From Tubiluchus corallicola (lineage: Eukaryota > Priapulida > Priapulimorpha > Priapulimorphida > Tubiluchidae): a stretch of 64,000 bases of DNA. A program made the translations under genes and the position numbers. Shown one piece after another: positions 1 through 64,000 of the stretch. Each line of letters starts with the position of its first letter. Position 1 is the stretch's first letter. Below the pieces are notes generated by a model that was not told the origin of the DNA, did no database searches, and saw nothing but the letters and a program-made list of their open reading frames with translations. The DNA is taken from NCBI GenBank assembly GCA_030141605.1, contig JAQGDQ010000125.1, positions 186,001 to 250,000 of the forward strand, read 5' to 3'.

Positions 1-1612
1 TAATAGTTAGTAATAGTCACCAACAACTGCAGCAGCATCAGAAGATAAACTAGTTAGATCAAAAACTAATACAAATTTGCCAAAACTTATCATATCATGT
101 GACACTGCACACTCACCCTTACACACTTGATTTTTGTTGAGGACAGAATCTAGCTGCTTATGTTTATATAGTAAGTGTAGCTTATAATGAGCTTCACAAT
201 ACTGGGTTCAACTTACAGCTACACCATTTGTGTAACTAGTAAATTAAATGAAGTCTTGATAGTGCTAAATCAGGAAGGTGTGATAAGTCTCTAAATACTC
301 ATCGAAAATCACCTTGTTGCAAATACCTGCAATGTACATTAACTAACATGTAGACATGTACACCATATCAATAGTAATTTAGTAACTATCATCATTTATT
401 ACTGCATAGTATACTACATCAACAGTTATTGCTCTAAAGATCTTTTTGGACCAAAAGGCTTCCAAGGGAGGAAAGGCTGTCTCATCTAAAATATGGTAAA
501 CCTGCCCTTCTGGCTCACATTACGACACTGATACAATCTTTTTTAGACATACTTCAAAATTCACTAATATCCCAGCCTAAACAATTGTGGTATTTTTCAG
601 ATAAAAAATGTAAATAATTATAAATTGTGGCCAGCTTTTATTGTCTAATTCTGATATTTCAAGTAACATTTGATCAAATTATTTTGGCAAACAATTAAAA
701 TATGCAACCTTCACTAATGAGTATATAAAGCTATGACTGATGGATACATTACAACTCTATAATGTTTGAAAATCAGACCCATCATTGCTTATAAGTTATT
801 AGAATGTGATAAAAGGAAAATTTACATAAACTACATACATGTGAATTTGCTTACTTAGAGAAGCATACAGCACTTATGGAAACTATAAACTCAGATGAAA
901 TGTGATAACCACAGTGTGGTTCGTGTGAGTTTTGACTGCACAATCAATATCAATTGTCCTGAAAATAAGTTTTTCCTCGTGCATGAAACCCATTGAAGCA
1001 TTCAATGAATCTGGCACTTGGTCTGTTTACAAAACCATGCATGCATTCTTAGTTAAAGGTGCCTTAATGAGTTCCTTACGCTGGAATATGCATTACACTT
1101 CACAAAGAATTGTTACAAGCCCTCTATAGTAGAGAATTGCATTCATAGCTTTGTTAACAGAAAAGTCCTATGTTGGCGATTAGTAAAAGGTTATATATCT
1201 GGAAATATCGAAATTTAAAAGAGACTCCTCACTGAAAAATCTTCCATTGCAAGTTGAATATCCACAAATTTTCTTTTCCACTGTTTTCATAGTTGCATAT
1301 AGTTAATATAAGATTTGCAGCAATAAGTGAATGAAAAGCATGGCTTCAGTAAGACTGCTTACCATTGCTTAGAGATGAACAAGTTTTAGTGAGATTATTA
1401 CACGTACATACATGTCGTTTTCTGCTTGAAGATACAGCGCAGCGGTGCCTAATGCAGATCATTGTTCATCTAGTACTATTTACGTGTATGGCAATAAAAC
1501 TGAGATATGCACCTATTCTGATGTTGCTGAAATAAAATTTGCCGTTTTGCCGATTATATATCTGTTTTACTGATCATTGAATATGATTTTGTATATATAT
1601 ATATAAGCAAAT
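1..1612. other. Gene-free AT-rich stretch
   Basis: No exon, RNA gene or recognisable transposon is seen. The open frames are short, lack family resemblance and do not join through plausible splice sites. A short TA dinucleotide run lies near 1591-1604, just before the TIR element that follows. Confidence 0.5.
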
Positions 1613-2396
1613 GTAGGTAAAAATGGCACAGGAAAAAAATATGTGCTTAGTGTTAAGGCTGCAATGGGGAGTAATTATTTTAGTTATTTTTACCTCTGCC
1701 TAGCAAGTTATGCATCAACACGGTTTCTTTGTTTGTACGTATATTTAATTGTTTTTGTCTGTAGAGGCAGTAAGCTTATTACACAAGAACTACCTAACAG
1801 ATTTCCAAGAAACTTTGTGAAGTAAGGCTTGTATAGGGTGTCAAAGTGGAAAACTTTTCGCCGAAACTTTTTTAACACCAAGTACAAAAAGAAACTTAGT
1901 GAAAGGTCTCAGATACTTGGTGTTTGGTACATCTTTTTGTTACTGTACCTGGACAAACAACTACGAGTTAACTCTAGTTCCATTTCAAGAAATTCTTTCT
2001 TGTAAAACTGTGTAACTCTGTCTACAACCTTTGCTTATTAATGTGTATAGCCTTACAAGGTGACTTGGTACATACATTATATTACCATTGCCAAAATTAG
2101 TGATTAAGAAGGTAGATACGCACTTGATTATTGATTACAAATCTATTTAACGAACAAATAATTTGCGAGTCTTTTGCTAGTCTATCTAATACCAATGCAG
2201 GTACATTTTTGTGCATTGCTTGTTTATCCTGTGTGTTAATTTTTTTAATCAAAAGAATTAATCGAATAAGTTTAGGATTGTTTGGCTTTGGCAGTGATCT
2301 GCTTCCTTCTGAGCACATTCTAGTTTTATTATAGAAAACAACTTTTTCCTGTGCCATTTTTACCTGTACCATTTTTTCCTGTGCCATTTTCACCTA
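1613..2396. mobile_element. TIR element (MITE-like), family unknown
   Basis: The left end (1613-1638, reading GTAGGTAAAAATGGCACAGG then A-rich) is matched in inverted orientation at 2371-2396 with one mismatch over about 26 bp. The roughly 780-bp interior encodes no recognisable transposase, so this looks like a non-autonomous DNA element. I see no clear target-site duplication. The right end continues into further copies of the terminal motif, so the outer boundary could be nearer 2440. A 10-bp inverted pair (ACACCAAGTA / TACTTGGTGT, about 1874-1924) lies inside. Confidence 0.5.
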
Positions 2397-2440
2397 CTTT
2401 CCCACTTGTACCATTTTCTCCTGTGCCATTTTTGCCGCGC
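2343..2440. repeat. Short tandem repeat at TIR-element end
   Basis: Four imperfect copies of a motif of about 25 bp (core CCTGTGCCATTTTTACCTG, alternating with GTACCATTTT) lie in a row. They are multiplied copies of the terminal sequence of the element that ends here. On the minus strand they give a short repetitive peptide frame that is almost certainly not a gene. Confidence 0.55.
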
Positions 2441-2754
2441 ACGATATAAGCACATGGGTATTTGAAAACAATTTCAAAACAGTAGGGTGACAGGCCACAC
2501 AGTAAATGTAGGTAACTATTTTATAGGTGAAATGGCCTTTCTTTTAGTGGCAGGGGCTTTGTAGTTGGTGTAGTGTGTACATTTCATTATAAATTGTGAG
2601 CACAACTTTATATTTCTGAAAAGATCACTAGAAAAAACCAATTGAGTCATTCTAGATATAAATATTAAAGCTCAATGTTCATACAATGCATTTCTCTATA
2701 TTAATATTATTATTAAATAATGAATGGCAATTTTGTGTAGAACTTTGAAATGTT

Positions 2755-3423
2755 TATAATCAAGTTTCAAGTTTATTTATTTATTTATAATTACATTGAA
2801 TATAAACTTACACTGAATCTGTAAGAAGAATGCACATACATGTGGCAAATTATTAATGTTTACTAATCACAGCTTAAGCTAAGGAGACCTTGGCATGGCA
2901 ACACTGCCGCATTTCGCCAAGGCCACCTCGGAAAAAAAACAACAGATAAATAGGTCAGAGATAAAAAAGGAAGGAAAAGAGGGAAGGTAATGGAAAGGCG
3001 ATGGGCAATCAGTAAAGATGCACTAAACAATGCTATATATTATGTCAGGGTGTGCGGTCTGTGGAGAGATCTGGTAGAGCCCGCGAAGAGGTTAATCGAT
3101 CTAATGAAGGTGTGGCCCGGGAGATGAATTGAGTCACAAAATATCAGGAAGTTGTTTCTAGCTAAAGTCTACGATACGATCCCAAAGATAGTACGAGTAG
3201 ATCGCATGGCATTAATCCTTACGAGATAGTTGTCACTTAATGTCCCTGTCGGACATGGCGAAATGTCACGATACTCAATTGGAACACAAAAAAAGCGATG
3301 TAAAATCACAGAAGCAACCACTGAAATGGCAAATAAGCACAAAATGCAATAAGCAATCTGAATTGCCAGTAGGAGGACCAACCTGCCAATCTCTAGGCTT
3401 CTCTTATCAGGCCAGTGGATCTG
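2755..3423 (-). mobile_element. Possible LINE 3' end remnant, minus strand
   Basis: Read on the minus strand, the left edge (2762-2800) is an AAATAAATAAA tail next to a duplicated CTTGAAACTTGA motif, which looks like the 3' tail of a non-LTR retrotransposon. The sequence to its right (2880-3420) is less AT-rich than its surroundings. An 88-codon minus-strand frame (3169-3435) matches nothing I know. This is inference from tail form only. Confidence 0.25.
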
Positions 3424-3505
3424 CTTCTTGGTCATAATAGGTAGATCATTTTGACATATTATAAAATAACAAGGTCAAAATGCTCTACACACAATGACCA
3501 AGAAG
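3424..3505. repeat. Interrupted palindrome
   Basis: CTTCTTGGTCAT (3424-3435) is inverted exactly at 3494-3505. A second inverted pair, CATTTTGAC / GTCAAAATG, lies inside it. The two stems nest into one cruciform or hairpin of about 82 bp. It could be the fused ends of a small foldback element. Confidence 0.6.
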
Positions 3506-6059
3506 ACGGCCGATTAATTTATAAGTAGCTTACAGGCTGAAAAAGTGTGGTTACCCTTGATAAACAGAGTTTCCCAAATTTTAGTTTCTGTTTAGGCTCA
3601 GCAGTAGAAGCCTTGATCAGTGGTTGTTTCATCATTTCAACACGTGTAGTGTTCTTATAGATCAGAATCAGTATTAATGTGCATTGTAATAAGATTTCCA
3701 CTGTCTGATATGAAAAATGAAATCTATGGATTTTAATATTTAATAACTCCTAGAATAGTTTTCCACGGGGTAGTAGTAATGATGCAACAGATCAATGCCA
3801 AGAAAATCGTTATCAGGCCCTACTGTACTTGGCTCCTTGATCAAACTGCATGAGGCCTGTTGGAAATGTAACATGGCCCAGTTAGTAGGATAATTTGCAC
3901 ACCCCTGCTTTAATTAATACTCAGCAAAAACGAAATGTAATTTACTACTGGCCGTATGATAAACAGTATATAAGAATTCAATACATTAAAAAAAACTGGG
4001 AAATAAAAACGCAAAACATTTTTTCTACACTTTATTTGTTTTACTTTTACTTTTTTTAGACAGAATTGCAACACAGACTCCATTGGTCTCAAATTTGAGG
4101 CTAAAATTTCATTAAATTCAAGTTTTAAATTGTTTCTAATTGTGAGAACTCTGCAATTGAAAATGTGGTTTACACACGTCATGCTTCATCATAACAAGTA
4201 ACAGTATAGCTAACGATAAGAAGTTACACTAACTGTGATAGGCTAAAGTTAAACTAACCTGTTGAACAACTTGGATAAGACACTAAAAGCTAAAGTAAGA
4301 GCTGCTAAAATTCTAACCATGAAAGCAAGTAAACCATATTTCGAACTTTTGCTTACCATTAACACTGAAACACTGAACACCGACTTTTAAATGGGGGAAA
4401 ACATAAGAATAGTCTCTCATCATTCTTTGCCAAAAACGATCTCCAATCCTTGTCACGATCAGCAATAAAACGAATGTATGGCTAAATTCAATTCAATATG
4501 AATTTAGTATGTGAACAAAAGTGTGTGTGCAATACAGCATCAGCAACAATGCACATTAACAATTAAATTTTCTCCTACTAGAACAGATAGGTCTATTTTG
4601 TAAAACATATTGTCTGTGAACATCGCCTTGCATGTTCACCCCACGTGTTAATCTTTCAGGTTTAATCTAGTGTTGTTGTGATCTTTATAGCCACCACATA
4701 ATCATACTGACTAAGTCTCTTGGCTTGATCTTGCATTGTCGAGGCTATTCAAATGGGCAATAAATCGGCACCGTCCTCCCTGATCAGTGAGTCATGTGCC
4801 ACCCATAAGGATTTCCCACAGGCAATGTTAAATGTTTTACTTCAGATCGCCTTAAAATGTTCTGCGTTAAAAATCGGTAGACTTTTTCATTTTTTGCTTT
4901 GACTTCTGGCAGCCAACTGCGAGTGGCATCATTCGGAAAGATGCAGGATTACCAGTGACTCTCAGTCACTCATTGCTTTACAAGCTATTAAGCCAACAGA
5001 CGTACTTTTGACCTTAATTCTCACTTGTAACGTCTTCTCGATTGCTATCTTGTCTTCAGGATCATCCTTTAGGCATCTCTATTGGAAAACATTGCTTTTC
5101 TTATGAATTCTGACTCTGCACTTCCACTTTTCATTGGTATCAGTGGCTGCTAAATTGTAAGTTAAAAATTCAAGCCATCTCCACTTCCTTCCAGCAACCT
5201 TACGCCAATGGAACACTTTAGGAATATAATTGCATGTTATTTTAATCATGGTGCCTTCTCCTTCTTGTCCAAATAAGGAGGCCAGTTAATGACATTCACA
5301 AGCTCCCATTGGGTCTGGCTCCTAAGGTGCTGCATCATATTCGTGATGCTGAACGGGCCTCCATAACTGTTTCACTCCGGCTCTGTTATGTCTGCAAACT
5401 GATTTGGTCTTCCATCTTTGTACCTATTGGCATGCAGGAATGATGGCCTCATCATCACATTGAACAAAAACAAATTTTCCCGGGCCTAGCCATTCAATTA
5501 CTGCACCACTGCTTTTACCCAATCCAGCCAAGATTGTTGCACATGATTATGAACAGAATTAAGTTCTGCGGGGGTGGTCATGCAAGCACACAAAATTAAT
5601 AAAACGAAAATAAGTGTACCCTTGCCATGAAGTCTTGCGGTTGCCAAGACCATCTTCAAAATGGACTGATGTATTAAGATGAGGATGAATTAACAGATAA
5701 GTTGAGAAACCGAGTTGAAGTTATTCGGATGGTACTTTGCAGTTTTCGTTGTTCTGTTAATAGTACTGAAAATTTGGTTGCTACTGTTACCATAAATAAT
5801 TCATTGGCGTTATAAACTTAAACTACATTACAATCTTTGTTAAACGGTGTTTTTTGAAATAGTCAAGTAAATGCCTATTTATACTAGATATCGCGCTACA
5901 TTTTTCTCAAAATTAATAATATTGATATTTAAGAAACGTGTTTGTGAACAATGTGTCCTTTGTCGGGTTATAATTAGCTTTTGCAAAGGTGCGATGTGAC
6001 ACAGTCATCGCATTTTTGCAATTAAAACTGAAGTAAATTGAAACTTATCGGGAGCGAAG
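3506..6059. other. No gene recognised; part may be old transposon
   Basis: No conserved exon is visible. From about 4600 to 5600 the sequence is less AT-rich, and its minus strand has several broken coding-like stretches that suggest a very old mobile element, but I could not assign a family. Confidence 0.35.
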
Positions 6060-6160
6060 TAGGACACTGGCCGTACATAGACTAGCCAGATTAGGACCCG
6101 TTGTACATGGGCTAGTCCTAGTAGGGCGCGTCGTACATGGGCTATCCAAGTAGGGCAAAG
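6060..6160. repeat. Tandem repeat, unit about 30 bp
   Basis: About three and a third diverged copies of a TAGG...GTACATGGGCTAG unit occur in a row, followed by a partial TAGGGC copy. The copies are more GC-rich than the flanks. Confidence 0.55.
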
Positions 6161-7084
6161 AGAGTTTAAGGTGTATCATTTTTTATTTTGTCTCGTTTCA
6201 CAGACAGGTGACCCGTTTCACGACGTGAACAAAATACGTGTTTTTGATCTTGTAAGCTGGCACTCTTTATAGGTCAGTTTGCTCGCCGATTTAGTGAAGA
6301 TGATCCACGTATTGACATCATCATCACACGCCCGTCACGTCTATTGTAGACATTGGGCAGGCAGAATTCTAAAATAAAAGAAATCTGCCTTCAGACAGGT
6401 AAACGCAGCAGTAATCCAGCAAAAAAACTAGACACTGCTACGCCAGGCAGTGGCTTGTCAGCGCCACTTCCGTTAACGCACGTATTGACACCAAACTGAC
6501 GGCAACTCAGCTAATAAGCACAATCTTTAATAATGAAGAAACTTTTACAGAATTTTTAAAAATTTGACAAAATATGGATATAAAGTTAAAAGAGTGAGAG
6601 TGATCGCCAGTGCCCTATTTCGGCGCCCATGTACAGTACAGTTTTCCGCAAATTTAGCGCATGTGCTCAAGTGCAAGTGTCCAATTTTGACTAGTGAGGT
6701 ACTCCGCGCCCTACAAGCAGATTGTCTTAGCGCTTTTGCCTTGTAGATAGTGTAATGGGTCATGGTCATGGTGGTTTAGTCTGCTTAAACTAATTTTTAC
6801 GTTTTTTGTTCCATAATGTGCAAAAGTTACCATGCTTATAAACCACAATAGTCGCATTTATATTGTTACAAAAATGCCTTATAACAGCTCACATTTACAG
6901 AGTGTAAATATTTACAAGATAGCTGAACATGAATAAAAATTATACAATGATCTGACAATAAATACCATATTACAAATATTATTACAAAGTGAACACGAGC
7001 AGTAGAATTTAAATAGTGGTAAAATAGACTACAATCAAGAATAAAAGGTCACTAAAGTGAAATATTAATATTGAAGGATGTTCG
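6161..7084. other. No gene recognised
   Basis: Two overlapping open frames on opposite strands (6545-6769) show no family resemblance. No splice-supported exon or TIR pair was found. Confidence 0.35.
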
Positions 7085-9790
7085 TAATTTCTTCACGCTT
7101 TTCAGATGGAGGGATTGTACCCATAGTGCTTATCTCATTATTTTTTTGCAATGCATCAGATCTCTGGAATAAAAAACTTCTAGATCTAGTCTCCACTGTG
7201 GCACAGGAATTCGTTTGCCTAAAGTACTAAGAAATTCTTTTCTTTCTGTGCCAATACCGCCAAAAGTTTCAACGGCAATTGGTACAAAATTGAAATTTGG
7301 CAGTTGACTGTTGTATTTCGAATATTTCTGTTTTCGGCTTACTGAGCTGCATAACCAGCGTAACTAGATCAGCCAGTCAAATTTGAGGTTGCTAATGTAT
7401 CAACACAAGTAAAATCCCAAAGAAGAGAGCGACCCTTGACCGAGGGGATCAAAGTCATGCCATCTGGCCTTTTTCCTTCTGACCTAGACATCTGTAGGCT
7501 CTAATACTGAAGGAACATGAGCAGAGGTTAAAGTACGACAGATTAGATCATTAGCAGCTTGATGTCTTGCAAACCAACCGCTGGTTTTTAAACAACTTAG
7601 GCCTTGGACTTCTGAACTGTCTACAAAAGTTCCACATTTGCATTGATAAGGATGATAAATATATGCACCCAAACGAAGTGCTACAGCAGTATGCATTTGG
7701 TTATCATCTGAATGCAGACTCAGTGAATGAATAGCCATGGGTCAGCATCACTAGAGGATAGTCATTTTAGCAATGACTAGAACAGTGTTTTTCAACCAGT
7801 GTGCCGCGGCACACTGATGTGCCGTGAAAGATCATCAGGTGTGTCGTGGGAAATTATTTAATATCACCTAAGTAACCATTGTCGGGTGTCTGTGCTGTAA
7901 TAAACTGTGGCCGATAATGTAAAACTCTTATTTCAGTGGGTGGCAACAGAGAGTGATAAATGCCTGTAAAGTCAATAGAGTTAGTGTTTATGTACAGCAT
8001 CATTACTTGAAATATACTTGACTCTCAAAACACTGCGGGATTGAATGATAAACAAGAGAATTATCGCTGTTGTATGTGAGCACATAACTGGTTTAGATAT
8101 ACCATAGTTTAGGTTTGCTATATATACAAATGTAAATGTGTTGCGGGCAATCAACCACAGACGGCTTCATTAATATAGTAAGTTTTCAGGCTTCGTTAGA
8201 ACTATCAATCGACTTGATCAGGCGTAATTGTAGGGCCAAAGAATTCCACAATTTGGAGGCAGGAGACGTGAACGATTATGTGACTAGCCTGCTACGTGAG
8301 ACTTCAAGATTTCACCACTTTCTGTGCTGACGCATCAGTCAGAATGGTCACGTGACTGCCTATTGTTTCAACACGCACGTGTCTGTAAATGGTGGTGGTG
8401 CCCGAGGATTTTGGAAACGTAAAAAATGTGCCGTGGCTCAAAAAAGGTTGAAAATCACTGGACTAGAAGATATTGCTAAAAGCTGTGCTTTATCAGAAGA
8501 AGTTTTGGCAAACAAACTATCAAAAGATGCTTCAGTTAGAGGTTTGTCCCAAAATTTTTGTGAAGTTGAATCAGGTAGAGCTGTAACAAATGTTTCAACC
8601 TTTTCTGTCCAGATTTTTTTGCTATATCTGAATGCACTATAAATGTTAGAGGTGTGAACTCTAGAAAGGATTTCTTGGACTAAAGAAGCAGAGCCACTAG
8701 CTGATGCAAGAAAGGAAGGAAAAAATAGCTGGGTGGCACTTCTTATACCAAGACCTCCTTTGGAAACTGGCAAGGAATCTTGTAATCAAACTGAATCAGA
8801 CATATGAATGTTTAATATAGTCTGAAGAGTTTCACAAAGAACAGAATCATAACGGCTAAGTACATTAGATTGGAAAGCAGGAGAAGATCTAAAAATATGA
8901 AGTAGTTTTGGAATGGAGAAACAGTGTCGAAGTCGATATAGTGCATCATGAGCATCTAATAAACTTAGCCGAGAACCAAGGAGCGTTAACTGATGTCTAA
9001 TTTTTTTCCAGAACGCACACCATGGCATCATCTCCCAATGGTGCACCTAACAGAGTTGTTTCATCAGGAGACTATTTTCATTCCTGAAAGAACATCTTGT
9101 AATGGGGAAATTGATCATGAATGTGCCAAATATTAAAAGGAACCTCAAGATGTTCTATTCTCCTTTGGATCCCAACTGCTGATGTAATACTATAATCTCT
9201 GTTAAAAGATTGGAAGGTAATTGATAAGTAAGTCGAGCAAGAGGGTATAATTCAGGAATATATATTTTAACGAAATACATCATTTTTTGCTTATTTGGAG
9301 AATTGAAAGCATTGCTGGAATCCATTTTCAGCATTATCTCCGCAATGGATTCGTGCAAAAAACGTCATGTTGCACGAACAGCTGCTTCTGCACCACGTAC
9401 TGTACCACAACCAACTTGAGTAGGAAACAAAAAGGCAGCCGTTTTAGTGTTTAATGTTTGGCAAGCAGTTTTTGCAACCAAACAACGTAACGTATTGCCG
9501 ACAACTATAGGTCTAATCCCTCTGACTGATTTCTCAAAAGCACTTAAATTAGCACCTAAAAAATAAGACTTAATGTAAGAGTCTATATCTCCAGTTAAAA
9601 GTTCATTTACAAATTAGACTAGAGCCACTACAGGGCGATTACTGGGCTCATCAATTGAAGGTGCGATCATATCTTTCAGATGTTGAGGCCGAAGGCAGTC
9701 AAGACCTGATGCTGCATCAAGGTGAAAAAGCTTTCCTAATCTACAAAGATTTGACTTATGAAGGGAGCATCACAACAAAAACTCTAAGAT
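7085..9790 (-). mobile_element. Decayed LINE: RT plus C-terminal nuclease-like region
   Basis: Minus-strand translation in several frames gives, in order, a conserved RT block with IRPIVVGNTLRCLVAK (about 9450-9530), the catalytic-fold region with SSNAFNSPNKQ (about 9310), a QQLGSKGE segment in place of the usual QQGDP turn, a thumb region with HDALYRLRH (about 8960), GGLGIRSATQL (about 8740), and a C-terminal part with LGAYIYHPYQCKCG (about 7650) and [15 protein letters not shown] (about 7460) followed by [10 protein letters not shown]. The last two motifs resemble a PD-(D/E)XK restriction-like nuclease as found in some non-LTR elements. Frameshifts and stops break the ORF repeatedly, and a hAT element (7783-8460) splits it. 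Dead copy; the exact clade was not determined. Confidence 0.8.
7783..8460. mobile_element. Non-autonomous hAT element with perfect 8-bp TSD
   Basis: The element starts CAGTGTTTTTCAACC and ends GGTTGAAAATCACTG, an imperfect TIR pair that extends into GTGCCG-rich subterminal sequence. The flanks 7775-7782 and 8461-8468 are both GACTAGAA, an exact 8-bp target duplication as hAT transposases make. It lies inside the LINE ORF, and removing it brings the LINE translation (LLAISSS then DADPW) back together. No transposase domain is visible inside; a 64-codon frame at 8136-8330 has no clear identity. Confidence 0.88.
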
Positions 9791-10884
9791 CACAGGAATG
9801 AAGGCTTCAGTTTCACAAAATAACTAATAAGGTTTTTGAAACAAACTTACTCACTTACATAATTGTTTACCATTTCACTCATGCATTCACTTAGTCCGAT
9901 AATTTCTTTTGATAATAATGATAAGAACTTCAGACGAATGACATGTTACTGTTATTTGCTGACCTGTGTGTATTTCGGTAATGCGGTTTTATGATTTTTT
10001 CTGTATTATTAGAGTATGCATAATAAAATAATTTCACTTCAGAACTTCTTGGAGTCTTGTTATATCAATTTTGAAACAAATACAACGTACAGAAATCTTT
10101 ACAAAGTAACAGGTCTTGACACTGCAAAATTTTGCACCACGCAGGGTCACCACCATTTTACATGATATTATACAATTTTTCTTCAGGGGACCTACACGTC
10201 CTTGACGGTCTGGTTATTGTATTACTGTCAACTTATTGTATTGCTGTCAAGTTTGTATTACTGTCAGTATTGCTGTCAACTTATTGTATTACTGTCAACG
10301 TTGCTTTTATCTGGCCACATGTGGTAGCTGCTGCAGTTGCCTGTGTTGCAGCTTGTTGGATAGTGGAGATTTTCGTAAGCCATACCCTGACAAAAATAAG
10401 CACGACCAGCACAATTAAACTCAGCCAAAGCTGAGTGCGGAAAACAGCTCAAAGATAACCAAATCCGTGAGGCATATTACTATGAAATGTGTACTTATTT
10501 TAAATATATTTGCAAAGCATGAAACACTTTCAATGAGTAAACAACCCGTGGAATATGCTTAAATTTTAGCCAAATGACAGCTCTGATTGCTGTAAAAGTA
10601 CTTAGTTTGTAAATGAACTTTGATAATTTTATTTTTTACACAAAGTATTACTGCTTCCCATCTCCTTAACGGATTACACCGAAAATTGATAATTGCCCTA
10701 AAGTTAATCAAACAACTGGTTATGTAAGCTAAATATCTTGAGAATAGGTTTCAGCCAACATAAATTTTTGAAATTTCAAGGCCTGCTGTAATCTGTTCCT
10801 CGCAAGGCTAGCATACTCTAAGTGAAGCCTCACCATTGTGTTGATTAAAGCCATTATCAGATGCAATGGTCTGTCTGTTAATAC
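9791..10884. other. No gene recognised apart from a small tandem repeat
   Basis: This spacer lies between the LINE and a hAT-like element. Nothing exon-like was found. Confidence 0.35.
10215..10301. repeat. Tandem repeat, unit about 19 bp
   Basis: Five partial or full copies of TATTGTATTACTGTCAACT lie in a row, with A/G variation (ATTACTG or ATTGCTG). The open frames across it are a by-product of the repeat. Confidence 0.7.
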
Positions 10885-11443
10885 CAGGGATGTGGAGTCA
10901 CTAGTAATTCTGTTGCTAAATGAGTTGGAGTGAGTTTTTAAAAATTAGGGTTTTGGAGTCGGGACTCGGTAATACCTTTTTTATTACAGGAGTCGGTGAA
11001 AGTAGACAAACTATGACTCCAGTTACTTTTAAAACAATTATACCTAATATTAATGTATATTAGGTCACGTTAAGTAAATTATGTCAGCAAAAATAAGTTG
11101 CCGATTGTTATGGCTTAATTCTTAACCTGAGCAATTACAACATGTTGCTAGGTTAGATATTTACATTATGTTTTTATTTTTGGCAAGTATGTTTCTGAGA
11201 ATTTGAGCATAAGAAGTAGTCTGGTGATTCACTTCATAGTGATAGAATGCCACTGTAGCTAAGCTGCTAAATACTGAGAGATTTACAAACTATTATCTAA
11301 AGGCAGGAATCAGAGTTTGGGCTCATAAAATTTTAGAAGTAGGAGTTGGATCTTCTAAAATTTTAGGAATGAGAGTTGGATCTTCTAAGATTCTAGGGGT
11401 CGGAAACGGAGCGGAAGTTAAATATACTGACTCCACAACCCTG
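10885..11443. mobile_element. hAT-like non-autonomous element
   Basis: It begins CAGGGATGTGGAGTC and ends GACTCCACAACCCTG, a 15-bp TIR with one mismatch. The 8-bp flanks GTTAATAC (10877-10884) and GATATTAC (11444-11451) agree at six of eight positions, which fits an aged hAT target duplication. The interior has several GGAGTCGG / GGAGTTGGATCTTCT direct repeats and no coding capacity. Confidence 0.72.
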
Positions 11444-11744
11444 GATATTACTTATGATTTAAATTCTAGTTGTTAACTTAATTTGTGTATGGATATTACG
11501 TTCTAGGTGTTTTAGCACTTGAGTAGCTTTACACCCATCAAACTAAGAACTATATAACTTATGCAGAAGAAAGACAGGGTAGTGTCATAAATTACCTAAT
11601 TTGTGGACAAGTGAAATACCTAAATCGTAGTATGTATTTTGTGATCAGAGTTAAGCAACACTGAGCGTGGACAGTAAATTTGTGTTTCATATGTTATATT
11701 AGCCCCAGTAATTTACTTTTATGTTTGTTTATTTGCAGGTTAAA
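11444..11744 (+). other. TDRD7 5' flank with a 3' splice site before the start codon
   Basis: A good acceptor (TTATTTGCAG, ending at 11738) lies six bases before the TDRD7 ATG. The leader therefore comes from an upstream non-coding exon or from a trans-spliced leader. I could not locate the upstream exon or promoter. Confidence 0.5.
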
Positions 11745-13880
11745 ATGGACTTAACAGCTGAATCAGTGAAACCTTTGCTGCACAGTGTTTTAGTTTCCGA
11801 AAAGGGAGGCGTGCCTTTACATAGGCTAAACCGTGAGTGAAATCAAATTTATTTTATTGTGCCCCTACAGCATTCATTGACAACAGATTAAAATTGAAGT
11901 GTTGCCGTTGTTGTTGAATTGCTTTCTCTGTGTAGAGTGAATATTGTACTTTTAGAAACTAAAGTGAATAACTTAGAAAAACTGTAATACAATAGGTGCC
12001 ACTTAATAGACTCACGGTTAATAGACTCAGCCGCTTAATTGACTCAAAAACAGCTGCTACGGCTGCTTCTATTCAAATGTACATAAAAGCTGTCGGTAAT
12101 TGATTCGAATAACTCCGCATAATTGACTCATGTGCATTCATATATGCTAATATACTAGCTTAATGGTTTGCTTTGACAGTTCGCTTTTGTCCGCTTTGTT
12201 CCCACTGTGTTTGTAAGCAGGAAAGTTTATCAAACGCTAATATGCTAGCCTAATGGTTTTCTTTGACCTGCCCATCCACTGCAATTAACCTCGTTACCCA
12301 AGAATTCCTGGAAGCTAAACATTTAATCACTTGCTTAGCAGTTTGCTTTTGAAGGGCCAGAAAGTGTCTTTGCCAGGAAGTTTAATCAGTTAGTTGCTGC
12401 AGTTATGCTAGGGACACAGGTACAGTACAGTACGTGAGGATAGCAAGCAGGAGCTTAGACGAAACTACAGACGAAGCTACTTGCGGGGAAACACGGGCAC
12501 TGCCAACAGTTATAGCATGCCAGGCACTAAGTATTTTATGAAAATTTGTGCATCATACAACAACAGATTTTCAACTTTTTTCATTATGAGATCTTTGTGC
12601 CCCAACTTCTTCGCGATACAATGAAACAGCCGACTTTGTAGGAATTTTTGTAATTTTTGCAAATAAACTGACTTGCGTGACGTAGAAAAGTATACTTTTT
12701 AATTAATTGCTAATTCACTATATAAATTAATATTTAAAATATTTTTTTCTAAGTTTTAACTGCACAAAGGAATTTAGACATTACTTCGTTTCTAAAATTC
12801 ATTAAAAACTTTTGCAGTGCATACTAAGCTGATGACTCACTTCTATACCAATAATACTACACCCATCGGTTAATAGGTTCAGTCATTTAATTGGGTCAAA
12901 ACACTTCGGTCCCAAAGTGAGTCTATTAAGCGGCGCCTACTGTAATTGAAAAGGATGTTAACATTGCCTGCATTCAATCATTTTTGTTTGCAACTGCTGA
13001 GAATCCTGGATGCAGTTACTGTAACTGTTTGTGCAAGGGTATTAGGAATTTTTTTATGAAAATGTATATACATTTTTCAGATGATTACAGAGACTTAATA
13101 GGAGGTGATATTCCACATAAAAAATTTGGATTTAAAACTTTAAAAGACTTTCTACAATCAATTCCGGATGTTTGTAAGATATCGAGGTAAATATAATATA
13201 CATATGTATTGCAATGAAAATGACTGTAATTCATTTTCAAATGACAAAATAGCATTTTCAGAAAAATTACATTTTCTGTACACCAGGCTGGTTGTTTGTT
13301 ACTTTGTTACTTTTGTTGTTTTTGACTATTTGCTAACTTTGTATTTTTTCAATCGATTTTTTATTTTGTGTCTTTGCAGTTCTAAAGGAGAATGGGTTTG
13401 TATGGCTGTAGGAAGTGACAGAACTGCACATATTGAACGCCTTGTAGCTCAGCAAAAGAGCACAAAGAAAAGAAAAAGAGCTCGTGTAAGTGATTCTTTT
13501 CTAGAAAATTAAACCAGTTTAGTGCATGTTATTGCAAGTAAGATTATACTTATTTTCCAGATAATTCTTCCTTGGCCGGTCAATGTTCTAGTTTTGAGTT
13601 AGGCCTAGAAAGAACAAGGTATGATTTTTTTGTCCAAACAGTTTAAGCCTATTTAAGCTTTGATAGCTTTGGTTAGCTTCTACTAACTTTTTCAAAGATA
13701 CGTGGTTGCATTTCTTGTTTTTAACAAATAAATTATTTGCATTATTATGTCTTTAGTTATTTGTTTTTTTTTTCACTTTAGCCATTAAGACGTAAACCAA
13801 ACACCGGGCATGCTAGACCACAGTCTCATGCAGTTTCTAAACCATTCACTTCTCGCCCAATTGGCACTAGTAAAACGCAG
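11745..13880 (+). other. TDRD7 exons 1-4: N-terminal LOTUS domain and basic stretch
   Basis: Residues 1-78 form a LOTUS/OST-HTH domain. Key features are GGVPLHRLN at the end of exon 1, then YRDLIGGDIPHKKFGF and TLKDFLQSIPDV in exon 2, and GEWVCMAV in exon 3. In the family the N-terminal LOTUS binds Vasa-type DEAD-box helicases (known) and stimulates them. Residues 91-100 (KSTKKRKRAR) are strongly basic and could be a nuclear-localisation or RNA-contact patch (inference). Exon 4 is a Pro/Ser/Arg-rich linker. Confidence 0.88.
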
Positions 13881-16800
13881 GTAATTAGTTCTATCCTTAT
13901 GAAAGACATTAAATCAACATGTATGTCAATTTTAGTAATTAAAGGGCTTTTACAACATTAATTGTTGTCTGTGTTGAGTGGTACTAGCTTACTATTGTAG
14001 CAAGACTAGCTGTACCACTTGGATTTTTTTAATGTTGGAAAAAATTTACTTTTATTTAAAAGAAGTTTATCCATAGCCTTGAAGTATTATTAAAGTGGAA
14101 AAAAGACAACTATACTTTGAGTCTTACGATTAAAAAATTCATAACTCTGCTAAACTTAATAAACTGCGCTGTGTGGCTTGTATGCCAATATGTTGATATT
14201 GTCTGTAAGCTTGTAAAATTATAATAACAACTTTTCTATGTAAACAAGGTTTTACACTTTCTAATCAATTGACTTGCTGCCAGTAATATGAGTAATAAAT
14301 TGTTTGCTATTATTGTTGTCAAATCTATTACAGTGCCACTTATTGTAAGCGCAATTACCGACTATTTCTATAGCCCAGTGGTTCCCAAACTTTTTTTGCT
14401 CATAGCGCACTTTAGAAAAAGTTAAAATATCTTGCCACATTTGACACATAAATAAGAAAATTTATGCAAAAAAATTTTTATACATAATTATTAGCATATC
14501 AATAATTAAATACAGAAAAATTATATGTTATTAATGAGAAATATGCCCTTGATGTTTTTTGGCAATGTTTTCAATGTTGGAGTGTATCTGAGAAAGACAA
14601 ACCCTCATTTCTTCTTCGATGCAAGGGAGCATATCTCATTTTTCCTGGATTTGATGTTATTGAGGGTTAAAAATCCCAATTCACATAATTACCATGTAGA
14701 AAACTGCGTCAAAACGAATAAAGCTGTTGAAAGGTATTCTTCTTTAATAGCACTCCAAAATGTATCAATAGGTAATTCAGCATGCTTGATTATTAAGTCC
14801 AAGATCACTGGATATTGATGCCTAGTCTTCTTCACATAACTTCAGTCCAACATTGGGTAGGTTTTTTTATGAAGGGATTTCGAATCTAATCATACTCTTC
14901 TGTATTCAATGACAAAAGTAAAAGTTAATTTTTTTTGCATGTCAAATGTTCAAATAGGAATCATTTCTTTTATGCATGTTTTATTTATTAAAGGAAACAA
15001 TTCAAAGTTACCATTTTTAGCTTTACTTTTCCAAATTACGACTTTCTTTTTGAATGAAACCAGCTTATCCGTCGAAGTGAGAATGTATTCATCTCATTTC
15101 AGTTCGTTTTGCACCTAATTACATTTCTTGACTCACCAGTGCACCGAGGTGCATGGTTTGGGAACCACTGCTGTAACCTATACGTTTTTGCCTAATATTT
15201 TCTCTTAACTACTGTTTGGAAACAAATGACATGTTTAGTTATAGTTTTTGTTTTTTCTCTAAGACTCCATATCTGTGTCATTTTAGGTCAAAAATCAGCC
15301 AAGGTTTCTTCCAAACTTGCCTCCCAGGCTTCAAAGGCTGGAAGAGTTACAGAATCAAAGTCAGCCAAATAAGATGGTGTTCCAGAAAGCCAAGGAAGCT
15401 ATTGCACCAGCAAAATTAGTTCAAGCTGAAGCTAAAATGAAACCCTCGAAAAACACAGGTGATTATGTTAATTATGAAACTGTTCTTTCAGCATTGGCAA
15501 TTCTTCATCACTTATTTTGGGAGTAAATAAGTTTTAATATGCTTCTCCTAGCAGATTGTTTACTGTATTTGTGGCAGTTCTCAGTACTCTAACAGGAATT
15601 GAAAAAAACACTTAATGGCCCAAATGGAAAGATTATTTTGTGCACAAATAAACTTTGATTTGTAGAGGTGATTAAGCACTGCTTGTAACGAGACTAGTAC
15701 CAGTCTCTATCTCGCCAAAATTATAGCTTTTTTAATGGTTTTGGTCTTTAGAGTAACCCGACTCACTTTTAAAAATAATTGTAATAGAGATCTACAAACA
15801 ATCCTGTCAACCAGCTATGAAGCTGAGCGAGCGTTAAGTGTAAGCACTCAGTTCATAATAAAATTTTGTGCTAGAATGTCAGATGACGTCATCAGTGGTT
15901 TGTGGAGTTCTTGCTCTTTAAGATGCTATTACGAATCTAATTGTCGCCAAAGAACTCGTGATGTTTAATAAAAGTAATTGCCACATCCCTGCACATATTT
16001 GTACCTGTGACTACTATTTAATCTACCAGTAAAACTGGCAAACTGTATGCTTAATTTAATCTAGATGTTACCGGCTTTCTATAATAAAAATTGCCTTATG
16101 CATAACAGCCTATAATAATAGTGCTGTTACTATGTATGCAGGGCTCTGTGCTATTTTTAGGTCAATTTCTGCAAGTCAGTCCGACTGTTAGCTGGCTCGT
16201 TCTCGGGCGGTTCTCGATAGCTCATTCTCGGTCCCAATCTCGTAATTTTAAATTGATCGAGAAATTGCAAACACTGCAAATAAATTTATTGGTCAGTTGG
16301 TTAAAGGGCATGTAACAATCAAATCCATATAATATTGAATTTTCTCTTGCCATGGAGTATACGAATTATAAAAGCAGATAATTTAATCGAGTAATCTTCT
16401 GATTTTTTCATACTTTTTATTAGTTAAAAAAGTTTTTATTGCTTCATATAAAATATCTTCTCAACTCCAGTTTATCACTTCTACTGTGGAATCCACATCT
16501 ATTGCAAAGTTGGCTTTTTTTTACTTATGGAAAGAGTTGAAAAGTTCTGCTGCTGTTAGAAGGTACCTATTAATAAGAAAACTTTGTCAATTATATCATG
16601 AATTTTGAGCCTATTAGTCATGCCAGTTAGCTTAAAACTAGTTTTGTTTTCATTTTTCTTTACTGTTGCTATTTGTTGTTTCAGAAAACAAAAAGAAATT
16701 GCAGGACTTGGCTATGTCATGCTCACTCGCTCCAGTTGTATTTAAAACACTTCCGGCAGGGAAAGCGGGTAATTATAATTTTCATGAGTTGTTTCATATA

Positions 16801-19800
16801 AGAAAGAAACTATAAAATTGTGCAATATTCTGCACTTATCTATGGTGTAGATTTTCATTAGTTGTTTTGTACAAGAAAGAAACTATAAAATTTGCAGTAT
16901 TCTGCACTTATCAATGGTGTACACTTTCATGAGTTGTTTCATACAAGATAGAAACTATAAAATTGTGCAGTATTCTGCACTTATCTATGGTGTACACTTT
17001 CATGAGTTGTTTCATACAAGATAGAAACTATAAAATTTGCAGTATTCTGCACTTATCAATGGTGTACACTTTCATGAGTTGTTTCATACAAGATAGAAAC
17101 TATAAAATTTGCAGTATTCTGCACTTATCAATGGTGCACTTTCATGAGTTGTTTCATGATATTTTTCTTTTCTTAGGCTTTGTTTCCACTGTTAAGTTGA
17201 AAAACGATCAGTATGGCTCACATGCTGTTCTTGCTACTCGTGAAGAAGCAGAAGAAGCAGCAGCTAAGAATGCTGTGGACGCTCTGCGTACTAGTGGCAT
17301 CGTTTTAAGTAATGAAGTACCCGTGAATCTTGATGATAAAATATTTATTAAGAGACTTGCCGAGGTAAAAACATGCACCATTGCAATTTCAAATGTCAAA
17401 TAGCATTTTAAACAAGGAGTACAGCATTATTCTAATCTAATATGTTTTCTTATTTGTAACAAAGATTCATGGACCTTTATGTCAGCAGGAAATTATGCAA
17501 AGCAGAAGAGTACAGCATTTAGTGTAAAAGAATTGTTGATAAAAGAAATGCATATATTAGGTAGTTACGAGAATATAAACAAATCTTACTGGAAGTGCAT
17601 TTAAGCAGTGAATAATTATAACTGTAAATCAGAAAGCAGAGGTCTGCAGCCCATGATACAAGCATTTCTTTTAAATATAACTCAAATGTTAAAACTGCAT
17701 TATTGCTTTGCTCCAGTCATTTAAATTCTCTAAGTTGCCAAAGCTGCCTGGAATTAGCAATGAACTTTATATTGAAAGAACTTCCATCAGGTGAATGTTT
17801 TCTGTGGAAAGTTATGACTGAGACGTTTTTCTGACATTCTGAAGGACAGACAAAAAAGTGTTTTGATTAGAAACTTGAAAGTGTGAAAAAAGCCAAATAT
17901 TTCATGGTTCAGAACAGAAAATAAACGATTGTGTTTTGTGAGTAACCCGACTACGAGTTGTTAGGGCTGTGAATTTTTTATGACTTGCTCATGAAGAATC
18001 TGACGAATGCAAGATGAAGAAAAATTAGCGATACCGATGGCTTGTGTAATGAGTTTATTTTAGTTTCTGTATATTTTTTTACTTATTAGTACCTGTGTGT
18101 AGTTATTATGTAGAGTTTGTGAAAAAGTTCTTATAATAGTTAACGAAAAAATCACCAACAATTAACTATTTTAGATTATGCAAGATGCACCCAATGGATT
18201 GTGGGGCTCAAGAGTTCCAAAAGAGCATTTTAAAAAATATAAACAAAAATTACCTACAGACTGGCTGAATATTGTTGAAAAGTATACTGATGTGATAAAA
18301 GTAGAACGGTAAGACCATAACATTTTTAATAGAAAAACTGCTAATGCAATAAAGATGTAATAATAAACCTGCAACAAAGAAAAATATGATGTTTCACTGC
18401 ATCTCTTTGACTGTCTTCAGGTGAAAAAGAAAAAAGCACAATGTAAACATTACTTTTTTTGAATTTTGTAATGTAAACACATTCATTCAAAACTAGTTAT
18501 AGAAAAAGCAGGCGGTCAAAGTAAATGATAATCACGAGACAAAAAACGGAAAGGGTACTAATCGCAGCAAAACAGGAAAAAAACATGTGGCAATATCCCT
18601 GAGATCAGGAAAGGCCATGATGTCTATAGCAGAAAATCTTGGGTTATATGCAGGAAAATATGGGCAAACTGTTTGTCATGGCAAAAAAGTATTACCTGTA
18701 TTTGTATTGGTATTGTTTCAGAAGATGGGGATTAATTTAAAATTGTGTACTTGGTGCAAGATAGAAAATAAACTCAACATGTATTTTTTCTTGAGTAAAT
18801 TATTGGTTACTGTTAAAATTTAACTAATGAAGTAATGTGTTAGGAAAGTAAACTCTTATCCATCATTTTAACATTGTGTTTTTCTTTTTTTCTGGTGTTT
18901 GTTTTTATTATTTGTACCAATTCTTGTCATTAAGAATTATTTCGTTGTTCTTGCAATTTTTCTAGGTATTGTATTTCGTTCAGCATAAGAGGGTGTCTGT
19001 AAAAATGTCTAGCACTGATTGGCAAAGCCTGCCATTTAGTGTAGATTTTTGAAGAAATCTTTGGAACCTGTCTTATCCTATTTTTATGAAAAGCCACCTA
19101 AATAGTTCTTTTTTAAAAAACCTGTCTGTTGTTTGTTTATATAAATTTGTGGCTTTTCTGTTACAGTAATGTGAAGATCAGTTTACTATAAATGTGAGCT
19201 TCTATTTTTTTTAGTCTAAGTCAATCTCAGCATGTGGTGCTATACTTACAAGAACTAGCCGCATCTGAAACGTCGACACCTCACCCGACATCACCATCAG
19301 TTCTATCAGCGCTACCAGATTCAGCTTCACCTCTTCAGTCACCAGTGACAACAATGTTTCCTGTTTCCCTTTCTGAGAGGATGGTAATTTGCTACTTATT
19401 CTAATTACATTTGTACAGTGAGTCCTCGGCTTAGTAATTCTCGTTCAGCGGCATTTCCTCTTAATGATGGTGAACATGAGATGCCTTTTCTCACTTAAAG
19501 ACGTATGTTTCATTGTTCAATTTCTTTTACCTGTCACTGTTTTACCTAATTTGATGTATTCAAACATTATTTCTTACATTATTCTGTTCTAAAAAATTTG
19601 CCAGTAATATAAAAGTACGACAATTTATGTTGTTGAAAGCTGAATACCTGTAGCTTGTAGCTGCTGGCTTGAAAGAGAAACTGCTAGTGATTTTTGCAGC
19701 AGAGAATCTCAGTCTCAGAAAGAAAACCCAACTCACAAATTAGTTCATAAAGTAAGGAAGATGGGTGCTCTCAATGCATGTAAGAAGAAATTTCACACTT

Positions 19801-22800
19801 TAAATATGCTCAAAACCTGGTTAAGTTTATAGGATGTGTGTGTTGTTGTCTTTTTGCTTTTGGAACATATCTCACTGCTTTACATTATTTTCTGTGGAAG
19901 TCAAGAAGATTTGATGAATGTTGTACTTTCCGGGAACATATTAGCATTGTTAAGCGAGGACTTACTGTACATTATATGTAAGTGCAAGCGAAAAATGTAG
20001 TGCTTGTTAGTCGCAACAATATTTTGTTTTTTTCTCAGTAATAGTTTAAAGTCATGAAAATACTAAAGTAATACTAAAAATAGAAAAGCACTTTGCACTT
20101 TTTATTGACACGTTGTTTTATTCAACCTTCTTGACTCCTCCAGCAAAGAAGCTACCACTGTTCTAGAATGTTTTCAAGTAAATCACATTAATGCGCTTCC
20201 TGTCCAACTTGGAGCTGTTCTTGAACACAGACAAAATCAACTTGTGACATATCGATATTTGAAATTGAACTTAATATCTTTGTGTCGTATCATTTGTGAT
20301 TTCAGGTGATACCAAGTGCAAAAATTTCCAGGAAATCGGAAGTTGTCATTATCTCTCATGTCAACACCTGTGATAATTTTTACGTACAGCCGGTGGATTG
20401 TAAAATTGATGAGATTATGACAAGCTTGAAGTATACTTTAGATGTATGTCCATTTGTATTCTGTTACAGTAGTGAAGCTGGTGTATACACAGTTTTTGTA
20501 TTTTAAATACTTGGCAATTTGTTTTGAATTTTTTACAATGACATTATTTTGAAAACAATAGTTCATATTGTTTACATACAAATTTTTTTATTTTGCCGTG
20601 TGTAAGTTCGCGTCATCGATTTTCTATTTGTATTCATTGTATAACTTTTCAAACAAACTTTTACATTCTGTGTGTATTATCTAGTTTTTACTCGCCCATT
20701 TTGATTCTCACTTACGTTCACACTGTCGAGAATTAATCATGTTAGTGCTAGTTAATACAAATCTAATGCAAACCAGTATTAATCAGAAGTTAGGCAAGCA
20801 AATGTGAAGCTTGAAAAAAGGAAATATTAGAAACCATATATTTATATTACAGAAATGGGTTTATATGTATCATTTTACTTATTAACTCAACATTATATTT
20901 TTGCATATTTTTAAGGTGGCATCGTGCAAATCTGTTATTCAGTATCTATAATGTATATGTATATACATATCTATAATGTATATGTATTAAGCCTTTATGG
21001 TGTAGTATATACATATGTTAAGAAGAAAAAGCCAACTATTATATTATTTTATTGTTGCATGGTTTTTGAATGTTGTCTCCCAAAATTTACAGAATGTAAC
21101 ATGTAGACCTGTGCAAAATCCAACTGCAGGCAAATACTGTGCAGCTCTTTGCAAGCGAAGTCACATATGGTACAGGGCACAGATTCTGTCAGTTGAAAAA
21201 GTGAGTATAATTATGTAACTGTAAGTAGCCTTCTTTTATAAACTGTCTCTCCACCTGACAATTAGTGCATAATGCATGATTAAAGTAAATGCAACTCTTG
21301 CAGTCGAGTACCATAGTAAGTAAAGGGTAATTTAGAGTTTATGTGTTGGTAGTAATTTTGCTGTAAATTGGCTTTGGAAAAAATATAATCATTCATGTAC
21401 GAGTAATTTATGTACATGACCGTGTACAATCTGTCTGACCACGAGTTTTAAATGTAATAATTTACTGGGTCTTGGTAGAACATGTTTAAACATTATTGTT
21501 AAATTTTGTAATATACAATTATTGATTATGATAAAAATAGCTTCAGATGTTTAAATGCACAAAGTGGTAATTTTCATGAATTAGTGCTTAACTTTAGGCA
21601 GTTGATATTTTGGCTGTGGTACCTGCTTAATCCATAATGTTATATTGCTGATAATTAATATGATATCATTTAATAAAGTGAATCAAGTTTATGAGCTTTA
21701 TGAGGATCTCATGTAAATGTTAGCACTGGAGTTTCAGTTAAAAGAAGGTATTAAGGATTTGTCGCCTCAGTTCCCTCTATATGCCAACTCCTATACTTGT
21801 CAACTGTTGGTAAAGGGCAGGGGCGGAACTAGGGGGGAGCGAGGGGGCGCGCCCCTTGTCAAAATTTGCGCCAGCCCCTGCAAAATCGGACAAATAATTT
21901 TTTTTGCAATGAAAATTGCAGTTCGCATGTAATCATTTTCAATATGAATTAGAATTAGGTAAAAAAATGTTTGGTAGCTTCAGTGTATTATTTTCTTAAA
22001 ACTTGTGTGTGGTAAATTTCTGTAAATAACAATTTAGTTAGAGGCACATTAATAACGTTAGGTTAACTGAGAGTTAATTTTCTCATTATTGCTCTGTCCG
22101 CTACGCCGTCCTACACACGCTAATTATAGGCCTGCATGCTGTATGAAAGGGGTTAAAATTGGCTTAACCATTATTTAACCACTTCGGATACCTCGCCCCC
22201 CCAGAAAATTTTTGCGCCCCCCCCCTGCTTGCCACATCTAGTTCCGGCCCTGGTAAAGGGCACTAACTTGAAATCTTGGATAAGATGATCATGGTGGTGA
22301 TGTGTTAGCACTTCTCACACTTGAGCTGGTGTATTAGATGCTTGCATTGGTATTTGATTTTCAAGTACTAGGGGTGTCTGCATACATTTTACATAATTGT
22401 TTTATACTACATTATGATTATGATGTAACACTTCCAGGAAACTGTTGAGGTGAAATTTATTGATTTTGGCAACACAGAAATTTTACCATCAAGTTTCATA
22501 TTGGAGCTACCTTTGCATTTGTATAACTTTCCCATGCAGGCTATACACTGTGCTTTGCTTGGTGTTGCACCAACAAATGTGAGTCATTTTTTGTTTATTC
22601 TTCTTTTATTGTGACTCAACTTTGCAGCATTTATTATAAATTTATTATTGATCATCGCTGCAAATTAATGTTTAATTCATGGGCAATTCTCACTTTTTTC
22701 GACATCCGACTTGTTATTTTCTGTCACCATCTGATTGAAGAAGTAATATAATTTTGGATTATCTTTATATTTTAGCAGATAACTTGTATATGATTACAAC

Positions 22801-25800
22801 AATTTACTGCACGATAAACTAAATTAAATACATACTTTTTTGTCACAGAAATTGATTGAACATTTACATTTAAGATTACTGTAGTGTTTAGGAAAATCCT
22901 AGTTCGCTGGGAAATTTTATTTGTTGCTGTGTTTAAAATTGGGGTTATAGAATGAATATGATCTAATCAGACTTATGTTTAGGACACAACTTTTACTGTT
23001 AACAACAATTTATCATTGAAATTTACTAGCAGAAACGTTTACTGCTGCATATGCGTAGCAGATGTAATGTATATGCTTTAACTGTTCTGTTCAGGGTGTA
23101 TCAGATAACTGGGATGTCGAGTCAAACAGCCGTCTTCTAGATCTGACTGATGAAAAGCACATGCTAATGACTATAGTGGACATTATAGGTTTGCAATATT
23201 TGTTTTGTGATACTTTTACTACTTCATTTTGTTTGTGTTCATTTTGTCAATCAGTTTGTGTGTGTGTGTGTATGTGTGCATGCGTGCGTGTGTGTGGGTG
23301 TGGGTCTGGGTGTGGGTGTGGGTGTATGCGTGTACAGACTATATTAAAAGTGCATATGAAATGAAGTTTTGCCTAGGTTCTACTTGGCGTCAAATAAAAC
23401 CTATGCAGTGACACATTTAGATGCCATGAGACTATAGCGTTTGCAGCAGTGTGATGATCCAGGATTGCGAATAGTGTCGTACTATGCAATGTAGAATTGT
23501 GCATAGTTTTCAAATGCACTGCACTGTGCCACATTTATAAAAAGAACAAAAAAATTTGGAGTTTTAAAAAATGGACCCCTGAGAGTAATGTTAACATTTT
23601 ATGAAACAGTGGCATTCACTAGTGTTTCTGTAAGTATAGCTTTTTGTAGGTACAATTTCACATTTTATTTTTTTTAAAGTTTTGTAATAACAAAAATTGC
23701 AATTGTGTTTTAGTTAGTTAGCTGTGCATTTTCCTAGCTTACTTGATACCGTACACATTTTTAGTATTATGTAACCATTTCCTTGCAGATGGAAAGTGTT
23801 TTGTTAATCTTGTGTTACCGGAATCTCACAAGTCAGTTGCAGATGAATTGATTGAACAAGGTTATGCACTTCGATGGTTACCGCCATCACTTAGTCCCAA
23901 GAAAGAACCTAAATTTGGTATTGAGTAAACACTGCTTTTATTGTATATAGAAACTGGCTATTTGTCTGACTTGCGATTCATCTTGAGGTGGTATAATGAC
24001 AATTACAGCTGTAATTACTTATTTAACACTAAGCTCCAACCTAACCTGCAAAAAGATTTTTAACTGTGTTTTAGTATTTGTACTTATTTGATTCATTATT
24101 AATTAATTTTTATCATTAATTTATTTTTATCTTATAATCTTTCTTAAAAGATGCTAATTTTCATTATTGAATCTTTTTTGATTTGTATTAGTAAATCGAT
24201 TAATTTTATTTTTATGTAAAAAAAGCTGACGATTAACCTGATGTCTTGGATTCTATCAAGTCCATATTGTTCATATCATAAAATTTAAAAATAATATAAA
24301 ATAAAATCTTGTCATAAAATATAATAAGATTTCAAGTGAGCTTGCTTTTGAAATTGTCTAAATTAAATGGATGTTTTTATGTTTTAAACCTTTTTAACTG
24401 TGCAAAATGTAGATACAATGAACAGATGATGAAGTAAGCATGCGATGATTACACTTTTTTAGGATTGTAACTTTCTGCTGAGATTTATTATTGGTTTAGT
24501 CACAGTTTACTTCTTTATTTTACAGATTTAGATGAAGTTTTTATACCTGATCAGTTAGTATTACCAGATGCACCATACTGGGATGTGTATGTTTTGTATG
24601 TGACAAGTGCTGTAGAGTTAGCTGTTCGTCTTATAGGTGATGATTACAGTGTAAGTTTTGATATCATACTTGTCTATCTATCTATCTATCTTATTTTTAA
24701 GTGTGTACACCATACACCCAGTTTATGATTTAATGTATAAGATATTGTTCCTGTGAATGTTTTTAACTTTCACTTTTGCAGAACCTTGTTCATTTACATA
24801 TTGTTTATTCCTTCAGGACCATAAGCATTTGCTATATTTTGAAAAACTGCTCTCATTAAGCAGCGATTACATTATATTTGGTACTTTTTGTAGATTTTTA
24901 CTCCTCACACAATGGATTTTCATTCAGAGTTATATATGAAATACATTGGCTTACTTTACACAAATCAAAAATCAATTTTTGATGAAAAATTTGAGAACAG
25001 CTTTCAGTAACTGCAATGTTTGCACTGTGACAATGTACAGTGTTACTTGTGTGAAATTGTCTGATGCAGAAAACTTGAACTATCCATACACAACACTCTG
25101 ATACACATTGGCCTCAAGTCACTCTATTTTAAGGAGAAATTCCTGTTAAAATATGAAACGATCTTAATTTCTCCTTGACTGTTCTTTTGGTTTTTCCTGG
25201 TTATCTGTGCAGCGATCAATAAAACAGTGTGCATGATCATACAAGTGTGCACCAGATTAAGCTACTCATTAGGCTAAGTTAGAGTGACTGAAAATGGCAC
25301 ATTTTTCTTAATTTTATCCAATTAAATCACTTATAAATGTTTAAACAAATAGCATGATTGAATAACCGTTATTCTCCTGATTAGAACAGTACCTAATATG
25401 TGATTATTTAGTTATGTATTTGCTCATGCAGCAGCAGAAAAGTCACAGGTCTAATGAGACCTATTTTGAATGGTGTGGTCCTGAAGGAGTTAGCCCTCTT
25501 TGAGGTTGTAGTTTTAAATATTTTTATCATTTTGATTTTTATGTAATCTGATCTTCACCCTTTAGGTTTGGTCTTTGTAAGCATTGATTTAAAAATCCTA
25601 ATATAATTTGCGTTAATTTGTTCAGATTAAATACGAACAACTTGAAGAAGATATGTCCTACTTCTATAATTTGAATACTGATTTGCAACCAGTATCTCAA
25701 CCAAAGTTAAAACACGTCTACGCTGTTAAAGTTGAGGAAGATGTGTGGGTTCGAGGAGAGGTGCATTATTTTGATGAAGAAACTTTAATGGTGAGCATTA

Positions 25801-28800
25801 TAATTCATGATGCATTATGATTATTGGTAATTGTAACTTTGCTCTCTTTTACTCCCTGCTCATTTTGTTACTTAACATAGATCGGATAAAGCTTGTGTAA
25901 TGCTTCTAAGCTTCCTTCATAAGCAAGCACTTTACATACACTACTTGTAAGTTATTCTATCAATAAACAAATGTAGCAGTTTAGTTAAAATAGCAAATTT
26001 TTTTAACGTTGGTTGTTTCTTTAAGTTTCAAGCTACGACTCCGTAATTCATGATGCTTATAGACTGTTTCCATGTGTCCATGCTATGCGCTGTGAAAATT
26101 ACAAGCAGTAATTTTTGAAAACCGTGCATTGTCGAAATTTAACCGTGATGACTACAGCTGCGGCGTAAGCTTATTATTGTACTATTCGACAAAAAAAATG
26201 CAACAGAAAGCACCGGTTTTGGGTGCACAACATGTTGCAGGGGAGAGACCAATATGTCAGGTATCATCACTTAGTGAAGGAACCGCAACACGTAACTACG
26301 TGTTTTTTCCACCTCTCAGTAACTCAAATAGAAAAAATATTACTGTATATAGGTCCTAAAGTGACCAAAACTCACATAACTAGAATTTTCACAAAGCTAA
26401 ACAGCGTAAATGGTCAACTTGAAAACTCGCTATAATCACCTAGGCAATGGCGGTTTCCCGTCTGCGCATTGCTGCGCGATGCGTATTCTGACGGTAGTCA
26501 TCACTTTCTAATGAATATGGATCACACATTACGGATTACACATTACATACATACATGGAAACACTTCTACATATTTGCATACAAACTGTTGTATACGCAT
26601 TACAGATCACGCATCACACATTACATACACATAGAGTCGTACCTTTATTTGTATTATTTCTATTACACATTTACCCATGAGATTATTGCATCAGGATTAT
26701 GTTGTCTATGTAAGCATGCTGCGGCTATTGACAATATTTATCCGTGCAGGTAGAATGAGGAGAGTTGTATTATATTTTGCTGAAGTTTGTTAGATTATAC
26801 GTGTTGATACTGAAGTCTGGAAATACCATATTATTTGCTTGTGATAAATATTTGAAGAATTTACATGTCTAATTGACATTGCAGGTGGATGTACTATTCC
26901 TTGATATTGGCTATTTAGAGAAAGATGTATCAGTTAAAGGCTTGAGGCTTCTGGCTTCACAGTTTCAAACTCTTCCATATCAGGTGTGCAGATATAAACT
27001 GTTTCATTGCATTACTTTTTATTGTTGAGAAAATGTGAATTTTGTGCTAATCTTCCATAGACGTGCTTGTCATGTTCTGTTAAACAAACGACTATCGAAG
27101 AATTGATTTTTATTTTACCTTTATTTTCTCACTTTGTTACATCACCTTTCAGAAAGCAAAGTGTTTGATTTTCATAGGAATTTTAGTTTTTTCTTTCTTA
27201 TTTACACAAGTCTTGTCTGCCACACAATGTTGCAGGTATAGAAATGAGATTTCATACAATAAGATAGTGATATGCTGTCAGCCAGAATTAAATTCTGTAA
27301 TTTGGATGATACCTGCTTGGTATTTCCTTGTTTTGCTGTTGGAGAAGAAAAGGAGAAAACTGTTGTATTACTAGGCAACCATTATTACTGCCAAGGCAGA
27401 AATATGCAATGTTTATTATTGCTGTAGTGATTGTAAGCTAGTATGTATATATATATGTGTGTGTAGGCAATAAATTGTACCCTGGAGGGGATAAATGAAG
27501 CTGATGAATATCTGGTGGGTATGGACCTCCTACTTGAGTTAACACTAGCAAAGAGCTTGGTGGCTGAGGTCATAGAGAGGTAGGAAATATTGCTTTGTTT
27601 ATTGACCTTTAACGCTTTGCTTAATTTGTCGTTTTTCTTGTTTTGTTACTTTACTCTATGCATAAAAATTCATCAAAGTCATTTTGCTGGACATTACCTC
27701 AAAAATAGTGCAGATACGTCATTTAGCTTTTTTGTAATCAGATCTGATGACACGTATTACTGCCTGGTAGACTTGTTTCATCCCAGCTTAAGTCATTGCT
27801 AGATTTTCTTGTAATAACTTTAACTAAAAGGGTAGCTGATTTGCTAACCTCTAAGGTTTTTTTGCCACCCTTCCTGTAAATGCTAATAACGTGTTTTGCT
27901 ATGTACTTGATTTTTTCATGTATTGCACAAGATAAATAAATTTATCTGAAAAACATATTCTAATTGTTTTAACTGCTACAATGGATAAACTTTTCATCAA
28001 AAATGTTAATTAAAAATACCAAACTTGTTTGAAGTACCATTGCCCTTATGAAGTGTCATTGACAAAGTATGGAAATACCAAACTTTTTAGTGTCAAAATT
28101 AATGAGTTGTTTAAAGTCTTGTAGAAGGAATAGAAATGGTAGACAAAAGTACAAGTGATTGTATGTATAATAAAATATCAGTTGCGCTTTTGTCTTTTAT
28201 GGCCTCAGAAAATTAGAGGATTTTTGAAAATGCAAAGAATGGTTATTCTGTTACTTTTTTAAACTGTAAAAGTTAATGCACGTTAGAGTGCCTAGTCAGT
28301 TGAATTTATATTGCAATTAATTTAATAATTTGGTTGAAATTTGATGATGCCTCGTCAGAGTAGAAACATATGAAGTGCTGAAACAAACAGTCTTGTTTAC
28401 CGTGTTGCAGGTTAATGCCAAAAAATAATTTTTGTTTTCTTTTATGCTAGATACACGTCAGACGATTCTGTTCATGTGATATTGTATGATACGTCAGGAG
28501 AAGAAGATATAAATATAAATGAAGTCTTAATGGACACACTGAAAGAGGTATAGAAGATGAAAAGTAAAATATCTTTTGTAACTAAAAGCTGAACAAATGT
28601 GAAGCAATGTATTTGGTTTCTGTTATTGATAAAACGTTGTATGTAAATGAAGGGAAAAGTTGCATTTGTTGTTGTTTTCAGGCAAAGGCCAATCCTCCAA
28701 GCTCTGATGATCAGTTTGAAAGTGTGAATGCAGAGCTACAACAGCCATTTTCTATAGATCGCAAATTACAGGTAAATCTTTTGTAAGCTATAAAAAATTT

Positions 28801-31800
28801 ACTTATTAAAAGCAATTTAGTTTTTTGTTTTATTTTGTTTTTGCTTAACATTATTGATTTATTTTCAAATATTAATCTAAATTACATGTATTTGTAATTC
28901 TGAATTGGTAAATATATTAAGCTAGAGAAAATTAGCAAGTTGTTACAGCAACCTTGGCTTTGCACCACCTCAATGAACTATTTAGACTATTTAGTTTGGC
29001 ACAGTCAGTGCTGAAATGCAATCACAGGCCCAGTGAAACAAATTATTGAAATTTATGATTGGCAAAAGCAATGTTAGTGATTTATAGCCACCCAGGGGGC
29101 GGTGCAGCAGAAATACGCAAACCAGCTAAACAATCAAACTAGCCTTATTTAAAATGCTTCCTTGGATAGATTACTTATGCTAGTTTAGTAGCATTACCAC
29201 TAAGGTAATAAGTAGTCTCATTATAAGCTTAAGCAAAGTAACTGCATTATACAATAGCCCTACTCATTAAATAATGAAAAAAGTATTTTAATTATAGTGA
29301 TATGTTACGCATTACTTCCCCTTGTCTTGTAGCTTTCATTTTACACTTAAACAATTGACCTTGCCTATCACGAGACTCGGTTATAGCAAGCAAAATCTCA
29401 TCAAGTTTGTTATAAGAGGAATATACTGTAGCAGATTGTTTGCTGCAGTACATATTATTTGTACATTTTTTTGCAAGTTACTCAAGCCATTCCAAACAAG
29501 GTCACTCATATGAAGGGATTGCAGTTAAAAAATGATCCATAAATACTGGACCAGAAAAGTTTACTCTTATAATGTATTTGGAAATTGCAGGACACGTTTG
29601 TTCATGTTCTTCTTAAGACAGTTTCTACAAAGAATATTGCAGCTAAGCCTGGGCTTAGGCAGAAGAATTGGAATTTATAAGCAGGAATACCAAGAGTAAA
29701 AAGTTAAGGTGCATTTGCAAAATATGACTCTGAGCAAGCTCTTGTCATTCATACAGAGATAATCTGTCTGATTACATCTTTCTCAAAAGTAGTGGTAAAA
29801 GTGGTTTAATTTAGCAGCAGACCTTTGTGAGTAGGAAATTTGTGGGTTTCCCTGAAATCAGATCCTCCATATTGACAGAATTATTTTGTGAATTGTCCAG
29901 CATTACACAGTAACAGGCACTGGCAGTATTACACAGAGTTGTTTAGTTGATTTGTAAAAACAGATTGTGATGCTGGGTTTTACTTGTTGGTTTTCTGTTC
30001 TTTATTTAAACCAGATTTGCTTCAGCAATTCCCAAACTAGTACTCCCAGCCGAGCGGTTGAGGTAGTAGTACCAGATGTTGGTAGTTTAGAAACTGAATC
30101 AGTTTCCCCTAGGTACCTCTATGGGGCATACCTTGAGACAAAAGATGTGGGTTCGAATCACGAGGTGGGATCTTACGTATCAGCCTTGAGTTGCTGTTAT
30201 TGTGTTTAGCAAACAAAGTGTGAACTATTCATGATATTTTTACTATTTAAATACTTTTTAAACATTCACAAAAAGAAGCACTCCAAAGTACATTTTTTTG
30301 TGTATAGAAACGATCAAAATTTAATGAACAAATTTGTGATGATCAAAAGGATAATTTTCAAAATCAATCAGAGTGCTGCACTCCCTTTAGATTATAATAA
30401 TGGGAGTTGGGTTCTTCCAGGCATGATGTAGGCATCCCGCTTGTACGTATGGTGCCCAGTTTCGGCTGTTATAAACTCAGGTCCCGGTTCAAATCCAGGC
30501 TGTGTTAAAACGTTTTCTCATTTCCTGTTTTTCAAAATTTGGTTTCAAATTCAAATTACTTGAGGGTTGTTCCATCATCCTGCTCATATTCTTATCTGTT
30601 TTGGAAGATATTTCTCTCGTGTATTATCAGTTGCCGTGGTTAGTAGCAAGACTTTGTTTTTTGCATGCATTTGCAGACAACTGGCTAAAATACCTTGTGA
30701 AAGTAAAACTTTTCTTTCTGTGTCATAAATACACGTTTTTTCTTTTATATAGTATGATTTACCAGTTTTCCAATTACCGGATCACTCTGAATATTTTGAT
30801 ATATATATTCCAGTAGCAGCATCACCTGATAACTTTATCGTAAGCTTCTTATACTTTTAATGTGCATTGTACTTGTTAATTGAGAAAGAATAAAGCATTC
30901 TTTACCATGTAATTTTACTTATTTAGTTGTTCACTCACGATATTAATTTGTCTTATCAATAAAACGCATTCTGGGTTTTACGAACTGACTTAATTGTGCG
31001 GCTTTACCTTGTAAAGCAACAAAATTTTTGTAACACTTTGTACATTGAATATTATTTGAATTGGTTATAGATACAATCTTGGAAAGATGGAGACAATTTA
31101 TTTAACATGTCTGAACAAATGAACAAGTTTTACAGCAATCCGGTAAGTGCTTCTTATAAACACTAAGTTACTTTTTCTGGCGCTGTTACAATTTTCAAGT
31201 TTTTTCTGTTCAAGTAATTGGTTGTGTGTAGTCGTACTGTAAAAGAATAATTTGTTTAGCATTATAACTAATATCTTATCTTCAATGATTTATCTTTAAC
31301 ACTACACCTATGGTTTTGACAGGCTAGTAAAATTTAACTTGGTATTATTTTCTATAATATTATTGCTATATTTTTGTGCCATATATGTATACCATCTTGA
31401 CATTATGCCTTGATTGCATGTCATACCCGTTGCAGTTGTTTTTCGTTTGTGTCCCGATTCTTTGATCTACGTTTAACATTTGACGAACACTTACAATGTT
31501 CCATAAGTTGTATAATATAAAGTAATATTCAAATGTGGTAAAAAGTTGATCTTTATGGTTGAATACTGCAATCATTTTTATATATGCACACAGTATACAT
31601 TTTCCTGTTTGCAGAAATGTGGAGATAACAAAATTTTGCCTTGCTGCTGCTACTGGCTAACATACCACAAACAATATTTGATTTTGCAGTACTAAAAAGC
31701 AAAGACTCGTGAAATTCGTGGCCATAAGATAACATGTAGATTGTCAGTGTTTTGGCATTTCTTAGCTGCAACTTACTGAAAATTGTAGTTTTCTTAAGTT

Positions 31801-34051
31801 GTCTTTCGTAACATGACGTCACCTATTTTAATTACCTGGCAAGAAGTATGCTTTTTGTAAGAAACTTTGTTCATTTTCCCTATAATATTAACTGCTAAAT
31901 TCATTTGATAAAGTTGGTAGATTTGAATTCTGCTTAGATAAAAATATTCTCATCTAAAATTTGAATGGGGTATTTTTATACGTGCTAGTAAATAAATTAC
32001 AAATATTCACAGGCATGAGTGCTAGAGTAACCTGCTTCCTGCAGAAGCCCTGTATTTGCAAATGCAGCTACAATCAGTATAGCCCTTTTTCTCATGATTA
32101 TTTATATATTTTAAGTTTCTGAAGTTTTTTGCAATTATGTAAATTTTTTACAGTCGTAACGAATGAATTGATATTGTGTATATTAGTACACCACTAAAAC
32201 TGTCAAAAACACAGTTTGTAAAGCTAATTGTGCTCTCATATCTCAATGACACCCTTTGTTATGTGTGGCAAACTATAATCCATTATTGTAGCTTTTGCTG
32301 GGAAGCAATCATTGAGGTGTCTGTCTTTTGCAGGAGAACTTGGTTACAGTAGATAAAGTACAAGTGGGTGGTGTCTATGTCGGAACCCTCAAAGATGGAA
32401 ACTTTTACAGGCTTAAAGTTTTAGAACTGCTACCAGATGATGTTGTGAGTAACATACATAACCAGTGTTCACAAAAAACTTTTCTCTGTTAAGGTTTCTG
32501 AATAACGCAAATTAGACAGAAAGAGACAATAATATTTTTTATGAGTCCTTCTTTTTTGAGTTCTTTGCATTGGATTCCATGTAAAATTTTCACAAGTCCA
32601 GCAGAACGTTGTGGCAGATTCACACAAAAGGTTGAAACTTGACCATGTGATAGCCCCATATGGGCATCAGGAGCATGACCCACCCTCACTTGGAAGGAAC
32701 TGGCAGTGGTTTGCAGTTGTCAAAAATGGTAGTGGCAACTACATCTGTGTGAGGTCCCACATCAGCATTAGAACAAGACTGATGTTTTAGTTTAAGCTTT
32801 CCTTGGGACTGAACCTGTGGTTGTGGGTTGTTGCACAATTTCGTAAATGATTCCAGGTGAACTGTGTGGCGTCATTTATAACTTGATCGGCAGGAACAAG
32901 TACATGTTCAATTTTGTGTGATCCACCTTGGTGTCCTCAGAATGGTAGTAGTTTGACAAGGGCATAAGGCATGTCTCATCAAGTATTCAAGCTACCAGTA
33001 AGGAAGTAGCAGTGTTTTTGGTGGTGGGCCATTGGCCTTTAAAGTTCAGCTAAATCTGCCCGGCTGAATTGCTAAATTTTTGAGCATTATTTTATTAAGA
33101 TTCCCATTAGGTGAATAATTGACCATTTATAGTGACCCATTTCACTTTTGTGCTGGATTCTCGATGATATGCAAGTTCTGCGTTGATGGAGCCTTCACGT
33201 ATACGTATAGTTGTTCTTTTCTGTTCATTTGCTAGACTAGGACAGTCCAAGTAAAATTAATTAATTCCATTATAAATTATTCAATTTAATTATAACATAT
33301 AGATACTAATTAAAATCAAATCATGTTTCAGGATGTCAGCACTTCACAATCAACAAATCTGCATGCATGTGGCATTGCTATTTTTCACACGAGTTTTACT
33401 GCTCATACATTTGGATGTACTATTGATTCTTGCTACAATTATTATTTTAGTCATTAGTTTGTGAGTTTAAAGCAACTGCTTTCACAATAAATGTCACATA
33501 GCCTGGCATTTTTAGGCAAAGGTTTACTTCATCGATTGGGGTCAACACCATCTATTGAAACGTGAACAACTACAACTTCTACATTCTAAGTTTTGCAAGT
33601 TTCCCGCAATGGCCATGGAAGCTAAACTTTATGGTGAGTACTATTAATAAGGTCGCTTGTCATTTGGTGAGGTTCATTAAGACATGATACATGTCTCTGC
33701 AAACATAGATATTTTTGATTTACCAAAATGTGAGCATTATGGTAAATAAGCGAGGTTGGCATTTTAATGTCACTATTATATTATTTCATCCTATATTAAT
33801 TTCTTTGCGTAGGCATCTGTCCAGCCTCAAAAGGGGAAAGATGTGATACGTATACACCGGAAGCAAGATCTTATTTTAGGGAACTTGTAGTGGACAAGTC
33901 TATAGTGGCACAAGTACGCCAAGAATATGTGAACTCAAGTAATCAAACATCATATGAACTGATTTTAATAGACACTTCCGCACCAGATGTCGACTTTTAT
34001 ATAAACGATGAACTAATATCACGTGGGTATGCTTTACCAGTAGAAAAGTAA
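11745..34051 (+). CDS. TDRD7: Tudor domain-containing protein 7 (LOTUS + Tudor), 25 coding exons
   Basis: Family role: germ-granule/chromatoid-body scaffold linking RNA helicases and piRNA-pathway proteins, and mRNP control. Exons: 11745-11832, 13081-13186, 13380-13485, 13782-13880, 15287-15458, 16685-16768, 17177-17364, 18175-18308, 19215-19383, 20306-20443, 21093-21200, 22438-22578, 23095-23188, 23789-23917, 24526-24650, 25626-25790, 26885-26983, 27467-27579, 28451-28547, 28682-28771, 30753-30839, 31071-31142, 32334-32444, 33516-33633, 33813-34051. All junctions are GT-AG and keep frame, giving 1023 residues; vertebrate TDRD7 has about 1100. Order: LOTUS 1, dsRBD-like module, LOTUS 2, three extended Tudor domains. 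TDRD5 has only one Tudor domain, so TDRD7 fits better. The start is the first ATG after the acceptor at 11738. A possible AATAAA lies at 34166. Exon edges are inferred by eye. Confidence 0.9.
11990..12942. mobile_element. TA-flanked TIR element (Tc1/mariner/pogo-like), TDRD7 intron 1
   Basis: The left end CAATAGGTGCCACTTAATAG and the right end (reverse complement CAGTAGGCGCCGCTTAATAG) match over more than 20 bp, followed by GACTCA on both sides. Both ends are flanked by TA (11988-11989, 12943-12944), the usual Tc1/mariner target duplication. A GCTAATATACTAGCTTAATGG-type segment occurs twice inside (about 12147 and 12236). No transposase ORF remains. Confidence 0.8.
14376..15170. mobile_element. 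hAT-like element in TDRD7 intron 4
   Basis: The ends are CAGTGGTTCCCAAAC and GTTTGGGAACCACTG, an exact 15-bp TIR. The flanks CTATAGCC (14368-14375) and CTGTAACC (15171-15178) agree at six of eight positions. The interior has a 97-codon frame (14525-14818) with no domain I can name; it could be a transposase scrap. Confidence 0.8.
15735..15991 (+). mobile_element. hAT transposase C-terminal (dimerisation) remnant, TDRD7 intron 5
   Basis: The frame at about 15800-15905 reads STSYEAERALSVSTQF followed by ARMSDDVISGLW. This matches the hAT dimerisation pattern (P-x-S-x-x-x-ER-x-FS ... R-x-x-L-x-x-x-x-V-x-x-L). The open frame ends at 15968. The sequence then ends in CCACATCCCTG (15981-15991), whose reverse complement CAGGGATGTGG equals the tip of the hAT element at 10885. 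The 5' part is missing, so this is a truncated autonomous-type copy. Confidence 0.6.
16685..19383 (+). other. TDRD7 exons 6-9: dsRBD-like module and second LOTUS domain
   Basis: Residues about 208-260 read VFKTLPAGKAGGFVSTVKL, then NDQYGSHAVLATREEAEEAA and AKNAVDAL. The strand-strand-helix form ending in AxxxAAxxA resembles the second half of a double-stranded RNA-binding domain (inference). Residues about 268-330 form a second LOTUS domain: DKIFIKRLAEIMQDAPNGLW, GSRVPKEHFKKYKQKLPTDW, LNIVEKYTDVIKVER. Exon 9 is a Ser/Pro/Thr-rich disordered linker. Vertebrate TDRD7 has three LOTUS domains; I see two here. Confidence 0.75.
16780..17158. repeat. 72-73 bp tandem repeat, about 5.2 copies, TDRD7 intron 6
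   Basis: Five consecutive copies of a unit starting TTTTCATGAGTTGTTTCATA and ending ATCAATGGTGTACAC, followed by a partial copy. Copies 3 to 5 are nearly identical, so the expansion is recent. Two length variants (AAAATTGTGCA / AAAATTTGCA) alternate. The array starts 11 bases after the exon 6 donor (16769) and ends 18 bases before exon 7, so it fills the intron. The open frame across it is a by-product. Confidence 0.92.
19416..19967. mobile_element. TA-flanked TIR element (Tigger/pogo-like), TDRD7 intron 9
   Basis: The left end CAGTGAGTCCTCGGCTTAG and the right end (reverse complement CAGTAAGTCCTCGCTTAA) match closely. Both are flanked by TA (19414-19415 and 19968-19969). The insertion begins 32 bases past the exon 9 donor. 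No transposase ORF survives. Confidence 0.8.
21818..22252. mobile_element. hAT-like MITE with perfect 8-bp TSD, TDRD7 intron 11
   Basis: It begins CAGGGGCGGAACTAGG and ends CTAGTTCCGGCCCTG. Flanks 21810-21817 and 22253-22260 are both GTAAAGGG, an exact duplication. The ends carry G-rich and C-rich runs (GGGGGGAGCGAGGGGGCGCGC and its counterpart), far more GC-rich than the intron. No coding capacity. Confidence 0.88.
23257..23334. repeat. TG-rich microsatellite, TDRD7 intron 13
   Basis: A run of TG dinucleotides grades into TGCG and GGGTGT variants. The long open frames across it are a by-product. Confidence 0.85.
26020..26470 (+). mobile_element. PIF/Harbinger transposase fragment, TDRD7 intron 16
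   Basis: The frame at 26223-26435 reads GRDQYVRYHHLVKEPQ, then LSVTQIEKILLYIGPKVTK. This resembles the N-terminal part of Harbinger transposases (HARBI1 type: short acidic stretch, F-x-x-Y-F/H-H-L, then a QxxxLLxxIGPxI helix). A frameshift separates it from an upstream frame (26129). The catalytic DDE part is absent. TIRs and TSD were not identified. Confidence 0.5.
26525..26650. repeat. Imperfect CATTACATAC-type repeats, TDRD7 intron 16
   Basis: Several short direct repeats of CACATTACATACA, GCATTACAGATCACG and similar lie close together; copies are diverged. Confidence 0.4.
30015..30164 (+). other. Candidate 50-codon cassette exon of TDRD7
   Basis: An open stretch follows the acceptor ATTTAAACCAG (ending 30014) and ends at a possible donor GAG|GTGGGA (30165). 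It is exactly 150 nt in phase 0, so both inclusion and skipping keep the reading frame between exons 28682-28771 and 30753-30839. The encoded peptide is Ser/Val-rich (TSTPSRAVEVVVPDVGSLE) and matches no domain. It overlaps a tRNA-like SINE, so it may be chance or an exonised SINE. The main model leaves it out. Confidence 0.3.
30044..30500 (+). repeat. Putative tRNA-derived SINE remnant
   Basis: AGCCGAGCGGTTGAGG (30049-30064) resembles the A box of a Leu/Ser-type tRNA, and GGGTTCGAATCAC (30149-30161) a B box. A second B-box-like GGTTCAAATCC lies at about 30487-30497. The A-to-B distance of about 100 bp is too long for a functional tRNA and folding is poor, so a decayed SINE, perhaps dimeric, is more likely than a gene. 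Confidence 0.35.
30753..34051 (+). other. TDRD7 exons 21-25: third extended Tudor domain and C-terminus
   Basis: Residues 816-1023. Features: FDIYIPVAASPDNFIIQSW (entry strand), VGGVYVGTLKDGNFYRLKVL, and AKVYFIDWGQHHLL, with Gln replacing the cage Asn of FIDYGN. The nuclease-like half follows (YGICPAS ... RSYFRELVVDKSIVAQV ... YELILIDTSAPDVDFYIND). The protein ends RGYALPVEK. The last exon is the longest (239 bp), and the stop TAA is at 34049-34051. Confidence 0.88.
32490..33240 (-). mobile_element. Possible decayed element in TDRD7 intron 23
   Basis: This intron has a stretch less AT-rich than its neighbours whose minus strand gives several broken coding-like segments (for example GGSHKIEHVLVPADQVI and VGHAPDAHMGLSHGQV). 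I could not place the family, so this rests on composition and coding look alone. Confidence 0.25.
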
Positions 34052-34165
34052 CAATACGTCTAATGTGCATGTAGCTGCTTTAATATTATGTCAACTATTA
34101 AAGTTCTGATTTTGGTATTAGGTTTACATTTTACTGTAAAATATTTTCAGCATTCAGTCACGTTC

Positions 34166-34171
34166 AATAAA
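34166..34171 (+). promoter_or_regulatory. Poly(A) signal candidate for TDRD7
   Basis: AATAAA 115 bases after the TDRD7 stop codon, followed by a T/G-rich stretch. A second AATAAA-like motif lies near 34752. Confidence 0.5.
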
Positions 34172-34859
34172 GTGCTAAAGCTCTGATACTGAACGATGCG
34201 CTGGTGCTCAAAAAATAATTTTTTAAAGGTGTTTTGCTGTTTTTTCACAAATGGATGAAATGTACATATAAGACCGAAGGTTTTAAAGCAAGTCGTTCAT
34301 TCACCTTTCCAAGTGACCTGAATTTTGTACAGCATGGTTTAAATGATCTTATATGGTAGATGAGTGAACATAATTTTTTCTGAAGATAGCACTGATTGCT
34401 TGTGAAGTGGAACGTCAGTCATCTCAACCACTACTTATAGAGACTATCCATAGTCTGATTATGCGTGTAGAATGTTGACCATAACTGTGATTAACATTTT
34501 ACTCATACTTTATCTCATATGTAACAAAAGTCGTGAAGTGTGTACAGTATTGAGTTGTACACGTTTTCCAAAGTTTTACTGTGTTAAAGTTGATACTGTA
34601 TTGCTGTACGCTTTTTCATATCAGAGTTGATAATGTTGCAGCAGTAAGTAGTTCTCATTTCATACTCCTAGTTTCTGTGCTACATATTTATCTTGTAGAG
34701 TTTAATGGTTGCAGATACGTAGAGAACATTGTATTCACTGTTTGTTTTTTAAATAAATGAGTTTTGATTTTATAAATTTTGCTAGCTCAGTAGTTTGTAA
34801 TGTCACTCAGTGCATTGGAAAAGGCACGTTGATTTTACTTTATATAGACACATTGCGAT

Positions 34860-35084
34860 CGTGCCTTTTTTATGTACGTCTATATAGCCCATTGGTACTA
34901 GAAATTTTTATTTTTAAAATTTAATTTGAGAAGTTTTTATACAGTCTTGCTGATGCAGCCAATTGTTTTCACGTGTGCCTTTTTGGTGTACAAGCTGTAC
35001 AGCCCATTGGTACCTTTTTTACTTCTGAAATTTAATTCAGGAAAATTTGAGTTTCTATGCGGGTCTTGTCAGGCAGCCTATTGT
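34860..35084. repeat. Diverged direct repeat, two copies of about 110 bp
   Basis: Copy 1 (about 34860-34961) and copy 2 (about 34972-35084) share, in order, CGTG-(TG)CCTTTTT, the exact AGCCCATTGGTAC, AAATTTAATT-AG, and GTCTTG-CAG-CAGCC. The region sits in the common 3' flank of TDRD7 and TUBGCP5. Confidence 0.6.
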
Positions 35085-35307
35085 AAACGAAAACTGTGAT
35101 GCCTCAGCCACCAAGTATTCAGCTAGGAGTTTCATGGGTTTTGAGTAACAATAGAGATAATGAAAGAGCTTTTTGACTTAATAATATATCTTGTTATATA
35201 GGTAACGATTTGTTTTTACTAAACAAACTATCATCATTTACCAAAATAAACAAATGATACATCAATAAAGCATTGAAAAACAATCCTCGAGTTCAATACA
35301 AAAATAA

Positions 35308-35313
35308 TTTATT
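35308..35313 (-). promoter_or_regulatory. Poly(A) signal candidate for TUBGCP5
   Basis: Minus-strand AATAAA 75-80 bases past the TUBGCP5 stop codon; the position fits a short 3' UTR. Confidence 0.5.
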
Positions 35314-35387
35314 TACGCGTAAATTTTATCGGAGACTGTGTAATTAAAAATGCATCCCAGTCATCATCTTTTGCAACTGCTAAACCA

Positions 35388-38300
35388 TCAGTATTGGATG
35401 GAGCTCATCAATGCAAATGCCAATGATTCCACTAAAAAAAGACAAATTTATCATTTGAGCCTTCGAACAGCCACTAAGCAGAAAAATGGATTAGCATAAC
35501 TGATACCAAAATTGGTAAAATTTACTAAGACCTTATTAGTTCACAAGGTGAATACTTACAATGTATGTATGAGCCTCTCTTTATTACGTTATTTAGGAAA
35601 GACAAGAGGAATGTGTGACATCGTGCAAAAGTGCTCTCCATTTCATCAACTGACTGCTGACTGCAAAATGAAAAGCGAAAGCATATAAACACTAAATTTA
35701 CACAAACTGATGACATTTAGATGAGCAATTAGTAATGAAGCAATCAAATAGATGGTTCAAATCTAGTTTAGTCTCCACTTTTCCACGTTTTATATCTTTT
35801 GATGAACTTTGATTTTTAAATTTAATGATTGTCAGCTCATTTTGCCATTAGTGTAAATAATGTATTGATCAAACACGAATGCAGTTATGTAAGTGTTGGC
35901 TTCTTTGTAAAATGAGATGACATCTTACACGTACTAATAAATGTAAAAGTGGGACAGAAACTTTTAGTTTATTTTTACAGATTCAAAATTTATGACAAGC
36001 TGCCCCAAAGTGAGCCTGTAGATTATACTGCAGCAACTACATGTGCTCTAACTCTAAGGGTCACTTGCCTAATTCTGCATAACAGTGATTTTAAAATCAA
36101 TTGTGTGTAATTATGACTCCCTAGTCTATTAGTCTGGGCACAAACCTAACTAAATTTGTAGTTTCTCAGATATGCCGCATAATTATAATTCACAAGTAAA
36201 AAACAAAAAGTTGTAACTACTGAAACTTCGACTATAAAACACCCTAAGCAGTAGTGGCCAAGGCATTTGCAAACCTGACATATTGCAAGCAGTTTTGACA
36301 AGAAGCTTCTGCACACAGAACAAGCAGCATTACACATAAAAATTCAGTACATCTTTAAGAAAACACGAAGATGATTCTTAATAACAAAAGCAGGTACATA
36401 TAAAAAATTCAACAATTATGAAAGCGAAAGGAACACTGCATTTCAGGCCATCGGTATGTGCAAGTGAAAAGAAAAGAGAATGCCGTTATCTTTTATTTTC
36501 TTTATTGTGTTTTTTTTATTAATTTAGCCTTCAAGCAAACTTGAATCTTTGTCCATAAAGTAGGAGAAGGATGAGAAGAAACCTAGAGATATCTAGAGTA
36601 GATATGTAGAGTTCTTGCTTGCAATTAAAAATCAACGAACAACTAATGACCTAATGTTGTGTATGCCTCTTCTCCAGTTCATGTGAAAGACGATAGCCAA
36701 GTTGAGAACTTTCATAACAGCTTCTCTGATAAAGGTGGACTTTTTGTGAAGTAGGCACCGTTCAAATATGCGCTGAATATATGCCTCGTGGGTAGTGATA
36801 ATTTGCTCAAGATCATCACATTCTGCAAAGTCCTGGTTGAACTCCAGTTCAGTACTATGCAAAATCTAAGATACAATGCACAAAAACACACAATTAATTT
36901 GTAATTAATCTATAAACGATATAAATTTGTTACTTAAACTGTAGTACTGTCAGACCTATTTGTGTTTTCTAAATATCTTATTAATGTGATTTAAATGTAG
37001 GATAAATACACATGAGCCTCAAAAAAAGTTAATCTTTGGCTTCGTAATAAAACAATTTTTAGTTTGCACTCATTTTAACCTCCCTTGATGTTGAATTAAA
37101 TATTGAACAACCGAAGAAAATGGACATGCCGAAATAAAGATCTGAAAACAATATTGGGGTAAGGAGCAAATATTGCAAGTCTACAGATGTTTCTGTTAAA
37201 TGGCCATTGAGCAACGAAAAATTGTTACAGGTGGAAAAAACATGGCCACAGTGTAAAACCAAGAACTTGTGCTACAATGAATGAGCGATCCATGCAGTGC
37301 ACAAGCTTAGACTAGGTGAATTACTAGGAGCACTACCGTGGAAGCACTACCAAGCCCAAAAATGTTAATAAAGTTTAATACACTATGATCTCGAGTGACT
37401 TATTTTTATTTTTGTCTCTCTGCCAAAGGTCATATAATGTAATTCTTACCCTGGTCATTATGTATGTGTGGAAACTATTAACAAAATGCATTAGTCGAAC
37501 CCGAAACATCATCAGTTTGTGGACAAGGGCAGATTTCGTATCATAATGTCCATTTTTAGCTCCTTGCTGCAAATCTGTGATTAAATATTAAACTCTTTTA
37601 ACTAAAAATTAAGTTTTAAACCAATTCTACTTATCATGGCGCATATGTAAAATGTCACACAAACTTTATGTAAAGAATAAAATGACAACTATTTCAGTTT
37701 ACAAAAAATAATCATTCAAACACTTTACTATGAACATCTAAAGAATGGTGCATCAGCAATGCAAGATTTCACTTGTGTGTCAGAAAATAAAAGCAATTAG
37801 AACCTCAATAAGGTTCATTTTTCTCTGAAAGAATTTCAATTTTAAACAGCTCTTTTTAGAAAAACTTGTTTATGCAGCAAACCATATCAATCTATTTGTA
37901 CCTAATCAAGAGCATCACAGCGCGCTTACTGTCAAGCTTTAGTGCCATTACACTGCCGAATCAATAGGAAGATATTGTTTAAACTGGTCACTAAGATCAC
38001 TTCAACAACAAGCCTCTCGTAATTACCTTCAAACCGCAGTATATCCAGGCTATATTTTGCTCGCTTAACCTGCAGAAGAAATACCAAGACTCTGCTGTAA
38101 GTTTGCTGTGAATCGGCATGTATAACAACATCAATTGGCCAAGGAACCTAAAGAAGAAACAGCCACAGATAACAGACCAGTAGATTGTGGTCATTTAGAA
38201 AGCTTAAAAGTAAAGACTAGCACATTTATGATTTAATAAGATTAAGAAGACTTTTCACTTGCTGTTTGCAGTTTAAAAAACAATATAAAATAAAAACTGT

Positions 38301-40779
38301 CCTGCCATCTTTGTCTTTTCCAAATGATGAAGCAATTGTATAAGAATTTTTATTTCCCCACAATTTTTTAAGTTGCAAGTCTTTCTTAGTATGATATATA
38401 CTATTGACAGATATATTCTTGATGCATCAAATACGTGCTAACAATTGTTGATTCAAATCTTGTGTAAGACTTACAGACAAAGCAATTCTCAGTCCATTTA
38501 GCTGGTAAATTGGAAGTGATTGATGTCTCTGAGAAATTTCTTCAATAACTACAGACAATCTAAAAGAACAAATTAATTCACTTAAAACCATAATCTAGTG
38601 CTCTCACTTTGGTAGAGACTGCCTAATTATTCTTCATATTAAGGTTATCTTTGATAAAAAATGCCTGCTTGCTAATCAGCTAAACTAAGAGCCTCAGAAT
38701 AAGAAAGTTCTAAGAGTATCATTATGGGATTCTGATGTTGGAGAAGCAAATTTCAGATATGGCTTCATTAGCAATGTGCATCCATTAAATTGGGAAAATT
38801 GCTTGAGTGAAAGGGTTTTCAATTTTAGTTCATTTCAGTTGCTATGAGGTTGAAGATTATGTTGCAGTATGTTGTAGTATATTACACACGTAACATCAAC
38901 TAAAGCAGGATACTTTTGTAAATCATATTATCTGGCTGTATCATAGTGATGAGGTATTTAGTTGTAACACAATGAAGCAATTAACACAATGTCAGTAAAC
39001 ACAACTAAAACAAGATAAATGAATGTCAATTGTCAACAAACCTGCAACACTCTGGAGCTTCGCCAAATTAGGTATTCATTCAAAATTGTTTTAAACATTA
39101 CCTACTAAACTGGTCAGGATCTGGACAGTGGAGACTCAAGCTGTCATTCAGAAGCATTTTCAGGTAGGATACGTCCTGCCAATTTTCTTCATTGCTCATC
39201 TATTATTAATATGAAATAGAAAAAAATAATGGCACCTTAGACTAATAAAGTGTACTGATAAAAATAGTCAAATAATTGCATTTCTTTTCTGGCAAATTTA
39301 AAACCACTTGTCAATGTGTGCATTTCTTCCATGATCGAACCTTGTCTACAAACATCTCAGTACACTAATAAATTTGACGATAAAATGAGTGACATCCTTT
39401 TAGCACTTTTTACTACAATTATTGCTTTAAATACCTGATGTCTTTAACTCATTTCTCCTGTAAACACAAAAATCTTGTTTTTAAATACTAAAATTTATTT
39501 CACTCAGTGCACAACAAGCCTTCATTTCACACTCTCTGCTGAGGCAAGTAAAAAAACAGAAAATTAAAACTGGTTACTTCAACAAAAGCTGTTTATTATT
39601 TGAATCTTGAGAGAGTAAAAATTTCTCAAAGCTATTACCGTATTTTCCCATGTATAAGAGACCCCTTCAATTTTTAGGCAAAAATTCTAGAAAAAAGTTT
39701 TTTCGTAATGAATAACTTTATTCATCATAGAAATCATTAAATTCCTCATCACTCTCATCAAAAGTATCAACTGGAGTCAGACCTTCAGCAATTCCAGCCA
39801 GTTCATCATCAGAGGAGTCACTCTGCTCAAAAATGGCATTGTCCTCTGTGCTTACAACCGCTTCATAGTCGAACGCGACACGCCTTGCTTAGGCTGACTC
39901 ATCTCGTTGACCTCTGCCGACGTATCAATGACGTCGACGGGCATGCAGAGAGCTTATGCAGATGCGTTGATTAGCTGCAGAACAATCGATTTCTCTCCAA
40001 TAATTTTATCATTAGAATTTAGCCATGGAGAAGATTTATTGAAAGGAAACTATAATTATTCGAAATAAAACAGTTGTAGAGCACTTATTTCTTTAAAATC
40101 ATTAGTGTCACAATTTATGCATCTTATTGAAAAGACTTACTCCCATGTATAAGAGACCCCCTATTTTTAAAGTGAAAATTCTGAGCAAAAAAGGGTCTCT
40201 TATACATGGGAAAATACGGTACTTACAAACTACAAAATAACATAGAATTGCTATTTACCTTTTCAAAAAGCTCTGAATAGAACTCATACATTGCATCTCC
40301 AGCTTGAAGCAAGTATAGCTTCTGTAAAAAGAAGTTAGCATGAGTTTACTAATAGAACAAAATGGATTATACATTGCAGTGTTTACTTTGCAATACTGTA
40401 AAAAAGATGCCTGAAAACTGGGGTTAAACACTTTGATCCTGAAGAACATGTTTTTCAAGCAGACAAATACACTTAGGGTGATAGAACAAGTCATGCTCAG
40501 CTGTGAAATTTACATATGAAATTTTATTTAAATGAGAGAAAGAACGGCAAGTCATATTACTTAGCGATGGACAGCAGAAAATACTGAAACAGAAGCTAAG
40601 AAACTAGCAAAATGGTTACCTTCATAAACAGCAAATATTCTTCAAGCCTATAGTCATCTTTCACGGTCCTAACAAGTTCACTGCACACGTGACGACATCT
40701 AGTGTTTATCATTGGATACAGACAGTTTTGAATAATAACTTGGATAGGTTCCAGAGAAAACGACAAACTATTTTCACAC
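35388..40779 (-). other. TUBGCP5 exons 13-21: GRIP2 gamma-tubulin-binding domain
   Basis: Residues 640-976. Features in order: IIQNCLYPMINTR, LVRTVKDDYRLEEYLLFMKK, LQAGDAMYEFYSELFEK, YQLNGLRIALSVPWPIDVVI, LVFLLQVKRAKYSLDILRFE, LMMFRVRLMHFVNSFHTYIM, ILHSTELEF, FERCLLHKKSTFIREAVMKV, DEMESTFARCHTFLLSFLNN and the end ESLAFALMSSIQY. This is a complete GRIP2 domain with no missing block, so the protein should bind gamma-tubulin. Confidence 0.9.
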
Positions 40780-43700
40780 CTAGTAAACAGTGAGATATCT
40801 TTTGTAAAAAGAGTAATGGTTTATTGATATAAGATAAACAAATTTTCTATATAATAATTCAATGCTGCAAATGTTTAAAAATGAACTTAATGTAAATACT
40901 TGCTGAGTTGTTGAGATAATGAAACTTCCTGTGATGTCGACTGATATGTGGAATTCTCTGGCATTGGCACAGTCGATTGCACTGAAGAAACCTGTTGTAG
41001 TCTGTCGTAAAACTGCTCTTGAAAATTTCGGCTGAGAAGAGAATCATACGTCTTTGCTTCATTCCTGTGCAACAAGTTTGAATTGCCACAAGATTTGACT
41101 TTGATCGGTAATCTATGACCAGTTCTCAGTGAGTATTTGAAGTTATCATACAGCGTGTGTTCCAATCTGTTGTTCGAACCATGAACAATATCAGGCAACT
41201 TGCCAAGAGATTCCAATAGTAAAAGTGACTTAGCTGCTACAACAATCTATAAAAATAAAATTGATAAATTCTCAGTGGCGAAGCTGGAGGTGGGGGGGCT
41301 GAGGCCCAGGGGGCACTTTCATCAATGTACTGAAAAAGTTTATGCTGTTGTAACAGTAAAAAAAGCAAGACAAATGACAATTTAATTCTGGAGAACTTTT
41401 GAAGCATGCAAGGTGAATCTATTTCTTTACAAGAGAATGTTTTTGTAGTATTTTATTATTTTATTAGTTTATCTCTGCAACTTATTGCAACTGCAAGGCA
41501 ATCCTGCTAAATTTTTCAAATCTCAAATTTTCCTAAATAACGATTTTCATGGGGGGGGGGGCACAGTGGCAAACATGAGTGCCCACCAGGGCGCCACAAG
41601 CTTTAACTAACCACTGTAACTTCTTATTATCACAAAAACAAAGTAACATTTAATGGTCAAATTACGAACAAAGCAGCAGAACCATGTCGAGGGGAAAACA
41701 TCAAAAGTAAACTGTACAAAACATGTTAATATATTTGATATTTAATGCTGTGCATTGCCTATAGAACAAAGCAATATGCACCAGTTCAACATTTACTGCA
41801 GCTGCTAACCAGATCAGCTACAATTACTGATACCTGCAATCATTGATCTTTTTAAAAAATAAGAGATGTGATGACTATGGATCTAAAATGTGTTGAACAT
41901 GTAATCCAGTAATTTATGTGGTTATAATCCAGCCTCAATCCCTATCTTTTCACATTTCTTCTCTTTCTGATTAGATTTGGTTTCGAAAATGTAATGAGAG
42001 ACAGTTTATTCCATCATTATAGTTTCTAACAAAAAACGTCATTAGGGTATTTGGCTGCTTCGTTTCTTTCTACAAAAAAACTTCTGGCATCTACTTAGTG
42101 CACTTCATTGCCGTAAATTTAAAATCAAGTAACTAATCTCATGAACAAAAAACCTCCAGCACTACTTAGGTCAGCAAAGACAAGGCAGAAAAGAGCTAAA
42201 CAATTTTTGAAATATTTGACAATAACTCTTACTTTTTTACAGACAGGTTCCAACACGGTGTCGCTTTTGTACCATTCTTGGAATGCTTTAGAATGTGCTG
42301 ATTTGCTGTCATGTATGACGAATGATTGACTCCAGAAATGTTGGTCATTTGCTTTCACATAAATGTTTCTGTTCAGACAAAAAACTAATTAAATTTTAAG
42401 GTGTGCAGCACATATGTTATTCATGTTCATAAACAGCTTGATAAATAAGTGAAATTGAAGGGGGCAGATAAATGAAATTTAAATGCCACAAAGCCATTAA
42501 ACTAACACAGCAGTTTGCTGTCTAGTTACTAGCTTAATAATGGAGTACTATACATCACTTATTGCAGAATTTTAATTGTAAAATTGTTGAAAAATTCACA
42601 AAATAATAAGGAACTGGTTTCATTTTGACAAACAAAGCTCAGTATTACATTATTCGTGTACGAGTTTTAGACCTGTTTGAGTACTGCATTGTGGTTTCCT
42701 GCCTTTGCATCTACATTAAGAAATACTTCTCTCTCTGTCAAAAATGGGAAGACATGAAGAGAAAACAAAAAGATGCCAAACAATACCCGACAAGTCTTCG
42801 AAACCTTCATTAAGCATTTATAAGTCAACCCCTTTACATGTAGAATATTCTTAAATTTTTCCTAGCAAATATTTCTTAAGCAATTAATAATGGCTAGAAG
42901 TACCTTTGCACAAAAAATTCTTTGTGTGGATCACGCAGTTGCCCTAGGAATATCCAGCTATGAATTATATCTAAATATGGCTTCCAGGTTTGCATGAATA
43001 AGTCTAAGCATAGCTGTACCTTGAAAAAAATGAAATAATTGCCATCCACTCTACATTTACGATGCAGCTAATGGCATGAAATAGTAATAAGGTTAAGTTT
43101 TTGTCCGTCTTTTTCTTCCTGTTATTAAAATATTTAAAAGGCTGCAAATGAATTTTGATGGAATGTCATGGAGTCACATGCAATAGACTAATAAACATCA
43201 AATAAAAAAGTAAATACCAATAGTTTGTTGCTATCAAAATAGCCGTTTTCATCAAACCTCCTTAAAGTAGCATGCAAAACTCCAACTAAATGCGAAGCTT
43301 TCACCCAGTTTGGCTCTTCGACGCAGGGTTTTATTGAATCTTTTAGTATGTTGTATAGAACGTCAATGATTTTAAACTGTCCTTCTAGTGACACTCGCAG
43401 GATATCTAACGTACACGTTTTCTCTAAAAAACAAGAAAAACATTATAAACATTATGATCTCAATAATATCAAACTAACAAGAAAATGATGACAACACTAA
43501 AATGAAACTACACTCATATCTCGGTTTGTGGGGGCCTCGCCTTTAAGGGTATTGAAAAAATCGGACAAAATCTGGACCATCCAAAGTCCCGCATACTACG
43601 GACACAGTCTGTTGTTTCGCGAGCTGACCACTAGTTGGCATGTCGTCACTTTGTTCACATTATTGCATCAGTGCAACCAAGCAGCACGTGTCGTTTGTAC

Positions 43701-46700
43701 GTCCGGAACGGCCCGTACTAGACGTTTTTGAGACAATTAGGCATTGATTCTACATTATCCTGAGTTCAATAAACGGTGTCTACTGTATTAGCGTAGTATT
43801 GGTAAATACGGACTGATGTCTTCCCGCTTTTGTCTGGCAAACTGAGATATGAATGTAGTTTAAAATGCTATATCAATCAGTTTTATTTTCTATTAACAAT
43901 ATAAGCACAGCAATCTCACCTTGCAAAATTAAATCTTTTTCAAAATTCCTGAGAACAAACTGAACTTCCTGCAGCCTTTGTGAAACAGCAGCTGCAAATG
44001 CTTGATATGTTAAACATGTTTTAGATGAGGATGAAGTGACCGCAGTTACAAAACTGTGAAGATGTCTCACTACAGTCCCATACTCAGTAAACTTCTGCAA
44101 GCATTTATACAATGAGGTCTGCAAGCACAAACGAATGAATGCATGTTAGAGCCATTAGATGCTTGGAGTAAAAAAATCTAAAGAAAACAAACAACTAAAA
44201 TGCACAACAAAACTAAAATCAAGTGTTTCTAGATCAAACGCAATCCGTGTTAGAAACTAGACAAGCATTAAAAAATGAGACGTAACTTTATGTATTTGTT
44301 AAACATTGCAAGTGGAATCTACCATCATGCACAATTTGAATAAATGAGAGTAGTTTTTTAATATATCGTGAATTGCAGCTCATTTAATAGAGAAAGTGAT
44401 AGTCGCTGGACAAACACTTATTCGTGCTCAATACCTGTGAAAGATGAGGCAGAAACATGTGATGCTGCACTTTGTAGCAATTGTTAGACCAATTAAACAA
44501 GAACAGATTTGTCACTCCACTCAACATCCATATCACTTCACGCATTAGTTGATATTCCCTAACAGCAAGTTTGGCAGTTGTCGTATAGAAAGGAACCACA
44601 TCTTTCAAATGACCATCCCTGAAATAGGAGGTTGTGATCACAACTTTTTTGGAAAATATTTTTACAACACATGGAAAAAAGTTGTTTTTCCGCAATGATT
44701 AATAATACTGAATTAAGTGGAAAAAATAAAGTCTATGTCACACATTTAGGAGCACTAAAATAATCATATTTTATCAATTTGACGACTTGCCCTAAATCGA
44801 CTGAAAAAATCAGCAAATGGGACTTTATTTTTAATTATTAGCTTTGAAAAGTCTTACAAATGCCAACTTAACAGCCAAATCAAGACTTTTCAATTTATAA
44901 TTGCTCTTACCACTCTAGCATGAAATTGGAAGCTCTGGAAGGGCTGCTTGTGATAGCAGTGTTTCCCTCTTCTAGCCAATAACACGAAAGTAAATTTTCA
45001 GCAGCTGAAACAGGATCACCAGCTGCTATAACCTATTAATAATAATAACAATATCAATGTAACTAACATGCTGCACTATAAAAAAATTAACGAGCAAAGT
45101 TACAATAAAACAAATGCAGAAACAGTGCTTGGTATAAAACAGAATTGCAAGTTTCAACCTACAAATTTTGTTAAACCAGACACTGCTCTTGCATTTGGTT
45201 TGCTGCTTTTTAAGTTCACACTGTAGTGTACTCATTCTTTACACTTACTGGTTAATATTTGTCACTGCTTAAATTCTCAACAATTGTAATCTAATTACTC
45301 TTGAACTTTTTTCTCCACCAAATTAAAAACATTTGCTTTGCTACAAACCACAAAATAAAATCTGAAGAGTCATCACACTCATAGCAGCTAACATCATAAA
45401 GATTTCAACCTGATTTTACATTAGCGTTGCATTTACACACTGTTTACATCCGAGAAAGTTAATCTCGTCAAACTTTTACATCTTTTGCAATGCACATTTA
45501 ACATGTTAAACAATATTTCAGTAAATTTTGCATGTATAAAAACTCCCATCATTTACCTGCCATGGCTTGACTTGTGTATGATGTGTTGGACACTCAATTT
45601 TTTGTTTATCTTCTTCCAGAATTTCTATTCCAGAATCTTCTCTGACAAGTTCCACCACTAACGTTTGTACATCTTTGCTGTCATCGTAATCCTGCACAAC
45701 AAGTAATAAGACAATAAGTGAAAAAAACTTAGTTAGATATGCTTAACAAAAATACCATTAAACACAATACGTTGCAAGTTAAAAAATGTTAGCAACAGCT
45801 ATAAAGGCCTTTTTAGCCTATAAACCCTTGAAAAATAAATAATTATTATACATACACAGTGTGGTGTTACATAATGGCAGTAAATGTTTCGAAAACATAT
45901 GATGACATTTTTAAGATAAGGTGAACAGCTGAAGGGATACAGGGTGTGTTTAATTATTAAGCAATGCTGAACCTGGCAGGCAAATAGATGTTCAGCGAAG
46001 AGAAAAATGGCTTCTGCAGGCAGTTTAATCTGCCATAGTACCTCCAGCTGTACTTTTTCATGGAGAAGGCGCAGAACAAGGCTAAGTCTGCCATTTCTTT
46101 CGAAAAATTGTCATAGAAAATAGCTAGGTTCTGGTTCTACCACAACCACTAATATAATAGGTAGTCTATGTTGTTGACTGCTGGATACCAGCTGCCTGAG
46201 ATAACATTAAACTATACTGTTAGAAAAAGTATAAAAGTACAAACTGAAAGATCAGAATCGGATTGAAATGATTCGTAGTCTTCTGTCTCCTCTGTTAAAA
46301 ATTGCTTCCAGTCAAATTTTGTCTCAGATACATTTTCACTTGAATCTTTTGTTTTCTTTGCTGTGTAATCAGCATTCACTGGAGAATCAGCCAATGCGAT
46401 CAACATGGATAATGCACCATATTTCACATCTCTCTAAACAAAAAATTAAATTTTGCAATAAAACTTTAATACACTAACTGAAAAAATGTAGGGCGATGCG
46501 CATAATAGTCACATCATAATACACATAATTTTATTTACTAGTGCTGAGCTAAACAGATGTGCTGACAAAGGAGTGCCACGTATAAGAAGTACATGAAAAA
46601 TCCATGCTTGTAAATTACACATATGTCCTTTTATGTAATTCTGTAAATTTCTATATAATATCTACACATATAATATGCACAGCATATACTGAAAAACAAA

Positions 46701-47610
46701 ACAAATGTGAACAACATGTTATACCAATATATTCTATCTGATGGGTGCTAGATTAATAATATACATGATGTATTGAATAGAAAATAAAGAATACCAGATA
46801 CTTTTTGACCGCACCTAAAAATTTCAGACAGCAATTTATGGCAAATAAATGAAAGATTTTCAACTGTTTACAGTAAATTTGTAAAAATTATGTGACTTTG
46901 AATGCATAATGACTGTACATAAAAACCCTGGCTACAATCACCTTAACCTTTCTCTATGTCCGAAATTACTGAGAGGAAAATACAATGACAGTTTAAATTT
47001 GGCATAAAACGAATGTGAGTATGTCCTACATAACAGTTGGATACGAGTTCATAATACATAATATCCATACTGATTCATATCAAAATTTCTACTTACAGAA
47101 ATTCATTAATACCGAATCTAAAAAAAACAAGAATGAATGTTGATGGATATCTAACTGTGTAAGGAGCATACCTCTTTTTTGTTTTCAACCAGATGACACA
47201 TTTCATCAAATTTGCAACAAAGTGCACTCAACGAGTCAGCTTTCTCATACTGGGAATGAATAAGAAGCTTTTCACAATGCCTAAAAAGATTTTTAACAGT
47301 AAGCCTTTTTTGCGACAACTGTATTAATAATGAAGTCATTTCAAACACATTCCTTAGGCTATTTATTTAAGGCAGGTATTGGTTAGCATTCACTTACTGA
47401 ACAGGTTCAGTGTCACTTAATTTCAGTTACTAAGTACCTACCATGGCCAGTCAGCTACACTCCATTGTTATAAGTTGCTACATGATGGTACCACCAGTCC
47501 ACCATGGATAGTTGAAGACCGAGTTTTGATGTCACTATAACAACATGGGCCCAGTGGACTGGACAGTACACACACGCACGCACGCACGCACGCACGCACG
47601 CACCCACCCA

Positions 47611-47670
<60 letters not shown>

Positions 47671-50600
47671 CACACACACACAATTACATTTTGTCCTATT
47701 TACATTGTAACAGAAGTGGTGATGCACACCTTCACATGAAGCAGCTATGGGCAAAACTTTATTTTGACTGACCTATTATTATGCACACAAAAGATTAAAC
47801 TTTCCTTAATATATATATATATTGTTGGCACAACTGACATGTCATGACTATATGCATTAATTTAGTTCTATAATCTATCCAAAACTTCAAATTTTACAAT
47901 GTATTTTTTGCCATACATGACATACCAGTATATAATATGCAGCTCTCATTTTACAGGGCAAACTTAACAAATGAGTTACGCCTCAATTAAGCCTAGGCTT
48001 TTTGCTTATTATGTACAATGAAAGAGTTTCTAATAACATATGTATGCAATGATTTCTATAAACTTGGCTTTTGAGACCTATATAAAAACAGTATGTGTTT
48101 TAAAATGTAAAAGAACTGATGGTTACCATACTTGATTACACGCAAGCTGCATAACTTGTGCTTTTAAAAATGATATTGTGAAGGTGCGGCATTACTTGCT
48201 TCAAGGTTTCACGACTAGCAGATGTCAAAAATCAAAAATTATCATCTTGTTGTACAGCAGGAACATATGCAGGCTCTCCTGAACTCCTATACATTTTTAA
48301 GCTTGCTGCATATATTTGTGTTTGCAAAAAGGGTAGGCGAATTAACAAAGTATGCTGCTATTTAAACGTAATATTCAATTTTATTTCAAAAAAATCATTT
48401 TGTGTCCGACAAAAGTTCACGTGTCAATTGCCATTTTAGTATATTCGCCTATTATATGTATAGTAATGAAAGTTCTACTCGAGCTGTTTTCAGAACAGTA
48501 TTTGCGGGAAAAAGTCTCGTTTTATGTGACAAAAAGTATGGTAGCTAAGGTACCATTTTCTATGATAGATTGAACAATGTCCTGATGACCAAGAGATCAA
48601 GCACAAACAGGCTGACAATTTGCAACCCTTCTAACAAACCTCACTTCATATCAAAGTGATAATAGAAGCCGAAGACAAGAGACATTACTTACAGTAATAA
48701 TGTAACTCACAACCTTTATTTTAAGTTGGGGCTAAACTTCTTCTGACTTCTTTACTTCAAAAAATTAACAAATAGCTAAAATTCATTGCAATTCTTAGTC
48801 ATCCTTAAAAAAAGTATGGCATCCAGTAACTTGATTATTTGAACAGACGCAAAGTGGTAATCAAACTAACCTTTGAAGTTCTTCTTTGATTTTGTCAGCA
48901 TTTGGAGGCAAAAATTTGTCTGATAAAAAGTTAGAGTGTGCATAATCTAAACAAACATTGAAATTTTCTTCATTTTCCTGAAAAGTGTAAAAATATTAAA
49001 TACAAAATGCAATATATTATACGTAAGAATTTTTAGTATTTTCTTGTCAGCTTTTCAAGCGATCACTCATCAACTAATCACTGTGCTCGCCTGGCTCATT
49101 GTTAGTTAGTTTAACTTTGGTCACCTAGAAGATCGTATCTACTAAGCACAATCTCCTAGCTATAACATGCGTGTTTTTTTAGGAAAGTTCATTCAATCCA
49201 ACAGCTTTGTTAGTTTTTTAATAAATTAATCATGTTTCCGTAGTGATCACCTGCATTGTTTGTTACCTGAACGTGATGATTGTCCCCAGATCCAACACTG
49301 AAAATCCTTTGCTAAAAAAATTAAAAAGCCACCTGCTGCTGCACACTTCTAAAGTAGATAGCCACTAACAAACTATTAACTGCTACTAATTTGCTGAAAC
49401 AGCTTCTCTAGTGGCACCATGTCAGTCTACGGATTAGAAGCGATCATTAGTAATTTATTACCCATTAGAATTTGAAGTACTGTATTAAAGCATTAATTAG
49501 CAAGTCAGCAGCAATTATAAATCTCTATGAGTTGCAGGTGCATGGCATTTCAAACCACTTTTGCTGTAAGAGTAAACAAAAAATAAATTACAGATGATTT
49601 CTTTACTGAGAGGTTAACTACGCAAAAGATATTGTTTAACAGTTAAAAAACTGTTTTAAGCTACTAGCAAAGATGCAAATAATAGGTTGTTATATTTAAC
49701 AATACACAAAAGGTATAAATATCTGAGTATTATATTCCCATAATACCTATGCTGTATTAATAGTGGTCCTAGCTAAAGTGCTCTAGGTTGGCACAGCTGA
49801 CGCATTGCTAAAGCGTGCCACAGACCTACATAAGTAATTAAGAAGTCCAACAGATAAGAGAAAAATCCAGTCAAATGTCACTTGTGGCAAAATATTAACT
49901 TTTTTAAAGTGCTCACAACGGTAGTGTTCACTATACAGGCCCCAAGCAAGTAGTAATTGAAAGCCTATTGTTATGATAATAGTGTAGTTAATTAAAGACT
50001 ACCCATGTAAACACTAAAATAATTTAAAATAATTTACACTTGATATTTGTGTCTCCTCTAAAAAAAAGGTATGGTGGTATTGATTTGATAATTGCAAATA
50101 AGATTTTGGATAATGAGACTATACTACAGTCTACCATTTTCTTTCCTAGATCATTGTGTGAAGGTCGAGGTTTTTGTCCTAGGCAAGAGTTAGAACTAAT
50201 GCACGGAAATGCTTCTTTAGTCGTTGTACAATTAACCAATGAAATCTCCCATTGACTAAGGAATGTAATAGCTTCAAAAGACATAAGCAAAATTAAAAGT
50301 GCAATAAGAATTGTGCAAAAAAGGCAACAATAGGCTAGTGTCACTCACTATATGTCATTCAATGGTAAAGATACAATCAGGTCTAAAACAAGAAATATTT
50401 GCTTTTTGTAAACAAATTTTTACTGCTGTGTATTCTCTATAGCTTACAGCATACAGCACGAACAGGGGTTAAGCATAAGTGATCACTTTTCACCCCTCCA
50501 ATCTTCTCTGGATGCTTTATTTATGTTGAATATTCTTGTAGGTGGTGGCACTAACGATACAATCCGGAAGACAGTACCTGTGTGTTCTTTATACCATGTA

Positions 50601-52665
50601 TAGTGTGAGGTTCTCTCAAAAATCCAAGGATCTTGCTGCCACTGCAGAAATCTAGAATAAATATTTCTCAGGATGATTGGCCCAGAGTTGATCTAATCAA
50701 GTTTTAAATTGAGAAACTGAAGAAATACCCACTACATACTCAGAAAGCTTGTTCCCAGGCATTTACAAGACAAGCTGCACAAAAATTGTCATCTTCATCA
50801 TTTTGAGATAGATTTCTTGTTGATTTTAAGTGAATGCCCTTTTGTCCTATGATGTATCTGAAGTTCAAATGTTCTTTGCTCTCTATCCGGTCAATGTCCT
50901 TGACGATTCTAAATGTCTGGATTATATTTTGCCTGTACCTTCCGTATTAAGTGTGCAAGTCATACGTGTCGTAACCTTTCAGGATATGGTCTTTCAGCAA
51001 TGCCAGGTATCAGTCTAGTTGCTCAATGCTAAATACTTTCAAGCTCATGAATCAACGTCATGTTTAGAAGGCTTCACGTAAGCACCTTACCACAGATTTG
51101 TAAAGATAGATTAACATACCAGTGTCCAAGTATCTGAAGTTACGTTTTATTAATGTTAATCTGCCATGTGCCTTCTGTAATATATCATGAATGTGATTTG
51201 TAAACTGAAGCTTGTTGTCCACAATAATACCAGAATCTTTTTCCTTAGATCTGTATTCAATTGGTCTGAGACTACTGTTATGACATATGGTGATTCACTA
51301 CAAATTTGGCTATCTGTTTTCATAACTTTACATTTATCATGGCTGGCTAAAACTCATTTGTCAAGTATTGCACCACTTATCTGCAAGTTCTCCATTAGTT
51401 TATATTATGATCTGATCCTCTATAGTGGTTGCTCTATTATATACGTTGGTATCATCTGCAAAGAGTTTGTTACCACAAGTGAATATGCCCGGTAAATTGT
51501 TAATGGAAATTGTAATTAAAACTGACCTAGAACACTTCCCTGTGCAATACCACTTGAGACTAATCTCCTTTCGGATTTACAACCAATTACTATCACACTT
51601 TGCATTCTTCCTTGAATGAAACCGAGAATCCCTCAGTAAATGATTGTCAATACCATATGCTTGAAGTTTACATAAAAGCCTCTCATGCAGGGCAAGATCA
51701 AATTGTTTCAAGAAATCATAGTAGGTCACACCAACTGTTCCATCTGTCTCCAGGATTTTCAGCCAATCCTCTATAGTTTCTAAGAGATTAGTGACTCATG
51801 ATTTTCCAGTCCTGAGGCCATGTTAGTTGTCAGTCTTCCAAATGACTATAGTTTTTTACACTGACCCTATCTCCTTTTTTGAAGATTGCTGTGACATACA
51901 AAGTTTTCCAGCTCGCTGGAATGCTTTCTTCTTCTATTCTAAGCTTCTTTATTCATATTATACAGAAGAGGTTCCTTACCTTACCTTACCTTATGTTGTT
52001 TTGGCAAAGTAACCTGCTAGCCAAATCGTGTATAACCTTACCTTATGTTGTTTTGGCAAAGTAACCTGCTAGCCAAATCGTGTATATATGTTCGAATCCG
52101 TATCCTCAAAGGAGGCCTTGTAATTGTAGACTGGGAATCTCTTTCCCAGCCCAGTGCTTGTCCATCCTTCTCTTAAATACATCTACAATTGGTGCGCATA
52201 CCACATCGTTGGTACACTATTACATGCATCTACAATTCTGAGCGAAAAACGATTCAGTCCTATACACTTATTAAATCTGAACTTGTACAACTTTAGTGAA
52301 TGGCCAACTGCGATCTCAATTGCGACGGTGAGCTTACAGCTTTAACATATATATATATATTCGTCAGGATCTTATAACGAATCAGGAGATTTTTGTTGTC
52401 TACTAAAGCACTTGCATGATTTCATCAAGATTTATTAGTCCGTAGGGATATAATTTTTTTAAGTAAGTCATCTTTCTTACGTCAGGTTTGACATTTGTTC
52501 GCTGTGTAAATATCGGGATATGTGCTAAATCCTCATTATTGCAGACAGGTGGCAATTGGAAATGCTAAAAAGGATTATGTGCATTAACAGTGTTACCTTA
52601 AAACCCGTCAATCTGGCTATAAGCCGTTTTGCTTTACCGCGTACAGATTTTAACGATGCCGCCAT
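35388..52665 (-). CDS. TUBGCP5: Gamma-tubulin complex component 5, 21 coding exons
   Basis: Family role: component of the gamma-tubulin ring complex, binding gamma-tubulin through its C-terminal GRIP2 domain to nucleate microtubules at centrosomes. Exons 5' to 3' (minus strand): 52665-52597, 48977-48871, 47280-47172, 46433-46245, 45691-45557, 45032-44911, 44618-44435, 44118-43920, 43423-43218, 43019-42904, 42368-42233, 41246-40900, 40779-40620, 40321-40259, 39199-39102, 38559-38475, 38147-38027, 37574-37450, 36865-36651, 35660-35560, 35431-35388. All junctions are GT-AG and in frame, giving 976 residues (human about 1024). GCP5 rather than GCP2/3/4/6 is indicated by LMHFVNSFHTYIMTR, FIREAVMKVLNLA and the C-terminal LESLAFALMSS. 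The donor after exon 4 (GTTTGT) is weak. The start ATG sits in GCCATGG. Confidence 0.92.
39638..40219. mobile_element. TA-flanked TIR element with transposase-tail scrap, TUBGCP5 intron 14
   Basis: The ends CCGTATTTTCCCATGTATAAG and its inverse match over about 28 bp into GAGACCC, and are flanked by TA (39636-39637 and 40220-40221). A second internal copy of the terminal motif at about 40141-40163 makes a hairpin with the right end. The minus strand (about 39710-39870) encodes an acidic tail, EQSDSSDDELAGIAEGL then DTFDESDEEFNDFYDE and a stop, as found at the C-terminus of pogo/Tigger-type transposases. The right end lies 39 bases from exon 14. Confidence 0.82.
41273..41616. mobile_element. 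hAT-like MITE beside a TUBGCP5 3' splice site
   Basis: It begins CAGTGGCGAAGCTGG and ends CCACTG. Flanks TAAATTCT (41265-41272) and TAACTTCT (41617-41624) agree at seven of eight positions. The subterminal parts have long G runs (GGTGGGGGGGCTGAGGCCC; 12 G at about 41550). Its left edge is 26 bases from the first base of exon 12 (41246). Confidence 0.75.
43511..43855. mobile_element. TA-flanked TIR MITE, TUBGCP5 intron 8
   Basis: The left end CACTCATATCTCGGTTTG and the right end (reverse complement CATTCATATCTCAGTTTG) differ at two positions. TA flanks lie at 43509-43510 and 43856-43857, and the match continues outwards by AAAC-TA. The 345-bp size, TA target and TATCTCGGTTTG-type end fit a pogo/Tigger-like non-autonomous element. 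Confidence 0.78.
45940..46200. repeat. Interspersed repeat, also seen near 61060
   Basis: A segment around 46015-46055 (GCAGGCAGTTTAATCTGCCA-TAGTACCTC) resembles 61084-61115 (CAGGCAGTTTCATTCGCCATACTGTCTC). The two copies share this core but diverge outside it. Family not identified. Confidence 0.3.
47568..47682. repeat. CACG/CA microsatellite, TUBGCP5 intron 2
   Basis: A run of CACG tetranucleotides with two CCCA interruptions is followed by CA dinucleotides. Repetitive Thr/His/Arg or Cys/Val/Arg frames on both strands come from it. Confidence 0.95.
50480..51850 (-). mobile_element. Decayed CR1/L2-like LINE reverse transcriptase, TUBGCP5 intron 1
   Basis: Minus-strand reading gives VTNLLETIEDWLKILE, YYDFLKQFDLALHERLLCKL (the usual YLDF-KAFD-V-H core with changes), QAYGIDNHLL, a FINDLP-like segment SINNLPGI, and near 50700 the C-terminal NKLSEYVVGISSVSQFKT. 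Many stops and frameshifts; the FADDT catalytic motif is not recognisable. Confidence 0.75.
51983..52086. repeat. Exact tandem duplication, 2 x 52 bp
   Basis: 51983-52034 and 52035-52086 are identical, starting ACCTTACCTTATGTTG and ending AAATCGTGTATA. Full identity in an old intron suggests a recent duplication or an assembly effect. Confidence 0.9.
52087..52340 (-). mobile_element. LINE ORF2 C-terminal fragment, TUBGCP5 intron 1
   Basis: The minus-strand frame reads AVGHSLKLYKFRFNKCIGLN, RFSLRIVDACNSVPTMWYAH, then (after a stop) YLREGWTSTGLGKRF. This matches the end of CR1/L2-type ORF2 proteins (GHSLKLYK-RF ... NRFS-RIVD-WNSLP). It is separate from the fragment at 50480-51850, which has its own C-terminus. 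Confidence 0.7.
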
Positions 52666-52880
52666 GGCGAATAACCAATTAACAGTTTCCTGACATATTC
52701 AATCCCATGATGATCACTAATCAATATGTTATTTTCTTTCTTTCTTTTCAAGAATTTTTGTTGAATGACGACGATGTTGATTGACGGCCCAATGAAGGCT
52801 GAGTGACGGCCATTTTACGATTTTTAGATAATTTAAACAAAATTAAATACGTAGTCTTTGCGTAGCGAAAGCGATCCCTG
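52666..52880 (-). promoter_or_regulatory. Probable TUBGCP5 promoter region
   Basis: This is the sequence directly upstream of the TUBGCP5 start. It has two TGACGGCC motifs (52780-52787 and 52804-52811, one per 24 bases), partly like CRE/ATF half sites, and no TATA box at a convincing distance. A possible acceptor (ATATGTCAG on the minus strand, about 32 bases before the ATG) would place the true 5' end further away. Inference only. Confidence 0.3.
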
Positions 52881-53029
52881 ACAAAAATAGTCACTATTAT
52901 AATATAAAATTTGTGTGCTACTATCTTTTAACGCCTGCTAATGTTCCACTAACACTGAAAACAAGCGTATGAGCTTAGCTATAGCTTTGTAAAATGTACA
53001 AGGAAAAGTTAATTTTATTTAGACTGACT

Positions 53030-53145
53030 AACTAATCTGCTAACCGACTAATTGGCTAACTAATTGACTAACTAACAATTATCTAATAAATATTATGACT
53101 ACCGGACTAATTAAGTAATCATGTGACAACTAACTAAGTGATGAC
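53030..53145. repeat. Imperfect ACTAACTAATTG-type tandem repeat
   Basis: About ten diverged copies of GACTAACTAATTGGCTAACT-like units fill this stretch of the spacer. Confidence 0.5.
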
Positions 53146-54199
53146 TCTCTATAACTAATGATTGGTGTCATTGATTGCTGCGCAATGGAAATAACTATTA
53201 CGAAGAATAATTTCATTACTTTTAGCGATGAGAAATTTCCTTTTGAGTAACGTTCAATTGGTATCATTTTTACAGTCACGCGATCTTCAGCATGAAAGGG
53301 ATACATAAATTCTGAGGTTCCTGTGAATCTTTCCCCAATAGCAAGCATACATGCAAAAATTGCTTCTAAGCCTTGAAGTTTACTTTTTGAGCATTCATGG
53401 ACCTGTTGAGGCTCTGCTAGACAAATTTTCCCTCACTGACTTCCATCATATGGGCCATGAATTAATATCATTCTCTAGATCTCTACTCCCACTTTATAAC
53501 CATCCACAGAGTTTTTCGCTAACACTATGAGCAATAGCAAAACCAGGCCCCTTATGCAAAAAAGGGACTGCAGCTAGGCCCATTGCTGTTTAGTGTCTTC
53601 TCTGTTAGAACAATGCTGTACATGTTGAGCTTTTCGGCTAAAACATTGTTGAATAGTATGTTGCACTATCATGTCTGATTTGTAAATCTGTATAGTTGAG
53701 TTCTAAATCTCTGCATTCTCTCCTGTCACTTTCTAAAGACATTACATATTCTTCTCTTTGAACTGGCGAGCAAAATTGATAAACATTATCTTGGAGACAA
53801 TGAAAGGCATTCAATGTTTCAGGGACACTAATTGTAGTTGCCTAATTCATGTAGGTAGCTATTGAAAGCTCGAGATTTGTTGGCCACAGCTTGTGTTGCA
53901 AGAAAATTTTGACAGGTGGAAACTTGAACTAAAGCAATGGGAATAAAGAAAAATTAAGACATTTTTGTATTTGTGCTATTGCAGTCGATATTAAATCGCC
54001 TGCCCTCATCAGTGGAAACAGACTCTAACAAAATTATTTTCAGCTCTCATTATGTTATTTTTTAATCTTTCATTTAAAAAGCTGGTAAAAAATATCTACC
54101 CTTTTAAATCATTTCTCTTTTCATTGCTTAATTATACAATTTCTATGTAACTGTGATTTTTGTATCAGTATACTATATCTTGATATTTGTCTATGAAAA
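53146..54199. other. Spacer with no recognised gene
   Basis: A 72-codon minus-strand frame at 53130-53348 (MLAIGERFTGTSEFMYPF...) extends upstream through LQGLEAIFAC but matches no family I know. It may belong to the LINE whose tail lies at 54200-54320, or be chance. Confidence 0.3.
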
Positions 54200-54320
54200 T
54201 AACTTTACATACAGCCTATTGTAATTTTTTTCGGTTTGTGTAGTATTGACATGTATTGCTTTGCCAATGCACTTTGTACGTATTTGTGAAAATAAAACTG
54301 AACTGAATTGAATTGAAAAT
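54200..54320 (+). mobile_element. LINE 3' tail with TGAAT-type microsatellite
   Basis: TGTGAAAATAAAACTGAACTG followed by AATTGAATTGAAAATTGAATTG is typical of the 3' end of CR1/L2-type LINEs, which stop in short tandem repeats rather than poly(A). The LINE body upstream was not identified. Confidence 0.45.
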
Positions 54321-54840
54321 TGAATTGGAAGAACGCGTTGGGCGGAACGGGTACTGGATGAAATTCTGTACGCGACCTAAAACAGTTTAAAGAAAGTTAC
54401 ATGATTTCGTGCGGTTCTGCTTCGGTGTTCTAACTTTATGCTCTGCGTGATGCACGTGAGTCACACACGTACTAGTCGCCGTAGTCAGAGCAGTGTATCA
54501 AAGTCTGGGAAAATGAAGTGACGAAATTAATGTTACGTATTTCGTTTTTGCGATTAGCGGCAACGCTGCCGGCATCAAACGGCAGATGATTAAAAAGTAT
54601 AAGCCAAAATCAATTTTGCATTTTTTTTTACAAAAGAAGAATATCTCAAATAAAAGCAATTATTAGTTTAAAAAACTAAAAACATTTCATGAATACGAAA
54701 AACAGTTGTAGCAATAAGTTTTATGTACTTGCAAATATTTCTTCACTTTTCTTGTAAATAAAATTTTACTGTTCTTCCTGAGGAAAGAGGCTAGCTGGGC
54801 TGTGTACCATGTAAAAAAGCAATGCCTTTTTTATTGATTT

Positions 54841-54932
54841 TTCTCCCTCCCTCTCTTAGAGAGAAAGAGAGGGAGGGAGAGAGAAGCGAAAGAGAGAGAA
54901 AGAGAGAGAGAGAGAAAAAAAGATAGAAAGAG
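54841..54932. repeat. GA microsatellite with palindromic edge
   Basis: A long run of GA dinucleotides. Its left edge (TCTCCCTCCCTCTCTTAG) is the inverse of the following GAGAGAAAGAGAGGGAGGGAG, so the locus can fold into a hairpin. Confidence 0.85.
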
Positions 54933-56862
54933 ATCCTTTGTTTTTTGGTCGTTTTACTGCAGTGCGAGGTGGCGGATTTGGCACCTCAAAAATTGCACCC
55001 ATTTACGTGTCCTGCAATTAATTTATATAATTACACAGATATTATATTGTAGGTTTGTATATAAATAATGCACACACGCACGCACACAACAAGTAGTTGT
55101 ATATGGTACTTCATATGTAAATAGTCAATACAGTAGCAGAGATGAGTAGGAAAGTGCCAGCTTAGGTATTGTAATTTCTTGATATACCCATACACACACA
55201 TTTTTCCAGAAATAGAATACTACATGAGCCAGGTATTTGCAAACTTTTTTATGATCAATCTTCTTAGCTTTTTTTCTAAAAAAGCCTACTATTTTTCATG
55301 AGACATGAATACAACAGTTTTTGTTTTAAATACTAATCACTCTTAGTGCCTTATGCAGTTATGCGTGCTTTAAATAATTTTCAAAAATATAACAGCTGCC
55401 AAATCGCCAAAGACATATGTAAGCCTTGCAGTCTTTTCTTAGTGTACAAATATTTAACGTGTAAGTTGTAAGAAAAGTTACAAAACTGTGTTATAATTAG
55501 CATTTTGTTATAATTACGTGGCTGCATCCTCAGAATATTTAAAACGATATTTTTATTTGTGTTTTTGCAACTCACTTCTGAGCAAGTTATGAGCACCTGT
55601 CGACCGGGTGGTCTCATCAATTCATCTGTTACAGTACACACCTGTACGAGAACAACTTGCGCTATATATAGACTATAGTGTGCCTGCCTACAAACATAAT
55701 GCTGTGCCGTAGGACGACACTAACTGCGCGAACTGTTGCCGCAGTATCTGTTTTATCTATACTTTTTGTGGTCTCTATTCTTTGAATATATCACCAAAGG
55801 AGTGGTGATTTCCCGTATTACACTTTTTAGTCGACTGCAACGGAACTATGTAATTTTTTGTCTTAGTTTTAAACCTTTTAATTAGCAAAATAAGTTATAA
55901 AGGATCTTGTATTTAAATGTAAAGTAAACTACCGTACCTATTTAACCGTTCTGCGGCTATTGAAATGAATAAAATCTTTGCTTACTTACTTGATTGCAGA
56001 ATCACAGCGTTAAGGTGAGTAGTACTAATAATATTAATACTACTAGCAATAGTGTTACTGTTAGTGTGAACAGGCTATATCTTGAAAATTTTGGTTAGAT
56101 TCAGTTCTAAATTTCAGACAATCAGAGAGCACAAGCTTGAGTAAAAACTTTTATCCAATTGCAAGAACAATTGGATTACTTCCTATTTTATGTTCAAGTT
56201 GCTGAATTTTTATCATTATAACAGTGTTACTGAAATTATAGTGAAATAAACAGTTAGTTTTACATAATTTGATTCTACGAACGTAATATAGAAACTTACT
56301 AACAATTGTGAGTCTTTTGCAGAACCTCACAAAACAACGAACACATTCTTCATTCTTCTTATCATAAATGAAAAAACGTAATTATTTCTGATTGGCACAG
56401 CAGTAGTTTTCTAAATTTTGAAGTTATTGATTAATTATTAATGGCTGATGTGACATGAATACACAATTACTAAATAGTGTTGTCTGTAGACCATAGTTCT
56501 AAGCAAACAAAAAACCTAATAATTGTGAGTTTGTTCCATCTATTATCAATAATCTTAAAATTGCAATTATAAGTAATTTAATAATAATCTGGAAATAATC
56601 CTAGGTACTGGAATAAATACAAAAAGCCTACACCAAACAGTTGGTTTAATTCAACTTTAATTAGCCATGCACATGTTGCTTGCAAATGATTGATTGGTTG
56701 TTAAGCTAGTCAAATTTAACTGAAGTTTGCTTTATTCACAAATGTTATATGGTTTAGTAGTCGTAACAGTTTACTTGTAATCTAAAGACCCTGGTTCAGA
56801 TGATGGTCTTTGTATTAAGATTTTTTTGAAAATTATGTTAAATGTGAATTTTTTTGTTTTCA
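54933..56862. other. Upstream region of the GCN2 gene
   Basis: No coding exon recognised. A strong donor-like AAG|GTGAGT occurs at 56014/56015. Paired with the acceptor TTTGTTTTCAG ending at 56863, it would define an 849-bp 5' UTR intron of the GCN2 gene. The first exon and promoter would then lie left of 56014. Candidate only. Confidence 0.3.
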
Positions 56863-56864
56863 GG

Positions 56865-56917
56865 ATGACATTATGAACAATGATACAATTTATATTACAA
56901 TTATCATGGAATTGTAG
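56865..56917 (+). promoter_or_regulatory. Two overlapping uORFs in the GCN2 leader
   Basis: Right after the acceptor (ends 56863) come ATG ACA TTA TGA (56865-56876) and an overlapping ATG in another frame that opens a 14-codon uORF ending TAG at 56915-56917. The main ATG (56927) follows nine bases later. If the acceptor is used, every spliced transcript carries both uORFs. Their regulatory effect is inference. Confidence 0.5.
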
Positions 56918-56926
56918 TTGAAAGAA

Positions 56927-59900
56927 ATGGCTGAAGAAGAGGAACCACTATCAGAACGGCAGGATAACGAGATTGAGGTACTTAAAGCAATATTTGGGGA
57001 TGATCTGGTCGATTTGCGAGAAAAGGATGTTTGGAAGGTGAGAAGACCACCGGAAATTGTTCTGAAATTAGCACCATTGAAAGGATCAAGTGGAAATACA
57101 GAAGTACATGCTCAGGTAGACATGACTGTAAAATGTACACACCGTTATCCATTGGAGGTACCGGCAATCAAGCTGGACAGCGTTAAAGGTTTGTCGAAAC
57201 AGATAATAACAGATCTTACAAAACAGTTGCAAAATTTTGCTATGAGCCTCAGAGGTGAAGTGATGATACTTGAATTAGCTGATTTTGTGAGAAAGTACCT
57301 ATATGAATACAATATGCCACGCTATTCGTCATTTTATGAAGAAATGATGTCTAATCAGAAAAAACATGAAGCAGAAATTGCCAAGGTAGAAATGAGAAAG
57401 CAAGAATATTCACGGTTAAAACAAGAAAGAGAAAAAAGGGAGTTGGATGAAGAAATAGAGCGAAGGCAAGCTGAAATGCAAAAATTGAAAGCAGAGTCTA
57501 AACAGAATAGAATTTCTCCTTCGATTTTAATCAATCCAAATGTTGGTTTGACAGTTCCTGATAATGCTTCTAGAAGTCCTACTGTCTTGGAGGAAAGTCC
57601 TAAAGGATCGTTGAAACATGGAACACCTACAAGAAGTTCACGGGTAACTGACAATGAACAAAGTGGTGATTGCAATGAAATTCCTGCAATCTGGGGTGTA
57701 GGTTTTAGTGGTCAATCACGGCTTAAAAATGAATTTGAAGTTCTGCAATTTCTGGGTAAAGGTGGTTTTGGTGACGTTATAAAGGCGAGAAATAAACTAG
57801 ACGGGAGCATTTATGCCATAAAAAGAATCCCGTTAAATCCAAAATGTAAGCAACTTAATAAAAAAATTACAAGAGAAGTACAATTACTTTCTAGATTAAA
57901 TCATGAAAATGTAGTTAGGTATTACAATTCTTGGATTGAAACTGGAGAAGTGATAAAAAATTCTGAAGAAGATGAGTTAGGTTCGCTTGAATCAAAACCA
58001 TCTTCAGCTGCTAGGAATGTTTTCAGACAAGCTGGACAGGGTGAGCCTATGAGTAAATTTACTCCATATCTTCCAGAAGGAGCAATCGAGTGGAGTGTGT
58101 CTGACGACCTTGAACAGGAGTCTACCCAAGCTCTTGCAGATATGGATGATGATGATGACGACGAGGATGGTGATGATATAAATGGCACATTTGAAAGATT
58201 TTTATTTCCATTTGACGAAGAATCAACAGATAGTGTGGTCTTCGACTATGGTAATAATCAACAGGCAATTGATTCTTTACAAGAGGAAAGCAGTTGGACT
58301 CAAGACAAAAGTTTTAGTGATTCGGGTAAGCAACGTAATGTTGTACAATTCATGTACATTCAAATGGAATACTGCGAAAAATCAACATTGAGAACCTGCA
58401 TTGATGATGGCCTCTATGAAAATATAGAGAGACGGTGGAAATTCTTTCGAGAACTTATTGAAGGCTTGCTTCACATTCACCAGCAAGGTATGATTCACCG
58501 TGATCTCAAACCTGTAAACATATTTTTAGATTTGAATGATCATGTTAAGATAGGAGACTTTGGGCTTGCTACAACAGACATTATGACCAAATCAACTTTG
58601 ATAGATGCTCAGGCAAATTTAGAGTCTGAGGCTGACACATGTCAACCAGAACTTCAAGAGCTGACCAGCAAAGTGGGAACAGCTCTCTATACTAGTCCAG
58701 AATTGATGTCTTGCTCCACCAGCTCCACTGTTTCATATACACAAAAGGTAGACATATACAGTTTAGGCATAATATTTTTTGAGATGTGTAATCCACCGCT
58801 TAGCACAGCGATGGAAAGAGTTAAAGTAATCAGTGACCTCCGGCGGCCAGATATTATTTTCCCAGAAAATTTTGATCAGACATCCGCAGAGGGCTTGATC
58901 ATTCGATGGCTTTTGAATCATGATCCTAAGCAGCGACCGACACTACAGCAACTATTGCTTTCTGATTATTTACCTCCACCACAACTTGAAGAAGCAGAAC
59001 TGAATGAAGTACTAAGGCATACTATATCAAATAAAAACAGCGCGGCTTATCGACGGTTAATGGGTTGTTTGTTCGCTCAGTCTGTCACTCCAACGATAAG
59101 TTATACATATGATTTGTTTTTGCATAAAGGAGCATTTGCTTATATGCCTGCTATGATTACTCGTCAAGTCCATTCAACCGTGGTTAAGATTTTTGAAAAG
59201 CATGGTGCCATTGAAGTCAACACTCCTCTTTTTCTGCCTTCAGATCCTCTTTGGCAAAAGCAAGAACTGGGTGTACATGTGATTGACTGTAGTGGTTTGG
59301 TGGTAGACTTGCCATATGATTTGCGTGTGCCATTTGCAAGATATGTTGCCAAGAATAATGTGACTAGCTTAAAGAGGTACAACATTGGTAAGGTGTACAG
59401 AGAAAGAAAAAGGCTGAACTTTGGTTCTCATCCTCGAGAATTAACTGAGTGCGCATTTGATATAGTTACTTCAACAGCGGCTGGTCTTATACCCGATGCT
59501 GAAGTGCTGTCTGTGGTGTGCGAAATTGTGGATTGTTTTCCTGTGCTTCAAAGCAGAGGATATATTATCAAGATTAATCATACTTTATTACTTAAATCAC
59601 TACTAATGCATTGTGGCATAGCGGAGCAGAATCATAAAGATGTACTTTCCATACTTGAAAACTTTGGAAAATTGTCAAAAGATATGTTGGAAACTAGGTT
59701 ATATGGTTTGTCTCTTAGTGTCAAGTCGGTTGAATCACTCTGCAACTACATGGAAATTGAAGAGGATTGCAAGAAGATATCTTGCATGATGAGATCCATA
59801 ACTAAAAGGCCTGGTGAAGCAGGCATTTTAGCAAGGCAAGCATTGCGTGAGCTAGATCTAATTAGCAATTATTTAACATGTTTTGGTGGCAAGTTACAGG

Positions 59901-60880
59901 TACTGGTAAAGCTTAGCCTGATGTTTAATGTCCATTACTATTCCGGAATGTTTTTTCAGGTTGTCAGTGAACATTCCAAAAAAAAGAAACAAATGCGTTC
60001 ATTAGACATACTTGCTTGTGGTGGACGTTATGACAATTTGATTAAAAAATACACAAAGCCTCACAGTTCTTCTAACATTTCCCAATTTGTGGTTGGTGTT
60101 AGTATAGAGCTTGAAAAACTTATTGGCAGTGCTAAAGAACAGGAAGACTTCACTCCTAGTGGTATATATGATATTCTGGTGTGTTCTGTTGGAAACGCCT
60201 CACTAATTCGTGAGAAGATTGCTTTAGTTAAAGAACTGTGGGCAATTGGCCTTCGAGTTGACTTGCAGTATGAAGGCGTTCGTGATTTAGAGGAATTGCA
60301 CGGTTTCTGTAAAAAATCAGGTGTTTCACATCTAGTCATTCTAAAAGATACTGAAAGTGGATTAGTGAAGGTGCGCTCATTTGTTAAAGACAGAATGGTG
60401 GATAAAAAAATGACATATGCGGAATTGAAGGAAATGCTACAACCAAAAGCACCTTTAGCTCTTAAGCATACAAGTTCAGATTTAGAGCAGCATCAAAAAG
60501 TTATAGGACAAAATTCTATTTTGTATAATCATCGATTTCTTTACCTGGAGAAAGTGGCAAGTAACCAGAAACGTATGCATGAGCGACAGTTATCTGCCCA
60601 CATTGTGCCAATTTTGCAGAAAGTTGCCCCACGGTCAGTTGTTGAGGTTGTTGCTACTGAACTGCCAGCTTCAGTCGTAAAAACAGTGTCCAGCAGCTTA
60701 GACATGCAAAGTGAGTCTACTTTCAATGAGAGTACAGGAATAGTCATGCAAAAACATCAGAGATACAAAAAATATTTAAATCAAGTTTTGGATGTTATTC
60801 ATGAGCTGTACTTTGAAAAGGAAGCATCAATGATACTTTTATATTCCGTAAAGGATGATATGAGTAGGTGTCTTTTATGA
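56927..60880 (+). CDS. EIF2AK4: eIF2-alpha kinase GCN2, single-exon, without pseudokinase domain
   Basis: Phosphorylates eIF2-alpha when uncharged tRNA builds up (family knowledge). One ORF of 1317 residues. Start: a TAG lies in frame (56915-56917) just upstream, so the ATG at 56927 is the first in frame. Domains: RWD about 10-128 (binds GCN1 in the family), charged coiled coil about 135-195, kinase from about 270 (glycine loop GKGGFG 277-282, AIK Lys299, acidic insert about 400-420, HRD 524-526, DFG 544-546, activation-loop GTALYTSPE with Thr585), HisRS-like about 690-1180 (RYNIGKVYRERK, LTECAFDIV, ILACGGRYDNLI), C-terminal domain to 1317 (HIVPILQKVAPRSVVEVVA, SVKDDMSRCLL). All kinase catalytic residues are present. 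The usual pseudokinase between RWD and kinase is missing; human GCN2 has about 1649 residues. No intron interrupts the ORF, unlike the neighbouring genes. Confidence 0.95.
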   Translation: MAEEEEPLSERQDNEIEVLKAIFGDDLVDLREKDVWKVRRPPEIVLKLAPLKGSSGNTEVHAQVDMTVKCTHRYPLEVPAIKLDSVKGLSKQIITDLTKQLQNFAMSLRGEVMILELADFVRKYLYEYNMPRYSSFYEEMMSNQKKHEAEIAKVEMRKQEYSRLKQEREKRELDEEIERRQAEMQKLKAESKQNRISPSILINPNVGLTVPDNASRSPTVLEESPKGSLKHGTPTRSSRVTDNEQSGDCNEIPAIWGVGFSGQSRLKNEFEVLQFLGKGGFGDVIKARNKLDGSIYAIKRIPLNPKCKQLNKKITREVQLLSRLNHENVVRYYNSWIETGEVIKNSEEDELGSLESKPSSAARNVFRQAGQGEPMSKFTPYLPEGAIEWSVSDDLEQESTQALADMDDDDDDEDGDDINGTFERFLFPFDEESTDSVVFDYGNNQQAIDSLQEESSWTQDKSFSDSGKQRNVVQFMYIQMEYCEKSTLRTCIDDGLYENIERRWKFFRELIEGLLHIHQQGMIHRDLKPVNIFLDLNDHVKIGDFGLATTDIMTKSTLIDAQANLESEADTCQPELQELTSKVGTALYTSPELMSCSTSSTVSYTQKVDIYSLGIIFFEMCNPPLSTAMERVKVISDLRRPDIIFPENFDQTSAEGLIIRWLLNHDPKQRPTLQQLLLSDYLPPPQLEEAELNEVLRHTISNKNSAAYRRLMGCLFAQSVTPTISYTYDLFLHKGAFAYMPAMITRQVHSTVVKIFEKHGAIEVNTPLFLPSDPLWQKQELGVHVIDCSGLVVDLPYDLRVPFARYVAKNNVTSLKRYNIGKVYRERKRLNFGSHPRELTECAFDIVTSTAAGLIPDAEVLSVVCEIVDCFPVLQSRGYIIKINHTLLLKSLLMHCGIAEQNHKDVLSILENFGKLSKDMLETRLYGLSLSVKSVESLCNYMEIEEDCKKISCMMRSITKRPGEAGILARQALRELDLISNYLTCFGGKLQVLVKLSLMFNVHYYSGMFFQVVSEHSKKKKQMRSLDILACGGRYDNLIKKYTKPHSSSNISQFVVGVSIELEKLIGSAKEQEDFTPSGIYDILVCSVGNASLIREKIALVKELWAIGLRVDLQYEGVRDLEELHGFCKKSGVSHLVILKDTESGLVKVRSFVKDRMVDKKMTYAELKEMLQPKAPLALKHTSSDLEQHQKVIGQNSILYNHRFLYLEKVASNQKRMHERQLSAHIVPILQKVAPRSVVEVVATELPASVVKTVSSSLDMQSESTFNESTGIVMQKHQRYKKYLNQVLDVIHELYFEKEASMILLYSVKDDMSRCLL

Positions 60881-63514
60881 CTTGTACGATGTGTAGGTAT
60901 GTGCATAAGACAATAACTTGGTGGAATCTTGAATGCATAAAACACTGTTATGTCTGTTGATGAGGCAAGTAGACGAGTAATTTTCTGTGTTAATCGACAG
61001 CAAAGTTAAGAAATACTGAACTCAGTAGCTGCAGCTAGTGACAAATGTCTGGGGTGAATGTGATTGCCTAGAAGACTACTTCCAGGCAGTTTCATTCGCC
61101 ATACTGTCTCTGGGTAATTTTCTTCTACTTGAAGAATGTAGCTACCTGAAACACCTCTACTGATTCAGTGTTTCATCTTTGATGATTGATTATTCCTAAT
61201 AACAGAATAGGTTCCGACCTCCCTAATGACATCTAAATTAAGTAGGGTGTGCAAGATAAGTGCCGGGCAGCAGTTATCACTTAATGCGTGCTTTATCTTA
61301 TTTCAATGATTAGTAGTGTAATTATTTATTTTAACAAACATTGCTAATGAAGTCACTATTGTGGATCAACAAAACATAAAATCTAATAATTATTAATAAA
61401 TGGCTAGTCTTCATAAAGGGTTTAACTGTGTTGACTGAAACAGTAGGAATTAAAACAGCAAATGCAGTGGACATAATAATAATAGCTGTTTTTATTATTA
61501 TTAAAGTGCATCTGCCTTTTAAAAAGTACATTTTCTATGTACATGTCTTCTGCTTTCCTGCTTTGATTTTGCTGATAATAACATTTGAACGCGAAAGGTT
61601 TGGCAAACTTCTTTGATTAAAAAAAAACTAGTGAATACCTAATTCTTTAAATAGAACTTGCTAGTTTGTACAAAATTGACATTTAATATTATTTTTTACT
61701 GATGTTTAATGTTAAATTAAAAATAGATAAAAAAATAACTTTCAACGTAACAATTGCAGTGAATGATTTTCACGCATGGCCGAACCTTAAACTATTGTTC
61801 AGGTTTACAAAACATATATAAATGTATACAGCATTTGTACATAGAAAAGCATCATAGAACAATCCTGGTTGGTACACATCTTTGTAATACAGGAAATTCC
61901 GTAACTAGTGTAGTATTTTTTGGTGACATTTTCTCCCATCCGTTGTCCAATAAATGTAATTATATGCTTTTTTCTTTTTAACTTTGAGAAGTATATCTTC
62001 AGTATAGTGTTCAGTATGTGCTGAATGTTGATTTACCATCACAATTCATCACTGGTTGTTGAATTATAATAGAGCAATGCAAAAGATACATGAAAAAAGT
62101 GCTGTTAAGATATTTCCTTTTCATAGCAAAACTGCTGTTGAGGTTCTTAATAAGAAAATGGAATGTTTCCAGTGTGGCTGTCTAGCATGTCTTTGATTGC
62201 ACTATGTAGAAAAAATTACCCAGAATTGCTCATATTTATAAATAAATTATGTACTGTAATCAGACCTTTCTTTTTTACGTTGGTGAAACTTTTGTTACAC
62301 TGCATTGCAATTATTTTAACTACAATAAAATGTATATTTTCTTATTTATTTAAGTTATTATAATGTTTTTGTATAGTGTAATACGTGTATTCATAATTAC
62401 TATCACATAGTAATTAACAGTTTTTTGAAGGGGATTTCTCCAGTGTAGCAATTAAGCATTGAGCCCGCTTACATCTTTATAGTATACAATATTAGCGTTG
62501 TATATCACTCATAAGAATTCACAGTTTTTGGCCATGCTCTAGAAAGACAAGCAATGATATTATGTGCTGGTATGAGCAACCTAATTTTTCACAAAGGTAT
62601 TGTTAGTCTGTAGCAGGTGGTAAAATGAATCATTTGTAGGCCACACATTTTTTAATGTAAAGAACACAACATATTACCTCCTTCCAAAAATGCAAAATTC
62701 TTAAAACTTTTTAAGTGTGTCAATTGTTTTTATTTTGAGCAAAAATAAACATCCATATTTACAGCCTCTTTGGTGAAAAAATACCATGTTAAACCTACAT
62801 GACTAGATCATCAGGTCTCAGTAAAAAACTTATAGCCATATTTGTAACACTGTTGCAATAATAATTACCATAAATAAATACAGTGTTTGTTATCTAGTAT
62901 ATACAACTTCGATTACGTTTACAACAAAGTCTTCAAGTATGTTAAGCGAAATATTTACATGAATTTTACTGTTTGCAAAATCTAACTAAATTGGGCCTAC
63001 TCGAAGGTTATGAACGTTTTGTACAGGTACTGGCTGACAAAGTCTAATAAGTTCACTACGTACTTAAAACATGTTTCCACATTTTGTTCGTCAGCATTCA
63101 TTTTCTGAGTGGCCCATTAAATTATGCAAGGGGATTATAATATAAATAATACTAACTAATAATAAAAATTTATACTCTTCTCACAGTTTAAACTACTTAT
63201 GTACAGTCCGTTCAAAGGACAATAGTACTTCAAAATTTTGTTTTGGCTCTACTGAGCACTGGTACACTGCTTAGTCATCTTTCATGTCATTGTTGCAAAA
63301 AATTTTGGCAGTTTAAACCAATGTTACTTAAACTGATAAACCTCGGAATTCAAGTTAGTCCAGGGTAGTCCACTACTATCTGATTAATCAAGCATCTACT
63401 AGCCTAGGAGTGACCACATTGTCAAGTTAAAAGGGGGCAATGTTCATAACCTTCTGTTAATTGATTTTATAGTTCACTGTACTGTATGAGGCATGTCTTC
63501 TGCTTTCTTCACAA
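60881..63514. other. GCN2 3' UTR and spacer
   Basis: No further coding sequence recognised. AATAAA motifs occur at 61395, 61949 and 62241 and could end the GCN2 transcript. An A run (61619-61627) is too short to prove a retrocopied poly(A) tail. Confidence 0.45.
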
Positions 63515-63831
63515 TTAATTTTTGATAGAAGTCGCTGAAAGTACAGTTATCCATCTGAAAAAATATAAAAATTTGATTAGTTTTTGTAAAAATTGTTTAT
63601 CTAACTTAGCATGGTAATGATGATGCGTTCATGTCCGATTTGTTTGGACAGCTTGCATTGTGATTAAACGGCAAAAGCATAAAAAGTTTTACCTCTCATG
63701 GCTTCCTGCCTTGTTAGTGAAAAAGCAGAAAAGGTATGGTAAACAACGTTCTGCAGCACTGACTGTGATGATAAAGTTAAGTCTGCCCTCAAGTCTGTTC
63801 TTTTTGTTTTCTCCAAAAAGCAGCAATCCAT
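63515..63831 (-). CDS. 3' end of an unidentified gene with PH-domain-like C-terminus (partial)
   Basis: Two minus-strand exons join in frame. Exon A, 63831-63693 (139 bp), lies between the acceptor TAATTGTAG and the donor GAGAG|GTAAAA. Exon B, 63554-63515, follows the acceptor TTTTTTCAG and ends in TAA. The encoded end reads DGLLLFGENKKNRLEGRL, FIITVSAAERCLPYLFCFFT, NKAGSHERWITVLSATSIKN. The pattern (beta strands then an E-R-W-I-x-x-L helix) resembles the last strands and C-terminal helix of a PH domain, as in RhoGEFs and many adaptors. The gene continues beyond 64000, so the family stays open. Reading exon B in its other frame gives a 26-codon tail to 63474, but that does not fit the phase of exon A. 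Confidence 0.45.
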
Positions 63832-64000
63832 CTACAATTAAGTTCAACATTACCAAAAATTAGTTGATATCTAGGCTGTACACTCCCTAAGTGACATTAT
63901 GATAATACTAACGATTAATGATTTAATTATCAAGTTTATTAAATTAATTAATTAATTATCCTTGAAAACTCTTCAAAAAGAGCCTATTACCACATGTGCA
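63832..64000. other. AT-rich sequence at the window edge
   Basis: Probably intron of the partial minus-strand gene. It ends in ATTAATTAATTAATTATC-type repeats; no exon is visible. Confidence 0.35.

Follow-up and report, generated by a model that had tools for sequence, protein, structure and literature searches.

Described GCN2 kinases with and without a pseudokinase

The RWD domain of known GCN2 kinases binds GCN1, and in the five-domain proteins of yeast and mammals a pseudokinase lies between this domain and the active kinase. The role of the pseudokinase differs between systems: it is required according to yeast genetics (consulted sections of PMC4014428), whereas human biochemistry describes ribosome activation as largely independent of it (PMC6421407). 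In the yeast work, its removal abolishes activation in starved cells. Purified human GCN2 yielded three observations: (i) a kinase-HisRS construct without the pseudokinase was activated by ribosomes, (ii) constructs without it bound ribosomes more weakly, and (iii) these constructs were significantly less active than the wild type (PMC6421407). A review, in the part consulted, names the pseudokinase as one of three core domains that GCN2 needs to bind ribosomes (PMC6824675).

GCN2-like kinases without a pseudokinase are described for Leishmania donovani, Trypanosoma cruzi, Toxoplasma gondii, and Plasmodium falciparum in the consulted parts of PMC4889150 and PMC7176912. According to the same parts of these papers, LdeK1 of L. 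donovani and TcK1 of T. cruzi combine RWD, kinase, and HisRS-like domains, the latter being poorly conserved in sequence, and in Leishmania as well as in T. cruzi, kinases with this layout are linked to nutrient stress. The RWD domain of TcK1 spans residues 28-136, and its kinase starts at residue 277. The GCN2-like kinases TgIF2K-C and TgIF2K-D of Toxoplasma and PfeIK1 of Plasmodium also have no pseudokinase; in TgIF2K-C and PfeIK1, the RWD domain is missing as well (excerpts of PMC4889150). A section of another paper mentions "loss of partial KDs" in lower eukaryotes and names no animal case there (PMC5851622). A limited search of the open-licence literature gave no report of an animal GCN2 without the pseudokinase. 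Plant GCN2 may be without this domain. The portions consulted of two Arabidopsis papers neither confirm nor deny it (PMC6687712, PMC7201089).

Domain composition of the Tubiluchus protein

The analyzed window, a 64,000-nt stretch of the Tubiluchus corallicola genome, contains at positions 56927-60880 of the forward strand a single unbroken frame of 1317 codons that codes for a GCN2-type eIF2alpha kinase. The open frame extends from 56918 to 60880 (+), with the natural start ATG at 56927 and no internal stops in the 1317-aa translation; at the base composition of the window, the chance of a random frame of this length staying open is about 10^-43. The base composition of the frame varies by codon position. 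No intron interrupts the 3.95-kb coding region, and the DNA at the pseudokinase position is one contiguous exon. This single-exon CDS was identified by the ORF, Pfam, PDB alignment, and the assembly search. Upstream of it, the trinucleotide CAG behind a T-rich tract (56861..56863, +; 63 bases 5' of the start codon) is, from its sequence context, a probable 3' splice site that would end a putative 5'-UTR intron. A 14-codon upstream ORF (56873..56917, +) stops 9 bases short of the main ATG.

The whole protein was scanned with Pfam, and PDB chains were compared by phmmer. It starts with an RWD domain at residues 10-123 (56954..57295, +; PF05773, E 3.6e-20), aligned to chain 8t7t. The domain is followed by a charged linker predicted to be helical (residues 134-193; 57326..57505, +), which lies inside the 8t7t alignment block ending at residue 222, and by a predicted coil rich in Ser, Pro, Gly, and Asn (residues 194-266; 57506..57724, +) that occupies the place of the pseudokinase in other GCN2 proteins. 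The active kinase domain covers approximately residues 267-681 with an insert at about 341-470 (57725..58969, +), as indicated by PF00069 (E 9.1e-50), the PDB alignment, and the motifs; the Pfam Pkinase family matched in two stretches, the better one at 474-681. The glycine loop is at residue 277, exactly where the initial annotation had placed it, and is followed by K299, E317, HRD at 524, DFG at 544, and the activation-loop residues T580/T585. Both HRD and DFG are intact, and K299/E317 align with the K628/E643 pair of yeast Gcn2 (PMC4335047). Apart from HisRS chains, the highest-ranking PDB matches were GCN2, followed by HRI, PERK, and PKR, as fits the eIF2alpha kinase subfamily.

The HisRS-like domain at residues 746-1046 (59162..60064, +; PF13393, tRNA-synt_His, E 7e-15) aligns within 1054-1649 of 8t7t and contains a VYR motif at 823-825, in which Y824/R825 are aligned with the tRNA-binding m2 pair of known GCN2, F1143/R1144 in human and Y1119/R1120 in yeast (PMC6421407). 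An anticodon-binding-like region (residues 1082-1179; 60170..60463, +; PF12745, HGTP_anticodon2, E 8.3e-9) precedes the GCN2 C-terminal domain (CTD) at residues 1205-1316 (60539..60874, +), which was matched by phmmer to 4otn_A over 112 residues (E 6.3e-9) and to 8t7t_A (E 1.4e-6). The Pfam matches, the alignments, and the CTD match to 4otn_A bear out the view that the kinase, HisRS-like, and C-terminal domains are intact. Judged by its sequence, the protein is a GCN2-type kinase in the broad sense, with an RWD domain, an active-type kinase with its insert, a HisRS-like domain after the kinase, and a CTD; it stands outside the five-domain class of yeast and mammals, the pseudokinase between RWD and kinase being missing.

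The best PDB match, at 857 bits, is mammalian GCN2/EIF2AK4 (8t7t), which we take to be the human protein and which shares the RWD domain, charged linker, kinase with insert, HisRS-like domain, and CTD in the same order. Residues 5-222 align to 17-228 of this chain and residues 264-1316 to 585-1649, so that a stretch of 356 chain residues with the pseudokinase faces 41 residues in the Tubiluchus protein. Yeast Gcn2 (9f58) and chain 9bf3, presumably a fungal Gcn2, also have the RWD, kinase, and HisRS-like parts in the same order, whereas both possess the pseudokinase that the Tubiluchus protein lacks: the corresponding gaps in the phmmer alignments are 404 chain residues versus 76 for 9f58 and 393 versus 58 for 9bf3. 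The gap thus falls at the pseudokinase position in all three full-length chains compared. The alignments to these two fungal chains stop at residues 1071 and 1141, respectively, and the C-terminus therefore lies outside that comparison. The shortfall against human GCN2 (1650 - 1317 = 333 residues) sits at the pseudokinase, in agreement with the initial annotation.

Searches of the region itself gave no trace of a kinase. At E<=1, Pfam placed no kinase family in residues 124-266; a separate 147-aa piece over the region produced seven families (E 0.041-0.7), none of them a kinase and all under the cut-offs; and residues 125-268 searched alone gave four weak matches (E 0.62-2.5), again none to a kinase. 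As a positive control, Pfam Pkinase detected both fungal pseudokinase segments tested, the best with E 3.9e-17 and 62.9 bits; the control comprised fungal segments only, and a profile built from two fungal pseudokinases matched the 8t7t pseudokinase weakly (8.9 and 2.0 bits). Thus, a strongly diverged pseudokinase could escape profiles alone. Length settles its absence: 143 residues (124-266) separate the RWD domain from the kinase, too few for a domain that in yeast spans about 248 residues, 291-538 (consulted sections of PMC4014428). An AlphaFold model of residues 1-270 made without an alignment, poor overall with a mean pLDDT of 50.1, has a helix at 134-193, confident at about 141-190, and coil at 194-270. 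The profile, sequence, and AlphaFold tests are in line with the earlier statement that residues 130-265 hold no kinase-like fold. In the GCN2 at 56927-60880, the RWD domain, helix, kinase, HisRS-like domain, anticodon-binding-like region, and CTD follow one another in the canonical order with no pseudokinase among them, as first proposed; the gap against three PDB chains, the lack of a kinase match in 124-266, and the short stretch all agree on this.

By sequence, the protein shares the layout of LdeK1 and TcK1 (RWD, linker, kinase, HisRS-like domain, no pseudokinase), with a spacing close to that of TcK1; this is a likeness of layout, not of a common ancestry of the loss. Since those kinases come from distant protists and the Tubiluchus protein is closest to mammalian GCN2, the losses were probably separate. 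The Tubiluchus variant is real but, given the same pseudokinase-less layout in single-celled parasites, not unprecedented.

Related loci in the assembly and rival explanations

A second GCN2, for which the initial annotation had advised looking, was not found in the 343.5-Mb assembly; the search yielded 131 first-look candidates, of which 35 were scored and gave a match. Besides the gene at 56927-60880, no scored candidate spans more than 345 query residues, and no other contig with a longer GCN2 match was found. An RWD match on contig C2144 was rejected as part of a split GCN2 because the protein is an RWD+RING one, RNF25-like by reading; three further, weaker RWD matches were seen in the assembly, and the IMPACT/YIH1-type family PF01205 had six. 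Matches of 45 residues with 58% identity on C486, C1238, and C2243 were assigned to a PERK-like gene via a neighboring exon on C486, the contig examined, from which the assignment extends to the other two. Contig C2197 was rejected as HRI-like. The PERK-like and HRI-like kinases are loci separate from GCN2, and the PERK-like locus is split into separate short frames. A scan of genome contigs gave no GCN2 relative, the matches within the kinase range being three bacterial loci, and the viral collection gave no match. The higher score against the mammalian than against the fungal chains and the set of PERK-like and HRI-like kinases suggest an animal genome. A 5.8S search located rDNA, COX1 produced no match, and the arthropod cuticle family PF00379 matched neither this assembly nor any control genome, so that its absence carries little weight. 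Rfam found nothing in the window, which also contains no tRNAs; two of eight neighboring ORF pieces scanned had Pfam matches, and pieces of the neighboring gamma-tubulin-complex and Tudor genes lie in separate short frames.

On this evidence, the gene is probably the GCN2 of this genome, a working eIF2alpha kinase whose pseudokinase was lost in this lineage. The ribosome activation of the human kinase-HisRS construct and the link of the trypanosomatid kinases to nutrient stress speak for this reading; the yeast deletion result, the weaker ribosome binding and activity of the human constructs, the review on ribosome binding, and the distance of the protist kinases with their poorly conserved HisRS-like parts speak against it. 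A compatible account of its origin, possible but tentative, is retroposition: an mRNA that had skipped the pseudokinase exons would have been reverse-transcribed and inserted, gained a 5'-UTR intron, and replaced its intron-containing parent. The intronless coding region points to such an exon-skipped retrocopy as an unproven origin, standing out against the PERK-like, gamma-tubulin-complex, and Tudor loci with their separate frames; the likely 3' splice site shortly 5' of the coding region and the failure to find a parent copy in the assembly are also consistent with it. Further genes or domains lying in one frame also count in its favor, namely two of seven strong MCM loci, a count that leaves out five loci without any piece above 33.2 bits, and a pair of HisRS-like loci whose open frames run to 493 and 460 codons. 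However, a clear poly(A) tract is missing (in 60881-62600, runs of A reach at most 9 bases, at 61619), and there is no clear flanking repeat, the flanks sharing two AT-rich 11-mers that may be a chance finding. Several single-exon genes mean that introns may have been lost by other means, which counts against retroposition.

The remaining explanations are less probable. An assembly artefact that cut an in-frame stretch out of a full-length gene, or a haplotype-specific deletion allele, is unlikely. Some loci, such as the PERK-like pieces on three contigs, recur with identical scores, which may mean that haplotypes were merged incompletely; the frame is nevertheless open across the junction, no longer GCN2 match was found on another contig, and an assembly error would have to delete exactly the pseudokinase and preserve the frame. 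Also improbable is a decaying, non-functional copy in a genome where amino-acid starvation signaling has been lost or taken over by another eIF2alpha kinase. PERK-like and HRI-like candidates for that role are present, but the 1317 codons run without a stop, the checked catalytic, activation-loop, and tRNA-site residues are retained, base composition depends on codon position, and no other GCN2 was found as cover. Gene fission, with the pseudokinase now a separate protein that acts in trans on the kinase, like STRAD on LKB1, is very improbable. A diverged or exon-split pseudokinase could evade a six-frame search, and the match between fungal and mammalian pseudokinases is weak. Yet a search with 73 residues of the 8t7t pseudokinase, which gave 115 matches at E<=1, revealed no detached pseudokinase among the 20 examined of the best 21: all 20 have the Asp with which active kinases catalyze. 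On contig C70, the sole match to this query was the GCN2 gene's own kinase (E 0.465).

Proposed activation and its meaning

If the gene is the working GCN2 of this lineage, its RWD domain would dock on GCN1, and uncharged tRNA and/or the ribosomal P-stalk would act on the HisRS-like/CTD part to release autoinhibition by the CTD. The kinase domains would then rearrange, leading to autophosphorylation of the activation loop (T580/T585) and phosphorylation of eIF2alpha. The step that pseudokinase-kinase contact assists in yeast would either be skipped or be carried out by the HisRS-like domain. The initial annotation held that the pseudokinase is needed for activation in yeast and mammals; this stands for yeast (consulted sections of PMC4014428) and is overstated for mammals in view of human GCN2 (PMC6421407). 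Its corollary that the protein would have to be activated differently goes too far for the same reason, the human domain being "mostly dispensable" for ribosome activation (PMC6421407). A retained HisRS/CTD/ribosome route with one booster fewer does not necessarily require a new mechanism. It is rather doubtful, though conceivable, that a GCN2 free of the pseudokinase became fixed in an animal lineage through an exon-skipped retrocopy that replaced its parent, with amino-acid shortage sensed by the HisRS/ribosome route alone, which would show that an animal can do without the pseudokinase in vivo.

A GCN2 of animal type that has lost the pseudokinase and is otherwise well conserved is a natural deletion experiment, by which the need for this domain becomes testable. 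The Tubiluchus protein suggests that the pseudokinase can be lost in an opisthokont, beyond the distant parasites.

Domain composition and absence of the pseudokinase

The open frame at 56918-60880 of the forward strand, with a natural start ATG at 56927, encodes 1317 residues without a stop; at the base composition of the window, the chance of such a frame staying open is about 10^-43. Searches with Pfam, solved structures and the C-terminal part revealed every usual component of GCN2 save the pseudokinase, so that the other domains are intact, as the initial annotation had stated: (i) an RWD domain (residues 10-123), (ii) a protein kinase domain matched in two stretches, the better at 474-681, (iii) tRNA-synt_His (746-1046), (iv) HGTP_anticodon2 (1082-1179), and (v) the GCN2 C-terminal domain (CTD), found using the last 148 residues as a separate query. 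The top solved-structure match is the full-length mammalian GCN2 chain 8t7t (857 bits); 9bf3, by inference a fungal Gcn2, and yeast 9f58 score 376 and 375 bits, respectively.

The kinase retains HRD at 524, DFG at 544 and the activation-loop threonines T580 and T585, which we take to be the phosphorylated ones. The lysine-glutamate pair is present as K299 and E317, aligned with the yeast pair K628/E643 named in PMC4335047, and the tRNA-binding pair, named for yeast and human GCN2 in PMC6421407, is present as Y824/R825.

In the phmmer alignment, 17-228 of 8t7t pairs with residues 5-222 and 585-1649 with residues 264-1316, leaving a gap of 41 residues here versus 356 in the chain. The corresponding gaps are 76 versus 404 residues for 9f58, where the alignment stops at residue 1071, and 58 versus 393 for 9bf3, where it stops at residue 1141. 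Weak extra stretches in the comparators (335-363 and 405-449 of 8t7t, 343-524 of 9bf3 and 334-524 of 9f58) are their pseudokinases matched by the active kinase of the present protein. Residues 124-266 matched no Pfam kinase family at E<=1, and residues 125-268 no PDB kinase at E<=10, while as a positive control the same Pfam model detected both fungal pseudokinase segments (best 62.9 bits). A profile of these two segments gave only 8.9 and 2.0 bits with the mammalian pseudokinase, and thus a strongly diverged pseudokinase could escape a profile search. Length provides an argument independent of profile sensitivity: the spacer between RWD and kinase has 143 residues, whereas the yeast pseudokinase by itself occupies 291-538 (PMC4014428). 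The spacer DNA is contiguous with its flanks on both sides. The AlphaFold single-sequence model of residues 1-270, poor overall (mean pLDDT 50.1, low in the RWD domain too), contains one helix at 134-193, confident at about 141-190, and then coil. The comparator gaps, the controlled null searches and the short spacer bear out the initial annotation of a GCN2 without a pseudokinase, and the searches and the model find no kinase in residues 124-266, in line with the outcome that it had named as support (no kinase-like fold between residues 130 and 265).

Related loci in the assembly

In the assembly searched (343.5 Mb, 2344 contigs), the whole protein matched at one locus, and the other 34 matches each spanned at most 345 query residues; no second full-length GCN2, a possibility raised initially, was found there. 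The partial matches include an HRI-like kinase (contig C2197), a PERK-like kinase (C486), an RWD+RING protein (C2144) and two HisRS-like loci. A 73-residue piece of the 8t7t pseudokinase gave 115 matches at E<=1. All 20 loci inspected, from the first 21 of these matches, carry the catalytic Asp (as HRD, YRD, HKD or HCD), and thus none of these 20 is a GCN2-type pseudokinase. Since such searches may overlook weak or split matches, these results do not fully prove absence.

PERK-like pieces recur on C486, C1238 and C2243 with the same scores and spacing, which probably reflects haplotypes left unmerged or else a recent duplication. Six matches, on C1597, C2177, C1700, C1721 and C1030, belong to PF01205, and two of them, on different contigs, have identical scores; this is the family of IMPACT/YIH1, described in PMC4889150 as a competitor of GCN2 for GCN1. 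A shortened second 5.8S rRNA match (C77:510801-510927; 56.7 bits, with the full copy on C1972 reaching 121.1) is possibly an rDNA pseudogene.

Gene structure and origin

The GCN2 coding region is intron-free; by contrast, short separate frames carry the PERK-like locus, as well as pieces of other genes nearby in the window. A 14-codon upstream ORF (56873-56917) begins 9 bases after a likely 3' splice site (56861-56863) and stops 9 bases short of the GCN2 start codon; it could tune GCN2's own translation under stress. The window also contains pieces of a gamma-tubulin complex component (37938-38147, reverse strand; PF04130, E 4.7e-7) and a Tudor-domain protein (25620-25817, forward strand; PF00567, E 0.00025, under the family cut-off).

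Retroposition of an exon-skipped mRNA would account for both the intronless coding region and the missing pseudokinase; however, neither a clear poly(A) tract nor a clear target-site repeat could be found, and we therefore regard this origin as tentative and somewhat doubtful. The whole MCM domain lies in one frame at two of the seven strong MCM loci and is split at five, and thus the genome holds both intron-rich and intronless genes. Long single open frames were observed on C2311 and C2185 (MCM), C1597 and C179 (HisRS-like) and C2144 (the RWD+RING gene, locus L001), and other genes, including MCM-family members, are split into short frames. The single-frame conserved genes look as if retrocopies had repeatedly replaced their parent genes.

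Activation and evolutionary context

In yeast, the pseudokinase contacts the kinase directly, and its deletion abolishes activation in starved cells (PMC4014428). With purified human GCN2, ribosomes do not stimulate the kinase alone but regain their effect once the HisRS-like domain is added; in that study the pseudokinase is termed 'mostly dispensable' for activation by ribosomes, yet it aids binding, and its omission leaves constructs significantly less active than wild type (PMC6421407). A review lists it among the core ribosome-binding domains (PMC6824675). The initial proposal that the present protein would have to be activated differently exceeds this evidence, given the human result. 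The protein retains the RWD domain, charged linker, kinase, HisRS-like part and CTD, which suggests ordinary activation: GCN1, ribosome and tRNA input would arrive as usual via the HisRS-like part and CTD, and the pseudokinase step would be skipped.

The architecture is already known, since LdeK1 of Leishmania donovani and, according to the same authors, TgIF2K-C/D and PfeIK1 are described as lacking a pseudokinase (PMC4889150), as is TcK1 of Trypanosoma cruzi, whose RWD (28-136) and kinase (from 277) are spaced nearly as here (PMC7176912). Dominant-negative LdeK1 impairs eIF2alpha phosphorylation under nutrient starvation (PMC4889150). A limited literature search found no published opisthokont or animal GCN2 of this kind. 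Fungal and mammalian GCN2 both possess the pseudokinase (PMC6824675, PMC4014428 and our alignments), and its absence here is thus best read, from sequence comparison, as secondary loss. The new element looks to be this architecture in an opisthokont, probably an animal, as we infer for the host lineage; the novelty rests on the lineage and on the domain set being complete in all other respects, rather than on the architecture itself.
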